Shown here one piece after another: positions 1 through 64,000 of a stretch of 64,000 nucleotides of DNA. The stretch is from contig NZ_CP054056.1 in the NCBI RefSeq assembly GCF_013283855.1, forward strand, positions 248,001 to 312,000, written 5' to 3'. Both the position numbers and the translations under genes were made by a program. Origin of the DNA: Aquiluna borgnonia (lineage in GTDB: Bacteria; Actinomycetota; Actinomycetes; Actinomycetales; Microbacteriaceae). How positions within the stretch are numbered: the stretch's first letter is position 1; every line of letters begins with the position of its first letter. The notes beneath the pieces are model-generated. The model did not search any database and was not told the origin of the DNA. It was given only the letters and a program-made list of their open reading frames with translations.

Positions 1-1
1 T

Positions 2-220
2 GTTTCACCGACGCCAACTCCCACACCCACACCGACTCCAACCCCCTCGCCAACCCCTGCCCCGACGGCGAGCGTGAAAACCTACACGGTTCAATCCGGT
101 GACACGTTGTGGGGTATCGCGCGAAAGTTTGGTGTCAGTTCAACTGCATTGGCGGAGCTCAATGGCATAAACAACGCCAACTACATTCGAGTTGGCCAGG
201 TCCTGAAGATCCCTAGCTAG
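2..220 (+). CDS. C-terminal part of a LysM-domain cell-wall-binding protein (5' end outside window)
   Basis: The frame is open from the window edge to a TAG at 218-220. It begins with a Pro-Thr linker of alternating TP pairs and ends in one LysM module of about 45 residues ([17 protein letters not shown], then LAELNGI and VGQVLKIP). LysM modules bind peptidoglycan or chitin-like glycans, and the TP-rich spacer is typical of secreted or surface-anchored wall proteins. What the N-terminal part does (hydrolase, transglycosylase or other) cannot be seen. The stop overlaps the convergent galE end by 8 bases. Confidence 0.85.
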
Positions 221-1163
221 CGTCCCAAGCAGACTGAACAATTTCCTCGAGTCCAAATTTGGTTGTGAATCCCAGAGTCTGCTCGATGCGCGTGACGTTA
301 GCCACCAGCCTTGGCGGGTCTCCCGCGCGACGGCCCTGAACATCCCATGCAAAGTTTTCCCCGCTGGCCTTCCGGAGAGCTTGCAGAACCTCAAACACGG
401 AGGCTCCATTTCCGGTCCCGACATTGAAGGTGTCAAAGGGACGCTGCTCTTGGTCTAGGTAGGCGACGGCGCGAATGTGTGCCTCGGCTAGATCCGCTAC
501 GTGGACATAGTCTCGTATGCAGCTGCCGTCTGGAGTTTCGTAATCAGCACCAAACACTTTGGGTGCCTCAGAGTTCTTCAAAGCCCTTATGGCAATTGGA
601 ATCAAGTTCAGTGCTGCAGTGTCATTTAGCTCTTTGGTTGCGGTGCCGGCAACGTTGAAGTAGCGCAGGTTGACACCCTTGAGTCCCCAGACCTGGGCAT
701 TTTTGACCATCCACTCTCCGATGAGTTTGGTCTGACCGTAGGGGTTAATCGGTTTTGGAGACTCGTCTTCGGAAACACTCTCCACATCCGGCATACCGTA
801 GGTTGCGGCAGAGGATGAGAAAACCAAAGACTTCAAGTTAGTTGCCCGCATGGCGAGTAACAAATTTCCAAGGCCGCCGAGATTATCCAGGAAGTAGCCC
901 TCTGGCTGCTGCACCGATTCCCCCACCTGCTTGCGGGCTGCAAGGTGGATTACGGCATCAAAATTTTCACTCTTCATCAGGCTTATCAGCTCGCCCTGCG
1001 CCCCTGGAGAGGCCAGATCAAGTTCAATCAGCGGGCAGTTGATCCGATTGGAGACCCCGGTTGACAGGTTATCGATGGCTACTGTGCTGTGGCCGGCTGC
1101 TTGCGCTGCCCTGATGACGTGAGAGCCGATGTAGCCTGCGCCGCCCGTAACCAAAAGTTTCAT
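213..1163 (-). CDS. galE: UDP-glucose 4-epimerase (GalE-type extended SDR)
   Basis: The product has 316 residues. It has an N-terminal Rossmann motif TGGAGYIG (residues 6-13), the active-site SSSAATYG segment near 116-123 and the catalytic YxxxK pair Tyr142/Lys146. It interconverts UDP-glucose and UDP-galactose for cell-surface glycans. Length and motifs fit full-length GalE; a related UDP-sugar epimerase is the main alternative. The ATG start has no Shine-Dalgarno sequence but lies 6 nt after a TAGCCT -10-like element, so the mRNA is probably leaderless. It stands divergent from whiB2. Confidence 0.9.
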
Positions 1164-1169
1164 GTGTTA

Positions 1170-1175
1170 AGGCTA
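1170..1175 (-). promoter_or_regulatory. -10 element of a probable leaderless galE promoter
   Basis: TAGCCT on the minus strand ends exactly 6 nt before the galE ATG, so transcription should begin at or next to the start codon. No clear -35 hexamer. Confidence 0.5.
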
Positions 1176-1221
1176 CCTTGAAGGTTTATTAACAATTTGA
1201 CTCAGCGGTAAAAACTCGGAC

Positions 1222-1253
1222 TTGACACGGGCATAATTACAACGCTGTAATTA
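1222..1253 (+). promoter_or_regulatory. whiB2 promoter with overlapping 20-bp palindromic operator
   Basis: A perfect -35 TTGACA (1222-1227) is followed 18 nt later by TGTAAT (1246-1251), a one-mismatch -10. A perfect inverted repeat TAATTACA-ACGC-TGTAATTA (1234-1253) fills the spacer and covers the -10. This is the usual geometry for a repressor site. The binding protein is unknown. Confidence 0.65.
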
Positions 1254-1288
1254 CAGCAATGAGTTTCACAAGATAAGGGGTCCAAGGC

Positions 1289-1594
1289 ATGGAACAACGC
1301 AGTCAGGTGCCTGCCAACTGGTTCGTAGATGTGCTCAAGCTGGGGGTAGCTGGAGCTTATTCAGAAGGTGAGTCGGACCCCCTAGCTTGGCAAGAGGATG
1401 CACTTTGCTCCCAGACCGACCCCGAGGCATTTTTCCCTGAAAAGGGTGGCTCCACCCGAGACGCCAAGCGAATTTGCGCTCAGTGCACCGTGAAGAGTGA
1501 GTGCCTGGAGTACGCGCTCAAGAACGATGAGCGCTTTGGGATTTGGGGTGGCCTGAGCGAGCGCGAGCGTCGCCGTCTGCGCAGGCGCGCTTAG
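1289..1594 (+). CDS. whiB2: WhiB2/WhmD-type iron-sulfur transcriptional regulator
   Basis: The product has 101 residues and four cysteines, Cys40, Cys63, Cys66 and Cys72, in the WhiB spacing that ligates a 4Fe-4S cluster. The GIWGG turn and the basic tail RERRRLRRRA contact DNA or the sigma factor. The segment DALCSQTDPEAFFPEKGGSTRDAKRIC is characteristic of the WhiB2/WhmD subclass, which is essential for septation in mycobacteria and sporulation in Streptomyces. Its position next to manB, ahcY and mtrAB matches the Rv3260c region. Expression is probably controlled by the palindrome over its promoter. Confidence 0.92.
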   Translation: MEQRSQVPANWFVDVLKLGVAGAYSEGESDPLAWQEDALCSQTDPEAFFPEKGGSTRDAKRICAQCTVKSECLEYALKNDERFGIWGGLSERERRRLRRRA

Positions 1595-1600
1595 TCCACC

Positions 1601-4198
1601 GTGGCCTCGCTCTCAGTAGCGGCCATCGTCGTTTCCCACGGCAAAGCCGAGTATCTAGCTCAATCGCTTGAGGCTCTTGCTGTTCAAACCCACCCACTCG
1701 AGCAGGTGGTCGTTGTCGAAACCGCAGCCGATGCCGAATGCCTCGAGCTGGCTAGTTCATTTGGATTTTCTGCCATTTCTCCCGGTGATTTACGTTTGGG
1801 AGAGGCAATCAACTCCGGCATCGCTAGTTTGAGAAGCACGCCGGGTTGGATTTGGATCATTCATGACGACGCAATTGCCGAACCCGACGCCCTCACCAAT
1901 TTGGCCAGAGCCGCTGAGGTCTCGCCCTCCGTTGCGCTGATTGGACCAAAGCTTCTCGAACTTGATAATCCGATTCAAATCCAACAGATGGGGCTAACCG
2001 CCACAAAGACCGGAAAGCCATTTCTGCTGGTCCAAAAGGAATACGACCAGGGTCAGCATGATCGCGCTGGTGACACCCTGTCTGTTTCAACCGCTGGGAT
2101 GTTGGTTTCGCTCGGGGTGTGGCAACAACTCGGAGGGCTGGATGATGACAGTCCGGTGCTGGCTCAAGACCTGGAGCTCGGTCTACGAGCAAGGGCTGCT
2201 GGGTATCGGGTTATCGTTGAGGCAACAGCGAGAGTCAAACACGCGGGACTAAGTCTTAGGGGAAAACGCCCCAGGAGGTGGCTTGGTGGCTCTGTCCAGC
2301 AGGCGCTCTCCAAGGCTCACATCCACACCGCTTTACTGCTGCTTCCCACTTGGCTATTGGCTCCCCTGATCCTGTTTATGCCGGCTCTGGTTGTGGCCTC
2401 GGCTCCCGTGCACATCTTGAGAAAGCAACCCGGTCGCATTCTTGGGCAGCTGTTGGGGTGGCTCTGGACTTGGGGCACTTTGCCTGCTCGTCTTCAGGCC
2501 AGATCTCGCTTCAAAAAAGACGGCGATACCAAATCACTGCGGAGCCTGATGGCCACCCCCAAGCAGATTCGCTCTAGAAGGCGAGCGAGCCTGGAGTTTG
2601 AATCCCCGGAAGCCAATGAATCTTTGCCAGGGCTATTCAGAAGCGGTGCAATCTGGTGGGCATTGGTCCCGCTGCTGCTCTCCTACAGATTCTTTCCCTC
2701 CGGCACACTCGTGTCCGGTGGGTACCCTGCAATGGGTCAGGACCTAGCCTCGGTCTATGACGCAGTCTCGCTTTCCAAATTACCCGCTCTGGACGGGCTG
2801 GAGTTCCCTTCTGACCCAGCGGCATGGTTCGCACTTTTCATGGCTGCGCTGTCTCCCGCGAATCCGTCATTGGGTTTCGCCTGGGCTGTTTTCCTAGCCT
2901 TGCCGATTGCTTTTCTTGGCGCTTGGCAATTCGGAAAACTGTTCATCGCTAAGCCCTGGGTAATCTCACTGATTGCCCTTGGTTACTCGCTAAGCCCGCA
3001 GCTCTTAGCACTTCAGCAGCAGTTCCTTTACCTTGAGCTTCTCGCTTCGGCGATAGTGCCTTGGGTGCTTTATTTTCAGGCTCAGGTGGCCACATCGTTT
3101 TCTGCCGCTCGAGCTTGGCGCTGGCTTGGGTTGGCGGGACTTTCGGCTGCTGTGCTCTACACCCTGTCTCCTGTGAGTTTTGGTTTTGCGGTCCTAACCT
3201 CACTGCTCTTCGGCCTTGCGCACCCCAGGCGCTTGGGTATTTTGATTTGGATGGCTCTACCTGGGCTTGCCCTTGGTTGGCCATGGGCATTGCACGCAGT
3301 TGAGGTTGGAGACCTAAGCCTGTTAGCTGAGTCATCAGTCTTTAGCTCAGGTGGGGCCAGCGATGTTTTGACCGACGCGATTGTGCTGGGACTGCTGCTG
3401 ATCCCAGCAGCTTTGTCTTGGATAAAGGCCCCCATCCGAAAGGCTTTGCCCCTCTGGGTAGCGATTTTGGCGGCACTGGCAATTGGGCTGATTCCAATGG
3501 CTCAAGTGACTGAGCTATCAATGATTCTTTCGCTTCTGCCACTTCTGGTCTTGGCTGGAATGGCGCTTTCAGCGATTGGTAGCAGAGCAGCTGGCGCCAT
3601 CGCAGGCAGCATTTTGGCCGTGGGGGTCGGATCCAGCGCGGTTCTATTCTCGATTTCGAATCCTGCCAGCGTTGAATTTTCGGCAGAGCGTTTGCTGCCA
3701 GCTTTGGTAACAGCTGCAAGTAATCAAGACCCGAACATTCGTACCCTGGTGATTGACTCCTCAGACGGGTTGAGTGCGGCTTACGTGTGGGGAGCGGGCG
3801 AGACTTTTGAGCGCAGTTCGCTCTTGGCAAGAAATCACCAGGGCTCCACCCAGTTTCGGCAACGAATTGCCGACGCAACGGCCAATTTGGTAGCCGGCAA
3901 CCAAAGTGGCTTTGAGAACGCCTTGAGCGGCCTTCGAATCGATTTTGTTTTACTGCAGGGTGAGCAACCAGAGCTAAAGGTCGCAATCGATTCAATTAGC
4001 TCCTTGCAGCCAGCAGGAGAATCAAATTTCGGGTCGCTGTGGAAGGTTGAAAATTCTTTCCAGGGCGATACCCCTAGCATCGAAACTTACGAACATAAGA
4101 ATCTGCAATTGGCAACTCTCGCTGTCTTTGCGCTCCTAGCCGTTCCAACTCCGGCTGCGATCAGGGGATCTCGTAGGGTCAGAAAGGCGAAGAAATGA
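1601..4198 (+). CDS. Family 2 glycosyltransferase fused to a large multi-pass membrane domain
   Basis: The product has 865 residues. Residues 1-230 form a GT2 (GT-A) domain with AAIVVSHGKAEYLAQSLEAL, an acidic IIHDDA motif near residue 90 for metal/nucleotide-sugar binding, and AQDLELGLRARAAGY as the ED-like catalytic segment. A basic stretch (about 305-335) is followed by many hydrophobic helices and a soluble C-terminal part. It probably moves a sugar onto a lipid or wall polymer at the membrane; donor and acceptor are unknown. The GTG start is 6 nt after whiB2, without a clear Shine-Dalgarno sequence. The DUF5719-type gene downstream overlaps its 3' end by 4 nt, which suggests a shared pathway. 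Confidence 0.82.
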   Translation: MASLSVAAIVVSHGKAEYLAQSLEALAVQTHPLEQVVVVETAADAECLELASSFGFSAISPGDLRLGEAINSGIASLRSTPGWIWIIHDDAIAEPDALTNLARAAEVSPSVALIGPKLLELDNPIQIQQMGLTATKTGKPFLLVQKEYDQGQHDRAGDTLSVSTAGMLVSLGVWQQLGGLDDDSPVLAQDLELGLRARAAGYRVIVEATARVKHAGLSLRGKRPRRWLGGSVQQALSKAHIHTALLLLPTWLLAPLILFMPALVVASAPVHILRKQPGRILGQLLGWLWTWGTLPARLQARSRFKKDGDTKSLRSLMATPKQIRSRRRASLEFESPEANESLPGLFRSGAIWWALVPLLLSYRFFPSGTLVSGGYPAMGQDLASVYDAVSLSKLPALDGLEFPSDPAAWFALFMAALSPANPSLGFAWAVFLALPIAFLGAWQFGKLFIAKPWVISLIALGYSLSPQLLALQQQFLYLELLASAIVPWVLYFQAQVATSFSAARAWRWLGLAGLSAAVLYTLSPVSFGFAVLTSLLFGLAHPRRLGILIWMALPGLALGWPWALHAVEVGDLSLLAESSVFSSGGASDVLTDAIVLGLLLIPAALSWIKAPIRKALPLWVAILAALAIGLIPMAQVTELSMILSLLPLLVLAGMALSAIGSRAAGAIAGSILAVGVGSSAVLFSISNPASVEFSAERLLPALVTAASNQDPNIRTLVIDSSDGLSAAYVWGAGETFERSSLLARNHQGSTQFRQRIADATANLVAGNQSGFENALSGLRIDFVLLQGEQPELKVAIDSISSLQPAGESNFGSLWKVENSFQGDTPSIETYEHKNLQLATLAVFALLAVPTPAAIRGSRRVRKAKK

Positions 4199-5508
4199 GC
4201 CTCTCCCTAAGGATTACAGCATTGGTGATTTCAGCTGCATCCGCGGTTGCCCTGGGTTATCTCAACTATCAAAATCCTGCGCTGGAGAGGCAATTGCAGG
4301 GCGAAGTGATTTTGAGTGCCAGCACTACACCACTGCCTCTTGCTGTTTACTGCCCTGGGCCGCTTGCGGAGCTCGGGGGTAAAGATGGCACTGAGCTAGG
4401 GAATCTTGCGCTAATTGGCAAAGCAAAAGTTTGGGGCGCAGGCGCCCAGTTCCCCGAGGCGGTGCCAGTAGAGATTGAACTGGGCCTTCCTCTAAATCTA
4501 AGCTCCACGGACCAAACGACTTTGGCCCTGAGTGTTTTGCAGACCCAATCCGTAACTAGGCCGAGGATGACTGGCCTTAGTTCCGCCTATTGCAGTCAGC
4601 CTCAGACCAGCGGTTACTTTGCCAACGGCATGGCCTCGCTCGGTCGAGAGTCAATTCTTCACCTGGCAAATCCTGGCAGCTCCGAAGTGCAAATAACCCT
4701 GTCGATATTCCTTCCATCCGAGACTAGGTCGCAGATTGTCACTTTGGCACCGGGCGAGGACTCACAAATTTCTTTGGCGGCGCTAGCGGATGCGGAACCC
4801 AATTTTGGTCTGGGCTTCCTGACCAACGGACCGGGCATTTCGGCTTACTTGCAGAACCGGACGTCCAGCGGCCTAAATGCCACCGGAGTCGAGTTGGTAG
4901 CCCCCACCGCTGTTGCCTCCAGCCTTTTCATACCGGGCTTTAGGGTGTTTGAAAACCAATTTGAGAAACCTCAGCTTTCAGTTCTCAATCCCGGCTCAGA
5001 AGATGCCACCGCTCGGGTTATTTTTCACGGAGTTGGCAACAGCTCGGATGTCCTTGAACTGCAACTGCCTGCTGGTCAGTTGACCAATTTGGAATTAGAC
5101 CTTGTTGCGGGCGAATACTTCGTCGAGTTGAGCGCCGATGCCGAAATTGCCGCCTCGATATGGTCTCAACTTTTGGCCCAGCGCTTGGACTTCGCCTGGC
5201 TCAACCCGATGAGTGAATTTACTGATGCCATTCTTCTTGCAGTGCCGGAGCTAGAGACCGATTTGATTCTTGCAAACACAAATCTTGATCCGATAAACCT
5301 TTCGGTTTTGAATTCCGGGCAGTATCAAAGCGTGACGGTGCCTGCACTGTCCAACGCTCGAGTTTCTGTATTGCCCGGTGAGGTTCTAATCCAGGGCGAG
5401 GGGGCATTTTCGGCGACTCTGCAACTGGTTTCTGACCGGGGCTTTACTGTGTTGGCGCCAGCAGAAAACCTTAACCTGGGTTCAAATTTGGAGATTGCAG
5501 TTCGCTAG
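4195..5508 (+). CDS. DUF5719-type exported protein, partner of the GT2 membrane protein
   Basis: The product has 437 residues. An N-terminal hydrophobic segment (about 5-24) acts as signal or anchor, and the rest is extracytoplasmic with beta-rich, Ser/Thr/Asn-rich sequence and few charges. I recognise it as DUF5719-like mainly from its place between the glycosyltransferase and manB, where actinobacteria carry such a gene. The ATGA overlap with the glycosyltransferase implies translational coupling. It has no recognisable catalytic motif, so a structural or scaffolding role in surface polysaccharide synthesis is only a guess. Its stop overlaps the convergent neighbour's stop by 4 nt. Confidence 0.6.
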   Translation: MSLSLRITALVISAASAVALGYLNYQNPALERQLQGEVILSASTTPLPLAVYCPGPLAELGGKDGTELGNLALIGKAKVWGAGAQFPEAVPVEIELGLPLNLSSTDQTTLALSVLQTQSVTRPRMTGLSSAYCSQPQTSGYFANGMASLGRESILHLANPGSSEVQITLSIFLPSETRSQIVTLAPGEDSQISLAALADAEPNFGLGFLTNGPGISAYLQNRTSSGLNATGVELVAPTAVASSLFIPGFRVFENQFEKPQLSVLNPGSEDATARVIFHGVGNSSDVLELQLPAGQLTNLELDLVAGEYFVELSADAEIAASIWSQLLAQRLDFAWLNPMSEFTDAILLAVPELETDLILANTNLDPINLSVLNSGQYQSVTVPALSNARVSVLPGEVLIQGEGAFSATLQLVSDRGFTVLAPAENLNLGSNLEIAVR

Positions 5509-5897
5509 TGCGGGTGGAGCAGGTCCCAGGGGTCCTTATCAATTAGGTGAGCTGCTGCAGAGAACACCGCGTGTTCAATGTGCATGCGTGGATCTGGAAG
5601 GCGCTGCTTGCCAAATCTTTCAATAGGAATTCGGTAGAGCGTGATGGTCATGGAGGCTTTCTTGGCGCTCCAGCGCTTCACCGGTTCACCCTCGATAATC
5701 GCGGGCACGTCCTGGATCTGCCAGTTGAGTTTTTCAAAATCCTGCGGATAGGTTTCCCTCAGGTACTCGCAGGTGTCAGAAACCACGCTTTCGAAAAAGC
5801 CCTGTCGAGCTAGGCCGTGGTGAAACAGCTTGCTGGGGATGGGCCTTCGAAGGCCACGACCGTGGCGGTCGCGATGTGCTGCTGAGAAGGAACCCAT
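5505..5897 (-). CDS. Rv3259-like protein of the zincin-like metallopeptidase family, lacking HExxH
   Basis: The product has 130 residues. The pattern RHGRGLRRPIPS near the N-terminus, then QDVPAI and LYRIPIERF, matches the small family annotated as metallopeptidase (PF06262-like, Rv3259 in M. tuberculosis). The zinc motif HExxH is absent: the place where it is expected reads HIEHAVFSAAAHL, so catalysis is doubtful. It lies divergent from manB in the conserved whiB2-manB cluster. The ATG has no Shine-Dalgarno sequence but follows TACAAT by 6 nt, suggesting a leaderless transcript. Confidence 0.6.
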   Translation of the reverse strand: MGSFSAAHRDRHGRGLRRPIPSKLFHHGLARQGFFESVVSDTCEYLRETYPQDFEKLNWQIQDVPAIIEGEPVKRWSAKKASMTITLYRIPIERFGKQRLPDPRMHIEHAVFSAAAHLIDKDPWDLLHPH

Positions 5898-5903
5898 GTG
5901 GTC

Positions 5904-5909
5904 ATTGTA
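5904..5909 (-). promoter_or_regulatory. -10 element of a probable leaderless promoter for the Rv3259-like gene
   Basis: TACAAT on the minus strand, 6 nt (gaccac) before the ATG at 5897. It has five of six bases of the TATAAT consensus. Confidence 0.5.
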
Positions 5910-5947
5910 TTCTTGGCAGGCTAAAGCAAACTCAGGGGCTGGATTCA

Positions 5948-7345
5948 GTGATCAAATTTGAAGATTTCGTCAAGAGCTACGACGTCCGTGGACTCGTCGG
6001 AAGCCAGCTAACTCCCGAGGTGATTCGAGCTTTTGGGGCCGCCTTTTGCGATGTGCTTGAGCTCGAGGGCAAAGAATTTGTAATTGGCCACGACATGCGG
6101 GAAAGCTCAGAGAGTTTCGCCGAGGCCTTTGCCGAGGGAGCAGGCCTTCGCGGTGCCAACGCCCTGATGATGGGCCTGTGCTCCACGGACATGACCTACT
6201 TTGCATCGGGCAAGCTAGACGTTGCCTCAGTGATGTTCACTGCGAGTCACAACCCTGCCAGCTACAACGGCATGAAGTTTTCGCGAGCTGGAGCAAAGGG
6301 CATTGGTCTTGATTCCGGACTGGCCCAAATTAGAGATGCGGCCAAGGAGTATTTCGCCGATGGCATTCAAGCGGTTGAAAACCGTGGCTTCTCGAAGGCA
6401 CTTAACCTGACCGTGGAGTATGTCAGCTACCTGAGATCCCTGGTTGACCTAAGCCAGACCAGACGGTTGAAAATTGTGGTCGATGCTGCCAATGGCATGG
6501 GCGGATTTACCGTTCCCTTGGTGCTGCAGGATGCTGCGGGACTTGAGGCGCTAAACCTGGCGATCGTTCCGCTCTATTTTGAACTTGACGGAAGTTTTCC
6601 AAACCATGAGGCCAATCCGCTTCAGGTCGAAAACCTCAGAGACCTCCAGCAGGCGGTTGTTCAGCACGGTGCGGACTTGGGGCTGGCTTTTGACGGAGAT
6701 GCCGATCGCTGCTTTGCGGTAGATGAAAAAGGTGGGCTGGTCAGCCCATCCGCACTCTCTGCCATTGTTTCGGTCCGTGAGATCGACCGGGTGAGGGCGC
6801 TAGGGGAAACCGACATAACGGTGCTTCACAACCTGCTCACCTCGAGAGTCGTTGAGGAGCGCATCGCGGCCGCTGGGGCGAAGCCGGTTCGGACCAAGGT
6901 TGGACACTCCCTGATCAAAGAGCAGATGGCAGCAACCGGTGCGGTTTTTGGCGGAGAGCACTCTGCCCACTATTACTTCCGCGACTTCTGGGGTGCCGAC
7001 AACGGCATGCTGGCGGCGCTTCACCTGATCAGTGAACTAGGCGCATTCGACGGAGCCATGAGTGAGCTTTCCGCCGCTTTCACGCCCTATTTTTCCTCCG
7101 GGGAGATCAACTCAACCGTCTCGGATGTTCCCGCTGCGCTGGAGCGCCTTCGCAGAGCGTTCCCTGAGTGCAGCATCGAGGAATACGACGGGCTGACTTT
7201 TAGTTCGACTACTGAAGATTCTTGGTTCTGGTTCAATGTCCGCTCGTCAAACACTGAACCATTGCTTAGACTTAACGCAGAATCCAACCACGAGGCCTTG
7301 ATGGTTGAGATTCGGGATAAAGCAATCCAAATAATTCGAAACTGA
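5948..7345 (+). CDS. manB: Phosphomannomutase/phosphoglucomutase
   Basis: The product has 465 residues and is an alpha-D-phosphohexomutase that interconverts mannose-6-phosphate and mannose-1-phosphate for GDP-mannose and mannosylated glycans. Visible motifs are YDVRG at the N-terminus, the phosphoserine loop [11 protein letters not shown] with Ser100, the metal loop DGDAD (249-253) and the phosphate-binding RSSNTEP near the C-terminus. I chose the GTG at 5948 because it puts FVKSYDVRG at the normal distance from the start and is preceded by AGGGG. An ATG 72 nt upstream would add 24 atypical residues. Confidence 0.9.
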
Positions 7346-7374
7346 TAGGTTTCGCGAACGAAAGGCCTCGATCG

Positions 7375-8829
7375 ATGTCTCAAACTCTGACTCAAATTGA
7401 CTTTAAAGTTGCCGATTTGGCACTGGCTGAATCTGGCCGTCACCAGATTCGCCTGGCCGAGGCTGAGATGCCCGGCCTGATGGCACTTCGCGAGGAATTC
7501 GGTCCTCGACAGCCTCTCAAGGGCGCTCGCATCGCCGGCTCACTCCACATGACCGTTCAGACCGCGGTTCTGATTGAGACGCTGCGCGCGCTGGGAGCTT
7601 CGGTCCGCTGGGCAAGCTGCAACATCTACTCGACCCAGGACGAGGCAGCCGCGGCCGTTGTGGTTGGTTCGGGAACTGCCGAGAACCCACAGGGCACTCC
7701 AGTCTTTGCTTGGAAGGGCGAGACTCTGGAGGAGTATTGGTGGTGCACCGAGAAGATTTTTGACTTTTCTTCCGAAGGGTTCGACGGCCCAAATCTGATT
7801 TTGGATGACGGCGGCGATGCCACCATGCTGGTCCACAAGGGCGTCGAGTTTGAGGCGGCAGGCTCTGTTCCTCCGGCTGGGGCCGATGACTCCGAGGAGT
7901 ACCGCATTGTGCTGGAGACCCTGCGCGAGTCCCTGAAGCGCGACTCGAGCTACTTCACCCGCGTTGCCCCTGAGATCAAGGGCGTCTCCGAGGAAACCAC
8001 CACAGGAGTGCACCGCCTCTACGACTTTGCAAAAACCGGGAAGCTGCTGTTCCCAGCCATCAACGTAAACGATGCGGTTACCAAGTCGAAGTTCGACAAC
8101 AAGTACGGAATCCGCCACTCGCTTCCAGATGGCCTGAACCGAGCCACCGACGTCCTAATGGGCGGAAAGGTCTGCTTCGTTGCCGGCTACGGTGATGTTG
8201 GTAAGGGTTGCGCCGAGGCGCTTCGCGGTCAGGGCGCTCGCGTCATTGTCTCCGAGATTGACCCAATTTGTGCACTTCAGGCTGCGATGGATGGCTTCCA
8301 GGTAACCACCCTGGAGTCTGTAATCTCTGAGATCGACATCTTCGTGACCTCAACCGGCAACGAGAACATCATTCGCCCCGAGCACGTGCTTCAGATGAAG
8401 AACCTCGCGATTCTGGCCAACGTTGGTCACTTCGACAACGAGATCGACATGGCTGGCATCGCTCGCATCGAAGGCATCGAGAAGATCGAGATCAAGCCTC
8501 AGGTTCACGAGTGGCGCCTGCCAAACGGCCGAGCCGTGCTGATCCTGTCTGAAGGTCGCCTGATGAACCTCGGTAACGCGACTGGTCACCCATCCTTTGT
8601 AATGTCAACCTCCTTCTCCAACCAGGTGCTCGCACAGATCGAGCTGTTCACGAACGTGGAGCACTACCCGCTGGGAGTTCACATCATGCCCAAGGAGCTT
8701 GACGAGAAGGTGGCGCTGCTACACCTTGACGCACTCGGGGTAAAGCTGACTAAACTCTCAGAGCGTCAGGCACGCTACATTGGAGTGCAGGTAGAAGGCC
8801 CATACAAGGTCGATCACTACCGATACTAG
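7375..8829 (+). CDS. ahcY: Adenosylhomocysteinase (S-adenosyl-L-homocysteine hydrolase)
   Basis: The product has 484 residues, full length for the bacterial enzyme with the extra insert. It splits S-adenosylhomocysteine into adenosine and homocysteine, removing the product inhibitor of methyltransferases and feeding MetH, whose gene is also in the window. Diagnostic segments are [15 protein letters not shown], the NAD-binding [36 protein letters not shown], and a C-terminal KVDHYRY tail, which reaches the neighbouring subunit's NAD site. A GAAAGG element precedes the ATG. It sits between manB and mtrA as in Mycobacterium (sahH). Confidence 0.97.
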
Positions 8830-8843
8830 GGAGAGGATCCGCA

Positions 8844-9524
8844 GTGTCACACAAGATTCTTGTTGTAGATGACGATGATGCACTGCGGGAGATGGTTGGG
8901 CTGGTGCTCTCAGGCGCCGGATACGACCCGGTCTTTGCCGCCGATGGCCTGAGTGCCGTAGAGGTCTTCAAGTCCTCTGAGCCCGAGTTGGTTTTGCTTG
9001 ACATCATGCTTCCTGGGCAATCCGGCATTGAAGTTTGCCGGCAGATTCGCGCCTTGAGCGGCGTCCCGATCATTATGTTGACCGCCAAGAGCGACACCGA
9101 AGATGTTGTGGTTGGGCTTGAGGCCGGAGCGGATGATTACGTGGTCAAGCCGCACAATGGTGCCGAACTGGTCGCTCGCGTGAAAGCCAGGCTGCGCCCA
9201 TTGGGTGGGGACGGTGGAATCATCTCCGTTGGATCGCTCACCATGGATCCCAGGACCTTCGAGGTAAAGCGGGCTGACACGGCACTCTCCCTGACCCCGC
9301 TGGAATTCAAGCTGCTGCACACTCTCGCCTCCAAGCCCAACCAGGTTTTCTCCAGGGAGATGCTTCTGGAGCAGGTTTGGGGATATCAGTACAAGGCAGA
9401 CACTCGACTGGTGAACGTTCACGTCCAGAGACTTCGCTCGAAGGTTGAAGAAGATCCGGAGAACCCAAAGATTGTTATGACAGTCCGCGGTCACGGTTAC
9501 CGGGCGGGTTCTGACTCTCTGTGA
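8844..9524 (+). CDS. mtrA: MtrA, OmpR-family response regulator
   Basis: The product has 226 residues. The receiver domain (1-115) has acidic residues Asp9-Asp12, the phospho-acceptor Asp53 in LLDIMLPG and a conserved Lys in VVKPHN. The C-terminal winged helix (about 130-226) ends in MTVRGHGYRAG. MtrA controls cell-wall hydrolases, division and replication-linked genes in actinobacteria. The GTG start follows GGAGAGG. Its stop overlaps the mtrB GTG start (GTGA), so kinase and regulator are translationally coupled. Confidence 0.96.
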   Translation: MSHKILVVDDDDALREMVGLVLSGAGYDPVFAADGLSAVEVFKSSEPELVLLDIMLPGQSGIEVCRQIRALSGVPIIMLTAKSDTEDVVVGLEAGADDYVVKPHNGAELVARVKARLRPLGGDGGIISVGSLTMDPRTFEVKRADTALSLTPLEFKLLHTLASKPNQVFSREMLLEQVWGYQYKADTRLVNVHVQRLRSKVEEDPENPKIVMTVRGHGYRAGSDSL

Positions 9525-11062
9525 TTAACCTGCTGCGGCGGTCGGTGACGGCTAGGACCGTATTTGCCACCGTTTCACTAAGTGCCATTTCTTTGGCGGC
9601 CCTCGGCGGCTTCCTGTCGTTTTCCCTCGCCAATAACTTCTACCAAAACCGCTTGGCTCAGGTGCTGAGCGAGACAGAACGTGCGGTCGGTTCAGTTCAG
9701 GGCACTATCGCAGCCGCCTCACTCACTGACGAGACAGCGCTTCAGACTCTCATCAACTCGGTAGTTCCATCATTGGAAATTTCCGGAGGTTCGGGATCTC
9801 GCCAAGTTGCACTGCTTCGAAGCCCAGGCCAGCCTCAGCTGCAGCTTTTCCAGTCACCAATTTCTGCGGATTTAGATCTGGCAACCATCCCCTCAGAACT
9901 TCGCGAGGCCGTGAGGGAATCGAGTGGAATCCTGACCTATACCCCGGTTTCGCTGGTTAGAGACAGTCAAGTGGTGCCGGGTATCACAGTTGGTGCCCCG
10001 CTGACCCTGCCGCTAGCTGGATCCTTTGAGCTTTACCTGGTCTTCGACCTAGCTCCCGAGCAGCAGGCGCTAATGACGGTTCAAAATGCCCTGGCATTGG
10101 GAGGGGTAATCCTGTTGCTGGCAATTTCCCTGGTGAGCTACTTCGTCACCAGGACCGTCGTTAAGCCTGTGGAGCAGGCCGCCTCTGCCGCGGAGGCGCT
10201 TGCCGAGGGCAAGCTGGATGTTCGCCTCGGTGAAAAGGGCAGTGACGTTATTGCCGTGCTGGCCAGGTCCTTCAACAAGATGGCCAATAACCTGCAGCAG
10301 CAGATTCAGCAGTTGGACTCGCTGTCCCGAATGCAGCGCCGCTTTGTCTCTGACGTCTCGCATGAGCTTCGAACCCCGATGACCACCATCAAACTGGCCG
10401 GCGAGGTTATCTTTGGAAACCGAGAAAAGCTTGACCCTGCCCTCTCGCGCTCCGCGGAGCTGATGCAGAACCAGATTGAGAGATTTGAGCGGTTACTGGC
10501 GGACCTGCTGGAAATCTCTCGCTATGACGCCGGTGCGGTAACCCCTGACATGGAGCTGCAAGATCTCAATGCCGTGGTTGGAGCTGCCATTGCAAGCATC
10601 GAGCCTCTGGCCAATAGCAAGCAGACAGAGATTGTCGTCAAGCTTCCCGGAAAACCGGTGCAGGCTGAGTTTGATGCCAAACGGATTGAGCGGTTGCTGC
10701 GCAATTTGCTCTCGAATGCTGTGGAACACGGCGAGGGCAAACCAATCGTGGTTGAAGTTGGGGAGAACAATCAGGCGGTCGCGGTTTGCGTCTCCGACCG
10801 GGGAGTCGGAATGACCAAGCAGCAATTGGAACGAATCTTTGATCGGTTCTGGCGAGCCGATCCTGCCCGCCAGCGCAGCGTGGGGGGAACGGGGCTCGGA
10901 CTTGCAATTAGCAAGGAAGACGCCATTCTCCATCGCGGCTGGCTTCAGGTTTGGTCCAAACCCCAGCGCGGTTCATCATTTAGGCTCACGCTTCCCCGCC
11001 GAACCGACTCGGTGATTGCCAATTCCCCACTGCCACTACCACCAAGAACCATGGAGCTGTGA
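9521..11062 (+). CDS. mtrB: MtrB, membrane sensor histidine kinase
   Basis: The product has 513 residues. It has a transmembrane helix near 15-38, an extracytoplasmic domain (about 39-180), a second helix (about 185-207), HAMP, then HisKA with His281 in VSHELRTPMTT and an ATPase domain with N, G1 and G2 boxes (NLLSNAVEHGEG, DRGVGM, GGTGLGLAI). The ending EDAILHRGWLQVWSKPQRGSSFRLTLP is highly typical of MtrB. It phosphorylates MtrA, and the adjacent lipoprotein LpqB modulates it in mycobacteria. Overlap with both neighbours shows a tight mtrA-mtrB-lpqB operon. Confidence 0.96.
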   Translation: MINLLRRSVTARTVFATVSLSAISLAALGGFLSFSLANNFYQNRLAQVLSETERAVGSVQGTIAAASLTDETALQTLINSVVPSLEISGGSGSRQVALLRSPGQPQLQLFQSPISADLDLATIPSELREAVRESSGILTYTPVSLVRDSQVVPGITVGAPLTLPLAGSFELYLVFDLAPEQQALMTVQNALALGGVILLLAISLVSYFVTRTVVKPVEQAASAAEALAEGKLDVRLGEKGSDVIAVLARSFNKMANNLQQQIQQLDSLSRMQRRFVSDVSHELRTPMTTIKLAGEVIFGNREKLDPALSRSAELMQNQIERFERLLADLLEISRYDAGAVTPDMELQDLNAVVGAAIASIEPLANSKQTEIVVKLPGKPVQAEFDAKRIERLLRNLLSNAVEHGEGKPIVVEVGENNQAVAVCVSDRGVGMTKQQLERIFDRFWRADPARQRSVGGTGLGLAISKEDAILHRGWLQVWSKPQRGSSFRLTLPRRTDSVIANSPLPLPPRTMEL

Positions 11063-12717
11063 TGAAAAAACTCCTCGCAGTCACACTCTTACTTTTTCTC
11101 ACCGGCTGCGCGTCTCTTCCGACTCGGATTGACATCAAGAGCGGCCCAGAGCTGGTTGAGTCAGACCAGGTTGATTTGAGCTACTACACTCCGGCAGGGC
11201 CAATCGCCGGTGACTCAGCCCAGGGAATCGTCTCTGGCTTTCTAGCCGCCGGCACGGGGCCGCAAAACGATTACGCGGTGGCTCGCGAATTTCTGACCGA
11301 CTCATTCGCGCAGCGCTGGAGTCCGGACTCTGGCGTAATAGTTCGTACCGGAGCTCCAGTTTTTGAGTCCGCAGGGAACACGCTGCAAATTGTAGAGATT
11401 GGTATCGCCGCTCGAATCGATGAACACGGGCGATACAACGATTCGGAGCTGGGAGAAAAAACCTCTCTTCGTTTCCAGTTGGTTCTGGAAGGGGGAGAGT
11501 GGCGCATCGCGTCAGCCCCAAACCTCACGGTGGTAACTCCGCCGGTTTTTGCCGTTGTATTCAACGCCTTCCCGATCTACTTTTTGGATGCCTCGAGGTC
11601 CCAGCTGGTGCCAGACCTGCGCTGGTTCCCCACCCGAGCATCAACCGGAACCAGGCTGGTGAACGCGCTTTTGGCAGGGCCCTCGAAGTGGCTCGGAGAG
11701 GCTGTCACCACGGCGGTTCCCCCTGCAACCCGGTTGACCATCGAGGCTGTAAACGTGCAGCAGGGAATTGCGCTGGTGGACTTTGACGGCACCGCCCTTG
11801 AAGCGGATCCACTCGAGAGGCGATTGATGCTCTCTCAGCTCAGGGCAACACTTCTGCAGCTCTCCGGAGTTTCCGATGTGGCAGTTTCGATTAACAACTC
11901 AGCCCAGGAGATTATCCCCGCAGATCTGCAGAGCACGAATCCCGGAGGTTTGGTTTACTTCGAATCTGAAAATGGCATTTTCCAGGTCAACGGAACCTCC
12001 AGCACCCCGCTGAGCGGCACCACAAACTTGCTTGCAAGCGAGGGGGCATATGACTTTGCGGTTGAGGAGGGTGGCGAGTCAGTTGCCATCGCGACGGACC
12101 AGGGTGTTTATCTCAGCCAAACTACCGGGCTCTCCAATCGCTCGGTATTGATTTCAGATCAAACCGACCTAGCATCCCTATTTTTTGACAGCTGGGGATA
12201 CCTGTGGCTGGTTCCAGCTGCTGCGAATAAAGCCATTGAGGTAATCGGGCCTGATCGCTCTGTTCGGCAATTTGAAGATGGCGCAACCGATCAAAGAATC
12301 AGCTACAGCTTGAGCCCAGAGGGAATTCGACTAGCCACTTTGATTACCGGTGACGCCGGTCCGGAGGTGAGCGTCCATGGCCTTCTGCGCGACAGCAGAG
12401 GTTGGCCCGTGAGCACTCTGGGCTCCCTGAGGGTCCGCAACGTTCTCGGGGAAGCAATAGACGTAACTTGGCAGCAAAACTCCACGCTTCGGGTTTTGGA
12501 GCGCACCACTTCGGGCCTAACCGCAGTGAGCGACTACCCGGTCACGGGACCTCGCTCACAGCTGTCTATGCCTCCAACGGCAGGAACCACCTTGGCAACT
12601 GGACCCTCCGGTCTATCCACCTATCTGCTCTCTGAGGTGGGTGAAATCTGGGTCCTAAATGGCAGTGCGTGGCGGAGGTTGGGAACCAATGCCACCGCGC
12701 TTTCCACGGACGGCTAA
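11062..12717 (+). CDS. lpqB: LpqB, lipoprotein partner of MtrAB (GerMN and beta-propeller domains)
   Basis: The product has 551 residues from the ATG at 11062, which is preceded by GGAG. The lipobox LTGC places the lipidated cysteine at residue 16. A GerMN domain occupies roughly 190-285 (ALLAGPSKWLGEAVTTAVPPATRL, then VQQGIALVDFDGTAL), and the C-terminal half is a weakly repeated propeller-like region. LpqB binds the outside domain of MtrB and tunes its activity. The mtrB stop and lpqB start share a base (TGATG). Confidence 0.93.
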   Translation: MKKLLAVTLLLFLTGCASLPTRIDIKSGPELVESDQVDLSYYTPAGPIAGDSAQGIVSGFLAAGTGPQNDYAVAREFLTDSFAQRWSPDSGVIVRTGAPVFESAGNTLQIVEIGIAARIDEHGRYNDSELGEKTSLRFQLVLEGGEWRIASAPNLTVVTPPVFAVVFNAFPIYFLDASRSQLVPDLRWFPTRASTGTRLVNALLAGPSKWLGEAVTTAVPPATRLTIEAVNVQQGIALVDFDGTALEADPLERRLMLSQLRATLLQLSGVSDVAVSINNSAQEIIPADLQSTNPGGLVYFESENGIFQVNGTSSTPLSGTTNLLASEGAYDFAVEEGGESVAIATDQGVYLSQTTGLSNRSVLISDQTDLASLFFDSWGYLWLVPAAANKAIEVIGPDRSVRQFEDGATDQRISYSLSPEGIRLATLITGDAGPEVSVHGLLRDSRGWPVSTLGSLRVRNVLGEAIDVTWQQNSTLRVLERTTSGLTAVSDYPVTGPRSQLSMPPTAGTTLATGPSGLSTYLLSEVGEIWVLNGSAWRRLGTNATALSTDG

Positions 12718-12751
12718 CGGCTTAGTTATCCCCAGGTTGCAGCTTTCAGAG

Positions 12752-12770
12752 TCGACTGATTGTCAGTCGA
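12752..12770. repeat. Perfect 8-bp inverted repeat upstream of comF
   Basis: TCGACTGA-TTG-TCAGTCGA lies 15 nt before the comF ATG, between lpqB and comF. There is no following T tract, so it is not a standard terminator. It could be an operator or an RNA hairpin near the start codon. Confidence 0.6.
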
Positions 12771-12785
12771 TGAAATGCTCTCGCG

Positions 12786-13379
12786 ATGCAAAAACTTCTG
12801 AATTGGCTATTTCCAACCCAATGCGTGGCTTGCGGCCAGGGGAGAGACCCAGTTTGCTCAGGGTGTAAACCGGTCTTTGCACCAAGTCATTTTGTTCGCG
12901 GAGAGCAGCAGCTAACTGCCCTGACGGAATTTGAGGGAAGTTTCAAAAACCTACTTGAGGGCTACAAGGACAAAAATCTGGTTTCCCTCAAGCCGCCGCT
13001 CGTTGAGCTCTTAAGACTGCAACTTGCACGGGCTGAGACACCAAGGTTTGACTTGGTGATGGTGCCACCGAGAAACTCCAAAAACTATCGCAAACGCGGG
13101 TTTGACCCTGCCCTTGAGATCGCAAGGGGAGGTTGTGGTCGCAACATCGTCAGGTCGTTTCGGGCAACCAGAAAACTGCAGGATCAGCGGACTTTGAGTG
13201 CCAGGCGGCGAATCGAGAATGTTGCTATGTCGTTTTATGCCGGGGACCTCAGTGGACGACGGGTGCTGCTGTTTGACGACGTTTGTACGACCGGTGCAAC
13301 CATGCTGGAGATGGCAAGGGCATCCCGAGCTTCCGGTGCTCAGGTGGCAGCAAGCTGGGTGTTGGCTCAAAGAATTTAG
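12786..13379 (+). CDS. comF: ComF family phosphoribosyltransferase-like protein
   Basis: The product has 197 residues. The N-terminus has a cysteine cluster (CVACGQGRDPVCSGC), the zinc-ribbon-like part of ComF proteins. A type I PRTase fold ends with the PRPP loop VLLFDDVCTTGATM (about 160-173). ComF is linked to DNA uptake in competent bacteria, but in actinobacteria its role is unproven and the gene is retained as part of the lpqB-hpf-secA cluster (Rv3242c). No Shine-Dalgarno sequence is visible; a perfect hairpin sits just upstream. Confidence 0.85.
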   Translation: MQKLLNWLFPTQCVACGQGRDPVCSGCKPVFAPSHFVRGEQQLTALTEFEGSFKNLLEGYKDKNLVSLKPPLVELLRLQLARAETPRFDLVMVPPRNSKNYRKRGFDPALEIARGGCGRNIVRSFRATRKLQDQRTLSARRRIENVAMSFYAGDLSGRRVLLFDDVCTTGATMLEMARASRASGAQVAASWVLAQRI

Positions 13380-13454
13380 AAAATGCTGCGCACTCGTCGG
13401 TGAATCGGCGTATCGTGAATTCGTAAGCAGCGTTGCTTTACACAGGAGGTAAAA

Positions 13455-14081
13455 ATGGAACTAAAAATTACAGCCAAAAACCTCAATGTCTCGGATCGAT
13501 TTCGAGATTATGTCTCTGAAAAAGCCGGCAAGGTTGAGCATTACTCCCACCGCCCGCAGGAGCTAAACATCAAGGTGACCCGTCATGATCACTCCAAGCA
13601 TGCCGGTGTTGAGGACCAGGTAGAGATTACGGTTTACGAGCCGGGCCACGTGGTTCGTGCAGAGGCCAGGGCCAGTGACAAATTTGCCGCTTTTGATATC
13701 GCATTTGGGAAGCTGGTTGAGCGTTTGAGGCGCTACGCCGACAAGCACAAGGTGCACCGCGGAGGCGGCCACAAAAACCCCTCGGCCCAGGAGTTGGCTG
13801 CTACGGATTTTGCGTCCCTGGACATCAGGCCAGCCGACCATGACCTAATCACTGGAGCAAACCTTGAGGCAGAAGCTCAGGAGTCAGTTGACTACGGCCT
13901 ATCTCCGGTGGTGATCAAATCCAAGGAATTTGCTAAGACTCCTATGACCAAGGACGAAGCCATTGGTCACATGGAATTGGTTGGTCACGATTTCTATCTA
14001 TTTCACGATTCAGAATCGGATAAACCGGCGGTGGTTTACCGCCGAAAGGGATGGAGCTACGGGGTCATCTCACTCGTCTAG
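13455..14081 (+). CDS. hpf: Long-form ribosome hibernation-promoting factor
   Basis: The product has 208 residues. The N-terminal S30AE domain (about 1-105) begins MELKITAKNLNVSDRFRDYVSEKAGKVEHY, and a C-terminal dimerisation domain (about 150-208) contains KTPMTKDEAIGHMELVGHDFYLF and VVYRRKGWSYGVI. Long HPF binds the 30S A/P-site region and joins ribosomes into inactive 100S dimers in stationary phase or stress. An AGGAGG Shine-Dalgarno sequence 5 nt before the ATG is among the strongest in the window. It lies between comF and secA as in Rv3241c. Confidence 0.95.
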   Translation: MELKITAKNLNVSDRFRDYVSEKAGKVEHYSHRPQELNIKVTRHDHSKHAGVEDQVEITVYEPGHVVRAEARASDKFAAFDIAFGKLVERLRRYADKHKVHRGGGHKNPSAQELAATDFASLDIRPADHDLITGANLEAEAQESVDYGLSPVVIKSKEFAKTPMTKDEAIGHMELVGHDFYLFHDSESDKPAVVYRRKGWSYGVISLV

Positions 14082-14117
14082 CCTTTAGGTTCGGCAGCTA
14101 GAATGGCTCCCGAACCC

Positions 14118-14123
14118 AAGGAG
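14118..14123 (+). promoter_or_regulatory. Shine-Dalgarno sequence fixing the secA TTG start
   Basis: AAGGAG lies 6 nt before the TTG at 14130. The in-frame ATG at 14103 has no such site and adds nine residues foreign to SecA. Confidence 0.75.
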
Positions 14124-14129
14124 TTTCTA

Positions 14130-16778
14130 TTGGCATCGTTGATTGACAAACTGCTTCGCGCCGGTGAGGGCAAGCTACTAAAAAAGCTGCACGCCATTGC
14201 CGATCAGGTAAATGCCCTCGAGCCGGAATTCCAGTCTCTCAGCGATGCTGAGCTGCACGACGAAACCAAGGCGCTGCGCCTTCGTTACGCCGAGGGTGAA
14301 TCGCTGGATGATCTTCTTCCCGAGGCCTTTGCCGCGGTCCGCGAAGCTTCGGTTCGAACCCTGGGAATGCGCCACTTTGATGTGCAGCTGATGGGTGGAG
14401 CAGCGCTGCACCTGGGCAATATTTCCGAGATGAAGACCGGTGAGGGTAAGACTCTGGTTGCCACCCTTGCCGCCTACCTCAACGCCATCCCGGGACGAGG
14501 CGTCCACGTTGTCACAGTCAATGACTTCCTTGCCGGTTACCAGTCTGAACTTATGGGACGAATCTTCCGTGCCCTGGGCATGACCACAGGCTGCATCCTG
14601 GGTGGTCAGGACCCAGCGGTCCGCCGTGAGATGTACAACTGCGACATCACGTACGGAACCAACAACGAGTTTGGCTTTGACTACCTCAGGGACAACATGG
14701 CTTTGAATCGAGCCGATTTGGTTCAGCGCGGCCATTTTTTCGCGATCGTGGATGAGGTTGACTCAATCCTGATTGATGAGGCGAGAACCCCGCTCATCAT
14801 CTCTGGTCCCGCTGCCGCAGACGTTAATCGCTGGTTTGGCGTTTTTGCCAAATTGGCTCAGAACCTGCAGGTTGACGTGGACTATGAGGTCGATGAGAAA
14901 AAGCGCACCGTCGGTGTTATGGAGTCCGGAATCGACAAGGTCGAGGACTACCTGGGCATTTCAAATCTGTACGAGACCGCAAATACGCCTCTGATCTCTT
15001 TCTTGAACAACTCGATCCGAGCCAAGGAGCTGTTCCGCAAGGACCGCGACTACGTAGTGGTAAACGGTGAAGTTCAGATTGTTGACGAGCACACCGGTCG
15101 CTTGCTCCCGGGCCGCCGTTACAACGAGGGAATGCACCAGGCAATTGAAGCCAAAGAGGGTGTGGCGATCAAGGCTGAGAACCAGACCTTGGCGACCGTA
15201 ACCCTGCAGAACTACTTCCGCCTCTACGAGAAGCTTTCGGGAATGACCGGAACCGCAGAGACCGAAGCGGCCGAATTCATGTCCACCTACCGACTGGGTG
15301 TGGTTCCAATTCCCACCAACAAGCCAATGGTTCGTATCGACCAGGCAGACCTGATTTACAAAAACGAAGAGGTCAAGTTCCACATGGTGGTGCAAGACAT
15401 CGCCGCCCGTCACGCCACCGGACAGCCGGTTCTGGTTGGAACCACCAGCGTTGAGAAGAGCGAATACCTCTCCAAGCTTTTGGCCAAGGCAGGCATTCGT
15501 CACGAGGTCTTGAACGCCAAAAACAACGCTCGCGAAGCAGTGATTGTCGCTCAGGCAGGACGATTTGGTGCGGTAACCGTGGCAACCAACATGGCTGGTC
15601 GTGGTACGGACATCATGCTCGGTGGTAACGCCGAATTCCTAGCCGTTCAGGAGATGGGCAAGCTTGGGCTGAGCCCGGAGGAGCAGCCCGAGGAGTACGA
15701 GGCAGCCTGGGATGAAGTTTTCGCCAAAGTCAAAGCCGAAGTCGCGGTAGAAGGGGAAAAGGTGCTGGCCGTTGGCGGTTTGTATGTGCTTGGCACTGAG
15801 CGTCACGAGTCCAGGCGAATCGACAACCAGTTGCGTGGTCGCTCCGGTCGCCAGGGTGACCCGGGTGAATCGCGCTTCTACCTCTCGCTCACTGATGACT
15901 TGATGAGGCTTTTCAACTCGCAAGCGGCTGCAGCGCTGATGAACCGCTCATCGGTTCCAGATGATTCAGCTATCGAATCCAAGTTGGTTTCCAGGGCAAT
16001 TGCATCGGCCCAGGGTCAGGTTGAGGGTCGTAACGCCGAAATTCGCAAGAACATTCTGAAGTATGACGATGTCATGAACCGTCAGCGCGAGGCTATTTAC
16101 ACCGACCGCCGTCACATCCTGCAGGGTGAGGATATCTCCGGTACCTTCCACGCTTTCTTGGAGGAGACAGTCAAAGACACAGTGGCCAATAATCTTCCGG
16201 AGGGCAGCAGCCAGGACTGGGATTTGGAGTCGCTGTGGACGCAGTTGAAGACGATCTACCCAATTGGAATTGAGATTTCCGAAGTGCTGGAGGCAGTCGG
16301 TTCTCGAGCCAAGCTGACTCGAAACTGGCTCATCGAGGAAATTCTCTCCGACGCAAAGATCGCTTACCGCAAGCGGACCGAAGAGGTGGGCGAAGAGGTC
16401 ATGCGTGAGTTGGAGCGCCGCGTGATGCTTTCGGTCATCGACCGCAAGTGGCGCGATCACCTCTACGAGATGGACTATCTCAAAGAGGGCATTGGCCTAA
16501 GGGCAATGGCCCAACGTGACCCACTGGTCGAATACCAGCGCGAGGGCTACGGCATGTTCACCGACATGATGGTCGGAATCCGAGAAGAGGCAGTCCAGTT
16601 CCTGTTCAACATTGAGTTGAAGCAGGCTGAGCCTCAGGTGGTTGAGGCTCAGCCGCAGCAGCTCACCTACTCGGCCCCAACCGAGCAGGGTGAAGTTGAC
16701 GTTCACAGGGAAGACTCCGTACCCAAGCAGAACAAGCCCAACAAGGGTGGTCAGGGAAGCGCGTTTTTCAAGAACTAA
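14130..16778 (+). CDS. secA: SecA preprotein translocase ATPase
   Basis: The product has 882 residues with start TTG, giving the canonical N-terminus [20 protein letters not shown]. It drives unfolded preproteins through SecYEG using ATP. Motifs are [13 protein letters not shown] (Walker A, about residue 100), [16 protein letters not shown] (DEAD-like), [11 protein letters not shown], and [20 protein letters not shown]. The helical scaffold and wing domains follow. The zinc-binding CxC tail found in many SecA proteins is absent; the protein ends in a Gln/Lys/Gly-rich tail. Length fits actinobacterial SecA1. Confidence 0.97.
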
Positions 16779-17134
16779 ATCAACACCAGCTCGGTAATGC
16801 GAAGTCGATCGTGAATCATCTCGCCCCGAAGTGAGACCGCCTTGGTTGACCCCGAGACTCTGAATAGCACTACGCCTTCGTAGCCTTCGGGATCGCTCAG
16901 GAATGTCCTTGACTTGCGCAGCGTGATGTCGGGTCTTGGCCCGGAGCCGCTCAGGGCCCGCTGGCGTGCCTCCTGCTTTGCCTTCTGACAAACCTCGTAG
17001 TAAATCTTGTCGGATAGCCATCTCGCCAGCTGCTCTGGTCGGCGCAGGCCAACCAAAATTTCAATGTAGGCCTGAGAGATTTCCGCGAACAGTTTGATCA
17101 GCTCAGGATTTTGAACATGTTTGTCTTGGCCCAT
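16775..17134 (-). CDS. DUF6459-like (Rv3231-Rv3239 region type) small conserved actinobacterial protein
   Basis: The product has 119 residues. The pattern [25 protein letters not shown] is the recognisable core of a family near secA in many actinobacteria, usually annotated DUF6459. It is Arg/Lys-rich, soluble and has no catalytic motif. I chose the ATG at 17134 because GAGGAG precedes it; a longer frame upstream would run through the intergenic DnaA boxes. It is convergent with secA (4-nt overlap) and divergent from the SAF-domain gene. Function unknown. Confidence 0.6.
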
Positions 17135-17215
17135 GGTTTCCTCCTCGTTAGTGCCTTTGGGTTGCTTGAAGTCTCTCCGTAGCGTGGGGCCTGTGGGAAG
17201 CCCTTCTTTTGGGGC

Positions 17216-17224
17216 TGTGGATAA
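17216..17224 (-). promoter_or_regulatory. Perfect DnaA box 1
   Basis: TTATCCACA on the minus strand (TGTGGATAA as written), an exact match to the high-affinity E. coli box. It has the same orientation as a second box 54 bp away; an A/T-rich stretch (17225-17246) lies between. Confidence 0.6.
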
Positions 17225-17269
17225 CTTCTCAAAATCTGTAAAATTTGGGATAGGGCAACCTCTAAGACC

Positions 17270-17278
17270 TGTGGATAA
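17270..17278 (-). promoter_or_regulatory. Perfect DnaA box 2
   Basis: Second exact TTATCCACA on the minus strand, 52 bp before the SAF-domain gene. Two exact 9-mers within 63 bp are unlikely by chance, but there is no dnaA or dnaN nearby, so this is not the chromosomal origin. Confidence 0.6.
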
Positions 17279-17329
17279 CCTCAAGCGAAGATCCTGGATT
17301 CTTGGCATCTTTCTTCTTCGGAGGTTCAG

Positions 17330-17914
17330 ATGGCAAAAGTATTTAGGCGGGCAGTGCCGCGCTGGTTTCTGCTGACGCTGTTTTTTGGGGTTGGGCTAGT
17401 TGGGGTTGGTTACGTCGCCCTGAATCGGCCACTGCCAAGTTATCTAATCGCAAGCTCAAACCTCTCGGCAGGTCAAACTGTTCTAATCTCTGATTTTGAA
17501 ACGGCCGCACTGGAGCTGGGGGAGGCATCCAAAGCCTACGTGACTCTTGAAAACTTTGAGCCGGGCATGCAGTTGATTGACCCAATACCTGCGGGCGAGC
17601 TACTTCCAAAATCCCGACTGACCCCGCAACTCGATCCAAATCTGACAACACTTCGAGTTACACCATCGCTGCCGGTTTCGTTAGCTGTAGTTCCAGGTTC
17701 TTACGTCGGAGTCTGGCAGTCCTTTGAAATTGAGGGAGAAATCACGACCTTGCAGCTCGTGGAGCGAGCAAAGGTCACCCAGGTGATTGCACCAGATGGC
17801 CTGTTCGCCAACGACACCGCTGAGGTTGAGCTGCTGTTGGATGTTGATTCCGCAACTTTGCTTATGGATGCCATTACTGCCGAGTACGAAATTTACCTGT
17901 TGAGGCGGCCATGA
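17330..17914 (+). CDS. SAF-domain membrane-anchored protein (CpaB/FlgA-like)
   Basis: The product has 194 residues. One transmembrane helix (about 11-31) is followed by a SAF domain (about 37-90: ASSNLSAGQTVLISDFETAALEL then IPAGELLPKSRL) and a beta-rich C-terminal part. SAF domains occur in CpaB/RcpC of Flp pili and in FlgA. No pilin, TadA, TadB or TadC gene is near, so a pilus role is not supported here. A GGAGG site precedes the ATG. The 3' end overlaps the ATPase gene by 4 nt, so the two products probably act together. Confidence 0.75.
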   Translation: MAKVFRRAVPRWFLLTLFFGVGLVGVGYVALNRPLPSYLIASSNLSAGQTVLISDFETAALELGEASKAYVTLENFEPGMQLIDPIPAGELLPKSRLTPQLDPNLTTLRVTPSLPVSLAVVPGSYVGVWQSFEIEGEITTLQLVERAKVTQVIAPDGLFANDTAEVELLLDVDSATLLMDAITAEYEIYLLRRP

Positions 17915-18783
17915 TCAGCAGGACCGAGGCACCGGAAATTGTTCTGCCTACCTTTGGTCAACCAGTATCAGGTAGGTCAGCTTTTGTGGTTGGGGTCTGG
18001 GGATCAGCAGGTTCGGGCAAGACTACGGTGGCATGCAACCTGGCTTTTGAATTGGCTGAACTAGGGACTTCGGTGCTGCTTGTCGATGCCGATGGTCGAA
18101 GACCTAGCATCGCTGCGCTGATGAACCTGGTCGAGAGTGGTCCGGGAATCACGGCGGTTACCCGGCTTGGACGACAGGGCAGGCTGGACGAATCCGAATT
18201 ACGTCGGCTCTGCACAGAAATCCGCTTCGAAAACCACACACTTGACGTTCTTACGGGCTTGAATATCCCAAACCGCTGGCCAGAGTTGGATAAGCCAGGC
18301 CTTGAGGCATTGCTCAAGGTGGCGGGAGAAGTTCATGATTTTGTGATTGTTGACCTCAATGATGAGTTAGAGAGCGGATTGATTTCCTCTCGAGCGGAAG
18401 GCGAGCGGAATCTCGCCACTAATTTCTTTACAGAGACCGCGGATGTTGTGCTTGGCGTGTTTGCAGCGGACCCAGTGGGGATCAATCGCTTTTTATTTGA
18501 GGCTCGTGATGTTGGTTTTGATTACTGGCCGATTGCCAATCGGGTGACACCAACCACAATTGGAAAGCATCCGGAGCGTCAAATTCGAGAGAGTATGGCA
18601 AAGCTCGGGAGAATCACGCCGCGAGCTATGCTCCCAGATGATTCAGTTTCCGCCCATTGGTCCCTACTCAATGGCAAGCCGCTGAGATTTATGAGCAAGT
18701 CATCCAAGCTAGCTGCAGCGCTGAAACTGCTGGCGCTCGACCTTTTTGACAGCCGGGCCGCAACGCTAAACTCTGGCATGTGA
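17911..18783 (+). CDS. MinD/ParA-like (CpaE-type) P-loop ATPase
   Basis: The product has 290 residues. The deviant Walker A motif GSAGSGKTTVACNLA (about 31-45) and the following VLLVDADGRRPSIAALM show a MinD/ParA superfamily ATPase; FVIVDLND is the Walker B region. It lacks the C-terminal amphipathic helix that would mark classical MinD. Members move on membranes or nucleoid in an ATP-dependent cycle, or drive Tad pilus placement (CpaE). It is overlapped by both neighbours (ATGA upstream, GTGA downstream). The client is unknown. Confidence 0.75.
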   Translation: MISRTEAPEIVLPTFGQPVSGRSAFVVGVWGSAGSGKTTVACNLAFELAELGTSVLLVDADGRRPSIAALMNLVESGPGITAVTRLGRQGRLDESELRRLCTEIRFENHTLDVLTGLNIPNRWPELDKPGLEALLKVAGEVHDFVIVDLNDELESGLISSRAEGERNLATNFFTETADVVLGVFAADPVGINRFLFEARDVGFDYWPIANRVTPTTIGKHPERQIRESMAKLGRITPRAMLPDDSVSAHWSLLNGKPLRFMSKSSKLAAALKLLALDLFDSRAATLNSGM

Positions 18784-20204
18784 GTGATAAGCCAGCCCTT
18801 AGCGAGTGGCTCAGGACGTTGGTGTCCGAGTGGCAGCTGATAGCTGACCTAGCGTTCGGAGATCTGGTGCTTTGGGTGCCCGTCAAAAACTCCTTCCAAG
18901 CGGCAGGTCACGCCAGACCGGCGGCTGCGGCCACACTCTTCTACCGCGATATTGCGGGTTCTCCTTCTCGTTTCGATTGGGAGAGCGCAATCTCAGAGGC
19001 ATTCAACTCTGGACTTCCTTTCATCCCGGAGGGAACCTCACAGTACGAGGGAATTAACACCAGGTTTGCCGCCTACCCGGTGTTTTCTCCAAACCGAAAT
19101 TCGGATGATTTGCCGCTGGCTGTTATTACGCGCCACACCAACCTTGGAGAATCTCGAGTCCCAAACCGAATCCAGCTGAACTACCTGGCGGTGGCGAACC
19201 AGCTCTTGGACATGGTCTCCGCCGGAGAGTTTCCTATTGCTGAGGGGGGCACCTCAACCAAGCGCGGAGCACCGCGCGCCCACGATGGCTTCGTCAGACT
19301 CGATCAGAGCGGTCGAGTGGTCTTTGCCAACCCCAACGCTCTCTCACTTTTCAACCGTGCGGGTGTGGATGGTGAACTTGAGGGCAGATTATTTGCCGAG
19401 ACCGTGAGTGCACTCGGGGCAAACAACTCGCCGCTTGATGAGGGCTTGCCGCTGGTGCTAACCGGCAAGGGCTCCTGGCGAACGGACATGGAGTTTTCCA
19501 GGCTCACCATTGCGGTGCGCTCGATTCCGATTCGTGAGGGTGGCAAACGAACCGGCGCGATTGTGCTGTGTCGCGATGTTTCAGAACTGCGTTTCCGCGA
19601 GCGTGAGCTGATCACCAAAGACATGACAATCCGAGAGATTCACCACCGAGTCAAGAACAATCTGCAAACCGTGGCATCCCTGCTTCGAATTCAATCCAGA
19701 CAGTCCGACTCGGTGGAGGTGAAGGAATCACTTGCTCAGGCAATGCGCCGAGTCAGCGCAATCGCTGTGGTGCACGATGTCCTTTCGGAGGGAATTGACC
19801 AGAAAACTTCGTTTGATCAAATCTTCAAGAGGATTTTGCTGCTGGTTCCAGAGATTGCCGGATATCACACCACCGTCAAGACTGAATTTGTTGGAAGCTT
19901 CGGAGATCTCTCCGCTGAGAGAGCGACCCCGCTGGCGCTAGTGCTAACAGAGGTTGTCGCTAATGCCGTGGAGCACGGCCTGTCAGATAGAAGTGGAACC
20001 ATCACGGTGGAAGCCAACCGAGAGGGCAAACACCTCGGCATCACGGTGTTCGATGATGGCGTGGGTCTACCCGAAGGAAAAGTTGGTTCAGGCCTGGGCA
20101 CTCAGATTATTACCACCCTGGTTGAATCCGAGCTCCGCGGCAAAATCCTTTGGACCTCGCCAATTCGCGGGGGTACCAAGGTGAGTATTGACCTTACGGT
20201 CTAG
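18780..20204 (+). CDS. pdtaS: PdtaS-type soluble sensor histidine kinase
   Basis: The product has 474 residues without transmembrane helices. Residues 1-150 resemble the GAF-like N-terminal domain of this family, and a PAS domain (about 165-275, FVRLDQSGRVVFANPNALSLF) follows. A HisKA_2 domain has IHHRVKNNLQTVASLLRIQSRQ with His288/His289, and the HATPase has VVANAVEHGLSD and DDGVGLPEGKVGSGLGTQI. Mycobacterial PdtaS (Rv3220c) phosphorylates the ANTAR antiterminator PdtaR; that partner is not in the window. Its GTG start overlaps the stop of the MinD/ParA-like gene. Confidence 0.88.
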   Translation: MSDKPALSEWLRTLVSEWQLIADLAFGDLVLWVPVKNSFQAAGHARPAAAATLFYRDIAGSPSRFDWESAISEAFNSGLPFIPEGTSQYEGINTRFAAYPVFSPNRNSDDLPLAVITRHTNLGESRVPNRIQLNYLAVANQLLDMVSAGEFPIAEGGTSTKRGAPRAHDGFVRLDQSGRVVFANPNALSLFNRAGVDGELEGRLFAETVSALGANNSPLDEGLPLVLTGKGSWRTDMEFSRLTIAVRSIPIREGGKRTGAIVLCRDVSELRFRERELITKDMTIREIHHRVKNNLQTVASLLRIQSRQSDSVEVKESLAQAMRRVSAIAVVHDVLSEGIDQKTSFDQIFKRILLLVPEIAGYHTTVKTEFVGSFGDLSAERATPLALVLTEVVANAVEHGLSDRSGTITVEANREGKHLGITVFDDGVGLPEGKVGSGLGTQIITTLVESELRGKILWTSPIRGGTKVSIDLTV

Positions 20205-20845
20205 TTGATTGTGGCCAGCAATTCTGCCGCAGCAGCCTTAGGTTCTAGTCCGGCAGGGAAAGCTGGCGCGGTTCCAAATAGCGGCCTCGAAGCCAAGCCG
20301 GTTTCGGTGTGGCCGAGTACGGAGCTGACTACCTGAACTCCATCGCGGCGCCACTCTCTGGTTACGGCGGTCAAGAAGCCGTGCAGAGCGGCCTTTGATG
20401 AGCTGTAGTGAGACATGTTTGGCAGCGGAGTTTGCGCCACGATGCCTGTAACACTGAGCACGAAGGCTTGTTCGCGTCCTGCGAGATTGTCTTTCAGAAG
20501 GTTGAGAAGCCTCACCTGTCCCAGGTAGTTGATGCGGTTCATTCGCTCAACCTGGTCATGGCTAGCCTCGGTAGCTGGTCCAAATCCCACTACACCTGCG
20601 CTGAGGATCACTCCATCCAGCGGCACCTCGGCATTGAGGTAGTTCGCCAACGTGGTAATTGACTCGTCACTGGTTAGATCGAGCAGTAGTTTCAGGTTTG
20701 CGGAGGCAGGAATCCTTTGGGCCGATTCTGCACTGGTTGCCGTGCCGTAGAGGTTTGCCCCAGCTTGGCTGAGCGCTTCGACGAAGTTAGCTCCGAGCAC
20801 GCCGGAGGCTCCAACAACGAGAATGTTTTTACCTGAAAAGTCCAT
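20201..20845 (-). CDS. Short-chain dehydrogenase/reductase
   Basis: The product has 214 residues. It has a Rossmann glycine motif GASGVLGANF near the N-terminus, an ILSAGVVGFGP segment and the catalytic YSSSKAAL (YxxxK). Substrate unknown. The ATG at 20845 is supported by AGAGGAGC immediately upstream and gives the normal SDR N-terminus (MDFSGKNILVVGASG); longer frames are not protein-like. It is convergent with pdtaS, the two stop codons sharing CTAG. Confidence 0.85.
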   Translation of the reverse strand: MDFSGKNILVVGASGVLGANFVEALSQAGANLYGTATSAESAQRIPASANLKLLLDLTSDESITTLANYLNAEVPLDGVILSAGVVGFGPATEASHDQVERMNRINYLGQVRLLNLLKDNLAGREQAFVLSVTGIVAQTPLPNMSHYSSSKAALHGFLTAVTREWRRDGVQVVSSVLGHTETGLASRPLFGTAPAFPAGLEPKAAAAELLATIN

Positions 20846-20948
20846 GCTCCTCTCAACCCTTACCCCGCAGACTGTATTTCTTCGAAACACAGTCAATTTA
20901 GTCAGTGGGCAAAAGTAAACTTTCGGTAATCCCCAGGAAAGAGACCCC

Positions 20949-21434
20949 TTGAAAAAAATTGCAATCACGGCCATCGGCCTACTCCTGCTTGCCGGCTGCA
21001 GTTCTGAAGGGACAGTTTCAGCTCCAGCTGCCTGTGAAGGCGTGGAGGTCAAGGTCAACTTCGGAATCCTCAACCAGGATCCGATTAGCAACTGTGTTGA
21101 GGTGACCGAATCTGAGATTCTCGCTAGCGACGCACTTGCTGCTTCGGGTATTGAGCTAGAGGGAACCCTCACCTATCCGGACGCAATTGTCTGCCGCGTA
21201 AACGGCTTGCCAAGCGCCACTGAGCCAATCGAGGTTGAGGGTCAGGAGCCCCACCTGGAGTCATGCGCTGACATGCCTCCGGCTTTTGCCTACTGGGCAC
21301 TCTGGGTTGTGAACGATTCTGAAATCGGCTGGGAATACGCCATGGAGGGTGCCAGCACGCTCAAACTGAAACCTGGTCAGTCCATTGGCCTGGCGTTTGC
21401 AAGCGGTGAAGAAGCTCCGACCCCCGACAACTAG
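20949..21434 (+). CDS. Lipoprotein with DUF4430/transcobalamin-C-like domain, candidate ligand-binding partner of the ECF transporter
   Basis: The product has 161 residues; the TTG start follows AGGAAAGAG. The lipobox LLAGC gives lipidated Cys17. The mature part shows the DUF4430 layout: a beta strand (VEVKVNF), a helix (ILASDALAASGI), a YWALWVVNDSEIGWEYAMEG core, and a final LKLKPGQSIGLAF. DUF4430 is the fold of the C-terminal part of cobalamin carriers. It is the first gene of the ECF operon, so surface capture of the transported ligand is a reasonable inference. Remote similarity only, not checked by search. Confidence 0.6.
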   Translation: MKKIAITAIGLLLLAGCSSEGTVSAPAACEGVEVKVNFGILNQDPISNCVEVTESEILASDALAASGIELEGTLTYPDAIVCRVNGLPSATEPIEVEGQEPHLESCADMPPAFAYWALWVVNDSEIGWEYAMEGASTLKLKPGQSIGLAFASGEEAPTPDN

Positions 21435-21435
21435 C

Positions 21436-23127
21436 GTGGAATATCGGGCGAGGCAAATTCGAATGGCCAGCTTGCTGGCCATCGCGTTTGTTTTCACTCG
21501 CCTGGCTTACGCTGTGGTTTTTGGGGGAGCTGGCGGAAGCACCACGCTGGTAAATCTGCCTCAATTTAGACTTCCTGCACCCTTCTCACACATCCAAATC
21601 TTCGGCCCGATAGCGCTCGAAGGACTTTATGCCAATCTGCTCTCGGCACTGCCCTTTGCGCTGGCAATTATTGGTTTTGGAGTGTTGGCAAGTTTCCTTC
21701 GCCCGGCTAGCTTTTTGTCACTGGCCAATCGCTCGGGGTTTCTAAAAAACCTACTTTCGGCCATTGCTCTTGGCTGGGCCCAGCTGCCGAGTCTTGCCTC
21801 CGCTCTGCGCCGGATTGAGTTTGCAAGAAGGCTTCGTGGTGAGAAGCGCCACCGCATGCTCGTTCCGATTCTTGAAACGACGGTTGCCCGTGCTCTGGGC
21901 ATGGCTACGCGCCTCGCAAGACCCTCAGGAGCTGTTACAGCAGAAGGTCTAAAGGTAAGTGACTTTAGGTCATCACGCCTTGGCAGCGACCCAATCAGCT
22001 TTTCGCTTGCTTCCGGAGAGATTATGGTCATTGAGGGCCCAACCGGATCGGGAAAATCCAGCTTGCTGCTCGCCCTGAGCCAAACCGCTGGAGAGATGGG
22101 TATGGACTTCTCCGGGGAAATTATTACTCCTGGGCGCCCCAGTTTGGTTCAGCAGCAGCCAAGAGATTCGATCTGGGGTCCAAGGGTCGAGGACGAAGTT
22201 TCTCATCCGAGCTTTTCGGCACTGAAGGGAAAAACCCGTTTCTCAGTTGAGAGTCTGAGCGAGGGTGAAGCGGTCCTACTTGCAATTGAAGTCGCTTTTA
22301 GGCAGGATCCAAAACTGTTGCTGTTGGATGAGCCAATGGCGGCTCTAGACGAAATTTCTCGCCGCGAGCTAATTGAAAAACTTGCGCATTACCAATCAAA
22401 CGGCGGCACGGTGGTGGTCGCCGAACACCGCCCAGAGCTTTACAACTCTCTAGCACCTAGGCGACTGACCTTGGGGTTGCAGCCGCCAAAGCCCGCATTC
22501 GATTTCAAACCTATGGTTGTGGGGCATGACCTGGTGCTTGACTACCTGCGGCAAAGAATTGAGGCAGGGGAAAATCTTCTGCTTGAAAAAGTTGAGATTC
22601 AGGTTCATCAGTCCGAGCTAATTGCTATTGAGGGCCCAAACGGTTCGGGCAAAACCACTCTGCTCAAAACCATCGCATCGAGTGCCAAAGCCCGGGAGAT
22701 TGCCATGGTGCCCGAGCTGGCGTCAGATTTTTTTGTGACTACCAGCCTCGAGGACGAGCTAACTCGAGCTGATCGGTTAGCCAAGGTGCCCGCTGGATTC
22801 ACAAAAGACACGATGGCCTCGATAATTCCGGTATTACCTACGAATCTATCGACCCACCCAAGAGATCTCTCGGCCGGAACCCAACTGGCCCTGGCTATCG
22901 CGATGCAGCTGAGCTACAAGCCCAAGGTTTTGCTGCTTGATGAGCCGGTCAAGGGCTTTGACCCCGTAGCCAGGGAGTTGATCTCACACACGCTCAAGTG
23001 CGTTCAGGAAACGGGTTGCGCCATTTTGCTTGCCACCCACGATAAGGATTTCATAGCGGGTCTCAACGCCACCAGGCTAGAGATTTCTAATCGAACACTG
23101 TCTCCGGTGCAGGAGGTGCTGTCTTGA
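21436..23127 (+). CDS. Fused ECF transporter core: EcfT membrane domain plus two EcfA ATPase domains
   Basis: The product has 563 residues from the GTG at 21436 (an ATG at 21463 is also possible). The first ~170 residues are hydrophobic with the EcfT coupling motif (RRIEFARRLRGEKR, A/RG-type). ATPase 1 has Walker A EGPTGSGKSS (about 200), a degenerate signature LSEGEA, Walker B LLLLDEPMAALDE and H-loop AEHRPEL. ATPase 2 has Walker A EGPNGSGKTT (about 399), signature LSAGTQ, Walker B VLLLDEPVKGFD and H-loop ATHDKDF. A single chain thus carries T, A and A'. It sits between the lipoprotein and the S component (4-nt overlap). Confidence 0.85.
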   Translation: MEYRARQIRMASLLAIAFVFTRLAYAVVFGGAGGSTTLVNLPQFRLPAPFSHIQIFGPIALEGLYANLLSALPFALAIIGFGVLASFLRPASFLSLANRSGFLKNLLSAIALGWAQLPSLASALRRIEFARRLRGEKRHRMLVPILETTVARALGMATRLARPSGAVTAEGLKVSDFRSSRLGSDPISFSLASGEIMVIEGPTGSGKSSLLLALSQTAGEMGMDFSGEIITPGRPSLVQQQPRDSIWGPRVEDEVSHPSFSALKGKTRFSVESLSEGEAVLLAIEVAFRQDPKLLLLDEPMAALDEISRRELIEKLAHYQSNGGTVVVAEHRPELYNSLAPRRLTLGLQPPKPAFDFKPMVVGHDLVLDYLRQRIEAGENLLLEKVEIQVHQSELIAIEGPNGSGKTTLLKTIASSAKAREIAMVPELASDFFVTTSLEDELTRADRLAKVPAGFTKDTMASIIPVLPTNLSTHPRDLSAGTQLALAIAMQLSYKPKVLLLDEPVKGFDPVARELISHTLKCVQETGCAILLATHDKDFIAGLNATRLEISNRTLSPVQEVLS

Positions 23128-23855
23128 AGGCTTATCTAGAGCGTTCGCTGCTGGCTGGCATTTTTGCAATTGGACTGGTGGGTTTCGCCTGGCCTCTATG
23201 GATTCCAGCTACCGCCAACACAGACCTGAGCGGCTGGATGGCTTTGGCTCTTATGCCGCTGATTTTAATCGCGGCCTTATCCTTGAACCAGGGGCCCATA
23301 GCGGGTCCTCGAAAATTGGCAATGCTGGCCGTTCTTTCGGCGCTGGCTGCCGCTACCCGGATTGCAACATCCGGCGTTGGTGGATTCGAGCTGATTTTTG
23401 CGATTGTCATTCTGGGAGCCGCTGCTCTTGGGGCTAGGTTCGGCTTTCTCCTTGGAGCAAGCTCGGTGCTGCTCAGCTCACTATTTTTTGGCGGCATTGG
23501 ACCGTGGACAGCATTTCAGATGTTTGCTGTGGGCTGGGTGGGATTCGGCGCAGGGGCAGTTGGTGCTCAGCTAGCACTTCGTAAACCTCTGGTTTTGGCT
23601 GCTTACGGCTTCTTTGCCTCTTATGTTTTTGGCTTGATCATGAACCTGTGGTTCTGGCCCTTTGCGGTTGGCCCCACCACCTCAATCAGCTATCAGCCAG
23701 ATGCTGGGCTGTCTCAAAACCTGGTCAGCTTCCTCACCTATACGCTGCTGAGTTCAACCCTCACCTGGGACACCCTTCGGGCAATCAGCACCGCGGCGGT
23801 TATTTTGCTGGTGGGCAAGCCGGTGCTGCTGACCCTGAATCGCTATCGCCTCTAG
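23124..23855 (+). CDS. ECF transporter substrate-binding S component
   Basis: The product has 243 residues with about six transmembrane helices. The segment LAALAAATRIATSGVGGFELIFAIVILGAAALGARFGFLLG and then GGIGPWTAFQMFAVGWVGFGAGAVG is typical of a group of S components in actinobacteria often predicted to carry cobalamin or a precursor. It defines the specificity of the fused T-A-A' protein. Translation is coupled by a 4-nt overlap. The stop overlaps the convergent metH stop; metH needs cobalamin, which fits but does not prove the substrate. Confidence 0.75.
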   Translation: MKAYLERSLLAGIFAIGLVGFAWPLWIPATANTDLSGWMALALMPLILIAALSLNQGPIAGPRKLAMLAVLSALAAATRIATSGVGGFELIFAIVILGAAALGARFGFLLGASSVLLSSLFFGGIGPWTAFQMFAVGWVGFGAGAVGAQLALRKPLVLAAYGFFASYVFGLIMNLWFWPFAVGPTTSISYQPDAGLSQNLVSFLTYTLLSSTLTWDTLRAISTAAVILLVGKPVLLTLNRYRL

Positions 23856-26800
23856 ACCGAGAAGTACTTCGCCTCTGGGTGATGGAACACAAAGGCATCG
23901 GTTGACTGCTCCGGGTGCAGCTGCAATTCCTCACTGAGCTCAACGCCCAGTCGCTCGGGCTTAAGAAGCTCAACGACCTTCCTGCGGTCTTCCATTTCTG
24001 GGCAAGCCGGGTAGCCGAGTGAGAACCTGGCTCCGCGATATTTGAGGTCGAAGTAGTCGCCTATCTCTGACGGATCCTCGCTGCCAAAGCCAAGCTCGGC
24101 TCGAATTCTGGAATGCCAGAATTCGGCCAGTGCCTCGGTCAGCTGCATCGCAAGACCATTCAGCTCCATGTATTCGCGGTAGGCATTTTTCGCGAACAGT
24201 TCGGCAGTGAACTTGTCGACGTTTGCTCCAACGGTGACCAACTGAATTGGCAGCACATCGATTTCGCCGGACTCTTTGCTGCGAACGAAATCGGCTAGGC
24301 AGAGGTGCCGGTCCCTGCGCTGCCTGGGGAAATCAAACCGCAGTCGCTCGGTTCCGATTTCGCCGGATCCGCCATCGGGCGCTAGAAGTCCTGGACGTCC
24401 CAGGATTCCGGTTGGATCGTCGGCATGGTTCAACACGACAACTTGATTTCCCTCGGAGTAAACGGGGAAGTATCCATAGGCAACGGATGCGTCAAAGACG
24501 CCCTCGGCCAAAATCTTGTCCAACCAGTAGCGAAGCCTGGGGCGACCCTCGGTTTCAACAAGTTCTTGGTAGCTCGCACCATCTTCTGCCCTGGAGGGTT
24601 TCAGGCCCCACTGACCCATGAAGGTGGCCCGCTCATCCAACAGGGCGGCATAGTCGTTGAGCTTAATTCCCTTGACCAGTCGAGTCCCCCAGAAGGGAGG
24701 GTTCGGCAGCTCGTTATTTAGTGAGACATCGCTGCGAGCTGGAAGATTCTCCGGCTCTGTAAGGGTGAGGGTGGACTTAGCGTGGATGCGCTTTTTCAGT
24801 GCAGGAAGCCCTACAGATTCAGGATCCGCACCGCGGGCTATCTGAACCAGCGGCTCCATTAGAGCAAGTCCCTCAAAAGCATCTTTGGCATAGCGAACAA
24901 CGCCATCAAATTGACCGGCGAGGTCATCCTCCACAAACGACCTGGTTAGCGCAGCACCACCCAAGATCACCGGCCAGCGTTTTCCCAGACCTCGGCTGGT
25001 TAGCTCCTGAAGGTTTTCCTTCATCACCAAGGTCGACTTTACGAGCAGTCCACTCATGCCAATCACGTCGGCATTGTGAGCCTCGGCAGCCGCGATGATT
25101 TCATTCATCGGCTGCTTGATTCCGATGTTGATTACGTTGTAGCCGTTGTTAGTCAGGATGATATCAACCAGGTTTTTTCCAATGTCGTGGACATCACCGC
25201 GCACGGTAGCCAGCACAATCGTGCCCTTGCCACCCTCATCGGTTTTCTCCATGAATGGCTCCAGAAGCGCGACGGCGCTCTTCATAACCTCGGCCGATTG
25301 CAGCACGAATGGGAGCTGCATTTCACCCTTGCCAAAGCGCTCGCCCACTACCTTCATGCCTTCAAGCAGGAAGTCGTTGATGATCGAAAGCGGAGCGAAA
25401 CCATCGTTTCTTGCAAGCTCGAGGTCTGCCTCCAGACCCTTGAGTTCTCCGTCGATGATGCGTCGCTGAAGTCGTTCTGTCACTGGCAGTGCCGCTAGCT
25501 CAGCTGCCCTGGCATCCTTCAGACCTGCAGAGCTCGCACCATCGAATAGCTCCAGCATTGCCTGGAGCGGGTCGTAGGTGATGTTGCCGGTCTCGTCATA
25601 GGCGCGGCGGTCATAGATCAGATCCAGCGCTACCTTCTTCTGGTCCTCGGGAATGGAGGCCAGCGGAACAATCTTGGCCGCGTCAATAATTCCGGTGTCC
25701 AGGCCAGCCTGGGTGGCCTCGTGAAGAAATACGGAGTTCAAAACCTGACGCGAAACGGGGTTGAGTCCAAAGGAGACGTTTGAAACACCAAGTGTGGTGT
25801 GGACTCCCGGGTACTTGCGATTCACCTCGGCAATCGCCTCGATGGTCTCGATGGCGTCGCGACGAGTTTCCTCTTGGCCGGTTGCGATTGGAAAAGTTAG
25901 GCAGTCAACGATGATGTCTTCCACTCTCATGTCCCAGTCCTGCATCAAGGTGTCGATCAACCTTGAGGCGATGCGCACTTTGTCATGCTTAGTTCTCGCC
26001 TGACCCTGCTCATCAATCGTCAAGGCCACCACGGCTGCGCCGTGCTCCTTGACCAGTGGCATGGTGCGTCTGAATCGAGAACCCTCGTGGTAGCCATCCT
26101 CGAAGTTCACCGAGTTAATCACCGGGCGACCGCCGATGAGTTCAAGACCGGCCTGCATCACCTCGGGTTCAGTGGAGTCAATTACGAGCGGAAGGGTCGA
26201 GCTCGTGGTGAAGCGAGAGACTATCTCGGTGATGTCTCTGACACCATCCCTTCCTACATAGTCAACACACACGTCGAGTAGGTGAGCGCCATCGCGGACC
26301 TGTTTCTTGGCAATCTCTACGCAGTCATCCCAGCGCTCCTCCAGCATGGCATCTCGGAAAGCCTTCGATCCATTGGCATTGGTGCGCTCACCGATTGCGA
26401 GGTAGGTGTTGTCTTGCTTGAGAGGGACGTGCTGGTAGAGCGATGAAACTCCAGGCTCAATTTCAAGTTTTCGATTTGGAACCTTGGTGCCGGCAAGGCG
26501 GTCAACCACCGCCTTCAGGTGAGCGGGGGTTGTTCCGCAGCAGCCACCAACCATGGCCAGGCCAAATTCCTTCACGAACTGCTCGTGGGCTGTGGCTAGC
26601 TCGGTAGGGGTCAGTGGGTAAAACGCCCCGTCGCCCGAGAGAATCGGCAGACCAGCATTTGGCATCACCATGACTGGAACTTGGGAGTGCTGGCTCAGCT
26701 GGCGAAGATGCTCACTCATTTCGGCTGGACCGGTGGCGCAGTTCAACCCGATCATGTCGATGCCCAGCGGCTCCAGGGCCGTTAGTGCAGCACCAATTTC

Positions 26801-27448
26801 ACTGCCCAGCAGCATGGTGCCTGTGGTTTCAACCGTAACCTCAACAAAAATGGGGAGCCTGATCCCAGTGTCCACGATCGCCTGGCGACAAGCGTTGATG
26901 GCCGCCTTGGTCTGCAGCAGGTCCTGACTGGTCTCCACCATAAAGGCATCCGAGCCACCCTCAATTAGGCCTTTGGCCTGCAGGGCGAAGGTGTCCTTGA
27001 GGTGAGCGTAAGTGGTGTGACCCAAAGAGGGAAGTTTGGTGCCCGGACCCATGGATCCAAGTACCCACCTGGTCTTGCCGTCTCGCGCAGAAAACTTTTC
27101 GGCGCTTTCTCTCGCAAGAGCTGCACCAGCTCGAGCTAGCTCCTCAATGCGATCATCAATTCCGTAGTCCGAAAGGTTTGACCAGTTCGCCCCGAAGGTG
27201 TTGGTTTCAACGCAGTCCACGCCGGTTTCAAAGTAGGCATCGTGAACCGAGGTGACAATGTCTGGGCGGGTGACATTCAGAATCTCGTTGCAGCCCTCGT
27301 GGCCAAGGAAGTCATCCAACGTCGGCTTTTGGTCCTGCAGCATGGTTCCCATGGCGCCATCGGCGATTACAACGCGCTGGCTGAGCGCGTCCATCAGTTC
27401 TGCCGCCCTGGGCGTCAGCGGCACTTTTCTAGCTTCATGCAGGTGCAA
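23852..27448 (-). CDS. metH: Cobalamin-dependent methionine synthase
   Basis: The product has 1198 residues with all four modules. The homocysteine-binding barrel has zinc ligands in GLNCATGP and GGCCGTTP. The folate (pterin) barrel (about 345-610) contains IGERTNANGSKAFRDAM. The cobalamin domain has DVHDIGKNLVDIIL with axial ligand His754. The AdoMet reactivation domain forms the C-terminus (RFSLGYPACPEMEDRRKV). It transfers the methyl of methyltetrahydrofolate to homocysteine. The TTG start is backed by GGAG 5 nt upstream. No cobalamin riboswitch is visible upstream. Confidence 0.97.
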   Translation of the reverse strand: MHLHEARKVPLTPRAAELMDALSQRVVIADGAMGTMLQDQKPTLDDFLGHEGCNEILNVTRPDIVTSVHDAYFETGVDCVETNTFGANWSNLSDYGIDDRIEELARAGAALARESAEKFSARDGKTRWVLGSMGPGTKLPSLGHTTYAHLKDTFALQAKGLIEGGSDAFMVETSQDLLQTKAAINACRQAIVDTGIRLPIFVEVTVETTGTMLLGSEIGAALTALEPLGIDMIGLNCATGPAEMSEHLRQLSQHSQVPVMVMPNAGLPILSGDGAFYPLTPTELATAHEQFVKEFGLAMVGGCCGTTPAHLKAVVDRLAGTKVPNRKLEIEPGVSSLYQHVPLKQDNTYLAIGERTNANGSKAFRDAMLEERWDDCVEIAKKQVRDGAHLLDVCVDYVGRDGVRDITEIVSRFTTSSTLPLVIDSTEPEVMQAGLELIGGRPVINSVNFEDGYHEGSRFRRTMPLVKEHGAAVVALTIDEQGQARTKHDKVRIASRLIDTLMQDWDMRVEDIIVDCLTFPIATGQEETRRDAIETIEAIAEVNRKYPGVHTTLGVSNVSFGLNPVSRQVLNSVFLHEATQAGLDTGIIDAAKIVPLASIPEDQKKVALDLIYDRRAYDETGNITYDPLQAMLELFDGASSAGLKDARAAELAALPVTERLQRRIIDGELKGLEADLELARNDGFAPLSIINDFLLEGMKVVGERFGKGEMQLPFVLQSAEVMKSAVALLEPFMEKTDEGGKGTIVLATVRGDVHDIGKNLVDIILTNNGYNVINIGIKQPMNEIIAAAEAHNADVIGMSGLLVKSTLVMKENLQELTSRGLGKRWPVILGGAALTRSFVEDDLAGQFDGVVRYAKDAFEGLALMEPLVQIARGADPESVGLPALKKRIHAKSTLTLTEPENLPARSDVSLNNELPNPPFWGTRLVKGIKLNDYAALLDERATFMGQWGLKPSRAEDGASYQELVETEGRPRLRYWLDKILAEGVFDASVAYGYFPVYSEGNQVVVLNHADDPTGILGRPGLLAPDGGSGEIGTERLRFDFPRQRRDRHLCLADFVRSKESGEIDVLPIQLVTVGANVDKFTAELFAKNAYREYMELNGLAMQLTEALAEFWHSRIRAELGFGSEDPSEIGDYFDLKYRGARFSLGYPACPEMEDRRKVVELLKPERLGVELSEELQLHPEQSTDAFVFHHPEAKYFSV

Positions 27449-27479
27449 GGATGCTCCGTGTTTTTATGGGGTGCTTGAA

Positions 27480-27493
27480 GCGCAGGCCTGCGC
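27480..27493. repeat. 14-bp perfect palindrome upstream of metH
   Basis: GCGCAGGCCTGCGC lies 32 nt upstream of the metH start, in the divergent region with the DUF998 gene. It may be an operator for either gene; nothing else supports this. Confidence 0.4.
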
Positions 27494-27542
27494 AATACCG
27501 TCAAGGATACCTGCTGGACACCAGCTGTTGGGGCTGGGGCGT

Positions 27543-27548
27543 TAGATT
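27543..27548 (+). promoter_or_regulatory. -10-like element before the DUF998 gene
   Basis: TAGATT lies 7 nt before the ATG at 27556. The intervening AGGAAA could also serve as a Shine-Dalgarno sequence, so leaderless initiation is not certain. Confidence 0.35.
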
Positions 27549-27555
27549 AGGAAAC

Positions 27556-28161
27556 ATGCAGTTGATAGGAATCTGGGCTTTGGTTGCGGCCACGCTGGGT
27601 CCGATTCAAAACGTGCTGGGCTGGTCAATTTCAGGGGCCCTAGTTCCGGGTTATGACCCGATCGCAAAGACCATCAGTGATTTAGCCGCCAACGATTCGC
27701 CGGTGCAGTGGCTGCAGTCAAGCTTCTTTTTGTTTGGCGCCCTGCTCACCTTCATCGGGGCTTGGAACGCCAAGGCACTCGCTGTTCCAGGTCGCATAGC
27801 GCTGGGACTAGCTGGAATCGCAGCCATCGGTTACACGGTGTTTGCAACGCCGTCGCAGGCCGGTTACTCAGATCTACATCGACTTTTTGCAACCTTCGCT
27901 TTTGTCTTGTTTTCCGCCTGGCCACTTTTGGCGATGCGTTTCGACAAGCGTTACCACTGGAGCCTGAGGCCTATCGGCGCAATCTCGGCAACCGTGGTGC
28001 TGGGCCTAACCACGCTTTGGTTCCTGCTCACCTGGCTCGAGCCTGGCCAACCAATAGTTGGGCTTTCGGAGAGAGTCATTGCAGTGATGCAGGTCCTCTG
28101 GCTGTCATTTGTAATCTGGTCTCAGTTTCTGCACCAGCGTAAATTTCAGCGGGCTTTGTAA
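27556..28161 (+). CDS. DUF998 family multi-pass membrane protein
   Basis: The product has 201 residues with about six hydrophobic helices. The motif GYDPIAKTISDLA near the first loop and HRLFATFAFVLFSAWPLL are typical of DUF998 proteins, whose function is unknown. The ATG at 27556 starts directly at the first helix; an upstream in-frame ATG at 27451 would add 35 charged residues and run into the metH start, so it is not used. Confidence 0.75.
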   Translation: MQLIGIWALVAATLGPIQNVLGWSISGALVPGYDPIAKTISDLAANDSPVQWLQSSFFLFGALLTFIGAWNAKALAVPGRIALGLAGIAAIGYTVFATPSQAGYSDLHRLFATFAFVLFSAWPLLAMRFDKRYHWSLRPIGAISATVVLGLTTLWFLLTWLEPGQPIVGLSERVIAVMQVLWLSFVIWSQFLHQRKFQRAL

Positions 28162-28242
28162 CAATTGGGCATTTAGACTTTTTTCGTGCCTTCCTAATGC
28201 ACACTTTCACCAGAACCCCCGCACATTTACCTAGGAGACAAA

Positions 28243-29118
28243 TTGTCTAAATTCTCATTCAAGGCTGCCTCTGCAGCCATTTTCACTGCCGCAAGCCTTA
28301 CCTTGGGTCTTGCTGGTTGCGCTCCAGCAGCCACCACAGAAGCGGAAACATCCGCTGCCGAAAACACCGAAGCTGTTGTTGAGGTGCTTCCAACCCTTAC
28401 CGAGGGCAAACTAACCATCGGAACCGGCCTCCCAGCCTACGAGCCCTGGGTTGTTGGAGATGCTCCAGAGTCCGGTGAGGGCTTTGAGGCGGCAGTTGCA
28501 TACGCAGTTGCCGAGCAGCTCGGTTTTGCTCCAGAGGATGTCATCTGGGTCCGCACAACCTTTGATGAGGCGATTGCTCCGGGAGCAAAGACTTTTGACT
28601 TCAACCTTCAGCAGTACTCGATTACCGAGGAGCGCAAGGCCGCAATCGACTTCTCCAGCCCCTACTACTACACCGCACAGACCGTAATCACGGTAGCGGG
28701 TAGTGCTGCAGCTGAGGCAAAGAGCCTGGCAGACCTCCAGGGCTTGCTCATCGGTGCCGCCACTGGAACCACGAGCTTCAAGTCCATTGAAGAGATCATC
28801 AAGCCAACCGCCGGTGCTCAGGCCTTCAACTCGAATGATGATGCAAAGGCTGCTCTGGCAAACGGTCAGGTCGATGCCATTGTTGTGGACCTACCTACCG
28901 CTTTCTACCTGACCGCAGTCGAACTAGACGGCGGAATCATCCTGGGTCAACTTGAGGGAGCTGAGGCCGGAGACAGCTTCGGTCTGGTTCTAGACAAGGA
29001 TTCACCACTGACCGAGGCGGTTTCCGCAGCCGTCGACGCCCTGCGTGAAAACGGCAAGCTTGCTGAGTTGGAGGCCACCTGGCTTGCCGACTACGCGGGT
29101 GCCCCGGTACTGAAGTAG
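28243..29118 (+). CDS. Amino-acid ABC transporter substrate-binding lipoprotein (SBP family 3)
   Basis: The product has 291 residues; TTG start with AGGAGA. The lipobox GLAGC gives Cys26, followed by an Ala/Thr/Glu-rich linker. The two-lobed type 3 binding domain begins KLTIGTGLPAYEPWVVGD and includes FDFNLQQYSITEERKAAIDFSSPYY and ALANGQVDAIVVDLPTAFYL. These are hallmarks of polar amino-acid binding proteins. The ligand cannot be told from sequence. It heads a three-gene importer with permease and ATPase; a strong hairpin separates it from the permease. Confidence 0.92.
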   Translation: MSKFSFKAASAAIFTAASLTLGLAGCAPAATTEAETSAAENTEAVVEVLPTLTEGKLTIGTGLPAYEPWVVGDAPESGEGFEAAVAYAVAEQLGFAPEDVIWVRTTFDEAIAPGAKTFDFNLQQYSITEERKAAIDFSSPYYYTAQTVITVAGSAAAEAKSLADLQGLLIGAATGTTSFKSIEEIIKPTAGAQAFNSNDDAKAALANGQVDAIVVDLPTAFYLTAVELDGGIILGQLEGAEAGDSFGLVLDKDSPLTEAVSAAVDALRENGKLAELEATWLADYAGAPVLK

Positions 29119-29132
29119 TAAAAAGTTGAGTT

Positions 29133-29164
29133 AAATAGGTGGGGCGGCAACGCCCCACCTATTT
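29133..29164 (+). terminator. Intra-operon hairpin between binding protein and permease
   Basis: Two perfect 14-nt arms (29133-29146 and 29151-29164) enclose a GCAA tetraloop of the stable GNRA class. The downstream T run is short (ATTTCATTTG), so it is likelier a partial terminator or 3' mRNA stabiliser. It would keep binding-protein mRNA in excess over the permease and ATPase. Confidence 0.75.
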
Positions 29165-29171
29165 CATTTGG

Positions 29172-30038
29172 ATGATTATGGCCCTATCAGAGCAAGAGAT
29201 CTCGCCCGCAGAACAAGCCCGGCGCGAGTTTCGCCAGCAGCGGCGCAAGCGCTCGATTTGGATTTCGCTGGCTAGCACCCTGGCATTTGCCGCGCTGGTT
29301 TGGTTTGGATTACTTGCCACACCGGGTTGGCAGAGAGTCGAGGAATCGTTCTTCAACTGGGAGGTTGCGGTTGCCAGCTTCCCGAGGGTGATTGACGGAC
29401 TGCTACTGAATCTCCGAGTCCTATTGGTAGCGGCCGTGCTGGTGCTGATCTTTGGATTGATGCTTGCGGTTTTTAGAACCCTGAAGGCTCCTGTGTTTTT
29501 CCCGCTCAGAGTTCTCTCAAAGGGCTACGTCGATTTGTTCCGAGGACTTCCCCTGATCATCGTGCTGTACCTGGTCGGGTTTGGGATACCGGGTTTGCGT
29601 CTGGAATTTTTGGGGAGGATCCCCGCTGAAGTCTTGGGTATTGCAGCCCTCACAATCACCTACAGCGCCTACGTCTCAGAAGTTTTCCGAGCAGGAATCG
29701 AATCGGTTCACCCTTCACAGCGACTGGCGGCACGTTCCCTCGGGCTGAGCTACTCGCAGTCGATGCGCCTGGTGGTGCTTCCGCAGGCGGTTCGCAAGGT
29801 TGTTCCCCCGCTAATGAATGACCTGGTTGCTCTGCAAAAGGATGTCGGCCTAATCTCTGTCTTAGGCGCGATTGACGCCGTTCGAGGGGCACAGATTGAG
29901 GTCGCGAAGTTTGCCAATTTCACCCCGTACGTGGTTGCTGGGTTGTTGTTCGTTTTGCTTGCCATCCCAACCATTCGATTGGCAGATCGAATTTCAGCGA
30001 AGTTTGCCGCCCGCGAACAGCAGGGAGTGGCACTGTGA
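29172..30038 (+). CDS. Amino-acid ABC transporter permease
   Basis: The product is 288 residues from the ATG at 29172. It has a basic N-terminus, a first helix (about 27-47), then the HEQ-family permease core with the EAA-like loop YVSEVFRAGIESVHPSQRLAARSLGLSYSQSMRLVVLPQAVRKVVPPLMND, which docks to the ATPase. No good Shine-Dalgarno sequence is present and the start lies 7 nt after the hairpin. An in-frame GTG inside the hairpin is unlikely. The single permease would work as a homodimer. It overlaps the ATPase gene by 4 nt. Confidence 0.9.
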   Translation: MIMALSEQEISPAEQARREFRQQRRKRSIWISLASTLAFAALVWFGLLATPGWQRVEESFFNWEVAVASFPRVIDGLLLNLRVLLVAAVLVLIFGLMLAVFRTLKAPVFFPLRVLSKGYVDLFRGLPLIIVLYLVGFGIPGLRLEFLGRIPAEVLGIAALTITYSAYVSEVFRAGIESVHPSQRLAARSLGLSYSQSMRLVVLPQAVRKVVPPLMNDLVALQKDVGLISVLGAIDAVRGAQIEVAKFANFTPYVVAGLLFVLLAIPTIRLADRISAKFAAREQQGVAL

Positions 30039-30784
30039 TCGATTGGGATAAGCCAAGACTTAGGGTCATCGGTCTAAAAAAGCACTACACCGATCGTAAG
30101 GTGCTCAATGGTATCGACCTGGATGTTTACCCGGGACAAATTGTTGCCTTGATTGGCTCCTCTGGTTCCGGTAAATCAACGCTGCTGCGCTGCGTGAATC
30201 AAGTCGAGGAACTTACTGACGGACAGATTTTTCTGGACGGCGAGGAAGTTTCGGCACCGGGCGTTGATCAGGATCGAATTCGCGCTCAGATTGGGCTTGT
30301 GTTCCAGTCCTTCAACCTTTTTGGACACCTGAGTATTTTGGACAACATCACGCTCGCCCTCAGGCACGTAAAGAAAATGGACAGGGCATCGGCTGAGGAA
30401 ATTGCGCTGGGTTGGTTGAAGCGCATTGGGCTCGGAGATCGCGGAGATTCCTACCCAGACAAGATTTCAGGTGGCCAGCAACAGCGCGCTGCCATCGTCA
30501 GGGCAGTGGCTATGGAGCCAAAGGTATTGCTACTGGATGAGGTCACCAGTGCGCTGGACCCAGAGTTGGTCGGTGAGGTACTGGATCTGATCAGAGAGCT
30601 CAAGTCAGGTGGAACCACCATTTTGATGGCCACCCATGAGTTGTCTTTTGCCAAAGAGGTTGCCGACTGGGTCATATTCTTGGAACACGGTGAAATCTAC
30701 GAGCAGGGGGAAGCGGCAGAGTTTTTTGCCAACCCTAAGCTTCCAAGAACCATTGAGTTTCTCTCAAGGATGCAGCGCTACTGA
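30035..30784 (+). CDS. Amino-acid ABC transporter ATP-binding protein (GlnQ-type)
   Basis: The product has 249 residues. Walker A GSSGSGKSTLLRCVN, Q-loop LVFQSFNLF, signature SGGQQQRAAIVRA, Walker B VLLLDEVTSALDPE and H-loop ATHELSFA are all intact. The Asp-Glu-Val-Thr-Ser variant after Walker B is typical of the polar amino-acid class. It energises the adjacent permease. GTG start within a GTGA overlap. Confidence 0.95.
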   Translation: MIDWDKPRLRVIGLKKHYTDRKVLNGIDLDVYPGQIVALIGSSGSGKSTLLRCVNQVEELTDGQIFLDGEEVSAPGVDQDRIRAQIGLVFQSFNLFGHLSILDNITLALRHVKKMDRASAEEIALGWLKRIGLGDRGDSYPDKISGGQQQRAAIVRAVAMEPKVLLLDEVTSALDPELVGEVLDLIRELKSGGTTILMATHELSFAKEVADWVIFLEHGEIYEQGEAAEFFANPKLPRTIEFLSRMQRY

Positions 30785-30787
30785 GAG

Positions 30788-31177
30788 CTAGAGGTAGAAA
30801 TCTAGCCTCGACCTGAGCAGCTTCTCAAAAGACTCCACGCTGCCATCAATGGCTTTTAGCTCGACGTAATCCAGCAGCATGGAAATTCCACCATCGTCAT
30901 AGCGCAGCAACACGCAGGGCTCTCTACCGGACGAAGCCTTGAGTTCCTCGGCATTGCGCTCGTTCATGTGGACGAGCTTGAAGGTGATGCCAAGCTCGGC
31001 CTTTAGCCGCTTCTCCAAATCTTTGAACTTGGCCTTTTTCATTACTGGTGAGTGGGTCACATCGCACAGGCTGCAGCTTCGCACACCGACCAGGTGGCCA
31101 AAGAAATAGGAAAGCTCCCCAACCACACCGCCGTTGGCTTTGTAGACACCAATTAGGGTCACCTGCTTTTCACTCAT
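30788..31177 (-). CDS. Small cytosolic CxxC protein of unknown function
   Basis: The product has 129 residues from the ATG at 31177. The pattern LIGVYKANGGVVGELSYFFGHLVGVRSCSLCDVTHSPVMKK is a conserved core I recall from uncharacterised bacterial proteins; it includes a CxxC pair next to Asp-x-Thr-His, suggesting a redox or metal site. The rest is mixed alpha/beta. The start is inferred from that core; no Shine-Dalgarno sequence supports it and longer frames are possible. It ends 4 nt after the convergent ABC ATPase gene. Confidence 0.6.
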   Translation of the reverse strand: MSEKQVTLIGVYKANGGVVGELSYFFGHLVGVRSCSLCDVTHSPVMKKAKFKDLEKRLKAELGITFKLVHMNERNAEELKASSGREPCVLLRYDDGGISMLLDYVELKAIDGSVESFEKLLRSRLDFYL

Positions 31178-31247
31178 GCTCAGAGGAACTAACGCAGCAT
31201 CAAATTGCTTCCCGAAGATTCTGCAGAGCATTCGCAGGGTCGCTGGA

Positions 31248-31253
31248 TAGGGT
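31248..31253 (+). promoter_or_regulatory. -10 element of a probable leaderless dedA promoter
   Basis: TAGGGT, then 6 nt (tcatag), then the GTG start of the DedA gene. Confidence 0.45.
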
Positions 31254-31259
31254 TCATAG

Positions 31260-31871
31260 GTGATCGAATTTGCCGTCTCAGTAATCAACCAAATCGGCCT
31301 GCTGGGCGCAGCGTTGGTGATCGCACTCGAGGTGGTGGTTCCCCCGATTCCAAGTGAGGCGATCCTGCTGCTCACCGGCTTTAATGTTGCAACCGGAACC
31401 TTTGGTTACCTAGAGGCCATAATCGCAACATCTCTAGGATCGCTCCTTGGTGCCAGCCTGCTGTATTGGTTGGGTCGGGCCTTTACCGAGGAGCGACTGG
31501 AGCAACTGACTGCGAAGTATGGAAAGTTCGTTGGGCTACCGGTCAGAGATCTCAAGCGCACTCTGGATTGGTTTGAGCGCTTCGGGGGACCGCTTGTGCT
31601 CTTTGGAAGAATGTTTCCAATCATTCGCTCACTGGTCAGCATTCCGGCTGGGCTCGTAAAGCTCAGCCTCGCTAAGTTCTACCTCTTCAGCACCATCGGC
31701 ATCCTGGCCTGGAACACCTTGTGGATCACAATCGGCATGAACCTTGGTGAAAACTGGGAGCAGGGTGAGGAGTTTGCCCAGCTACTCGAGTACCTTGTCT
31801 ACGGCTTTATCGCAATCGTCCTTGCGTATTTGGCTTCCAACCTAATTCGGCAATTCAGAAGGCGCGACTAG
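31260..31871 (+). CDS. DedA family membrane protein
   Basis: The product has 203 residues. Features are an N-terminal re-entrant helix with EVVVPPIPSEAIL, GSLLGASLLYWLGRAF, then FGRMFPIIRSLVSIPAGLVKLSLAKFYLFSTIGILAWNT, the signature of DedA (SNARE-associated) proteins. Members flip undecaprenyl phosphate or phospholipids and depend on proton motive force. The conserved Glu, Arg and Pro residues are present. GTG start, likely leaderless. It overlaps the convergent acetyltransferase gene by 17 nt. Confidence 0.9.
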   Translation: MIEFAVSVINQIGLLGAALVIALEVVVPPIPSEAILLLTGFNVATGTFGYLEAIIATSLGSLLGASLLYWLGRAFTEERLEQLTAKYGKFVGLPVRDLKRTLDWFERFGGPLVLFGRMFPIIRSLVSIPAGLVKLSLAKFYLFSTIGILAWNTLWITIGMNLGENWEQGEEFAQLLEYLVYGFIAIVLAYLASNLIRQFRRRD

Positions 31872-32394
31872 ATTCCCTGAGCTCAAAATAGCTGACCGTC
31901 ACGGTCTCGTTTTTGAATTCCTCGACCCAACTTCTCTCCGGCACTTCCTGGAAGCCCAATGCCCTGAGTAACCGAATCGATGAGAGGTTTCTTTCGTCTG
32001 GAGTCGCAAAAACTAGCTCGGCTTTAGCCTCGTCAAATAGATATTCCAGAAGTCTGGTGGCAGCCTCTTTGGCGTAACCATTTCCCTGGTGCTCAGCTGC
32101 CAGTGTGAATCCGATCTCAAACACCCCGCCCTCAACTAGGTGCAGGGCTAAGTCTCCGATGTGTTCATGGGTTTCTCGAAGCTCAATCGCCAGTTGCAGC
32201 CAGTCACCAAGAGCGGGAAACAAGACACCAGTCTGGGAGTCAATTAGGTCAAGGGCCTGCTCATCCGAATAGCTTGGCTCCCAGCTTTGATACCTGGCAA
32301 CCAGCGGATCTTGTCGATAGCGAACGAAGCTGGCCAAATGTTTACGAGCTAGGGGAGTAATCTCCAGACGCTCAGTGACAAGCGGAAAAACCAT
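31855..32394 (-). CDS. GNAT family N-acetyltransferase (RimJ/RimL type)
   Basis: The product has 179 residues. It begins MVFPLVTERLEITPL and carries the acetyl-CoA loop EHQGNGYAKEAATRLLEYLFD and NLSSIRLLRALGFQEV, a RimJ/RimL-like GNAT pattern. Substrate unknown; protein N-termini or small amines are usual. I chose the ATG at 32394 because it opens the typical LxTERLxLRP-like start and follows TACACT by 6 nt; the longer frame would run into the tRNA-Lys terminator. Confidence 0.85.
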   Translation of the reverse strand: MVFPLVTERLEITPLARKHLASFVRYRQDPLVARYQSWEPSYSDEQALDLIDSQTGVLFPALGDWLQLAIELRETHEHIGDLALHLVEGGVFEIGFTLAAEHQGNGYAKEAATRLLEYLFDEAKAELVFATPDERNLSSIRLLRALGFQEVPERSWVEEFKNETVTVSYFELRESSRAF

Positions 32395-32400
32395 GGTTGA

Positions 32401-32406
32401 AGTGTA
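32401..32406 (-). promoter_or_regulatory. -10 element of a probable leaderless promoter for the GNAT gene
   Basis: TACACT on the minus strand, 6 nt (tcaacc) before the ATG at 32394, just past the tRNA-Lys terminator. Confidence 0.5.
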
Positions 32407-32415
32407 TTTGGGGCG

Positions 32416-32447
32416 CCCAAAGAAAAAACCACCCGTAGGGGTGGTTT
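32416..32447 (-). terminator. Rho-independent terminator of tRNA-Lys
   Basis: A 9-bp perfect stem (32426-32434 with 32439-32447), a 4-nt loop and, on the minus strand, a T-rich tail (TTTTTTCTTT counting the stem end). It begins 6 nt after the tRNA 3' end. Confidence 0.85.
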
Positions 32448-32452
32448 CTCGG

Positions 32453-32526
32453 TAGGCCCCGTGGGGATCGAACCCACGACCCACGGATTAAAAGTCCGTT
32501 GCTCTAACCAACTGAGCTAGAGGCCC
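32453..32526 (-). tRNA. tRNA-Lys (anticodon TTT)
   Basis: A 74-nt cloverleaf. The 7-bp acceptor is GGGCCTC with GGGGCCT (two G-U pairs); the D arm is GCTC/GAGC, the anticodon stem CGGA-region with loop CTTTTAA, and the T arm GTGGG-TTCGATC-CCCAC; the discriminator is A. CCA is not encoded. A strong terminator follows. Confidence 0.95.
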
Positions 32527-32548
32527 TAACGAGGATGAAGTCTAACAG

Positions 32549-33391
32549 CTAGCTAAGGATGTCTTTGGTGCTAAATCTGCCGTAAGCGAGAGAACCAAAG
32601 ACGGCTACATAGCCGAGCTGGAGAATCAAGTTAGAGCCCATTGAGCTCAGCTCCATCGGCTGCCGAAGGATATCGGCAAAATCCAGCCAGTAGTGGGTGA
32701 ATAGCCACTCGTGCAGCCAGGACAACTGAGGTAGGTTGTCCAGGATTTGGCTCACTCCACTGGCGACCAACACTCCGGTCATTGCTCCCACCGGAATCGT
32801 GGTGAGGGTGGAGATAAATAGGCCCAGCGCCAGCATGCCCATCATCGAGATGGTGGTGTAGAGGGCAACCAGCGCCATGCGCCCCAGCGCCTCTGGAATC
32901 TGGATCACGTCGCCACTGAGCAGAGTAACCGGACCTACCGGAAACAAGATGGCTCCGATAATCGCACCGGCAATCATCAGGGTGAGGGTTCCAACCACGG
33001 TAAAAGCCAGGGTCCCCAGGTACTTGACCACCAGCAACCTAAAGCGTCCAACCGGAGCAATCAGCAGGTACCTGAGGGTTCCAAGTCCTGCCTCACCGGC
33101 GATAGTGTCGCCTGCCACCACTGAAATGGTTAGCGGAAGAAACAGCGGCATTGCCATCAGCATCGCGGTGAAGCCGGTGAACAAACCGTTCTGAGTGACT
33201 CGATCTAGAAATGGCGGACCCTCGCCAGGAGCCAACCGCTCCGCGGTTAGTGCCACCGCAATGGCAAGCAGAATGGGAATGAGAGCTATGGCAGCCAACA
33301 TGGCCCAAGTCCGGCGACGAGTGAACATCACCTTGAGCTCAGAGAGCATCAGGGAGGAGCCCAACTTAGCGAACAACTTCAAACCCCTCAC
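32549..33391 (-). CDS. ABC-2 type transporter permease
   Basis: The product has 280 residues with six hydrophobic helices and a basic N-terminus (LKVMFTRRRTWAM) typical of ABC-2 exporters. A central VAGDTIAGEAGLGTLRYLLIAPVGRFRLLVVKYLG segment is the usual coupling region. It pairs with the ATPase gene, which it overlaps by 26 nt. The start is uncertain: the GTG at 33391 has no Shine-Dalgarno sequence, while a TTG at 33376 follows GAGGGG. Substrate unknown. Confidence 0.85.
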   Translation of the reverse strand: MRGLKLFAKLGSSLMLSELKVMFTRRRTWAMLAAIALIPILLAIAVALTAERLAPGEGPPFLDRVTQNGLFTGFTAMLMAMPLFLPLTISVVAGDTIAGEAGLGTLRYLLIAPVGRFRLLVVKYLGTLAFTVVGTLTLMIAGAIIGAILFPVGPVTLLSGDVIQIPEALGRMALVALYTTISMMGMLALGLFISTLTTIPVGAMTGVLVASGVSQILDNLPQLSWLHEWLFTHYWLDFADILRQPMELSSMGSNLILQLGYVAVFGSLAYGRFSTKDILS

Positions 33392-34292
33392 CGGTTAGAT
33401 CAACAAAATACTCTTCGAGGCTCGGGCGCTCGAGTCTGATTTCCGTGATGGCATGCCCAGCTCCAACCAATTCAGAATTCAAGGCCGCAACATCAAAGTC
33501 TCCGGAGACTTCGCAGACAAAGCTTTCACCCGTTCTTGCCTTCGGATTCAATCCGCGCTCTCGCAAGGCCTGCTCAATGCCGCTTCCGGCAATCACCAAG
33601 CGCGTCTCACCTTTGGCTCGGAGCTCTTCAAGGGAACCCTGGGCAACAATGTTGCCAGCGGTCATGACGGCGAGGTGAGAGCAGAGCTGCTCTATCTCAC
33701 TGAGCAGGTGGCTGGAGAGGAAAATGGTGATGCCCTCGGCTGCCAGGGAGCGGATGAGGTTGCGAACCTCCCTGGTTCCCTGGGGGTCCAGACCATTGGT
33801 TGGCTCATCCAAAATCAATAGGTCTCGGGGCTTGAGCAGGGCGTTGGCAAGACCAAGGCGCTGCTTCATGCCGAGCGAATAGGCGTGAACCTTTTTTGAG
33901 GCCGCGTTGGACAGCCCGACCCGCTCCAGTGCGGCGTCGACTCGGCGCTCGCGGGTTGCTGGGTCACTGTTTCGATCGGCGGCATCCATCCGCAGCAAGT
34001 TGTTGCGGCCAGACATGTATGGGTAGAAGGCAGGTCCCTCAACCAATGCGCCGACTCTGGGCAGTGCAGCGTCAAGCTCTTTGGGGATGGTCTTTCCCAG
34101 CAGTTGAATCTCGCCGGAGGTTGCCTCGGCTAAACCCAACAGCATTCGGATTGTGGTGGTTTTACCCGAGCCGTTTGGACCCAGGAATCCAAATATGGAG
34201 CCGCGCTGTACCTCGAGAGAAATGCCACCAACTGCTTTTTGAGATCCAAAAACCTTGGTGAGGTTTTCGGTCCTAATTGCCCAGTCGGTCAA
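33366..34292 (-). CDS. ABC-2 exporter ATP-binding protein
   Basis: The product has 308 residues. Walker A GPNGSGKTTTIRMLLG, signature YSLGMKQRLGLANALL, Walker B LLILDEPTNGLDPQGTREV and H-loop LSSHLLSEIEQL are intact. The C-terminal ~80 residues form the extra domain of the CcmA/DrrA-like exporter class. The TTG start touches the stop of the LolA-like gene upstream (TAATTG), so it depends on coupling. With the permease it forms a complete exporter. Confidence 0.92.
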   Translation of the reverse strand: MTDWAIRTENLTKVFGSQKAVGGISLEVQRGSIFGFLGPNGSGKTTTIRMLLGLAEATSGEIQLLGKTIPKELDAALPRVGALVEGPAFYPYMSGRNNLLRMDAADRNSDPATRERRVDAALERVGLSNAASKKVHAYSLGMKQRLGLANALLKPRDLLILDEPTNGLDPQGTREVRNLIRSLAAEGITIFLSSHLLSEIEQLCSHLAVMTAGNIVAQGSLEELRAKGETRLVIAGSGIEQALRERGLNPKARTGESFVCEVSGDFDVAALNSELVGAGHAITEIRLERPSLEEYFVDLTGEGFEVVR

Positions 34293-35522
34293 TTAGCGAG
34301 CTGCAACTTCGAGCAGGTACTCGACCTTGACGCTGCCTGCGTAGACCTCACCGGAGTCGGTTAGCAGAATGTTCATAACCGGGGTGGAGAAGACTCTGCC
34401 TCCCTCAACCTCGGTCATCAAGTCGGCAAACAGCTCGTTCTCAAGCATTTCTAGCGGAAGGTCAGCTGGCAGCTCTGGAAGGTAGGCGACACTGTCCCAG
34501 CCCTCACCCAAAAGTTCCGGCTTTGCAACATCGGCGTACTTGGCTTCGAGCTCAGCCTTTTTGGCTTCGATCTCTGCCTCGGTTGGCTTGGTCGCCTCAA
34601 GTTCAGTCTTTAGCTCTTCCAGCTCTGCTGGGAGCTCAAGCTGCTGAACGGTTGTTCCGGCTGGCGGGGTGAAATTGAACAGCGAAGCATCGGGAGTCTC
34701 AAAACTGATGGACTCAAATCCAATTGAAATTGCTGGCTCTTCCTGCTCGATCGAGTAGACCTTGACATCTAATGCCATGCCGGTCTCGGAATCCACAGAA
34801 ACTACCACTGAGTCGATTAGGGACTGCTCGGACTTGGGCTCGGCGATCAGCTGGTAGGCGGTCCTGCCGGCCAGCATGTGATCCTTGCCGACCGAAATGG
34901 TTGATGTCTTCTGGGCCTCAGCGAGCAGGTAGTCGGCAACCGCCTCTGGGTTAGCAAGATCGAGCTGAAGTTCGGCTGAGAGCTCATCGAGCTTTAGCTC
35001 AGCCTCAGCTTTGGCTTGGTCGAGCTCGGCTTCGGTCGGAAGCTCAAATTCTCCAGTGGTTGCGGTGGCGTTCTTAGCATCGTAAATCCAGAACTGGTTG
35101 CCGCTGACAATCAGGTCGCGCTCGCTCATCGGGTCCAGTACCTGAACTCGCATCCCAGCCTCAGAGGCATACAGGCGCATCTTGTGGGTTCCGGCGATCA
35201 GCTCAACGGCTTGGGTTACCAGGTTGGACTCCAGCACCTGGGGAACAAAGTCCTCCATGCCCTCGGGCATCTTGTCTGCCATTTCCTGAGCCATGTCTTC
35301 GGAGACCATTGAGCTCATTTCGAGCGCAGGGAGCCCCAAGTCAGTGGTCTTCACCACGGTTCCGGAGAACCCGGTAATCGGCTCTTCCATCAGAAGCATC
35401 ACCTGCTGCGGCGTCAAATCCGGCAGGTCAACCGCATTCGCCTGCAGCGGGACCGCAATCACAGTTGCTGCAATGACAGCTGGAGTGATTACTGCTGGCA
35501 ACCAACGCTTGGAAATTTTCAA
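34293..35522 (-). CDS. Secreted LolA/RseB-like protein associated with an ABC exporter
   Basis: The product has 409 residues; TTG start with GAAGGGG. A signal peptide (about 1-30, cleavage near LQANA) precedes an incomplete-barrel fold: TGFSGTVVKTTDLGLPAL, then KMRLYASEAGMRVQVLDPMSERDLIVSGNQFWIYDAKN, GRTAYQLIAEP and VSVDSETGMALDVKVYS follow the LolA/DUF2092 pattern. A Glu/Lys-rich helical insertion lies at about 300-335. LolA carries lipoproteins in diderms; monoderm homologues are uncharacterised. It is the first gene of an operon with the exporter ATPase and permease, so it may bind the exported lipid or protein. Confidence 0.7.
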   Translation of the reverse strand: MKISKRWLPAVITPAVIAATVIAVPLQANAVDLPDLTPQQVMLLMEEPITGFSGTVVKTTDLGLPALEMSSMVSEDMAQEMADKMPEGMEDFVPQVLESNLVTQAVELIAGTHKMRLYASEAGMRVQVLDPMSERDLIVSGNQFWIYDAKNATATTGEFELPTEAELDQAKAEAELKLDELSAELQLDLANPEAVADYLLAEAQKTSTISVGKDHMLAGRTAYQLIAEPKSEQSLIDSVVVSVDSETGMALDVKVYSIEQEEPAISIGFESISFETPDASLFNFTPPAGTTVQQLELPAELEELKTELEATKPTEAEIEAKKAELEAKYADVAKPELLGEGWDSVAYLPELPADLPLEMLENELFADLMTEVEGGRVFSTPVMNILLTDSGEVYAGSVKVEYLLEVAAR

Positions 35523-35550
35523 CTTGGACCCCTTCAGGATTACTTCTGTG

Positions 35551-35560
35551 AACCTAGGTT
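35551..35560. repeat. 10-bp palindrome AACCTAGGTT upstream of the LolA-like gene
   Basis: Perfect palindrome 29 nt upstream of the TTG start, inside the 131-bp intergenic region. A TATAA-like sequence lies further upstream on the minus strand. It could be an operator; weak evidence. Confidence 0.3.
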
Positions 35561-35653
35561 AGGAAACTGGGAAAACCCTTATAAAAGTCCCGTTTACCTA
35601 ATTTTTAGACTACATCCAATAAACAAAGCCTGAAAAGTTTTTATTCCTGCCCT

Positions 35654-36928
35654 CTAGAGCTTTCCAGGGTTCTGTGGATCACGGTCGTCTAACCCCCAGG
35701 GCTGACCGTAATCATCGCGCAGCAGATCCAGGAACGGCTTGGCGTCAAACTCCTCCGGTCCCATGACTCCGGTTCCCGACCAAGTGCCGCTTGCCAGCAG
35801 CTCAAGGGAAATCACAGGAACCAGGGCGGTCTGCCAGACCACGGCCTGGGAGCCGTAGTGCTCGTTGGTCCATTCTGTGTCGGCAACGTGGTAGAGGTAG
35901 GTCGCTCTCGGACTCCCGTCTGTGCCAGTGCCGGTAACCAGGGTTCCCGCGCAAGTCTTTCCCGTCATGCGGGATGCGAGTGAAGCTGGATCGGGCAGCA
36001 CGGCCGCGACCACATCTCGCGGAGCCACGCTAACTCGGCCAGCTTGTGAGCGAACCGAAACGGGTTCGATTCGATCCAGCCCCAGGGCGTGCAGGGTTTG
36101 CAGCACATTGATGAACTCAGTTCCCAGTCCGTATTTAAAACTGACTCGGTTGGCCTTCATGGTGCGGGGGAGCATGTTTACTTCCTCGTGCTCCACATTT
36201 ACGCATTCAACCGCTCCGATGCCTTCTGGAAACTCAAAGACCTCAGGCTCACTGAAGGGCGGAGTGGTGAACCATCCGCGATCTTTTTCCCAGATCAGTG
36301 GCGGGTTTAGGCACTCCTCGATAACTGTCCAGATCGAAAAAGAAGGTGCAAAAATTTCTTCGCCAGCATCATTTTTCACAACCAAATTGCCACCGTCCAG
36401 GATTTTGATCTCATCAATTTCCTGGAACAGGTGGTCAGCGGCATAGCGGGCAAAAATGTTTGAGATTCCCGGCTCTGCACCGGTTCCGATCAGAGCCAAC
36501 AGGTTCTTGGTAGCAAATTCGGAGCTTCTGTCGTACTGCCAGTCACCAAGCTTTTCCGCAGGCGTGTTGAAGGGATCGGTGGGGTGAGTGTGGCTGAGGC
36601 TCATTGCCATGTCCAGGTAGTTTGCACCGCCGTCCAAAGCGCCTTGGAACACGCTCTGCACAAACTTTGGCTCGACCGCGTTCATGACGTGAGTGATTTT
36701 GTGCTCGGCAACCAGGGCCGCAACATTTTGCGAATTTGAGGCGTCGATTGAGGTCGCTATGAAGCGGTGAGCGACATCCCTCCGGTTGTCGGTGACCCAG
36801 TCAACACTGCGCTGAGCGCGAGCAGGGTCGTAGTCGGCCACCACGATGAGTTCATAGAAATTACGGTTTGCAGCAATCTTGACAATGGAATCGCCAACAC
36901 CGCCCGCTCCAACGAGCAAGATACGCAT
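35654..36928 (-). CDS. Saccharopine dehydrogenase-like NAD(P)-dependent oxidoreductase
   Basis: The product has 424 residues. It starts with the Rossmann motif MRILLVGAGGVGDSIVKIAANR and has HVMNAVEPKFVQSVFQGALDGGANYLDMA, GTGAEPGISNIFARYA and a C-terminal substrate domain. This is the saccharopine dehydrogenase/carboxynorspermidine synthase superfamily. No lysine or polyamine gene is adjacent, so the substrate stays open. The intergenic region before it (36929-37083) contains TATAAA on the minus strand as a possible -10 and a weak hairpin at 37008-37031. Confidence 0.8.
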   Translation of the reverse strand: MRILLVGAGGVGDSIVKIAANRNFYELIVVADYDPARAQRSVDWVTDNRRDVAHRFIATSIDASNSQNVAALVAEHKITHVMNAVEPKFVQSVFQGALDGGANYLDMAMSLSHTHPTDPFNTPAEKLGDWQYDRSSEFATKNLLALIGTGAEPGISNIFARYAADHLFQEIDEIKILDGGNLVVKNDAGEEIFAPSFSIWTVIEECLNPPLIWEKDRGWFTTPPFSEPEVFEFPEGIGAVECVNVEHEEVNMLPRTMKANRVSFKYGLGTEFINVLQTLHALGLDRIEPVSVRSQAGRVSVAPRDVVAAVLPDPASLASRMTGKTCAGTLVTGTGTDGSPRATYLYHVADTEWTNEHYGSQAVVWQTALVPVISLELLASGTWSGTGVMGPEEFDAKPFLDLLRDDYGQPWGLDDRDPQNPGKL

Positions 36929-37083
36929 GGATTTTCACAACCAAACATGACCGATTTATAAGTGGGCCCAGTCCTTGCCCTCATTCAACGTAGGCGCAAG
37001 CCTCTCTGGCGTCACTGCTAGTAACTGCGCCTTCACGAATGAACTACCCCTCCAGTATGGCACCGGTGAGCGAATTTTTCTGG

Positions 37084-37878
37084 CTAGTCCAGCTGTCGAA
37101 TTGGGATGACCAGCGGAGTTTTACCGACCGGATCCTCGAGAACACGGGCCAGGATGTGGAAGGCGCTCGCGAGGTTAGTCGGAGTGATGACCTCGGCAGC
37201 GATTCCCTGGGCGAGAATCTTGCCGTCATTCAAAATCACTATTTGATCGGCAAACCGAGCCGCCAAATTTAGGTCGTGGATGACTGTGACTATGGTCATG
37301 CCCCGCTCGCGCTTGAGTGAGGACAGCAGGTTGATCACCTGAAGCTGGTGGCTGTAATCCAGCGAGTTAGTTGGTTCGTCGAGTAACAGGACTTCTGGGT
37401 TTTTTACCAGCGCAGCGGCAATTAGCGCTACCTGCTTGGAACCGGTTGAAAGTTCACCAATCTTTTTGTCTCGAAGTCGAGTCAGGCCGGTGCGCTCAAT
37501 GATTTCATCGACTTCTTTGCCGAGCCTTGGAGAAACCCGAGAGATCTGCTGGGAAACCATGGCACTGCGGGCAATCAGCTCAAAGACGCTCTCGTTTCCC
37601 CTGGCTGCGGGCATTGCTCCGAGCAGTCCGATCTTGGCATCCAGGGTAGCTCTGGAGAGCGAGGATATTGAGACCCCATCGAGCAGCACTGCGCCGCGGG
37701 TGCTCTTGATTTTGCGGGCCAGCGCCTTGAGCAGAGAGCTTTTACCTGCGCCGTTTGGGCCAATGACCGCGGTGATAGAACCACCGCGAATGGTCAAATC
37801 TAAATTTTCGATGACCTGGTCAGCGGCGTAGCCTGCGCTCAGCGATTGCGCTGCCAGCTTGCTTTCAGGGTCGAACAT
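37084..37878 (-). CDS. FecE/BtuD-type ABC ATPase without adjacent permease
   Basis: The product has 264 residues. Walker A GPNGAGKSSLLKALA, signature LSTGSKQVALIAAAL (degenerate: STGS), Walker B VLLLDEPTNSLDY and HDLNLAARFADQIVILNDG place it with the iron-siderophore/vitamin B12 importer ATPases. No permease or binding protein is nearby. It lies 15 nt downstream of glpK and may be cotranscribed, or use its own leaderless promoter (TAAGCT, 6 nt before the ATG). Confidence 0.85.
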   Translation of the reverse strand: MFDPESKLAAQSLSAGYAADQVIENLDLTIRGGSITAVIGPNGAGKSSLLKALARKIKSTRGAVLLDGVSISSLSRATLDAKIGLLGAMPAARGNESVFELIARSAMVSQQISRVSPRLGKEVDEIIERTGLTRLRDKKIGELSTGSKQVALIAAALVKNPEVLLLDEPTNSLDYSHQLQVINLLSSLKRERGMTIVTVIHDLNLAARFADQIVILNDGKILAQGIAAEVITPTNLASAFHILARVLEDPVGKTPLVIPIRQLD

Positions 37879-37884
37879 GACTCC

Positions 37885-37890
37885 AGCTTA
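37885..37890 (-). promoter_or_regulatory. -10-like element before the FecE-type ATPase gene
   Basis: TAAGCT on the minus strand, 6 nt (ggagtc) before the ATG. The GGAG in the spacer is too close to be an ideal Shine-Dalgarno sequence. Confidence 0.4.
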
Positions 37891-37893
37891 GTT

Positions 37894-39363
37894 TTAGCTG
37901 AAGCTGGCAGTGATCTCGACGGCCTTGAGCCAGCGCCGATAATCCTCAGATCGGTCCAGCTCCGGGGTGAAGCGTCTCTCAGTCTCATTGAGAGCGCGCA
38001 ACTGACCAAGATCCTCAAAGATGCCAGCACCAAGTCCAGCCAGCAGGGCCGCCCCAAAACCAGTCGACTCCAGGACTCGGGCCCGGACCACATCGTGTCC
38101 CGAGCAATCGGCCTGTAGCTGCATCAGAAGGTCATTAGCCGCAGCCCCGCCGTCTACTCGCATGGCGGCAATCGGCTCACCCAAATCCTGCTGCATGGCG
38201 CCCAGCACGGCATTCACCTGGAAGGCGATGGCCTCCAAGGTAGCGAAGGCGATGTTGGAACTTGAAGTCCCTCGGGTGATGCCAAGCAATGATCCTCGAA
38301 TGTCGGCATTCCAAAACGGTGCCCCCAGACCGGTGAGGCTCGGAACAAAGACCACCGAGTCGCTAGAGCCAGACCTGCGGGCCAACTGCTCCACGTCTGA
38401 GGATCGCTCGATGATCCCTAGGCCATCCCTGAGCCACTGCACGGCTGCGCCCGCCACGAAAACGCTGCCCTCTGATGCGTAGGTAATCGCTCCGGAGGGA
38501 GCCTGCCAGGCAACGGTTGCTAGCAGTCCGTGGCTGGAGCGAACGATCTCTTCTCCGGTGTTAGTCAGAATGAATGCACCGGTGCCGTAGGTGGCTTTAC
38601 TCTCACCCTTTTCAAAAGCAGACTGTCCGAACAGTGCTGCCTGCTGATCACCTGCGATTCCGGAAATCGGCAGGCTCAAGCCCAGAAAATGTTCGGGGTC
38701 AGTTTTCGCCAGTTCCCCCCAACTCGAGGTGATTCTCGGGAGAGCGTGCAGGGGAATGCCAAATGCCTCTAGCAGCTCCGAATCCCAGTTTGCTGTCTCC
38801 AAATTCATCAACTGGGTTCTGGAGGCATTTGAGCAATCCGTGATGTGGAAGGCTCCGCCGCTAAGGCGCGCAACCAGGTAGCTGTCAACGGTTCCCAGTT
38901 TTAGCTTGCCGGACTCAACTTCTCTCCAGATCTGAGGCAAATTGCGCTTCCACCACAAAAATTTGCTTGAGGTGAAATAAGGGTCGAGATTGAGTCCGGT
39001 TCTGGCGCGAATCCAATCATCGGTGTTGAGCTGCTGCAACTCTTTCGTGAGGTCTGAGGTTCGACGATCCTGCCAAACGATTGCGTTGGTTGGACTGGCA
39101 AGGGTAACCCCATCCCACATCACCGCGGTTTCGCGCTGATTGGTGATACCCAGGGCGGTTGGAGCCTCATCCGAGAGATCCAGAGCTCTGGAGCAGGCCG
39201 CAAGGACCGCCTGCCAAATTTGCTCTGGGTCATGTTCGACCCAGCCGGGTTTCGGAAAGTGCTGTTCGAATTCCTGGTAGCCGCGAGAGAGGATTTGGCC
39301 ACGGTTGGAAACCACCAGAGCTGTAACGCCGGTCGTGCCGGCATCGATCGCCAAAATCGACAA
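37894..39363 (-). CDS. glpK: Glycerol kinase
   Basis: The product has 489 residues, an FGGY family kinase that makes sn-glycerol 3-phosphate from glycerol. It begins with the phosphate-binding ILAIDAGTTGVTALVV, includes ITNQRETAVMWD, WFLWKRN-like and GIAGDQQAALFGQ segments, and YGTGAFILTNTG. The TTG start at 39363 is fixed by AAGGAGGAG immediately upstream; the longer frame begins in the divergent promoter region. Divergent from glpD (63 bp apart), so both may answer to one regulator. No glycerol facilitator gene is adjacent. Confidence 0.93.
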   Translation of the reverse strand: MSILAIDAGTTGVTALVVSNRGQILSRGYQEFEQHFPKPGWVEHDPEQIWQAVLAACSRALDLSDEAPTALGITNQRETAVMWDGVTLASPTNAIVWQDRRTSDLTKELQQLNTDDWIRARTGLNLDPYFTSSKFLWWKRNLPQIWREVESGKLKLGTVDSYLVARLSGGAFHITDCSNASRTQLMNLETANWDSELLEAFGIPLHALPRITSSWGELAKTDPEHFLGLSLPISGIAGDQQAALFGQSAFEKGESKATYGTGAFILTNTGEEIVRSSHGLLATVAWQAPSGAITYASEGSVFVAGAAVQWLRDGLGIIERSSDVEQLARRSGSSDSVVFVPSLTGLGAPFWNADIRGSLLGITRGTSSSNIAFATLEAIAFQVNAVLGAMQQDLGEPIAAMRVDGGAAANDLLMQLQADCSGHDVVRARVLESTGFGAALLAGLGAGIFEDLGQLRALNETERRFTPELDRSEDYRRWLKAVEITASFS

Positions 39364-39366
39364 GGT

Positions 39367-39375
39367 CTCCTCCTT
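39367..39375 (-). promoter_or_regulatory. Shine-Dalgarno sequence fixing the glpK TTG start
   Basis: AAGGAGGAG on the minus strand, 3 nt from the TTG at 39363. The strong match decides for TTG over upstream frames. Confidence 0.75.
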
Positions 39376-39411
39376 GAAACCAAAGCAGCACAAAATGCGC
39401 AGCTAATAACT

Positions 39412-39417
39412 TATGCT
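39412..39417 (+). promoter_or_regulatory. -10 element of a probable leaderless glpD promoter
   Basis: TATGCT, then 6 nt (ttcact), then GTG at 39424 directly followed by the ATG at 39427. No Shine-Dalgarno sequence is present. Confidence 0.5.
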
Positions 39418-39426
39418 TTCACTGTG

Positions 39427-40947
39427 ATGTTACAAAAACAAACAAAATCACACAATTTCGAGCAAAACGATTTCGATGTCGCGATCGTAGGTGCTGGCAT
39501 AAACGGTGCGGTGGCGGCTGCCGCTGCACAGGCGGCAGGCCTGCGCGTCCTGATTATTGACCGCGGCGACTTTGCAAACTTCACCTCCCAAGAGTCCAGC
39601 AACCTGGTGTGGGGCGGCATCAAATATCTGCAGACCTATGAGTTCGCGCTGGTGGCAAAACTTTGCCAGGCACGAAACCGGTTGATTAGGGCCTACCCAA
39701 ATCAGATTCAGGAAATTGGATTCTTGGCATCGCTGGGGCCTAACGCTCCATTCGGAAGACTGCTGGGAATCTTTGGCACCTGGTTCTACTGGTTCATCGG
39801 AACCGCAGGGACCACCATCCCTGCGAGTTATTCCGCGAAGCGGGCCAAATCCATGGAGCCCGCCCTAAAAAGCGGCCTCAAAGCAGTCGAATACTTTGAT
39901 GCCTATCTGCCAGACAACGATTCAAGGTTTGTCTACGGCTTTATCAAGCGAGCAAAAAAGCTAGGCGCTACCGCGCTGAATTACACAGAGCTGGTTGGGG
40001 CGAGCCATGAAAGCGGGCGCTGGAGTCTCGAACTTAGCTCTGCCGAGGGAAAGCGGACAGTCTCCGCCAGCGCCGTAATCAACGCGGCGGGGCCGTTTGC
40101 CCAAGACGTATCTCAGCTGCTGGAGAGCCCCACTCGCGCCAGATTGGTGTTTTCCAAGGGGGTCCACTTCACAATCAATCGCAGACTCACCAGCCAAAAT
40201 CGTGTGCTGGCCCTCTGGGATGAGCAGAAGCGTTTGTTCTATGTGCTTCCTATGGGGGATCGATCCATTATTGGCACTACCGACACTCGAGTTGATAACC
40301 CCCGCACCGAGCCCAACGACCAAGATATCGATTTTGTTCTCAAGCAGGTAAATGACCAGCTGGGGCTGGAACAGCCGATCACAAGGCAGGAGATTATTGC
40401 CTCGCGAAGCGGAGTTAGACCCCTGGTGATTGACGGCAAGCAGTCGCAAAACCAAGACTGGCACCAGCTCTCGCGCAAGCACGTGATTGAGGCCAACCCG
40501 GCCAAGGCATCAATCACCATTCTGGGCGGAAAACTCACCGACTGTCTAAATGTCGGCGCAGAGGTCATAGCTGAACTTCGAGGACTAGGTCTGCAAGCCA
40601 AACTTCCAAGGAAGTGGTTTGGGGAGGGCTCCCAGGCCAGAAGGACTGAGCTGGATCAAATACTTGAGCGGCAGGGAGTTGACGCAGTTGTTCGGACCCG
40701 GTTGGTCGAGGGGATGTGGCGCCGGCACGGCGAACGAGCTTTTGAATTTGCAACCGATGAGCCGGTTGAGGTCTTTGAGGGTCTGGGAATCAGCTTTGGT
40801 GAGCTTCGGTATGTGGCGAAGACCGAAGATGTGCTAACCCGCGAGGACTTGCTTCGCCGCCGACTACCGATTGCAATGTCTAGAAGCGCTGCAGAAATTG
40901 CCGAAAACTCAAAGTTGCAGAGTGCTTTAGTGGATATGGGGCTCTAG
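39427..40947 (+). CDS. glpD: Glycerol-3-phosphate dehydrogenase (FAD-dependent)
   Basis: The product has 506 residues from the ATG at 39427 (a GTG one codon earlier fits the leaderless promoter even better). The FAD-binding motif VAIVGAGINGAVAAAAAQAAGLRVLIIDRGDF, SSNLVWGGIKYLQTYEF and VINAAGPFAQDV identify the DAO-fold enzyme; GTTDTRVDNPRTEPNDQDIDFVL and a C-terminal helical domain follow. It oxidises glycerol 3-phosphate to DHAP, passing electrons to the quinone pool at the membrane. It completes glycerol catabolism with glpK. The 3' end overlaps the convergent transporter gene by 21 nt. Confidence 0.93.
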   Translation: MLQKQTKSHNFEQNDFDVAIVGAGINGAVAAAAAQAAGLRVLIIDRGDFANFTSQESSNLVWGGIKYLQTYEFALVAKLCQARNRLIRAYPNQIQEIGFLASLGPNAPFGRLLGIFGTWFYWFIGTAGTTIPASYSAKRAKSMEPALKSGLKAVEYFDAYLPDNDSRFVYGFIKRAKKLGATALNYTELVGASHESGRWSLELSSAEGKRTVSASAVINAAGPFAQDVSQLLESPTRARLVFSKGVHFTINRRLTSQNRVLALWDEQKRLFYVLPMGDRSIIGTTDTRVDNPRTEPNDQDIDFVLKQVNDQLGLEQPITRQEIIASRSGVRPLVIDGKQSQNQDWHQLSRKHVIEANPAKASITILGGKLTDCLNVGAEVIAELRGLGLQAKLPRKWFGEGSQARRTELDQILERQGVDAVVRTRLVEGMWRRHGERAFEFATDEPVEVFEGLGISFGELRYVAKTEDVLTREDLLRRRLPIAMSRSAAEIAENSKLQSALVDMGL

Positions 40948-41811
40948 TTCCAGAGGGTTTTTCTTGCTTGGCCACTCAACAATCAGCATCGCAGCGAGCA
41001 TGAGTGCCCCGCCGACCGTGACGGCTACCGTTATTGGTTCTTGACCGGCTGCGATGGCAATAATGGCGGTGAAGGCAACCTCGCTGGTCATGATTAGTGC
41101 CGCCCTGGAGGCGTCCATAAGGGTTTGGGCCCAGGTCTGAATCCAGAAAGCTGCCGCGGTTGAAAGCACTGCGGTGAAAATGATCGCCACCCTGACGTCA
41201 TCCGATGGTGGCCACTGGATGCCATCACCAATCGCAAATCCCCAGCAAATAACCGCAACCGCTGAAATCTGCACCATCGCGAAGCGATAGGCATTTCTTC
41301 CGTGGCCATATTTCCCAAGCAGCAGAATGTGGAGCCCGTAGAGCACTGCCCCCAAAACCAACCAGAGCTGGCCGATCTGAAACTCAAGACTTTCGGCAGC
41401 ACCGGAAAATACCGCCAATCCAACGAGTGAAATAGCTGCACCGATTGCGAGCTTCCCTGAGACCTTGGCTCGGTAAAAAATCCAAGCCATCAACGGTGTG
41501 AAGATTACGTAGAGGCCGGTCAGGAATCCACTTGTGGCGGCAGTGGTTAGCTCCAAACCAATGGTTTGGGTGATGTAACCAAAGGCCAATACCACGCCAA
41601 TTGAAAGACCAATTTTTAGATCCCCGCGTTCAAAATTGGCGGAAGTTTTTGGTCTTAGTAAAAACATCGCGAGAGCCGCGAGCGTGAAGCGCATGGCGAG
41701 AAAGTCCATGTAGGGCTGCTTCTCAATGGCGTCCTTCATCAAAACAAACGCTGCACCCCAGGTGAAGCAGACCCCGAGCAGAGCAATCAGGGCCAAGCGC
41801 GTTTTTGACAT
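40927..41811 (-). CDS. EamA/DMT superfamily transporter
   Basis: The product has 294 residues with ten predicted helices in two EamA repeats (first half from WGAAFVLMKDAI, second from WLVLGAVLYGLHILLLGKYGH). Substrate unknown; the family exports amino acids and metabolites. The ATG at 41811 has no Shine-Dalgarno sequence but follows a TAGTCT element by 6 nt; its TAG is the stop codon of mutT1. Confidence 0.88.
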   Translation of the reverse strand: MSKTRLALIALLGVCFTWGAAFVLMKDAIEKQPYMDFLAMRFTLAALAMFLLRPKTSANFERGDLKIGLSIGVVLAFGYITQTIGLELTTAATSGFLTGLYVIFTPLMAWIFYRAKVSGKLAIGAAISLVGLAVFSGAAESLEFQIGQLWLVLGAVLYGLHILLLGKYGHGRNAYRFAMVQISAVAVICWGFAIGDGIQWPPSDDVRVAIIFTAVLSTAAAFWIQTWAQTLMDASRAALIMTSEVAFTAIIAIAAGQEPITVAVTVGGALMLAAMLIVEWPSKKNPLELEPHIH

Positions 41812-41817
41812 TGTCAA

Positions 41818-41823
41818 AGACTA
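41818..41823 (-). promoter_or_regulatory. -10 element overlapping the mutT1 stop codon
   Basis: TAGTCT on the minus strand, 6 nt (ttgaca) before the EamA gene ATG. The first three bases are the stop codon of the upstream mutT1 gene. Confidence 0.5.
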
Positions 41824-42771
41824 ATGCTCGGCTTCCTCGCTCACCTCTTGCTCTAGGCCACAACGCTCAACTCCGACAACTCGGAACTTTCCGCTGATAG
41901 AAAGGCGAAGCACTAAAAATTCTGCCGGGGCTAGGGTTGCACCCTGGGCTATCTGCTCTCTGAGCTCTTTGGGCGCGGACAAGATAAAGGGCCTCAGCGC
42001 GCTGGGCAGTGCTGGGCGGTGGGTGCAGATTAGGCCGGATCGACTGGTTCCAATCAGATCCATCACCACGTCCAGGGTGCGAGCGGGCTTGCGCTGATTA
42101 GAAAACTCGGTCAGCTGATGCCGCTCAATCAGGGTGCGCTTTGCACTCTGCGCGTAGGGGGCGATGGTGTCGTGACAGCGTCGCCAGGGAGAGGTGATCA
42201 CGCGCTTAGGACCGTAGGCGGCAATCAAGGGGATCAGTCGCTGGGCTTGCTGGAGTCCCTCGGGAAGCAGTGGACGCTTTGCCTCTTGACCCGCCCAATC
42301 GCCCCTGGGGGTTGCCTTGGCATGGCGCAGAATTATCAGCGCTCTTGTCTCGAGCTCCTTTTTCTTGTGCAGGGCAATAACGTCTGCCATCAGCTTTTGG
42401 TCGTGCTCGTAGCTCAGCAGTGTCAGCGCCTGCTTGGCCTCAATCCACTCCACCTTGGCAATTTCTTGATTCGGCGTGAATTTTTGCTTGTTCAGTGCTT
42501 TGTCGGTAACTCGAGATGCCCAGTAGTGGACCTCTTTGTCCTGCCCATTGCCAACCTGGTAATTAATCACTCCAAGCTTGCGACCGAGCCGAACCCTAAA
42601 TCCTGCTTCCTCTTCGACCTCGCGAACTGCGGTCTGCGGCAAGAACTCACCCGGATCGAGCTTTCCCTTGGGGAAGCCCCAGTCTTGATACTTTTCTCGG
42701 TGCACGAGGGCGACAATCAGTTTGCCTTCGTGCTCTCGCCAGCAAACAACTCCGGCGGCGTAAATGGTCAC
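41821..42771 (-). CDS. mutT1: MutT1-type protein: Nudix hydrolase fused to histidine phosphatase
   Basis: The product has 316 residues from the GTG at 42771. The Nudix domain (about 1-140) has a complete box, GKLDPGEFLPQTAVREVEEEAGF. A SixA/RHG phosphatase domain (about 150-310) starts LIILRHAKATPRGDW and has a second His in ICTHRP. In mycobacteria this fusion (Rv2985) hydrolyses 8-oxo-dGTP and diadenosine polyphosphates and also lies next to ppk1. GTG shares its G with the ppk stop (TAGTG), giving tight coupling. Confidence 0.88.
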   Translation of the reverse strand: MTIYAAGVVCWREHEGKLIVALVHREKYQDWGFPKGKLDPGEFLPQTAVREVEEEAGFRVRLGRKLGVINYQVGNGQDKEVHYWASRVTDKALNKQKFTPNQEIAKVEWIEAKQALTLLSYEHDQKLMADVIALHKKKELETRALIILRHAKATPRGDWAGQEAKRPLLPEGLQQAQRLIPLIAAYGPKRVITSPWRRCHDTIAPYAQSAKRTLIERHQLTEFSNQRKPARTLDVVMDLIGTSRSGLICTHRPALPSALRPFILSAPKELREQIAQGATLAPAEFLVLRLSISGKFRVVGVERCGLEQEVSEEAEH

Positions 42772-44882
42772 TATCGAAGGCGCTTTCTGGCTAGGGTCTT
42801 TTCCATCAGGACATCCTGCATGTCCAAAAGTTTTTCCCCAACAACGTTGTGCGTCTCGCGCGACCAACCCCCGTTTGCCTTCAGTTCCCAAACCGCAACC
42901 GATTCGCTCATACCCAAATCAAAAATCTCGTGCAGCTGTCGAATCTGATCGGTTTGCGCAATCTTGACAAGCGCCTCGACTCTGCGGTCTAGGTTGCGGT
43001 GCATCATGTCGGCGCTTCCGATGAAGACATCCGGATCGCCTGCGTTATCAAAGGCAAAAATTCGGCTGTGTTCCAGGTAGCGGCCCAGCACCGAGTGAAC
43101 TCGGATGTGGTCTGATAGCCCAGGAACCCCAGGTCTGAGAGCACACATTCCGCGCACCAGAATTTCCACGCTGACGCCGGCCATTGAGGCCCGGTAAAGC
43201 TCGTCGATGATCTGCTCGTCAACCAAGGAGTTCATCTTGAAGCGAATTCGTGCGGATTTCCCTGCCTGGTGGTTGGCAATTTCGCGGCGGATGCGCTCGG
43301 TTAGCCCATCTCTGACGCCATTTGGAGAGACCAGCAGGCTTCGGTAATCCGGCGCTGCAGTGTGACCGGAGAGCTGGTTGAACAGCTTGGTCAGGTCTTC
43401 TCCAACGTTGGTCCTTGAAGTTAGTAGACCAAAGTCCTCGTAGAACCTGGCGGTCTTCGGGTTGTAGTTTCCGGTGCCGATGTGGCAGTAGCGCCTTAGG
43501 TTAGAGCCCTCCTGGCGAATTACCAGGGAGAGCTTGCAGTGGGTCTTCAGACCCACGATTCCGTAAACCACGTGAACGCCAGCGGCTTCGAGCTTGCGAG
43601 CCCAGCCGATGTTGTTCTGCTCATCGAAACGAGCCTTGATCTCGACCAGTGCCAGCACCTGCTTGCCGGCCTCGGCGGCGTCGATCAGAGCATCGACAAT
43701 TGGTGAGTCACCGCTGGTGCGGTAGAGGGTCTGCTTGATGGCAAGAACCTGAGGGTCAGCAGCGGCCTGCTCCAAAAATGCCTGAACACTGGTGGCAAAT
43801 GATTCGTAGGGGTGGTGAACCAAAACCTCCCGCTCCCGCAGCGAAGCAAAGATATCGGCTGCCTCGTCTGGGTCAGATTCCAGATAGCGGTTGGTGGTCT
43901 TTGGGTGAGCCTCGTAGTGAAGTTCGGGGATAGGCAGGAATGCAAATGCACTCATGCTCTTTAGATCCAGCGGCTCTGGCAGGTGGTAAACGTCAGATGG
44001 CTCGATGTCAAGTTCGCGCTGTAGCAGGCTCAGGACCTGAGGATCGATGTCCTGCGCGACTTCCAGGCGCACAGGGGGACCAAAGCGGCGGCGCAGCAGC
44101 TCCTTCTCAAGCTGAATGAGTAGGTTTTCGCCCTCATCTTCATCCACCTCGAGATCCTCATTGCGGGTGACGCGGAAGGTGTGGTGCTGAAGTACTTCCA
44201 TTCCGGGGAACAGTTCGGTCAGGTGCTGTCCCATAACGTCCTCGAGAGGAACAAAGCGAGACTCGCTGCCTGAAACCTTCACGTATCTGGGCAAAAGTGG
44301 CGGGACCTTGACTCTGGCGAAGTGCTCCGCCTTGGAGTTTGGGTTTCTCAGCACGACGGCCAGGTTTAGTGAAAGCCCCGAGATGTAGGGGAATGGGTGG
44401 GCAGGGTCAACCGCCAAGGGGGTGAGAACTGGGAACACCTGCGATATGAAGTAATCCCGAAGGCCATTTTTCTCCGCGTCGCTCAGCGATGCCCAGTGTT
44501 CTATCTGAATGCCGTGTGCGGCCAGTGCGGGACCAAGGGTCTGGGTGTAGAGATTGGCATGTCTTTTTTGCAGCTCAAGGGTTCGCTCAGAGATTTGGGA
44601 GAGCACTTCCTGGGGGCTAAGTCCAGATGCTGACATCACGGCGATACCGGTTGCGATTCTGCGCTTCAAAGAAGCAACCCGAACCATGAAAAACTCATCC
44701 AGGTTTGACGCAAAGATGCTCAGGTAGTTGATCCGCTCAAGCAGGGGTACTGACTCATCCTCAGCAAGATCCAGAACCCGCTTGTTGAAGTCCAGCCAGC
44801 TCAATTCACGATCGAGAAAGCGATCAGCAGGCAGATCTGGCTGGCTCTCCGGCAAGAAAATTGCTGTGGTCTCTTCTGACAT
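42771..44882 (-). CDS. ppk: Polyphosphate kinase
   Basis: The product has 703 residues with the four PPK1 domains. The N-terminal helical part has [18 protein letters not shown]; the head and phospholipase D-like catalytic domains follow with [41 protein letters not shown] and the autophosphorylated histidine region [22 protein letters not shown]. It makes polyphosphate reversibly from ATP. A direct-repeat Pho-type box lies 22-40 nt upstream, and mutT1 follows in the same operon. Confidence 0.96.
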
Positions 44883-44903
44883 GGGTCCTATCTTTTCACC
44901 TCA

Positions 44904-44922
44904 GGGTTAGCAAGAGGTTAAC
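44904..44922 (-). promoter_or_regulatory. Pho-type direct-repeat box upstream of ppk
   Basis: GTTAACCTCTTGCTAACCC on the minus strand contains two 11-nt-spaced repeats (GTTAACC/GCTAACC). It differs at only two of 19 positions from the box between phoU and senX3. It ends 21 nt before the ppk ATG and abuts the glnR stop codon. Likely bound by the RegX3 encoded in this window. Confidence 0.6.
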
Positions 44923-45581
44923 TATTCGCTTGCGTTGCCCTGGGGATCCAGTCGATATCCGACGTTCCTTACGGTGCCGATCAGCGATTCGTGCTCACCA
45001 AGCTTGGCTCGCAACCGCCTGACGTGAACGTCAACGGTTCTGGTTCCGCCGAAGTAGTCATAACCCCAAACCTCGCTCAACAGCTGCTCGCGGCTGAAAA
45101 CCCGGTTTGGATTGTCGTTGAGGTGACGAAGCAGCTCGAATTCCTTGAATGTGAGGTCCAGGGTGCGGCCATTGATTTTTGCCGTGAAGCTGCTTTCATC
45201 GATACTCAAACCAGTGTCAACGCCGCCGCTTTGCTGTTGCCTTTGAGCCGACAGCGCCAGGCGAATTCGGGTGTCGACTTCGCCGATGCTGGCACCCTCG
45301 AGCAGAAAATCCGTAAGACCCCAGTCTTGGTTAATGGCGGCTAGCGAGCCTTCCCCGATTACCAGCACCAAAGGGGTCTGCCAGCCCGCAGCCTCAAGAA
45401 TCTTGGCCACCGACTTGGCTCCAGAGAGCTGGTGGCGGCAATCCAAGAAAGTTAGATCGTGCCTGGGGGCAGCGGCAAGCTTTGCAGGATCAAAATCCAC
45501 CCGGGAGATTTGGTGCCCTAAAAAGTCCAGAGCTGGAAGTGGGTTGTCTTCAGCGGGCGTTATGAGCAAAATTCCTGCCAT
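44922..45581 (-). CDS. glnR: GlnR-type atypical OmpR-family response regulator
   Basis: The product has 219 residues. The N-terminal receiver-like domain is divergent: it lacks the usual acidic pair, though Asp47 (FLDCRH) remains. The C-terminal winged helix (about 125-215) has FKEFELLRHLNDNPNRVFSREQLLSEVWGYDYFGGTRTVDVHVRRLRAKLG and ends LIGTVRNVGYRLDP, typical of actinobacterial GlnR (Rv0818), the nitrogen-assimilation regulator. No cognate kinase is adjacent, as expected for GlnR. Its target genes (glnA, amtB) are not in the window. Confidence 0.82.
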   Translation of the reverse strand: MAGILLITPAEDNPLPALDFLGHQISRVDFDPAKLAAAPRHDLTFLDCRHQLSGAKSVAKILEAAGWQTPLVLVIGEGSLAAINQDWGLTDFLLEGASIGEVDTRIRLALSAQRQQQSGGVDTGLSIDESSFTAKINGRTLDLTFKEFELLRHLNDNPNRVFSREQLLSEVWGYDYFGGTRTVDVHVRRLRAKLGEHESLIGTVRNVGYRLDPQGNASE

Positions 45582-45633
45582 CTACCCGCCCTTCGCTTTG
45601 CAAAATGATACCGAGCTTTTGCTTTGGGGTGGA

Positions 45634-45639
45634 TAGAGT
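45634..45639 (+). promoter_or_regulatory. -10-like element before the 84-residue membrane protein
   Basis: TAGAGT lies 7 nt before the GTG at 45647; no Shine-Dalgarno sequence is visible. Confidence 0.4.
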
Positions 45640-45646
45640 TCTAGGC

Positions 45647-45901
45647 GTGACTAAGCAGTGGGGCCAGATCGTAGCAATCTGGATTGGGGTTTTGATTTCA
45701 GGTATTGCCACCCTGGCTTTAGCCCCTGAAGGTGCCCGCTACCTGCTGTTCTCATCTATCGCAGCTGCTGCCATTGCGCTGGTGAGCATTGAGCACCTGC
45801 TTTCCTCCTCGGCCAAGGACACCGTGCGTCAGCAGGTTTATGTTTCTGCGGGAGCTTTTGCAATCTTGGCAACCCTCACGTTGATCTCCCTTCTGGGTTA
45901 G
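45647..45901 (+). CDS. Small membrane protein, 84 residues
   Basis: It has three hydrophobic segments (roughly residues 8-22, 27-45 and 60-82) separated by short polar loops, with the charged stretch SSSAKDTVRQQ between the second and third. I do not recognise a named family. The GTG at 45647 opens the hydrophobic part; an upstream ATG in frame would overlap the likely promoter. It is divergent from glnR and is followed immediately by another small membrane peptide gene. Confidence 0.6.
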   Translation: MTKQWGQIVAIWIGVLISGIATLALAPEGARYLLFSSIAAAAIALVSIEHLLSSSAKDTVRQQVYVSAGAFAILATLTLISLLG

Positions 45902-45904
45902 GAT
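45899..45904 (+). promoter_or_regulatory. -10 element overlapping the preceding stop codon
   Basis: TAGGAT, whose TAG is the stop of the 84-residue gene, sits 6 nt (ttagcc) before the next ATG. Confidence 0.45.
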
Positions 45905-45910
45905 TTAGCC

Positions 45911-46021
45911 ATGCTGCTCGCCATCGAAATCTTCTTCACCTCTCTGCTGGTGCTCACCTCAATCGCTATCGCCGGAGTATCCGCCCTGGTGCTTTTCAAG
46001 CTATTCAAGGGGCAGCGCTAG
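45911..46021 (+). CDS. Very small single-helix membrane peptide, 36 residues
   Basis: An ATG-to-TAG frame encodes one long hydrophobic helix (LLAIEIFFTSLLVLTSIAIA, continuing through VSALVLF) followed by a basic end, KLFKGQR. This is the layout of a bitopic regulatory micropeptide. It fills the gap between two genes almost exactly, has its own leaderless -10 and ends 1 nt before the nitrobindin TTG. No family is recognised. It could be chance, but the topology and tight fit argue for a real gene. Confidence 0.5.
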   Translation: MLLAIEIFFTSLLVLTSIAIAGVSALVLFKLFKGQR

Positions 46022-46022
46022 T

Positions 46023-46613
46023 TTGTTTGTCATCCCCGATGACCTTCCAATTGAGCTAACCCCGTTCACCTTCCTGATTGGTGCTTGGCGGGGCAGTGGC
46101 ATCATTAGCTACTCCTCGAGCGAGTCGGATCCGACTGGAATCGAATTCACCCAGCGTTTGAGCTTCATGCCGGTTGGGTCGAGACTGGAATTTGTTTCCA
46201 ATACCTTCGATGCCGCGGGAGCCCCGCTGGTTCAAGAACGCGGATTCTGGTCACTCGCTAGACCCGCTAGCCAGAGTGATGCTGGTCCTGGATTACTTCC
46301 CGGCTCCGGCGTCCCACTGCTGAGCGTTCGGGAGGACCTGGAGCTGTGGAGAAATTCTGCGGGCGGATTCGATATTGAGGCCCTGATCATTCAACCCTCG
46401 AATATCGCCGAGCTTTACTTCGGTCAAATCAAAGGTGCTCGAATTGACATTGCAACCGATGCGGTCTTGCGGTCACCCAATGCCAAGGACTACTCGGCCG
46501 GTCAGCGAATTTTTGGCCTTGTCGAAGGAGCTCTACTTTGGGCCTGGGACATGGCTGCCATGGGAAACCCCCTAAAGTCACACGCCTCTGCCAGACTGAC
46601 CCGCGATGAGTAG
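46023..46613 (+). CDS. Nitrobindin-like FABP-fold protein (peroxynitrite isomerase family)
   Basis: The product has 196 residues. The beta-barrel family signature is FLIGAWRGSGIISY near the N-terminus (GxWxGxG), with RLEFVSNTFDAAGAPLVQERGFW and a C-terminal KSHASARLTRDE containing the usual proximal His. Nitrobindins bind heme and isomerise peroxynitrite to nitrate (Rv0813c in M. tuberculosis). The TTG start has AAGGGG about 11 nt upstream. It overlaps ygfZ by 8 nt, matching the Rv0811c-Rv0818 neighbourhood. Confidence 0.85.
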   Translation: MFVIPDDLPIELTPFTFLIGAWRGSGIISYSSSESDPTGIEFTQRLSFMPVGSRLEFVSNTFDAAGAPLVQERGFWSLARPASQSDAGPGLLPGSGVPLLSVREDLELWRNSAGGFDIEALIIQPSNIAELYFGQIKGARIDIATDAVLRSPNAKDYSAGQRIFGLVEGALLWAWDMAAMGNPLKSHASARLTRDE

Positions 46614-47559
46614 TCACTTTGGTAACCCGCTAAACGAGCAGCGCCTCCTTCTTGAGGGCAAGGCCTATGTGGAGCGCCAGGATGAAGTTGTACTCGAGCT
46701 AACAGGTCCGACAACACTGGCCTGGCTGCACTCAATGACCTCGCAAAACCTGATCAACCTCAAGCCCGGCGACTCCGCCGAATCCCTTGTGCTCAGTCCA
46801 ACCGGCCACATCGAACATCAGCTCAAGGTCATTGCAACTGACGTCGGAGCCCTCGTGATAACCGCCGCAGCGCACTCCGAGGCGCTAGTGAGTTGGCTAT
46901 CGAGCATGCGCTTCAGGCACAAGATCGAGATCAAGGTGCTGGATAAGCGCGTATTTGGCTGCTTCAAAGAACTTGATGGCCGCTGCTGGATCGATCGCTT
47001 TGGTTTCGATCCAGTGGGCAGCGTTAGGTATGCGGCTGAGGCCAAACTTTTTGGCTACCGCGAGTATGTTTTGGATGCGGCACCCACTGACCTTCAGCCG
47101 GCAGGCATGCTTGCATATGAGGCGTTGCGAATAGCGGCCGGCAGGCCAGAGATTTCTGACATTGATGAGCGAACCCTGCCCCACGAGCTTGACTGGCTGG
47201 CCACTGGGGTTCACCTCTCCAAGGGCTGCTACCGAGGTCAGGAAACCGTCTCCAAAGTTCACAATCTCGGACACCCTCCCAGAAGGCTAATTCAGCTCAA
47301 TCTTGAGGTGGGGGACACCCTGGCCGCCAAAGGCGAGAGCGTCTACCACCGAGATCGCGAGGTTGGAAAGATTCTTGCCGGCGGCCTGCATTTCGAGGAC
47401 GGTTCGATTGCCCTAGCTTTGGTTAGCCGCGTGACGCCATTTGGTGACCTCACTGTGGCAAATCTCTCTGCAAGCCAAACCGTAGTGGTGCCTCCGGATG
47501 CTGGTAAGGTAGCCAACCTTCCAAGACCAAGCGCGTTTAAGCTCAGCGGCAAAAAATGA
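46606..47559 (+). CDS. ygfZ: YgfZ/GcvT-like folate-binding protein for Fe-S cluster assembly
   Basis: The product has 317 residues. The diagnostic motif KGCYRGQETVSKVHNLG (K-G-C-Y-x-G-Q-E) is complete. It is homologous to the glycine cleavage T protein; YgfZ supports repair or maturation of certain Fe-S enzymes through tetrahydrofolate. The upstream nitrobindin gene and downstream FUSC gene both overlap it, so it is part of an operon. Confidence 0.9.
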   Translation: MSSHFGNPLNEQRLLLEGKAYVERQDEVVLELTGPTTLAWLHSMTSQNLINLKPGDSAESLVLSPTGHIEHQLKVIATDVGALVITAAAHSEALVSWLSSMRFRHKIEIKVLDKRVFGCFKELDGRCWIDRFGFDPVGSVRYAAEAKLFGYREYVLDAAPTDLQPAGMLAYEALRIAAGRPEISDIDERTLPHELDWLATGVHLSKGCYRGQETVSKVHNLGHPPRRLIQLNLEVGDTLAAKGESVYHRDREVGKILAGGLHFEDGSIALALVSRVTPFGDLTVANLSASQTVVVPPDAGKVANLPRPSAFKLSGKK

Positions 47560-48620
47560 AGGCTGACTCTAGAGTGGTAATTCACAGAGTGGTGGATTCG
47601 CTCTGGCAAGTCATGCTGATCACGCTGGCCTCCATCACTTCCTACTCAATTGCTTTTCTAGGTTTTGGTCACCCGGTTCCCTTACTTGCAGTAACGGTTG
47701 CAATTTCATCGCTCGGCTTTGCCAGAGATACCAGGCCGGGCCGGGTAGCAACAACCGCTCTGGCCATGATTATCGGCGTTGCGCTGAGTGAAGTCTTTTT
47801 ACTCACTCTGGGGCCTGGTGTTTGGCAGCTCGGGGTCCTTATTTCGCTGGCGCTTTTGATCGCCAGGGTGATTTCCCCAAATCCGGCCTTCGCAATCACC
47901 GTTGCCATCCAGGCGGTTTTGGTGCAGCTTCTCACGGCGCCAACCGGAGGTGTGTTTGCCCGGGTGATTGACGGCATAATTGGCGCCTTGGTGGCGCTAC
48001 TGGTTACTGCACTCGCCCCAAGAAACCCGATCCGTTTGATCCGTAGGGACTCCAGAGCGCTCTTTGTGGTTTTCAAGAACACTTTGGCCCAGCTGCGGAC
48101 GGTTCTGATTTCGGGAGACGGTCAGGCTGCGGACGATGCCCTAGCTCAAATCCGTCAAACCCAGCCACTGATCGACAACTGGAAAAGCTCTCTGGAGAGC
48201 GCCCAGGCAATTAGTCGGGTTTCCCCTTTTTACCGCTGGGCGCATAAACAGATGCGAGATCAGAAAATCCTGCTGCGAGGCATGGATCTGGCCACTCGAA
48301 ACCTGAGGGTTGTTACCCGAAGAATTGATTTCCTGATGGAGGATAAGCGCTCGCGAAGAGAGTTAGCCGAACTGGTCACGCGGTTTATCGCAGCGGTGGA
48401 TTTGCTGGAGCAGAGTATCGATGACTTTTCGATTCGTGCCAAGGCTCAGAAGTACCTAAAAAAACTGATTCGCGAATTGGATCCCAATTTTCCTGGATTG
48501 GAGTTGACGCTCGGTGACAAGGTCGTGCTGATGCAATTGCGCCCCATGGCGGTTGACCTCGCAATGGCAGCCGGTATGCCGGGCGAAGTCGCTCGGGGCT
48601 TGCTTCCAAAGGTTGACTAA
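47556..48620 (+). CDS. FUSC family membrane protein (aromatic acid exporter-like)
   Basis: The product has 354 residues. Residues 10-150 contain about six helices with the FUSC pattern [16 protein letters not shown] and [20 protein letters not shown]. The remaining ~200 residues form a cytoplasmic, charged, mostly helical domain (likely coiled coil). FUSC proteins resemble AaeB exporters. Substrate unknown. ATG overlaps the ygfZ stop (ATGA). Its own stop TAA is part of the TAAACT element before gpmA. Confidence 0.8.
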
Positions 48621-48623
48621 ACT
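48618..48623 (+). promoter_or_regulatory. -10-like element overlapping the FUSC stop codon, upstream of gpmA
   Basis: TAAACT lies 8 nt before the gpmA ATG; its TAA is the FUSC stop codon. gpmA has no Shine-Dalgarno sequence. Confidence 0.4.
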
Positions 48624-48631
48624 TTCCTCTC

Positions 48632-49378
48632 ATGACCTACAACCTCATCTTGCTGCGCCACGGCAACAGCGTCTGGAATCAAAAGAACCTCTTCACCGGA
48701 TGGGTGGATGTTGACCTCAGCGACCTGGGTCGCCAAGAGGCCAAGCGGGCGGGAGAGCTGCTAGGACAGTCTGGACTGAAGCCCGACCTGCTCTACACCT
48801 CGGTTTTGAAGCGAGCTATCAACACCGCTCACATCGCGCTGGACCAAATCGATCGAAACTGGATTCCAACTGAGCGCACCTGGCGGCTCAATGAGCGCCA
48901 CTACGGCGCGCTCCAGGGTCTAGACAAAGCAGAAACCCTCGAGAAGTATGGGGCAGAACAATTTCAAATTTGGCGTCGCAGCTATGACGTTCCACCACCA
49001 CCAATTGCCGATGACAACGAATTCTCACAGGCTCATGATGAGCGCTACGCGGGCCTCGGCGCAGATCTCCCAAAGACGGAGTGCCTGAAAGATGTGCTGG
49101 TTCGTATGCTGCCCTACTGGGAGCAGAACATTTCGAAGCAGCTGGTTTCTGGTAAGACCATTCTGATTACTGCCCACGGTAACTCGCTGCGTGCTCTGGT
49201 TAAGCACCTCGATGGTGTCAGTGACGATGCGATAGCTGAGCTGAACATTCCAACTGGAATTCCGCTTCACTACAAGCTGGATGAAAACCTGAAGCCGCTG
49301 GTTGCCGGTGGGGAATACCTAGACCCTGAGGCTGCAGCTGCCGGAGCTGCCGCGGTAGCGAACCAGGGAAAGAAATAG
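48632..49378 (+). CDS. gpmA: 2,3-bisphosphoglycerate-dependent phosphoglycerate mutase
   Basis: The product has 248 residues. It has [27 protein letters not shown] (phosphohistidine in RHG), the [14 protein letters not shown] signature and [17 protein letters not shown] with the second catalytic His. It converts 3- to 2-phosphoglycerate in glycolysis and gluconeogenesis. Length is typical (gpm1, Rv0489, which also neighbours senX3-regX3). Convergent with phoU with a 2-nt gap. Confidence 0.96.
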
Positions 49379-49380
49379 AC

Positions 49381-50028
49381 CTAGTTGTCAGTCCATTCGC
49401 CGGTCTGCAGGAAGCTGACCTTCGAGGAGATGTCAACCACGTGGTCCGCAAAGCGCTCAAAGTAGCGTGAGGCCAGCGTCACATCAACGGTGAACATCGC
49501 ATTTTCTTTCCAGTCTGGAGCTAGCACAACCTCGAATACTCTGCGGTGCAGGCGGTCAACGGCCTCATCCTGAGCCTGGATTTCGCGGGCTAGATCCAGA
49601 TCGGTGTTTGCCAGCAGCTTGGCCGCCTTGGCAACCAGTTCAAGGTCTAGTCGAGCCATGTCTTCAAAAGTCTTGCGAAGTGACTCTGGGATGGCACTTC
49701 CTGGGTAGCGGTAGCGAGCAATGGCCGCGATGTGGGAGGCGAGCGAACCCATGCGCTCCAGCGATGCCGACATTCTCAGGGCAGAAACCAATATTCTCAG
49801 GTCTCGTGCGACTGGGCTCTCGGTGGAGAGCACGCGAATCACGAGTTCATCCAAGTCCAGCGCGCGAGACTCATTTGCCTCAGCCAGCGCCAGTGCTTCG
49901 TCAGCGAGGGTCACATCTGAATTCAAAAAGGCACGAGATGCCTTGTCCATGATGGTCCCGGCAGTTTCTGCGAGAGTGATGAGCCTAATCTGAACCTCAG
50001 AAAGCTCCTGCTGGAAAATGTTTCTCAT
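49381..50028 (-). CDS. phoU: PhoU phosphate-signalling regulator
   Basis: The product has 215 residues, two tandem three-helix PhoU repeats (about 5-105 and 110-205) with the repeated pattern of acidic residues that bind metals (RALDLDELVIRVLSTESPVARDLRILVSALRMSASLERMGSLASHIAAIA). PhoU links the Pst transporter to the phosphate kinase and represses the Pho response when phosphate is ample. GGAGGGG precedes the ATG. Divergent from senX3 with Pho-type boxes between them. Confidence 0.95.
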   Translation of the reverse strand: MRNIFQQELSEVQIRLITLAETAGTIMDKASRAFLNSDVTLADEALALAEANESRALDLDELVIRVLSTESPVARDLRILVSALRMSASLERMGSLASHIAAIARYRYPGSAIPESLRKTFEDMARLDLELVAKAAKLLANTDLDLAREIQAQDEAVDRLHRRVFEVVLAPDWKENAMFTVDVTLASRYFERFADHVVDISSKVSFLQTGEWTDN

Positions 50029-50084
50029 GGCCCCTCCAAATCGTTGACGTGGTCGAGAGCCTTCCAGCGGAAGAAGAATTAAAA

Positions 50085-50103
50085 GTTAACTTGTTGCTAA
50101 CCC
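50085..50103 (+). promoter_or_regulatory. Pho-type direct-repeat box between phoU and senX3
   Basis: GTTAACTTGTTGCTAACCC contains repeats at 11-nt spacing and matches the ppk box at 17 of 19 positions. It lies 57 bp from the phoU start and about 100 bp from senX3, so it could autoregulate either. Confidence 0.6.
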
Positions 50104-50136
50104 AACTCAAACACCGCAAGCAGTTTCTCGCTTGCT

Positions 50137-50149
50137 CTCTAGTCTAGAG
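50137..50149. repeat. 13-bp palindrome CTCTAGTCTAGAG in the phoU-senX3 region
   Basis: Perfect arms of 6 around one T. It contains TAGTCT and TAGAGT, both -10-like, so it may mark a promoter rather than an operator. A GCAAGC/GCTTGC repeat (50116-50135) lies just upstream. Confidence 0.35.
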
Positions 50150-50162
50150 TCGGAACAGATTA

Positions 50163-50181
50163 GTTAACCTGGTAAACATTG
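50163..50181 (+). promoter_or_regulatory. Possible second, weaker Pho-type half box
   Basis: GTTAACCTGGTAAACATTG has one good repeat (GTTAACC) and one poor repeat at the 11-nt spacing, just upstream of senX3. Confidence 0.35.
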
Positions 50182-50206
50182 CCCAGTGCGAGAAAAGAGG
50201 TGCCGA

Positions 50207-51265
50207 GTGGGATTTATTGCAGCCCGCCGCGTTGCCAAAGAGGTTGAGTCTGAGTTCCAAGCTTTTCAAACTGTTGCCTCTCAGGTCGTGGACGTAATTG
50301 CAACCGCAGGGGTTGTGCTAGACCAGTTCAATAACGTGGTGCGAGCATCTCCCGGTGCCGTTCAATTTGGGCTTGTGCAAAACCGCCGCTTGATTCACGC
50401 GGCCCTTGTGAAACTCGTCGACCGCGCTCGCATTTCCTCTGGTGCGGTGAAAGAGGATGTTGTCTTGGAGACCGGACTGCGCCGAGACCAGGTCTGGGTC
50501 GATGCCAGAGCTGCAAGGTTCGGCGAAAACTACGTGATGCTGATCGTTGAAGACCGCACCGAGTCAAAAAAACTCGAGGACACCAGGCGAGACTTTGTGG
50601 CGAATGTTTCCCATGAGCTCAAAACCCCAATTGGAGCAATCGGACTGCTGGCCGAGGCAATTGTGGGAGCTGCGGATGACCCTCAGATGGTTCAGAAGTT
50701 TGCCGGTTCCATGCAGAAGGAATCCCAGCGCCTTGCAAACCTAGTGCAGGAGCTGATCCAGCTCTCTAAGGTCCAGGGTGCAAAACTCGGCGAGAACACT
50801 GTCAGTATTGACCTAGCCGCCGCCATCACCGATGCCGTGGAGCGCAACCACCTGCTGGCTGAGCAGCGCAACATCAAGGTGGTTTCAGCAGCCGAACCTG
50901 GCGTCAAAATTCGCGGGGACTACGAGATGCTGACCACCGCAATCCGAAACCTCATCGAAAACGCCATCGTCTACTCCAATCCTGGTTCACAGGTTGGAGT
51001 CGGGCTTCGTGAGGTTGAGGGCATAGCTGAAATTGCTATCACCGACTCCGGTATTGGAATCCCTGAAAGCGAGCAGGAGCGCATCTTTGAGCGCTTCTAC
51101 CGGGTTGACCCCTCTCGCTCGAGGGAAACCGGTGGCACCGGGCTAGGACTTTCCATCGTCAAGCACACCGCGCTGAACCATGGCGGCGAGGTCAGATTGT
51201 TTTCCAAGGTGGGGATAGGCTCCACCTTTACGTTCCGAGTACCAATTGAAAATCAGGAGAGCTAA
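50207..51265 (+). CDS. senX3: SenX3-type phosphate sensor kinase lacking transmembrane helices
   Basis: The product has 352 residues from the GTG at 50207, which follows AGAGG; a GTG at 50186 would add seven residues. A PAS-like domain (about 25-120: VVLDQFNNVVRASPGAVQFG) precedes HisKA with His136 in ANVSHELKTPIGAIGLLAEA and the HATPase (NLIENAIVYSNPGSQ, DSGIGIPESEQERIFERFYRVDPSRSRETGGTGLGLSI). SenX3 with RegX3 senses phosphate limitation. Known SenX3/PhoR proteins have N-terminal membrane helices; here none is encoded, and an in-frame stop at 50165-50167 excludes a longer protein. regX3 follows immediately. Confidence 0.9.
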   Translation: MGFIAARRVAKEVESEFQAFQTVASQVVDVIATAGVVLDQFNNVVRASPGAVQFGLVQNRRLIHAALVKLVDRARISSGAVKEDVVLETGLRRDQVWVDARAARFGENYVMLIVEDRTESKKLEDTRRDFVANVSHELKTPIGAIGLLAEAIVGAADDPQMVQKFAGSMQKESQRLANLVQELIQLSKVQGAKLGENTVSIDLAAAITDAVERNHLLAEQRNIKVVSAAEPGVKIRGDYEMLTTAIRNLIENAIVYSNPGSQVGVGLREVEGIAEIAITDSGIGIPESEQERIFERFYRVDPSRSRETGGTGLGLSIVKHTALNHGGEVRLFSKVGIGSTFTFRVPIENQES

Positions 51266-51946
51266 ATGACCCGAGTATTGGTAGTTGAAGACGAAATCAA
51301 CCTGAGAGAGCCGCTGGTATATCTGCTTCAGCGTGAGGGCTATGACGTCATTGAAGCGGAAGACGGCAATGCCGCTCTGGAGCTGTTCCAGAGCATGGGT
51401 GCCGATCTGGTGCTCCTGGACCTGATGTTGCCTGGGCTTTCGGGAAATGAAGTTTGCCGCGCCATCCGTGCCGAGAGCTCGGTTCCGGTAATCATGGTGA
51501 CAGCCAAAGATACGGAAATCGACAAGGTTGTTGGACTTGAAATTGGTGCGGACGACTACGTGACCAAGCCCTACTCAACTCGAGAGCTCTTAGCCCGCAT
51601 GAAGGCGGTTTTGCGTCGCGGAGCGGAGCCTCAGGTGGCTGAGTTTGGTGTCCTGAAGGCAGGACCGGTAGTAATGGACATCGAACGTCACGTGGTTACC
51701 GTCAACGGGGAAAAGGTTCAAATGCCTCTGAAGGAGTTTGAGCTCCTGGAGCTACTGATGGAAAACGTGAACCGAGTGCTTACGCGTGGTCAGATCATCG
51801 ATCGCGTGTGGGGTTCAAACTACTTTGGTGACACCAAGACCCTGGATGTTCACGTGAAGCGCATTCGCTCCAAGATTGAGGAAGACCCTGCTCGTCCACG
51901 CCACCTGCTGACGGTTCGCGGCTTGGGTTATAAGTTCGAGGTTTAG
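51266..51946 (+). CDS. regX3: RegX3, OmpR-family phosphate response regulator
   Basis: The product has 226 residues. The receiver has Glu8-Asp9-Glu10, phospho-acceptor Asp52 in LLDLMLPGLSG, and Lys in VTKPYSTREL. The winged helix (about 130-226) ends HLLTVRGLGYKFEV. It should bind the GTTAACC-type boxes upstream of ppk and between phoU and senX3. AGGAG 6 nt before the ATG lies in the end of senX3. Confidence 0.95.
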   Translation: MTRVLVVEDEINLREPLVYLLQREGYDVIEAEDGNAALELFQSMGADLVLLDLMLPGLSGNEVCRAIRAESSVPVIMVTAKDTEIDKVVGLEIGADDYVTKPYSTRELLARMKAVLRRGAEPQVAEFGVLKAGPVVMDIERHVVTVNGEKVQMPLKEFELLELLMENVNRVLTRGQIIDRVWGSNYFGDTKTLDVHVKRIRSKIEEDPARPRHLLTVRGLGYKFEV

Positions 51947-52416
51947 CCCAGCGATTCCGCGTATTCGCGGTACTCGGCGAGAGCACCATCAACCACCGGA
52001 ACCAAGATTTCCATTGGGTCTTGCCCCGCGTTTACGTAGACGCTGTGCATCTGGCCCGGAACTAGATCGAGCTGGAAGGCAAGCGGCTCGGTGCCGTTGT
52101 AGCCCATGTCAAATTTGCTCTCAGCGCTCACTGGGAATTCAACCCTTAGCTCTTCGCCACTGGAATCCTTGGTGGTCAAAGTTGCCAGCACATCGTTCTT
52201 GCTGGAATTCACGAATGAGCCAATCAAAACTGCCTTGCCTGAGGTTCCCTGAATCAGGATCAGGTTTCGCACCTTAAGGTCTTGGATGTCCAATTGAACG
52301 CCGTCACTTGGGGCATAGGGCTCTAGTGAGGTGACCTCTCGCGATAGCGAGCACCCGGTGAGCGCCAAAGCCGACAGGGCAATCAAGGATACGGAGGTAA
52401 TTTTCTTGAGGTTCAC
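51943..52416 (-). CDS. lpqE: LpqE-like lipoprotein (PCu(A)C-like fold)
   Basis: The product has 157 residues; GTG start with GGAGAG. The lipobox LALTGC gives Cys22. The mature domain (VQLDIQDLKVRNLILIQGTSGKAVLIGSFVNSS...) resembles LpqE (Rv3584), a copper-chaperone-like lipoprotein of unknown role. The methionine-rich copper motif of true PCu(A)C chaperones is not evident. It is divergent from carD, as in Mycobacterium, and its stop overlaps the regX3 stop by 4 nt. Confidence 0.75.
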   Translation of the reverse strand: MNLKKITSVSLIALSALALTGCSLSREVTSLEPYAPSDGVQLDIQDLKVRNLILIQGTSGKAVLIGSFVNSSKNDVLATLTTKDSSGEELRVEFPVSAESKFDMGYNGTEPLAFQLDLVPGQMHSVYVNAGQDPMEILVPVVDGALAEYREYAESLG

Positions 52417-52471
52417 GAGTGCTCTCCAAACGACTAAGCGAGCGCAAGTCTAGCCTAGGAAAACCCCTGTT

Positions 52472-52480
52472 TCTGTGGTA
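52472..52480 (+). promoter_or_regulatory. Possible extended -10 promoter of carD
   Basis: TGGTAAACT fits the extended -10 pattern TGnTAnnnT about 30 nt before the carD ATG at 52511. No clear -35 is present, as often with extended -10 promoters. Confidence 0.4.
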
Positions 52481-52510
52481 AACTTAGGGTTTTGGAGTCG
52501 AAAGAAGCGC

Positions 52511-52993
52511 ATGAAATTTGAAGTTGGCGAAACTGTCGTCTATCCCCACCACGGCGCTGCTGAGATCATCGAGGTTTCTGAAAAGACCATCCGCGGAGCC
52601 ACCCAGACTTATTTGAAGCTCAGAGTTGCCCAGGGCGACCTAATCATTCAGGTTCCAGCCGCCAACGTTGAGATGGTTGGCGTTAGAGACGTAATTGACA
52701 AAAAGGGCGTGCAGCAGGTTTTTGATGTACTGCGAGCCGAGTTTGTGGAAGAGCCCACCAACTGGTCCAGACGCTACAAGGCCAACCTAGAAAAGCTTGC
52801 CTCCGGAGACGTAGTGAAGGTTTCTGAGGTGGTTCGCGACCTTTGGCGCCGCGATCAGGATCGCGGCTTGAGTGCGGGTGAAAAGCGCATGCTCGCTAAG
52901 GCTCGCCAGATTTTGATTTCGGAGCTCGCGCTAGCCCGCAAGGTTGATGAGGTAAAGGCCTCGGCCGAACTCGACAAGGTATTGGCCTCCTAA
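52511..52993 (+). CDS. carD: CarD, RNA polymerase-binding transcription regulator
   Basis: The product has 160 residues from the ATG at 52511 ([19 protein letters not shown]); GAAAGAAG precedes it. The N-terminal Tudor-like RNAP-interaction domain (1-60) and the C-terminal helical DNA-binding domain, with the conserved Trp in [13 protein letters not shown] that wedges the upstream fork of the -10, are both present. CarD stabilises open complexes at rRNA and many other promoters. An upstream in-frame start would add 12 unsupported residues. Confidence 0.95.
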
Positions 52994-52996
52994 AAA

Positions 52997-54109
52997 ATGA
53001 GCGTTGCGGTGGTTTTAGTTGCCGCCGGTAACGGCGAGCGTTTGGGCCTGGGGCTTCCCAAAGCCCTGGTGCAAATTGACGGCAAAACCATCCTCGAGCA
53101 TTCCCTAGAAGCTGTTTCTAGTTTTCAGCCCAATCAGCTGGTGGTCGTTGCCCACGAAGACCGAGTTCCGGAATTCCAGGAGCTGGTTCAAAACTCCTAC
53201 GCTGGGAAATTTAGCGTTGTCCCCGGCGGCAGCTCTCGCCAGGGTTCGGTGGCCAACGGTCTTCAGTTGGTTGACTCCGCGCTGGTACTGGTTCACGACG
53301 CTGCTCGCTGCTTTACTCCTGCAGAGGTTTTTCACGCGGTGCAAGCGGGTTTGGAAACCTCTCCCTGCGTAATTCCCGCGCTGGCGGTCACCGACACAAT
53401 CAAGCGGGTATCCGGGGATCAGGTGCTGGGCACAGAGGACCGAGACCAGCTAAGAGCTGCGCAAACTCCGCAGGGCTTCCACACCAACCTGCTAAAAGCG
53501 GCAATCGCTCAGAGCACTGAGGTTTTCACCGATGAGGCTGCACTGATGCAAAGTGCCGGACACTCCGTGAGCTTTGTGACGGGCTCCCCGCTGAGCAAGA
53601 AAATCACAACGATTGCCGATCTTGGAGAGCGCACCACCAACCAGCGCACCGGTATCGGTTCGGACGCCCACAAGTTTTCTGGGGATGGCACTCTGGTGCT
53701 TGGGTGCCTGAGCTGGGAGGGGCTTCCAAAGCTCGAGGGCCATTCAGACGGCGACTCCATCGCGCACGCGATGGTCGATGCCATGCTCTCGGCCGCGGGC
53801 CTTGGTGATATCGGAACGAACTTTGGTGTTGATCGCCCAGAGTATTCCGGTGCCAGCGGAGAGGTATTCCTTAGCGCCACCCTGGATCTAATCTCAGCCT
53901 CCGGCTACGAACTCGTAAACATCGCAGTTCAGGTGGTAGCGGACAGACCAAAGATTGGACCTCGGCGTCTTGAGCTTGAGCAAAGGCTATCGCGCATCGT
54001 AGGAGCCCCGGTTTCAATTGGTGCGACCACCACGGATGGCCTTGGTTTTCTCAGCGACTCTCGCGGCGTGGCTGCGGTTGCAACCGCGCTGCTTAGGGCG
54101 CGTGGCTAG
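52997..54109 (+). CDS. ispDF: Bifunctional IspD-IspF of the MEP isoprenoid pathway
   Basis: The product has 370 residues. IspD (about 1-210) has LVAAGNGERLGLGLPKALVQIDGKTILEHSL, VHDAARCF and AAQTPQGF. IspF (about 215-370) begins RTGIGSDAHKF with its zinc-binding Asp and His, GHSDGDSIAHAMVDAMLSAAGLGDIGTNFG, and KIGPRRLELEQRL. The first half makes CDP-methylerythritol and the second the cyclodiphosphate. Mycobacterium has two separate genes here (Rv3582c, Rv3581c). The start is 3 nt after carD. Confidence 0.95.
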   Translation: MSVAVVLVAAGNGERLGLGLPKALVQIDGKTILEHSLEAVSSFQPNQLVVVAHEDRVPEFQELVQNSYAGKFSVVPGGSSRQGSVANGLQLVDSALVLVHDAARCFTPAEVFHAVQAGLETSPCVIPALAVTDTIKRVSGDQVLGTEDRDQLRAAQTPQGFHTNLLKAAIAQSTEVFTDEAALMQSAGHSVSFVTGSPLSKKITTIADLGERTTNQRTGIGSDAHKFSGDGTLVLGCLSWEGLPKLEGHSDGDSIAHAMVDAMLSAAGLGDIGTNFGVDRPEYSGASGEVFLSATLDLISASGYELVNIAVQVVADRPKIGPRRLELEQRLSRIVGAPVSIGATTTDGLGFLSDSRGVAAVATALLRARG

Positions 54110-54112
54110 GCT
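54107..54112 (+). promoter_or_regulatory. -10 element overlapping the ispDF stop codon
   Basis: TAGGCT lies 6 nt (ttgacc) before the cysS ATG at 54119; its TAG is the ispDF stop codon. cysS has no Shine-Dalgarno sequence. Confidence 0.5.
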
Positions 54113-54118
54113 TTGACC

Positions 54119-55516
54119 ATGAAACTTTTTGATACCCGCACCCAGGCACTGGTTGAATTTCAGCCAATTCGGCCCGGGCAGGTTGGTATCTACGTTTGCG
54201 GCCCAACAGTCCAATCTGCTCCGCACATTGGACACCTTCGGTCCGCTCTGGTTTACGACCTGATGGCCAGTTGGCTCACTCACCTTGGAAACCACGTCAC
54301 CCTGGTTCGCAACGTAACTGACATTGACGACAAGGTTCTAGAAAAGGCCAAGGAGCAAAACAAAGAGTGGTTTGCGCTGGCCTACGAAAACGAGCTGGGT
54401 TTTTCCGCTGATTTTGCAAGGCTTGGAATCAATCCTCCGAGCGTTGAGCCCAGGGCCACCGGCCACATCACCCAGATGCTCGAACTGATCGATCTTCTTA
54501 TCCAGCGCGGCCACGCCTATCAGGCGCTGGATGGTTCGGCGAATGTCTACTTCGATACGGCCAGCTGGCCCCAGTACGGGGAACTAACGAACCAGGATCC
54601 AGCGGACATGGAAGGGGCAGAGGTAGCCGCCGATAAGAAGCGTGCGCAAGATTTTGCCCTTTGGAAAGCCGCCAAAGACTCTGAGCCAATCTCGGCAAGT
54701 TGGAATTCAAAGTATGGACGGGGCAGACCCGGCTGGCACATCGAGTGCTCTGCCATGGCGAGCTACTACCTGGGTGAGCAGTTTGACATCCACGGTGGCG
54801 GGTTAGATCTGAGATTCCCGCACCACGAAAATGAACTCGCTCAATCACAGGCGGCCGGTCACCACTTCGCCAACCACTGGGTCCACAACTCGCTGGTGAC
54901 CGTTGCGGGACAGAAGATGAGCAAGTCCCTGGGCAACTCAGTTTTCTCAGGGGACCTGTTTGCTTTGGCAAGCCCCCAGGTGGTGCGCTACTACCTGCTC
55001 TCCGCGCACTACCGCTCAGTGCTCGACTATCAGCCCAGCGTCCTGCAGGAGGCCGATGCAGCTCTTGGGAGAATTCTGGGCTTTGTTTCAAGAGCCGCTC
55101 GAGAACTCGCGCCAACGCAATTTGCTCAGGTCTCAGAACAAATTGAGCTTGATTCAGAATTCGCTGCTGCGATGAATGATGACCTAAACGTTCCTGCCGC
55201 ACTTGCAGTCCTGCACGAGCTGGTGCGCTCAGGCAATGCCGACCTGGATGAAAATCGAATTCGTGAAGCCAGCTCCAAGCGCGATCAGGCGCTAAAGATG
55301 CTGGAGATATTGGGCCTATCACCCAAGCAGTGGGGAAGCGAAGTGTCAGATGAGCACCGAGCCCTCGATGCACTTATTCAAAAACTTATCGAGCAGCGCA
55401 ACCTGGCCCGCGAGAGCAAAGACTGGGCCAGCGCCGATCGAATTAGGGACCAACTATCCCAGAGCGGCATTGAGCTCTCGGATTCACAAAATCAAACACA
55501 CTGGAGTCTGAGCTAA
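54119..55516 (+). CDS. cysS: Cysteinyl-tRNA synthetase
   Basis: The product has 465 residues. Class I signatures are intact: CGPTVQSAPHIGHLRSALVYD (HIGH) and KMSKSLGNSV (KMSKS). Zinc-ligand segments include the N-terminal Cys of CGPT, WHIECSAMA and HHENE. It charges tRNA-Cys. The ATG at 54119 gives the standard MKLFDTRT start; an upstream TTG in frame is possible but unneeded. Its end overlaps rlmB by one base. Confidence 0.96.
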   Translation: MKLFDTRTQALVEFQPIRPGQVGIYVCGPTVQSAPHIGHLRSALVYDLMASWLTHLGNHVTLVRNVTDIDDKVLEKAKEQNKEWFALAYENELGFSADFARLGINPPSVEPRATGHITQMLELIDLLIQRGHAYQALDGSANVYFDTASWPQYGELTNQDPADMEGAEVAADKKRAQDFALWKAAKDSEPISASWNSKYGRGRPGWHIECSAMASYYLGEQFDIHGGGLDLRFPHHENELAQSQAAGHHFANHWVHNSLVTVAGQKMSKSLGNSVFSGDLFALASPQVVRYYLLSAHYRSVLDYQPSVLQEADAALGRILGFVSRAARELAPTQFAQVSEQIELDSEFAAAMNDDLNVPAALAVLHELVRSGNADLDENRIREASSKRDQALKMLEILGLSPKQWGSEVSDEHRALDALIQKLIEQRNLARESKDWASADRIRDQLSQSGIELSDSQNQTHWSLS

Positions 55517-56502
55517 TGGCAAAACTGGGAAGGCCCGGCGCGGCCAAAGGTAAAAAGGGTGCAACCAAGGGTACCGGCGGCCACGGCCGCCAGGCTCTAG
55601 AGGGCAAGGGCCCAACTCCCAAGGCTGAGGACCGCCCCTACCACAAGGCATTCAAGGCCAAGCAGGCGGCTGCCAAGGGTGTAAAGCCTGCCGCAAGTGC
55701 CAGGACATCCAAGAAGGGCGAGTTCGTCTCAGGACGCTCAGGGATGGGCGCCAGGGCAATTTCTGGTGAGGTGCTCTCCGGCAGAAACTCTGTTGCCGAG
55801 GCGCTCAAGGCCAAGATTCCCGCAACCGCTCTGTTCATCGCCCAGCGCATCGAAATGGACGACCGAGTCAAGGAATCAATCGCCATCGCCAACGGCCGTG
55901 GCATTCCTCTCTCTGAGGTCACCCGCGCTGAAATCGACCGAATGACCGGTGGCGACAGCGTGCACCAGGGCATTGCCCTTCAGGTTCCCCCTTACAACTA
56001 CAAGCACCCAACCGAACTGCTCGATAGAGCACTTTCGACCGGAGAGCTACCGCTGCTTGTTGCCCTTGACGGCATTACCGATCCGAGGAATCTGGGTGCA
56101 ATTATCCGATCGATTGCGGCCTTCGGCGGTCACGGTGTGGTCTTGCCTCAGCGCAGAAGCGTTGGCGTTACGGCAGCTGCTTGGAAGACCAGCGCCGGAG
56201 CGGCAGCCCGAATCCCGGTGGCTCTAGCCTCAAACCTGAACCAGACCATCAAGGAATATAAGCAGCGCGGAGTTTTTGTGGTTGGGCTGGATGGTGATGG
56301 AGATGTTTCGCTGCCGAACTTCACCCTTGCTGACAAGCCCCTGTTGGTCATTGTTGGATCTGAAGGTAAGGGACTTTCTCGCCTGGTTACTGAGAACTGC
56401 GACCAAATAATTTCGATTCCGATTTCAAAGGCCACTGAGTCTCTGAATGCTGGCATCGCAGCATCGGTTGCGCTCTACCAGATTTCGAGCCAACGCTCCT
56501 AA
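55516..56502 (+). CDS. rlmB: SpoU-family 23S rRNA (guanosine-2'-O-)-methyltransferase (RlmB/TrmH)
   Basis: The product has 328 residues. A Lys/Gly/Ala-rich basic extension (about 1-80) is probably disordered and RNA-binding. A substrate-binding domain (SGRNSVAEALKAK) and the SPOUT catalytic domain follow with motif 1 NLGAIIRSIAAFG, motif 2 IVGSEGKGLSRL and motif 3 SLNAGIAASVALYQ. It methylates a ribose 2'-O in 23S rRNA. The cysS-rlmB order is as in Rv3580c-Rv3579c. The 3' end overlaps the convergent DUF4032 gene by 4 nt. Confidence 0.93.
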   Translation: MAKLGRPGAAKGKKGATKGTGGHGRQALEGKGPTPKAEDRPYHKAFKAKQAAAKGVKPAASARTSKKGEFVSGRSGMGARAISGEVLSGRNSVAEALKAKIPATALFIAQRIEMDDRVKESIAIANGRGIPLSEVTRAEIDRMTGGDSVHQGIALQVPPYNYKHPTELLDRALSTGELPLLVALDGITDPRNLGAIIRSIAAFGGHGVVLPQRRSVGVTAAAWKTSAGAAARIPVALASNLNQTIKEYKQRGVFVVGLDGDGDVSLPNFTLADKPLLVIVGSEGKGLSRLVTENCDQIISIPISKATESLNAGIAASVALYQISSQRS

Positions 56503-57809
56503 ACCCTGTCTCTCCAGTCCGAAGAATCGTCGTCGTCTTCGACCACGATTAGCCCGGAGGGGACAGCCTCAGCCAACGTGATGCTCTCGGTGGTGGTGGC
56601 GATCAGCGCCTCCTCGTCGCGACGCTTGGAGAGAATCTCGGCGACGTAGGAGCGAACAGCATCTATCAGCGGGACGTCGCTACCTTTTTTCTCAGACATG
56701 TACCAGCGGTGCTCCAGCACCTCGTGGAAAATCTCTGCGGGCTCAAGACGTCCGGTGAACTCAGCAGGAATGGCTCCAACTACCGGCTCATAAACTTCAC
56801 TGAGCCACTGGTGAGCGAGCACTTCCTCATCAATGCCTGGGCGCTGATTCGCAAGGCGGTACTCGTCAATGTCGTTCAGCAGTCGCCTTGCCTGGTTCTC
56901 CTCGACGTCCAACCCGGTCAACAGCAGCAGTCTTCTGGCGTGGTGTCCGGCATCGACCACCTTGGGCTGAATCTTTACGGTGTGTAGATCCTGATCCTGG
57001 CTCATGCTGAGCTCTTCAATGTCAAAGCCGAGCTCGTTCAGTCGCTGCACCCTCCTGGAGATTCTCCAGCGTTCGGAATCCGCAAATGTTTCAATAGCGG
57101 TCAGCTCTTTCCAGAGCTCATGATATTTATCCACGATGCGCTGGCTAATTTCTCTCGGGTCCAGTTCGCTCGCGGCTTTTCCTGAGGCAACCAGATCCAT
57201 CAGCTCACCCGCGATATTCACCCTGGCAATTTCAAGGTCATTCTCGCGCTGTCCATTGGAGAGTCTTGAATCGTAGAGCTGGCCAGTTTCGGCATCCACC
57301 AGATAGGCGGCAAATTTTCCGGCATCGCGCCTAAATAGCGTGTTGGAGAGCGAAACATCCCCCCAGAAAAAACCCACCAGGTGGAGGCGAACCAGCAGTA
57401 GCGCCAGGGCATCCACCAAACGCTTAGCGGTCTGCTCCCTAAGTCCCTGCGACCACATCGCTCGATAGGGAAGCGAGAACTTGAGGTGGCGGGTGATTAG
57501 AACGGCAGGAAGCTCCTCACCATTTTCATCGGCACGGTTGTTGATGATTGCAAACGGTTCAACGCAGGGGATTGAAAGCTTCTCCAGGCGGCGCAGCATT
57601 TCATACTCGCGCTTGGCTAGATCAAAAAGCGTCTCTTTGATGGCTATGACGTGATCGCCGAGGTGCGCAAAGCGCACTGTGTGACGGGAGAGCCCCTTGG
57701 GCAGCGAAGCGATGTTCTCCTTCGGCCAATTCTCCAATGGCAAATGCCACGGCAGATCCAGCAGTGCTGGTTCTGCCGTGGCAGCCGTGATGTTCAGTTG
57801 CGAGGGCAT
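56499..57809 (-). CDS. DUF4032 protein with kinase-like fold
   Basis: The product has 436 residues. VIAIKETLFDLAKREYEMLRRLEKLSIPCVEPF resembles the Lys-containing N-lobe of small-molecule kinases, and LVRLHLVGFFWGDVSLSNTLFRRDAGKFAAYLVDAETGQLYD gives a catalytic-loop-like H-x-x-G-x-x-W-G-D-x-S-x-x-N and a DAE in place of DFG. This is the DUF4032 family (often annotated as lipopolysaccharide-kinase-like), function unknown. It starts 6 nt after the msmK stop codon and is probably cotranscribed. Confidence 0.85.
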   Translation of the reverse strand: MPSQLNITAATAEPALLDLPWHLPLENWPKENIASLPKGLSRHTVRFAHLGDHVIAIKETLFDLAKREYEMLRRLEKLSIPCVEPFAIINNRADENGEELPAVLITRHLKFSLPYRAMWSQGLREQTAKRLVDALALLLVRLHLVGFFWGDVSLSNTLFRRDAGKFAAYLVDAETGQLYDSRLSNGQRENDLEIARVNIAGELMDLVASGKAASELDPREISQRIVDKYHELWKELTAIETFADSERWRISRRVQRLNELGFDIEELSMSQDQDLHTVKIQPKVVDAGHHARRLLLLTGLDVEENQARRLLNDIDEYRLANQRPGIDEEVLAHQWLSEVYEPVVGAIPAEFTGRLEPAEIFHEVLEHRWYMSEKKGSDVPLIDAVRSYVAEILSKRRDEEALIATTTESITLAEAVPSGLIVVEDDDDSSDWRDRV

Positions 57810-57815
57810 GAGGCC

Positions 57816-58889
57816 TTAGTTCAGGCGCTCGCCGCTCTCTGCGTCGAAGACGTGAACCGATGCGGCATCTGCCTGCAGGTGGATCTTGTCTCCGGCGCGT
57901 GGGTGGTCAATTGGGTCAACGCGAACTACCACGTTGTGCTCAGTGCCGTCTAGCGCGGCGCGTCCGTATAGGTAGCCGTCTGAACCGAGCTCTTCCACTA
58001 CGTCTACGTCAACCTCTAGGCCGTGAGCGGCTGGGCTTAGCTTCTCTGGGCGAATACCCACAGTTACTCGGTTTGAAGATGCTTTGGCCAGAATCTCGCG
58101 TGAGATTGGAAGCACGGCGTCACCGAACTGCACACCACCGTCAATGATTGGTAGCTGAACCAGGTTCATCGCTGGGGAGCCGATGAAGCCGGCCACGAAG
58201 ACGTTTGCTGGGCGATCGTAGAGGTTACGAGGGGTGTCCACCTGCTGCAGCAGACCGTCCTTCAAAACTGCTACGCGGTCACCCATGGTCATAGCTTCAA
58301 CCTGGTCGTGGGTCACGTAAACGGTGGTTACCCCTAGGCGACGCTGGAGCGAAGCAATCTGGGTGCGGGTCTGAACACGGAGCTTGGCATCGAGGTTGGA
58401 AAGCGGCTCATCCATCAGGAACACCTGAGGCTTGCGAACAATTGCGCGGCCCATGGCGACGCGCTGGCGCTGACCACCGGAGAGTGCCTTTGGCTTGCGG
58501 TTGAGGTAAGGCTCGAGGTCCAGCAGCTTGGCTGCCTCAAGAACGCGCTCGGCGCGCTCTTCCTTCGAAACGCCGGCAATCTTCAGGGCAAAGCCCATGT
58601 TCTCTGCAACGGTCATGTGTGGGTAGAGAGCGTAGTTCTGGAACACCATTGCGATGTCGCGATCCTTTGGAGGAACATCTGTAACCTCGCGGTCTCCAAT
58701 GAAAATGCCACCCTCGTTTACTTCTTCAAGACCTGCGAGCATGCGCAGGGAGGTGGACTTTCCGCAACCCGAGGGGCCAACCAGGACCAGGAACTCGCCA
58801 TCCTGAATTTCCAGATTCAGCTTGTCTACAGCTGGCTTGGTTCCGCCGGGGTAAAGGCGGGTTGCATTACGAAATGACACTGATGCCAT
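57816..58889 (-). CDS. msmK: Sugar ABC transporter ATPase (MsmK/UgpC type), no adjacent permease
   Basis: The product has 357 residues from the ATG at 58889, with AAGGAG before it. Walker A GPSGCGKSTSLRMLAG, signature LSGGQRQRVAMGRAI, Walker B VFLMDEPLSNLDAKLR and VTHDQVEAMTMGDRVAVL are intact; the C-terminal ~130 residues form the MOBP/TOBE regulatory domain of MalK-like ATPases. Such proteins energise one or several sugar or glycerol-phosphate importers in trans, as in Streptomyces MsiK. No sugar permease or binding protein is in the window. Confidence 0.92.
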   Translation of the reverse strand: MASVSFRNATRLYPGGTKPAVDKLNLEIQDGEFLVLVGPSGCGKSTSLRMLAGLEEVNEGGIFIGDREVTDVPPKDRDIAMVFQNYALYPHMTVAENMGFALKIAGVSKEERAERVLEAAKLLDLEPYLNRKPKALSGGQRQRVAMGRAIVRKPQVFLMDEPLSNLDAKLRVQTRTQIASLQRRLGVTTVYVTHDQVEAMTMGDRVAVLKDGLLQQVDTPRNLYDRPANVFVAGFIGSPAMNLVQLPIIDGGVQFGDAVLPISREILAKASSNRVTVGIRPEKLSPAAHGLEVDVDVVEELGSDGYLYGRAALDGTEHNVVVRVDPIDHPRAGDKIHLQADAASVHVFDAESGERLN

Positions 58890-58903
58890 GATTTTCTCCT
58901 TCA

Positions 58904-58921
58904 CCGGCAGGTACGTGCCGG
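58904..58921. repeat. Inverted repeat CCGGCA-N6-TGCCGG upstream of msmK
   Basis: Perfect 6-bp arms with a 6-nt spacer, 15 nt upstream of the msmK start and overlapping nothing coding. It could be a repressor operator or a leader hairpin next to the ribosome-binding site. Confidence 0.45.
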
Positions 58922-58983
58922 ACGATCCGTTGTGAGGGTGAACGCTCTGGTTTGGGCGAACTTTATAAGTATGGCACCTGGGT

Positions 58984-58989
58984 TACAAT
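58984..58989 (+). promoter_or_regulatory. Probable -10 of the DsbA-like gene promoter
   Basis: TACAAT 45 nt before the ATG at 59035, with TTTATA 16 nt upstream as a weak -35. The intergenic region also holds divergent -10-like sequences for msmK. Confidence 0.35.
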
Positions 58990-59034
58990 TGCCGAGCTTC
59001 GTAATCAAGCTGATACCGAAACTAGGCAGGAAAA

Positions 59035-59886
59035 ATGACCTCTCCAAACAAGCCAACCCGTTCCGAGCAGCGCGATGCTGCTAGAGCTAAGGCCAAGGCC
59101 CTTCGCGAGGAGAACCAGAAGAAGGCCAAGCGCTCAAAGCTGATCCTTCAGGTTTCGGTTGTGCTAGTCGCGCTAGGAATTGTCGGCGGAGTCGCCGCAT
59201 TGATTGCGATTGAGAATGCCAACCAGGTGGCGGCCCCGGTGGTTGACGAAGTTCCTGCCAACCTCACCGCAATGGGTGGCGTAAAGATGGGCATTGGCCT
59301 GCAAGCCTTCACCGATGAGAAGACTCCAACCGCTGAGGCGGGTGCCGAGGAAATTCCTGCTATCACCGTTTACGTCGACTACCAGTGCCCAATCTGCCAG
59401 GCTTTTGACCTACCAAACTCCGCTCAGGTTCGCTCCTGGGTTGACACCGGAGCGGCAACTCTTGAAATTCGCCCGATCTCGTTCCTCGATCGCGCCTCGC
59501 TCAATGAGTACTCCTCAAGGGCTGCGAACGCAGCCATGTGTGTTGCAAACTTTGAACCTGACAGCTACTTCGACCTGCACGAAATTTTGATGATCAACCA
59601 GCCTCAGGAGGGCACCGAGGGTCCAGATGACGACGCACTGTTCAAGGCTGCCGATGAGGCAGGTGCTGGAACCGAAGAGGTGAAGGGCTGCATCCAGGCC
59701 AAGAGCTTCGGTGACTACATCGAACAGCACACTCAGAAGGTCCTCAGTGAGCCACAGGAGGGGATCTCCGTGACGGGCACCCCGACCATCTTGGTCAACG
59801 GAGTCCAGTACACCTGGGCAACCGGAGAAGAGCTGGTCTCAGCTGAGCGCTTTGCTCAGTTTGTCCAGTCCGCAATGGCTGAGTAG
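59035..59886 (+). CDS. Membrane-anchored DsbA-family thioredoxin-fold protein
   Basis: The product has 283 residues. A charged cytoplasmic N-terminus rich in Arg/Lys/Ala precedes one transmembrane helix (about 36-58) and an extracytoplasmic thioredoxin fold with active site CPIC (Cys118/Cys121) in TVYVDYQCPICQAF, and cis-Pro region GTPTILVNG. It fits actinobacterial DsbA-like oxidoreductases acting on exported proteins. AGGCAGGAAAA precedes the ATG. No partner VKOR gene is adjacent. Confidence 0.9.
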   Translation: MTSPNKPTRSEQRDAARAKAKALREENQKKAKRSKLILQVSVVLVALGIVGGVAALIAIENANQVAAPVVDEVPANLTAMGGVKMGIGLQAFTDEKTPTAEAGAEEIPAITVYVDYQCPICQAFDLPNSAQVRSWVDTGAATLEIRPISFLDRASLNEYSSRAANAAMCVANFEPDSYFDLHEILMINQPQEGTEGPDDDALFKAADEAGAGTEEVKGCIQAKSFGDYIEQHTQKVLSEPQEGISVTGTPTILVNGVQYTWATGEELVSAERFAQFVQSAMAE

Positions 59887-60387
59887 TTAGGGTTTTGGGC
59901 TGATAATCGAAAGACTCAGCCCGGTCTCAATCTCAGTCTGATTTCCAAGGTTGTCTGCGAGCTTGGCCACCCAGTCGCATTCGAGCGGTTGCGTTCCTTT
60001 GGGAAGCCGTCCAATTCCCTCGAATTGAACTTCGGTTTTGGTGCCATCCCAGCGGCCCAGCCAATCGGGTGAACTGCTGATCTTGCCAAAGCCAACCTTG
60101 TATTTATTTGCACCTGAGGTCACTAGCACTAGCACGAACTCATCACCGGTTTTTGAGGTGCAGTAAAACTCGGCTTTTGAAACACTTCTTGCATCGGTGA
60201 TCTTGCCGGAGTACTCAAATGTTTCCAAGCCAGCTGCTGGGTCCAGGATTTCGGTGGAAACCACGAAACTCTCGAGGGCTGGTGCCGTGCGATCGGTGGC
60301 GTAAATCAGGTAGCCGATGTAAACAACCAGGAACAGCGAGGAGTAGGTGAGAAATGTCCGAAACCATTGCCTTTGAAATAACCGCAC
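59887..60387 (-). CDS. Conserved single-pass exported protein of unknown function
   Basis: The product has 166 residues with one N-terminal helix (about 10-28, FLTYSSLFLVVYIGYLIYA) and a beta-rich extracytoplasmic domain with a Cys pair about 70 residues apart (FYCTSK and LECDW), possibly a disulfide. No family recognised. The convergent DsbA-like gene ends 1 nt away, which fits a disulfide-bearing neighbour but proves nothing. GTG start, 6 nt after TAGCCT. Confidence 0.6.
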   Translation of the reverse strand: MRLFQRQWFRTFLTYSSLFLVVYIGYLIYATDRTAPALESFVVSTEILDPAAGLETFEYSGKITDARSVSKAEFYCTSKTGDEFVLVLVTSGANKYKVGFGKISSSPDWLGRWDGTKTEVQFEGIGRLPKGTQPLECDWVAKLADNLGNQTEIETGLSLSIISPKP

Positions 60388-60393
60388 GTTTCT

Positions 60394-60399
60394 AGGCTA
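60394..60399 (-). promoter_or_regulatory. -10 element of a probable leaderless promoter for the 166-residue protein
   Basis: TAGCCT on the minus strand, 6 nt (agaaac) before the GTG at 60387; the same hexamer and spacing as the galE promoter. Confidence 0.5.
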
Positions 60400-60435
60400 A
60401 TGCAGTTGATTCGGTAGGCTTTACGCGAAACAAAT

Positions 60436-60508
60436 GCCGACCTGGCGCAATTGGTAGCGCACCGCACTTGTAATGCGGGGGTTACGGGTTCGAGTCCCGT
60501 GGTCGGCT
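60436..60508 (+). tRNA. tRNA-Thr (anticodon TGT)
   Basis: A 73-nt cloverleaf: acceptor GCCGACC/GGTCGGC, D stem GCGC/GCGC, anticodon stem CCGCA/TGCGG with loop CTTGTAA, T arm ACGGG-TTCGAGT-CCCGT, discriminator T. CCA is not encoded. The DUF1761 gene starts 30 nt downstream with no clear terminator between. Confidence 0.95.
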
Positions 60509-60537
60509 CTGGGGGATACCTAACTCAAAGGAAATCC

Positions 60538-60954
60538 ATGGAAATCAATTGGCTGTCGGTGGTCATTGCAGCGATTGCTGGCGGAATGATCGGAGCCATT
60601 TGGTTTGGCCCCAAAACCTTCTTCCCGATCTGGTGGAAGCTGATGGGCAAGACCCCCGGGGACAACCCGGGCACTGAGTCCATGGGAATGGTTTTTGGTT
60701 TGACCTTTGCTGGTGCCTTTGTGCAGGCATTGGTTATGGCCGTAGCCGTATCGCTTGCCGAGACTGCGACCGGTGGTCTTGATTGGTATGAGGGCCTCGC
60801 ATTTGGTGCACTACTGGGCGTTGGTTTCTCAGCGGCAACCTCAATCGGTCACAAGCTCTTTGGCGGTTTTGGCCTGAAGGTTTGGATTCTCGAGGTTGGT
60901 CAAGACATCGTGTCACTAGCAGCGATGGGTGCCATCATCGCGAGTTTTATCTAG
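60538..60954 (+). CDS. DUF1761 family membrane protein
   Basis: The product has 138 residues with four hydrophobic helices. The motif GMIGAIWFGPKTFFPIWWKLMG (FGPLF..W near the N-terminus) is typical of DUF1761, function unknown. AAAGGAAATCC precedes the ATG at 60538; a longer frame would begin inside tRNA-Thr and is rejected. Its stop overlaps the DUF805 stop by 4 nt. Confidence 0.85.
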   Translation: MEINWLSVVIAAIAGGMIGAIWFGPKTFFPIWWKLMGKTPGDNPGTESMGMVFGLTFAGAFVQALVMAVAVSLAETATGGLDWYEGLAFGALLGVGFSAATSIGHKLFGGFGLKVWILEVGQDIVSLAAMGAIIASFI

Positions 60955-61253
60955 TCTTTGCTTGGCTCTGCCAACTGAACAATCAGGATGATCCAGCCCA
61001 CGATCGGTAGCAGCAGCCACCACAGGCTGTGAGGGGAACGCCGCACATCCCGCAGCCTTCTGATGGTTGAGGTTAGCCAGGGGAGCAGCGTGACAATGCT
61101 GAAAACTCTCGCAACATCGTCAGAAATAACGCTAAGTGCGGCCTGGGCGATGAACAGTGCCAGGATGAAGTACCAGTAGTCCGCGCGAGTAGTTCTGCCG
61201 GCAAAACTTGCATAGTTTCTGAAGGCTAGTTTTGTTGCTTCCCATAGTTCCAT
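60951..61253 (-). CDS. DUF805 family small membrane protein
   Basis: The product has 100 residues. The family features are F..YASFAGRTTRADYWYFILA near the N-terminus, RRLRDVRRSPHSLWWLLLPIVGWIILIV and three helices. Function unknown. The ATG has no Shine-Dalgarno sequence and follows TAGAGT by 6 nt, suggesting a leaderless mRNA. Divergent from aspA with a 22-40 nt gap. Confidence 0.88.
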   Translation of the reverse strand: MELWEATKLAFRNYASFAGRTTRADYWYFILALFIAQAALSVISDDVARVFSIVTLLPWLTSTIRRLRDVRRSPHSLWWLLLPIVGWIILIVQLAEPSKD

Positions 61254-61259
61254 GCCGCC

Positions 61260-61265
61260 ACTCTA
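61260..61265 (-). promoter_or_regulatory. -10 element of a probable leaderless DUF805 gene promoter
   Basis: TAGAGT on the minus strand, 6 nt (ggcggc) before the ATG at 61253. Confidence 0.5.
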
Positions 61266-61275
61266 GCGCTCAAAA

Positions 61276-62688
61276 ATGAGCCATACTTGGAGGGTGTCAG
61301 CAACGAGGCTAGAACGCGATTTGCTTGGTGAGCGAGAAATTCCAAGCTCCGCCTACTGGGGTATTCACACCCTCAGGGCGATAGAAAACTTCAACATCTC
61401 CGGGGTGCCTATTGGGCACTACCGCTCCCTAATCCGAGGGCTTGGGTTTATCAAAGAGGCCTCCGCCAAGGCCAACCTCCAACTCGGTGTTATCACCCAG
61501 GATCTTGCGACCCCAATCGCTGCGGCCTCAATAGAGGTTCGAGACGGACTCTGGGATGCCGAATTCACGGTGGATGCCATTCAGGGTGGTGCCGGAACCT
61601 CAACCAACATGAATGCCAACGAGGTGATTGCCAACCGAGCCCTGGAGATAGCGGGCTTTCAAAAGGGTGAGTACGACCAAATCCACCCGCTGAACCACGT
61701 CAATGCATCGCAGTCGACCAATGACGTCTACCCAACCGCCATCAAGGTTTCGCTAATCATTGAAATTCTCGCTCTGCTGGAGGCCGTTACTCAGCTCAGA
61801 ACCGCGCTGGCAAAAAAGTCCAGCGAATTTTCCGATGTTGTGAAAATGGGTAGGACCCAGCTGCAGGATGCGGTCCCAATGACCCTGGGGCAGGAGTTTG
61901 CCGCCTTTGACCTGACCCTGGGTGAAGACCAGTCCAGGCTGAGGGAAATCATTCCACTACTTAGCGAACTCAACCTGGGCGGCACGGCCATTGGAACTCG
62001 GCTGAATACCCCCGACGGTTATGCCGAACTCGTTGTCAAGATACTGAGTGAGTTGTGTGAGCACCCGTTCAGCCTCGCCGAAAACCTCATTGAGGCGACC
62101 AGCGACACTGGAGTCTTTGTCTCAACCTCAAGTGTGCTCAAGCGCCTAGCGATCAAGCTCTCCAAAATCTCCAATGACCTCAGGCTGCTATCTTCTGGCC
62201 CAAGGGCAGGATTTGGGGAAATTAATCTTCCGGCTCGTCAGGCTGGCTCTTCGATCATGCCCGGCAAAGTAAATCCGGTAATACCTGAGGCCGTCAACCA
62301 AGTGGCATTCCAGGTAATCGGAAACGATCTCACCGTGACCATGGCATCAGAGGCGGGACAGCTGCAGCTAAATGCCTTTGAACCCATCATCGCTCGATCC
62401 CTGATGATGAACCTGGTCTATCTGAGGCGGGCTTGCCGGATGCTGGCGGATTTCTGTATTGACGGCATTACCGCCAACCGCGAGTTCCTGAGATCAGAGG
62501 TGGAGAACTCCATCGGCCTGGTGACCGCGCTGGCTCCAACCCTGGGCTATGAGGCAGCCGCATCGATTGCTAAATACGCTCAATCCCACAACTGCAGCGT
62601 TCGGGAAGCCGGGCTTGCGCTGGGACTTTTGACCAACGAGAGCTTTGACGAGCTCTTGGGTGATATCCGAGGGCTAACCGGTAGTTAG
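61276..62688 (+). CDS. aspA: Aspartate ammonia-lyase (aspartase)
   Basis: The product has 470 residues. Fumarase/aspartase superfamily motifs are GGAGTSTNMNANEVIANRALEIAG, HVNASQSTNDVYPTA and the signature loop SSIMPGKVNPVIPEAVNQVAFQVIGND. The N-terminal ERDLLGEREIPSSAYWGIHTLRAIENF favours aspartase over fumarase. It deaminates aspartate to fumarate reversibly. The start may instead be the GTG at 61294 (VSATRLERDLLG), which lies 6 nt after CATACT; the ATG at 61276 has no Shine-Dalgarno sequence. Confidence 0.9.
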   Translation: MSHTWRVSATRLERDLLGEREIPSSAYWGIHTLRAIENFNISGVPIGHYRSLIRGLGFIKEASAKANLQLGVITQDLATPIAAASIEVRDGLWDAEFTVDAIQGGAGTSTNMNANEVIANRALEIAGFQKGEYDQIHPLNHVNASQSTNDVYPTAIKVSLIIEILALLEAVTQLRTALAKKSSEFSDVVKMGRTQLQDAVPMTLGQEFAAFDLTLGEDQSRLREIIPLLSELNLGGTAIGTRLNTPDGYAELVVKILSELCEHPFSLAENLIEATSDTGVFVSTSSVLKRLAIKLSKISNDLRLLSSGPRAGFGEINLPARQAGSSIMPGKVNPVIPEAVNQVAFQVIGNDLTVTMASEAGQLQLNAFEPIIARSLMMNLVYLRRACRMLADFCIDGITANREFLRSEVENSIGLVTALAPTLGYEAAASIAKYAQSHNCSVREAGLALGLLTNESFDELLGDIRGLTGS

Positions 62689-63773
62689 TTTCTCGGACGA
62701 AGCTCTGAAACCATTGGGCAGGCAAAGGGGTTGCTGTTTCCAGAGAGCCCAACCTGGTTTAGGTGCTTCATGATGACTCGGTAGCTGGAAATCAGGTTCA
62801 TTTCAACCAGCGTAATGTCATGCTCCTTACAATACTGAGCAACAATCTCGTGGGCCCGGCGCAGGTAGGGGCGTGCCATGGAGGGGAACAGGTGGTGCTC
62901 GACCTGGTAGTTCAGACCTCCCATGAGGTTATCTTTGAGCCAGCTGCCTCGAATATTTCTGGAGGTCAGCACCTGGCGCTCAAAAAAGTCAATCTTGGAG
63001 TCTTTGGCAATCAGTGGCATGCCCTTGTGGTTGGGCGCAAAGGCCGCACCCATGAAAAACCCAAAAGTCAGCATCATCACAAACCAGAGGGCAATGGCCC
63101 AGAGCCAGCCAAAAATGAGTCCCATGGCGATGTAGGGCAATACCTGGCGAACCACCATTAGGGAGAACTCTAAAATTCGAGTCTTCAAGGGGCGCTCAGT
63201 CCTACCCAGGGCGAGCATGGAATCCAGCAGTAGGTCAAAGCCGGTGAAGAACAAAAGCAGGGGAAATAGGTAGCCCTGGCGGTCAGAGAACCAGCGCTCA
63301 ACGCCCTTTTTGGCAAGCTTTGATTCGGTCGTGAAGCTCAACACGCGAATAGCGATATCTGGATCTTCGCCAATCTGGTTTGGACGCTGGTGGTGCTTGT
63401 TGTGTTTGCGCAACCAAAATCCATAGCTCAAACCTGCGAATAGGTTCGCTAGCACCAGCCCCAGGGCGTCGTTGGCACGGTTGCTTCTAAACACCTGGCG
63501 ATGAGCTGCCTCGTGAGCTATGAATCCATACTGAGCGCTGGTGATTCCAAGCAGGGCTGCAAGTCCAAACGCAAGCAAAATCCACCACTGGCTCTGGTCC
63601 AGGGCAAATCCGGTAAGGATCGCGAGGCTCCAAAACCCCGCAGCGACAATTGAAAGCACCACAAGGCGAATGATGTAGAAGGAAGGGCGCTTTGCCAGAA
63701 GACCTTCGGCCTTAACCAGGGTCAATACATCGTGAAAACGGGTGGTTGCCCTGGAGCTCAAGGTGGCGGTCAT
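62685..63773 (-). CDS. Membrane fatty acid desaturase
   Basis: The product has 362 residues. It has hydrophobic helices and the three histidine boxes of the di-iron membrane desaturase family: HEAAH (in FIAHEAAHRQVF), HNKHH and QVEHHLFP. The QVEHH form is seen in front-end/acyl-lipid desaturases such as Mycobacterium DesA3-like enzymes. It probably adjusts membrane fluidity. The ATG at 63773 has no Shine-Dalgarno sequence and follows TAGACT by 6 nt. Confidence 0.92.
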   Translation of the reverse strand: MTATLSSRATTRFHDVLTLVKAEGLLAKRPSFYIIRLVVLSIVAAGFWSLAILTGFALDQSQWWILLAFGLAALLGITSAQYGFIAHEAAHRQVFRSNRANDALGLVLANLFAGLSYGFWLRKHNKHHQRPNQIGEDPDIAIRVLSFTTESKLAKKGVERWFSDRQGYLFPLLLFFTGFDLLLDSMLALGRTERPLKTRILEFSLMVVRQVLPYIAMGLIFGWLWAIALWFVMMLTFGFFMGAAFAPNHKGMPLIAKDSKIDFFERQVLTSRNIRGSWLKDNLMGGLNYQVEHHLFPSMARPYLRRAHEIVAQYCKEHDITLVEMNLISSYRVIMKHLNQVGLSGNSNPFACPMVSELRPRN

Positions 63774-63779
63774 TTCCAA

Positions 63780-63785
63780 AGTCTA
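63780..63785 (-). promoter_or_regulatory. -10 element of a probable leaderless desaturase promoter
   Basis: TAGACT on the minus strand, 6 nt (ttggaa) before the ATG at 63773. Confidence 0.5.
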
Positions 63786-63825
63786 AGCAACGAATTTGGT
63801 ATTTACGGTCAGAGAGGAAAAGTAT

Positions 63826-64000
63826 TTAGCTCAAGCTGGAAATAACGATCGTGAGAAGGGGTGCAGCAATCAGCGAGGGAAGCAAATCGGCAACCGAGAC
63901 CATCCTCAGCTGAAGCACTCTCAAACCTGTTCCCAGCAGCAAAATACCGCCGGTTGCCGTTATCGATGCAACTGCAGCGCTGGATAAAACCTCACCCACG
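63826..64000 (-). CDS. C-terminal part of a DUF554 family membrane protein (5' end outside window)
   Basis: The minus-strand frame is open from the window edge to a TAA at 63828-63826 and encodes 57 residues. SITATGGILLLGTGLRVLQLRMVSVADLLPSLIAAPLLTIVI matches the last two helices of DUF554 (YdfK-type) proteins, function unknown. The desaturase gene follows in the same direction after 52 nt and has its own -10. Confidence 0.75.
   Translation of the reverse strand, partial: VGEVLSSAAVASITATGGILLLGTGLRVLQLRMVSVADLLPSLIAAPLLTIVISSLS

Follow-up and report, generated by a model that had tools for sequence, protein, structure and literature searches.

The genome of Aquiluna borgnonia, a single contig of 1.36 Mb, contains two nearly identical 19-mers in the stretch of DNA analysed here (the window, 64,000 nucleotides, whose numbering is used throughout), one of them just upstream of the polyphosphate kinase gene ppk and the other between phoU and a senX3-type kinase gene. 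This arrangement raises the question of whether they are Pho boxes, which regulator reads them and which genes it would control. The earlier note on this DNA had described them as sharing 17 of 19 bases and the 11-nt spacing of direct repeats, and we have found both as claimed, GTTAACCTCTTGCTAACCC at 44904-44922 on the minus strand and GTTAACTTGTTGCTAACCC at 50085-50103 on the plus strand, with mismatches at 2 of the 19 bases. The features that accompany them on the two sides are the following.

42771 to 44882, minus strand: ppk, full-length polyphosphate kinase 1 (NF003922, 1159 bits against a cut-off of 981; four PP_kinase Pfam domains).
44890 to 44898, minus strand: ppk promoter, predicted extended -10 TGA-AAAGAT, lying 9 nt past the box and 7 nt upstream of the ATG, for which a leaderless transcript is predicted.
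44905 to 44922, minus strand: ppk Pho box, GTTAACC-TCTT-GCTAACC, 11-nt spacing, 7+6 matches, 13/14 to two copies of GTTMACC.
44922 to 45581, minus strand: glnR-like gene for an OmpR-family regulator, upstream of ppk (PF21695 GlnR_1st, 97 bits against 27).
49381 to 50028, minus strand: phoU (TIGR02135, 140 bits against a cut-off of 130).
50085 to 50113, plus strand: phoU-senX3 Pho box, GTTAACT-TGTT-GCTAACC, 12/14, with a weak third repeat, TCAAACA (50107-50113, 3/7).

Both boxes consist of 7-nt repeats with 4 nt between them (an 11-nt period), as PHO boxes do, with 7+6 of the 7+7 positions matched at ppk and 6+6 at senX3. When the joint pattern of GTTAACCTCTTGCTAACCC and GTTAACTTGTTGCTAACCC was searched with up to three mismatches, the 64 kb gave two matches, which are the pair itself, and 100 shuffled versions of the same 64 kb gave a mean of 0.08 matches, two matches being reached in one of them. 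Two GTTMACC heptamers at 11 nt, a consensus picked post hoc with the sites already seen, reached at least 12/14 in the ppk box (13) and the 50085 box (12) alone, with both strands of the window searched.

The ppk box is conserved. Our genus set comprised 22 genomes, A. borgnonia included; judged by GlnR, Candidatus Aquiluna IMCC13023 and other Aquiluna MAGs are among the closest named relatives (66-68% identity), and the best match (71%) belongs to a MAG that bears the label Auritidibacter and that shares 64-86% identity with the window in the genes nearby as well. Among the 19 genus genomes with a readable ppk upstream region, a same-strand box of at least 11/14 was present within 60 nt of ppk in 17, including A. 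borgnonia, and the remaining two score 9, while none of 108 equally long upstream regions of six other genes, in which certain genomes are counted more than once, reached 11/14. This count leaves out L168, a duplicate place of the ppk of G005, which lies in two overlapping frames (G005:C2:579562-581671; L168, L169), a frameshift or an assembly error. The position is also conserved: the box ends 21-23 nt from the ppk ATG in 18/19 genomes (22 nt for the 18-mer of A. borgnonia), and an extended -10 of the form TGN-NANNAT occurs 6-7 nt upstream of the ATG in 19/19. We also examined 80 named loci of relatives, labelled mostly as Microbacteriaceae genera, of which 78 have a readable ppk upstream region. 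A box of at least 11 (200 nt, either strand) was found in 58 of these 78, two of them (L080, L083) on the opposite strand, and in 54 of 63 phoU upstream regions, Aquiluna-type loci making up 5 of the 78 and 4 of the 63. The control upstream regions of glnR, pgm, the THAP4-like gene, ygfZ, regX3, carD and the nudix gene, part of which lie within the preceding gene, reached this score in 12/434. These counts support the claim that ppk is a Pho target. They also make it hardly credible that the two 19-mers match by chance, a reading which can point to the loose searches described below, little or not enriched over their controls, but which has against it the conservation and spacing of the ppk box and the enrichment in the relatives.

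Which regulator would read the boxes? The locus next to the second box, beside phoU on the opposite strand, offers an obvious candidate.

50140 to 50145, plus strand: putative -10 of senX3, TAGTCT, of which the first two letters and the last are invariant among 19 aligned genomes.
50163 to 50177, plus strand: inverted pair of RegX3-type half-sites, GTTAACC-T-GGTAAAC (7+6 of 14), 17 nt 3' of the putative -10.
50207 to 51265, plus strand: senX3-type kinase (PAS-like, DHp and CA regions; HisKA and HATPase) without membrane anchor, the start codon being our choice.
51266 to 51946, plus strand: regX3 response regulator, whose best solved match is 2oqr (labelled regX3, 333 bits), followed by MtrA (204 bits).

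Among the matches listed, no NCBIfam kinase or regulator model passed its cut-off for the senX3/regX3 pair, and the RegX3 name is given because of the 2oqr match (333 against 204 bits) and the gene order, phoU, the SenX3-type kinase and the regulator being adjacent, which is the gene context of a RegX3 regulon. The proposal that RegX3 is the likely reader is thus supported, as the regulator encoded beside the 50085 box has RegX3 as its best solved match.

Control of ppk by RegX3 or PhoP is already published, as is the status of ppk as a Pho target in Streptomyces, Mycobacterium tuberculosis and Microlunatus, and the ppk box of Aquiluna looks like the wiring expected in this group, that is, a predicted site for the phosphate-starvation regulator. 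In Streptomyces, PHO boxes are reported before ppk and pstS (PMC7866108, PMC6988585), and the PhoP boxes of that genus share with those described here at least two direct repeat units of 11 nt and the ppk and pst targets; the core is GTTCACC in Streptomyces, whereas the Aquiluna half-site is often GTTAACC. In Aquiluna, moreover, RegX3 is the probable regulator, and the box occupies the place of a -35 element ahead of a ppk gene that seems leaderless. M. tuberculosis offers a related regulator and the same target gene: its ppk1 promoter is reported to carry a RegX3 motif (PMC7525159), and the control of ppk1 by SenX3-RegX3 is attributed to Sanyal 2013, as cited in PMC7525159 and PMC6754071. For the mycobacterial RegX3 motif, one paper describes inverted copies of GTGAAC separated by 5-7 nt (PMC7525159) and another gives GT/GTCAcc-n4-cG (PMC7884335), both citing for it one 2007 paper; by comparison, the Aquiluna ppk box is a direct repeat. 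In Microlunatus phosphovorus, GTTCACnnnnnGTTCaC is reported before ppk and pstS and bound in EMSA (PMC6754071); it has the same spacing and core as the Aquiluna boxes and lies before the same genes, but it is read by a different two-component regulator, PolR. An MtrA-type OmpR-family or PolR-like regulator as the reader of the Aquiluna boxes is accordingly conceivable from this near-identical motif, but we consider it very unlikely given that the boxes lie at the phoU-senX3-regX3 locus and before the pst genes and that the RegX3 match far exceeds that of MtrA.

GlnR deserves a separate consideration because the ppk box begins on the final base of the glnR TAG stop codon (44922), a contact which the earlier note took as a compact phosphate/nitrogen junction. 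The glnR-like product had 8hih and 8hig, which carry generic names, as best solved chains, and 4o1h, labelled GlnR, at 56 bits. If GlnR, alone or together with RegX3, read the box, ppk would be under nitrogen control beside the gene of its own regulator; GlnR sites likewise have an 11-nt period, the amtB site of A. borgnonia opens with a half (TTTAC) that resembles a Pho half-site, and in Streptomyces PhoP, GlnR and MtrA are reported to share sites (PMC7866108, PMC6988585). We examined the amtB upstream regions of the genus (L256-L275, one locus per genome) together with those of ppk. The GlnR box has the consensus GTnAC-n6-GAAAC. GAAAC is found before amtB in 20/20 genomes, NTNAC-N6-GAAAC in 13/20 and its strict GTNAC form in 6/20, the reversed pattern being found in 0/20, which is what would be expected of GlnR sites. 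Before ppk, in contrast, GAAAC is absent from the last 45 nt in 19/19 genomes and NTNAC-N6-GAAAC from the last 60 nt in 19/19, and on this basis GlnR was rejected as the reader of the ppk box, which instead matches the boxes of pstC and pstS; the probability left to GlnR control is small. The junction therefore stands as physical contact between the box and the glnR stop and, as the ppk box lacks the amtB-type GAAAC, this contact looks positional, a matter of gene order; glnR followed by ppk is indeed a common order among the rows listed for the relatives.

The earlier note had also expected matching sites before the pst genes, and these exist. The pst genes are located at ~902 kb, ~600 kb from ppk and senX3, and consist of two permease-like genes, named pstC and pstA by position and not by profile, followed by pstB, which is over its profile cut-off, and pstS, which at 193 bits is just below its cut-off of 205. 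(The names gyrB-like, protease-like, carD, ygfZ, THAP4-like, nudix, desaturase-like, pstC and pstA were all assigned by eye.) The box upstream of the first permease gene, pstC, reads GTTCACC-AGTC-GTTTACT-TACT-GTTTCAC, and that between pstB and pstS reads ATTAACC-TTTC-GTTCGCC. Because of the ~600 kb that separate these genes from ppk, the regulon is not local, as had been proposed. In a genome-wide search, GTTAACNNNNNGCTAACC with 3 mismatches showed no enrichment (402 matches against 460 for the reversed pattern; inspection was among the matches listed). A widened pattern, RTTHACYNNNNGYTHRCY, with 0 mismatches gave 9 matches against 2 for the reversed control: four before ppk, senX3, pstC and pstS, one upstream of a gyrB-like gene but facing away from it, and four in coding frames. 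As this pattern was widened once the pst sites were known, its recovery of them is not independent; moreover, over the 22 genus genomes it gave 119 matches against 65 for the control, so that single matches are weak evidence and the pattern is useful only together with position. By eye, we recognised no alkaline phosphatase gene beside the box matches of this genome, and a one-mismatch box (L002) was rejected as a member of the regulon since it lies inside a protease-like frame. The extent of the regulon past ppk and pst is thus uncertain.

Three further observations were made in the genus. A box, GTTTACCTGCCGTTAACC, and its variants lie between small uncharacterised genes near a desaturase-like gene in four genomes, where they mark a possible member of the regulon (L282 1478-1495, L283 1496-1513, L288 1479-1496 and L289 1497-1514, the same 18-mer occurring in G010 and G021). 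In L170-L172, L174-L176, L178, L183, L185, L186 and L188, pstS comes after a nudix-like gene and the ppk end, whereas ppk and pst are ~600 kb apart in A. borgnonia. Finally, a second, weakly PstS-like gene follows pstS at L149 136-1179 (TIGR00975, 3.8e-10, below cut-off).

Judged from the sequences, the boxes are real, and for ppk and pst their reading as Pho sites is sound. The ppk layout suggests an activator at the -35 position and a leaderless message that begins at a predicted start site. Under phosphate scarcity, phosphorylated RegX3 would bind the box at 44905-44922, one molecule behind the other in head-to-tail fashion along the pair of 11-nt repeats, where it would stand in for a -35 element. 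From there it would recruit the polymerase to the extended -10, which lies nine bases further on, giving a leaderless ppk transcript; it would also turn on pstC and pstS and, through the 50085 box, its own operon region. We regard as highly probable the joint explanation in which the ppk Pho box is bound by RegX3~P, with shared control of pst and senX3 and a second, inverted site at senX3. It rests on sequence, spacing, conservation, the motif shared with pst and the identity of RegX3, from which we infer that RegX3 binds, in which direction it regulates, where transcription starts and which protein reads the palindrome.

The box between phoU and senX3 behaves differently from that of ppk. Scored with a matrix that combines 17 sites of ppk and 6 of pst, the 50085 box reaches 20.8 bits in A. 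borgnonia, while the other 18 genus genomes reach a maximum of 11.5 on either strand and remain below 8 in 17/18. Here it scores far better on the senX3 strand (20.8 against 3.4), but the phoU strand scores better in 5/18 of the other genomes, and in the relatives the matches in this region are mostly on the phoU strand. Across the genus, A/T-rich tracts recur here with an 11-nt period, as judged by eye, and a TANNNT hexamer is kept. The near-identity of the two boxes is thus peculiar to A. borgnonia, and the weak scores of the element in the 18 other genomes argue against a strong conserved autoregulation.

A second element of this region is conserved in the genus. The stretch 50163-50181, which had been described as a weaker copy of the box, is not a direct repeat (its second heptamer matches 2/7, giving 7+2 of 14); instead, 50163-50177 is an inverted repeat. 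Each of its arms is a GTTHACY half-site, with the fourth base variable as in the direct-repeat boxes, and 3 nt separate the hexamers. Its general form, GTTHACYNRGTDAAC, is found at the senX3 place in 18/19 of the genus genomes having the region, with a changed version in G017; G003, G012 and G015 were left out of this count because the region or the gene is absent from the assembly. Across the genus this form occurs 28 times and its reversed version 8 times. Ten of the 28 copies lie elsewhere, of which the nine inspected are all in coding frames and the tenth is in G011 contig 31. In the phoU-senX3 region, the palindrome is absent from the 27 loci of other genera examined and from L107. The mycobacterial inverted GTGAAC repeat described above partly fits it, the spacer being 3 nt and not 5-7.

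Lying ~11-25 nt inside the predicted senX3 transcript, the palindrome would most likely act as another RegX3 site, in inverted form, through which the expression of senX3-regX3 is limited; that it lies 17 nt downstream of the putative -10 suggests repression. It could instead serve some unrelated repressor as an operator, or form a hairpin in the leader RNA of senX3, a possibility that we take seriously but do not favour: it agrees with a location within the predicted transcript, and the binding of RegX3 is deduced from the half-sites, but it leaves unexplained that the arms are GTTHACY half-sites. In addition, the fourth base is unpaired in 10/18 genomes (a hand count of 18 sequences), which argues against a hairpin and led us to reject it. 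A glycolipid regulon for the palindrome was also rejected. One-mismatch copies occur in A. borgnonia upstream of glycosyltransferase-like and UDP-sugar dehydrogenase-like genes, both named by eye, but the site upstream of the dehydrogenase-like gene (10/14 here) exceeds 10/14 in 0/14 other readable genus genomes, with a degenerate 9/14 version at the same offset in four of them (L322-L325). Directly 5' of the glycosyltransferase-like gene of A. borgnonia lies GTAAACCTGGTAAAC (L205 1501-1515), one mismatch from the palindrome.

The kinase encoded downstream of the second, inverted RegX3 site proposed here is also unusual. With a cut-off of KD >1.6 over 19 residues, an N-terminal hydrophobic segment was found in 0/19 genus SenX3 proteins with a complete 5' end (window 50207-51265; L119-L139, without L121 and L132, which contig ends truncate). 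In one of the genomes, G002, an open frame extends upstream across the senX3 promoter and contains a stretch of KD 1.57, just below the cut-off; we took this extension as untranslated. All the other SenX3 proteins examined carried a membrane segment: 59/59 from named loci (63 of the 80 passed the score filter, 4 of them Aquiluna-type) and 27/27 from further loci of a family sample, these being the best-scoring among the 137 genomes that gave a match out of 150 sampled, with possible species overlap with the 59. The 27 include g81, which by SenX3 score is the closest genus. Judged from these comparisons, the SenX3 of the genus seems to have lost its membrane anchor, its start lying ~35 residues ahead of the PAS-like region. 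With Pfam at 0.001, HisKA and HATPase were found in this protein, but a PAS domain was not. Its AlphaFold2 model (41 sequences) has a mean pLDDT of 79.9 and a pTM of 0.54, and in it residues 34-116 show by eye a strand-helix order that looks PAS-like, followed by the kinase core. The best solved matches to the model were WalK (9a5d), with 366 columns, and 4i5s, which we take to be a PAS kinase, with 355 columns.

An engineered counterpart exists. In M. smegmatis, a SenX3 lacking the membrane segment (SD1) is reported to sense phosphate if its PAS is kept, with PhoU proposed as the sensor (PMC12301784). The Aquiluna SenX3 resembles SD1 in that it has no membrane segment and retains the DHp and CA regions, next to a predicted PAS-like one; unlike SD1, a deletion for which phosphate sensing was demonstrated, it is natural, genus-wide and a putative phosphate sensor. 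A literature search that reached few subscription papers returned no title on a natural membrane-free SenX3. For Aquiluna itself, transcripts of pst and phoU and the lack of Pit genes have been reported (PMC12422013, 2025).

Unexpected here are the genus-specific palindrome and the apparently membrane-free sensor. Tentatively, and with less than even confidence, we propose that at the base of Aquiluna SenX3 turned soluble, while the same stretch of DNA gained an inverted site for RegX3 shortly after the start of the senX3 transcript. PhoU alone would then provide internal phosphate sensing without the Pst membrane complex, a RegX3 roadblock would limit the sensor and ppk and pst would be activated via direct repeats, so that one half-site in two geometries would have opposite outcomes.

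With these results, the Pho wiring of ppk and pst is extended to an actinobacterial genus of small genome size, for which a precise promoter layout can be predicted. Furthermore, the membrane-free SenX3 would represent a natural counterpart of the 2025 M. smegmatis deletion reported to keep phosphate sensing (PMC12301784), and as such it may bear on whether Pst must touch the kinase.
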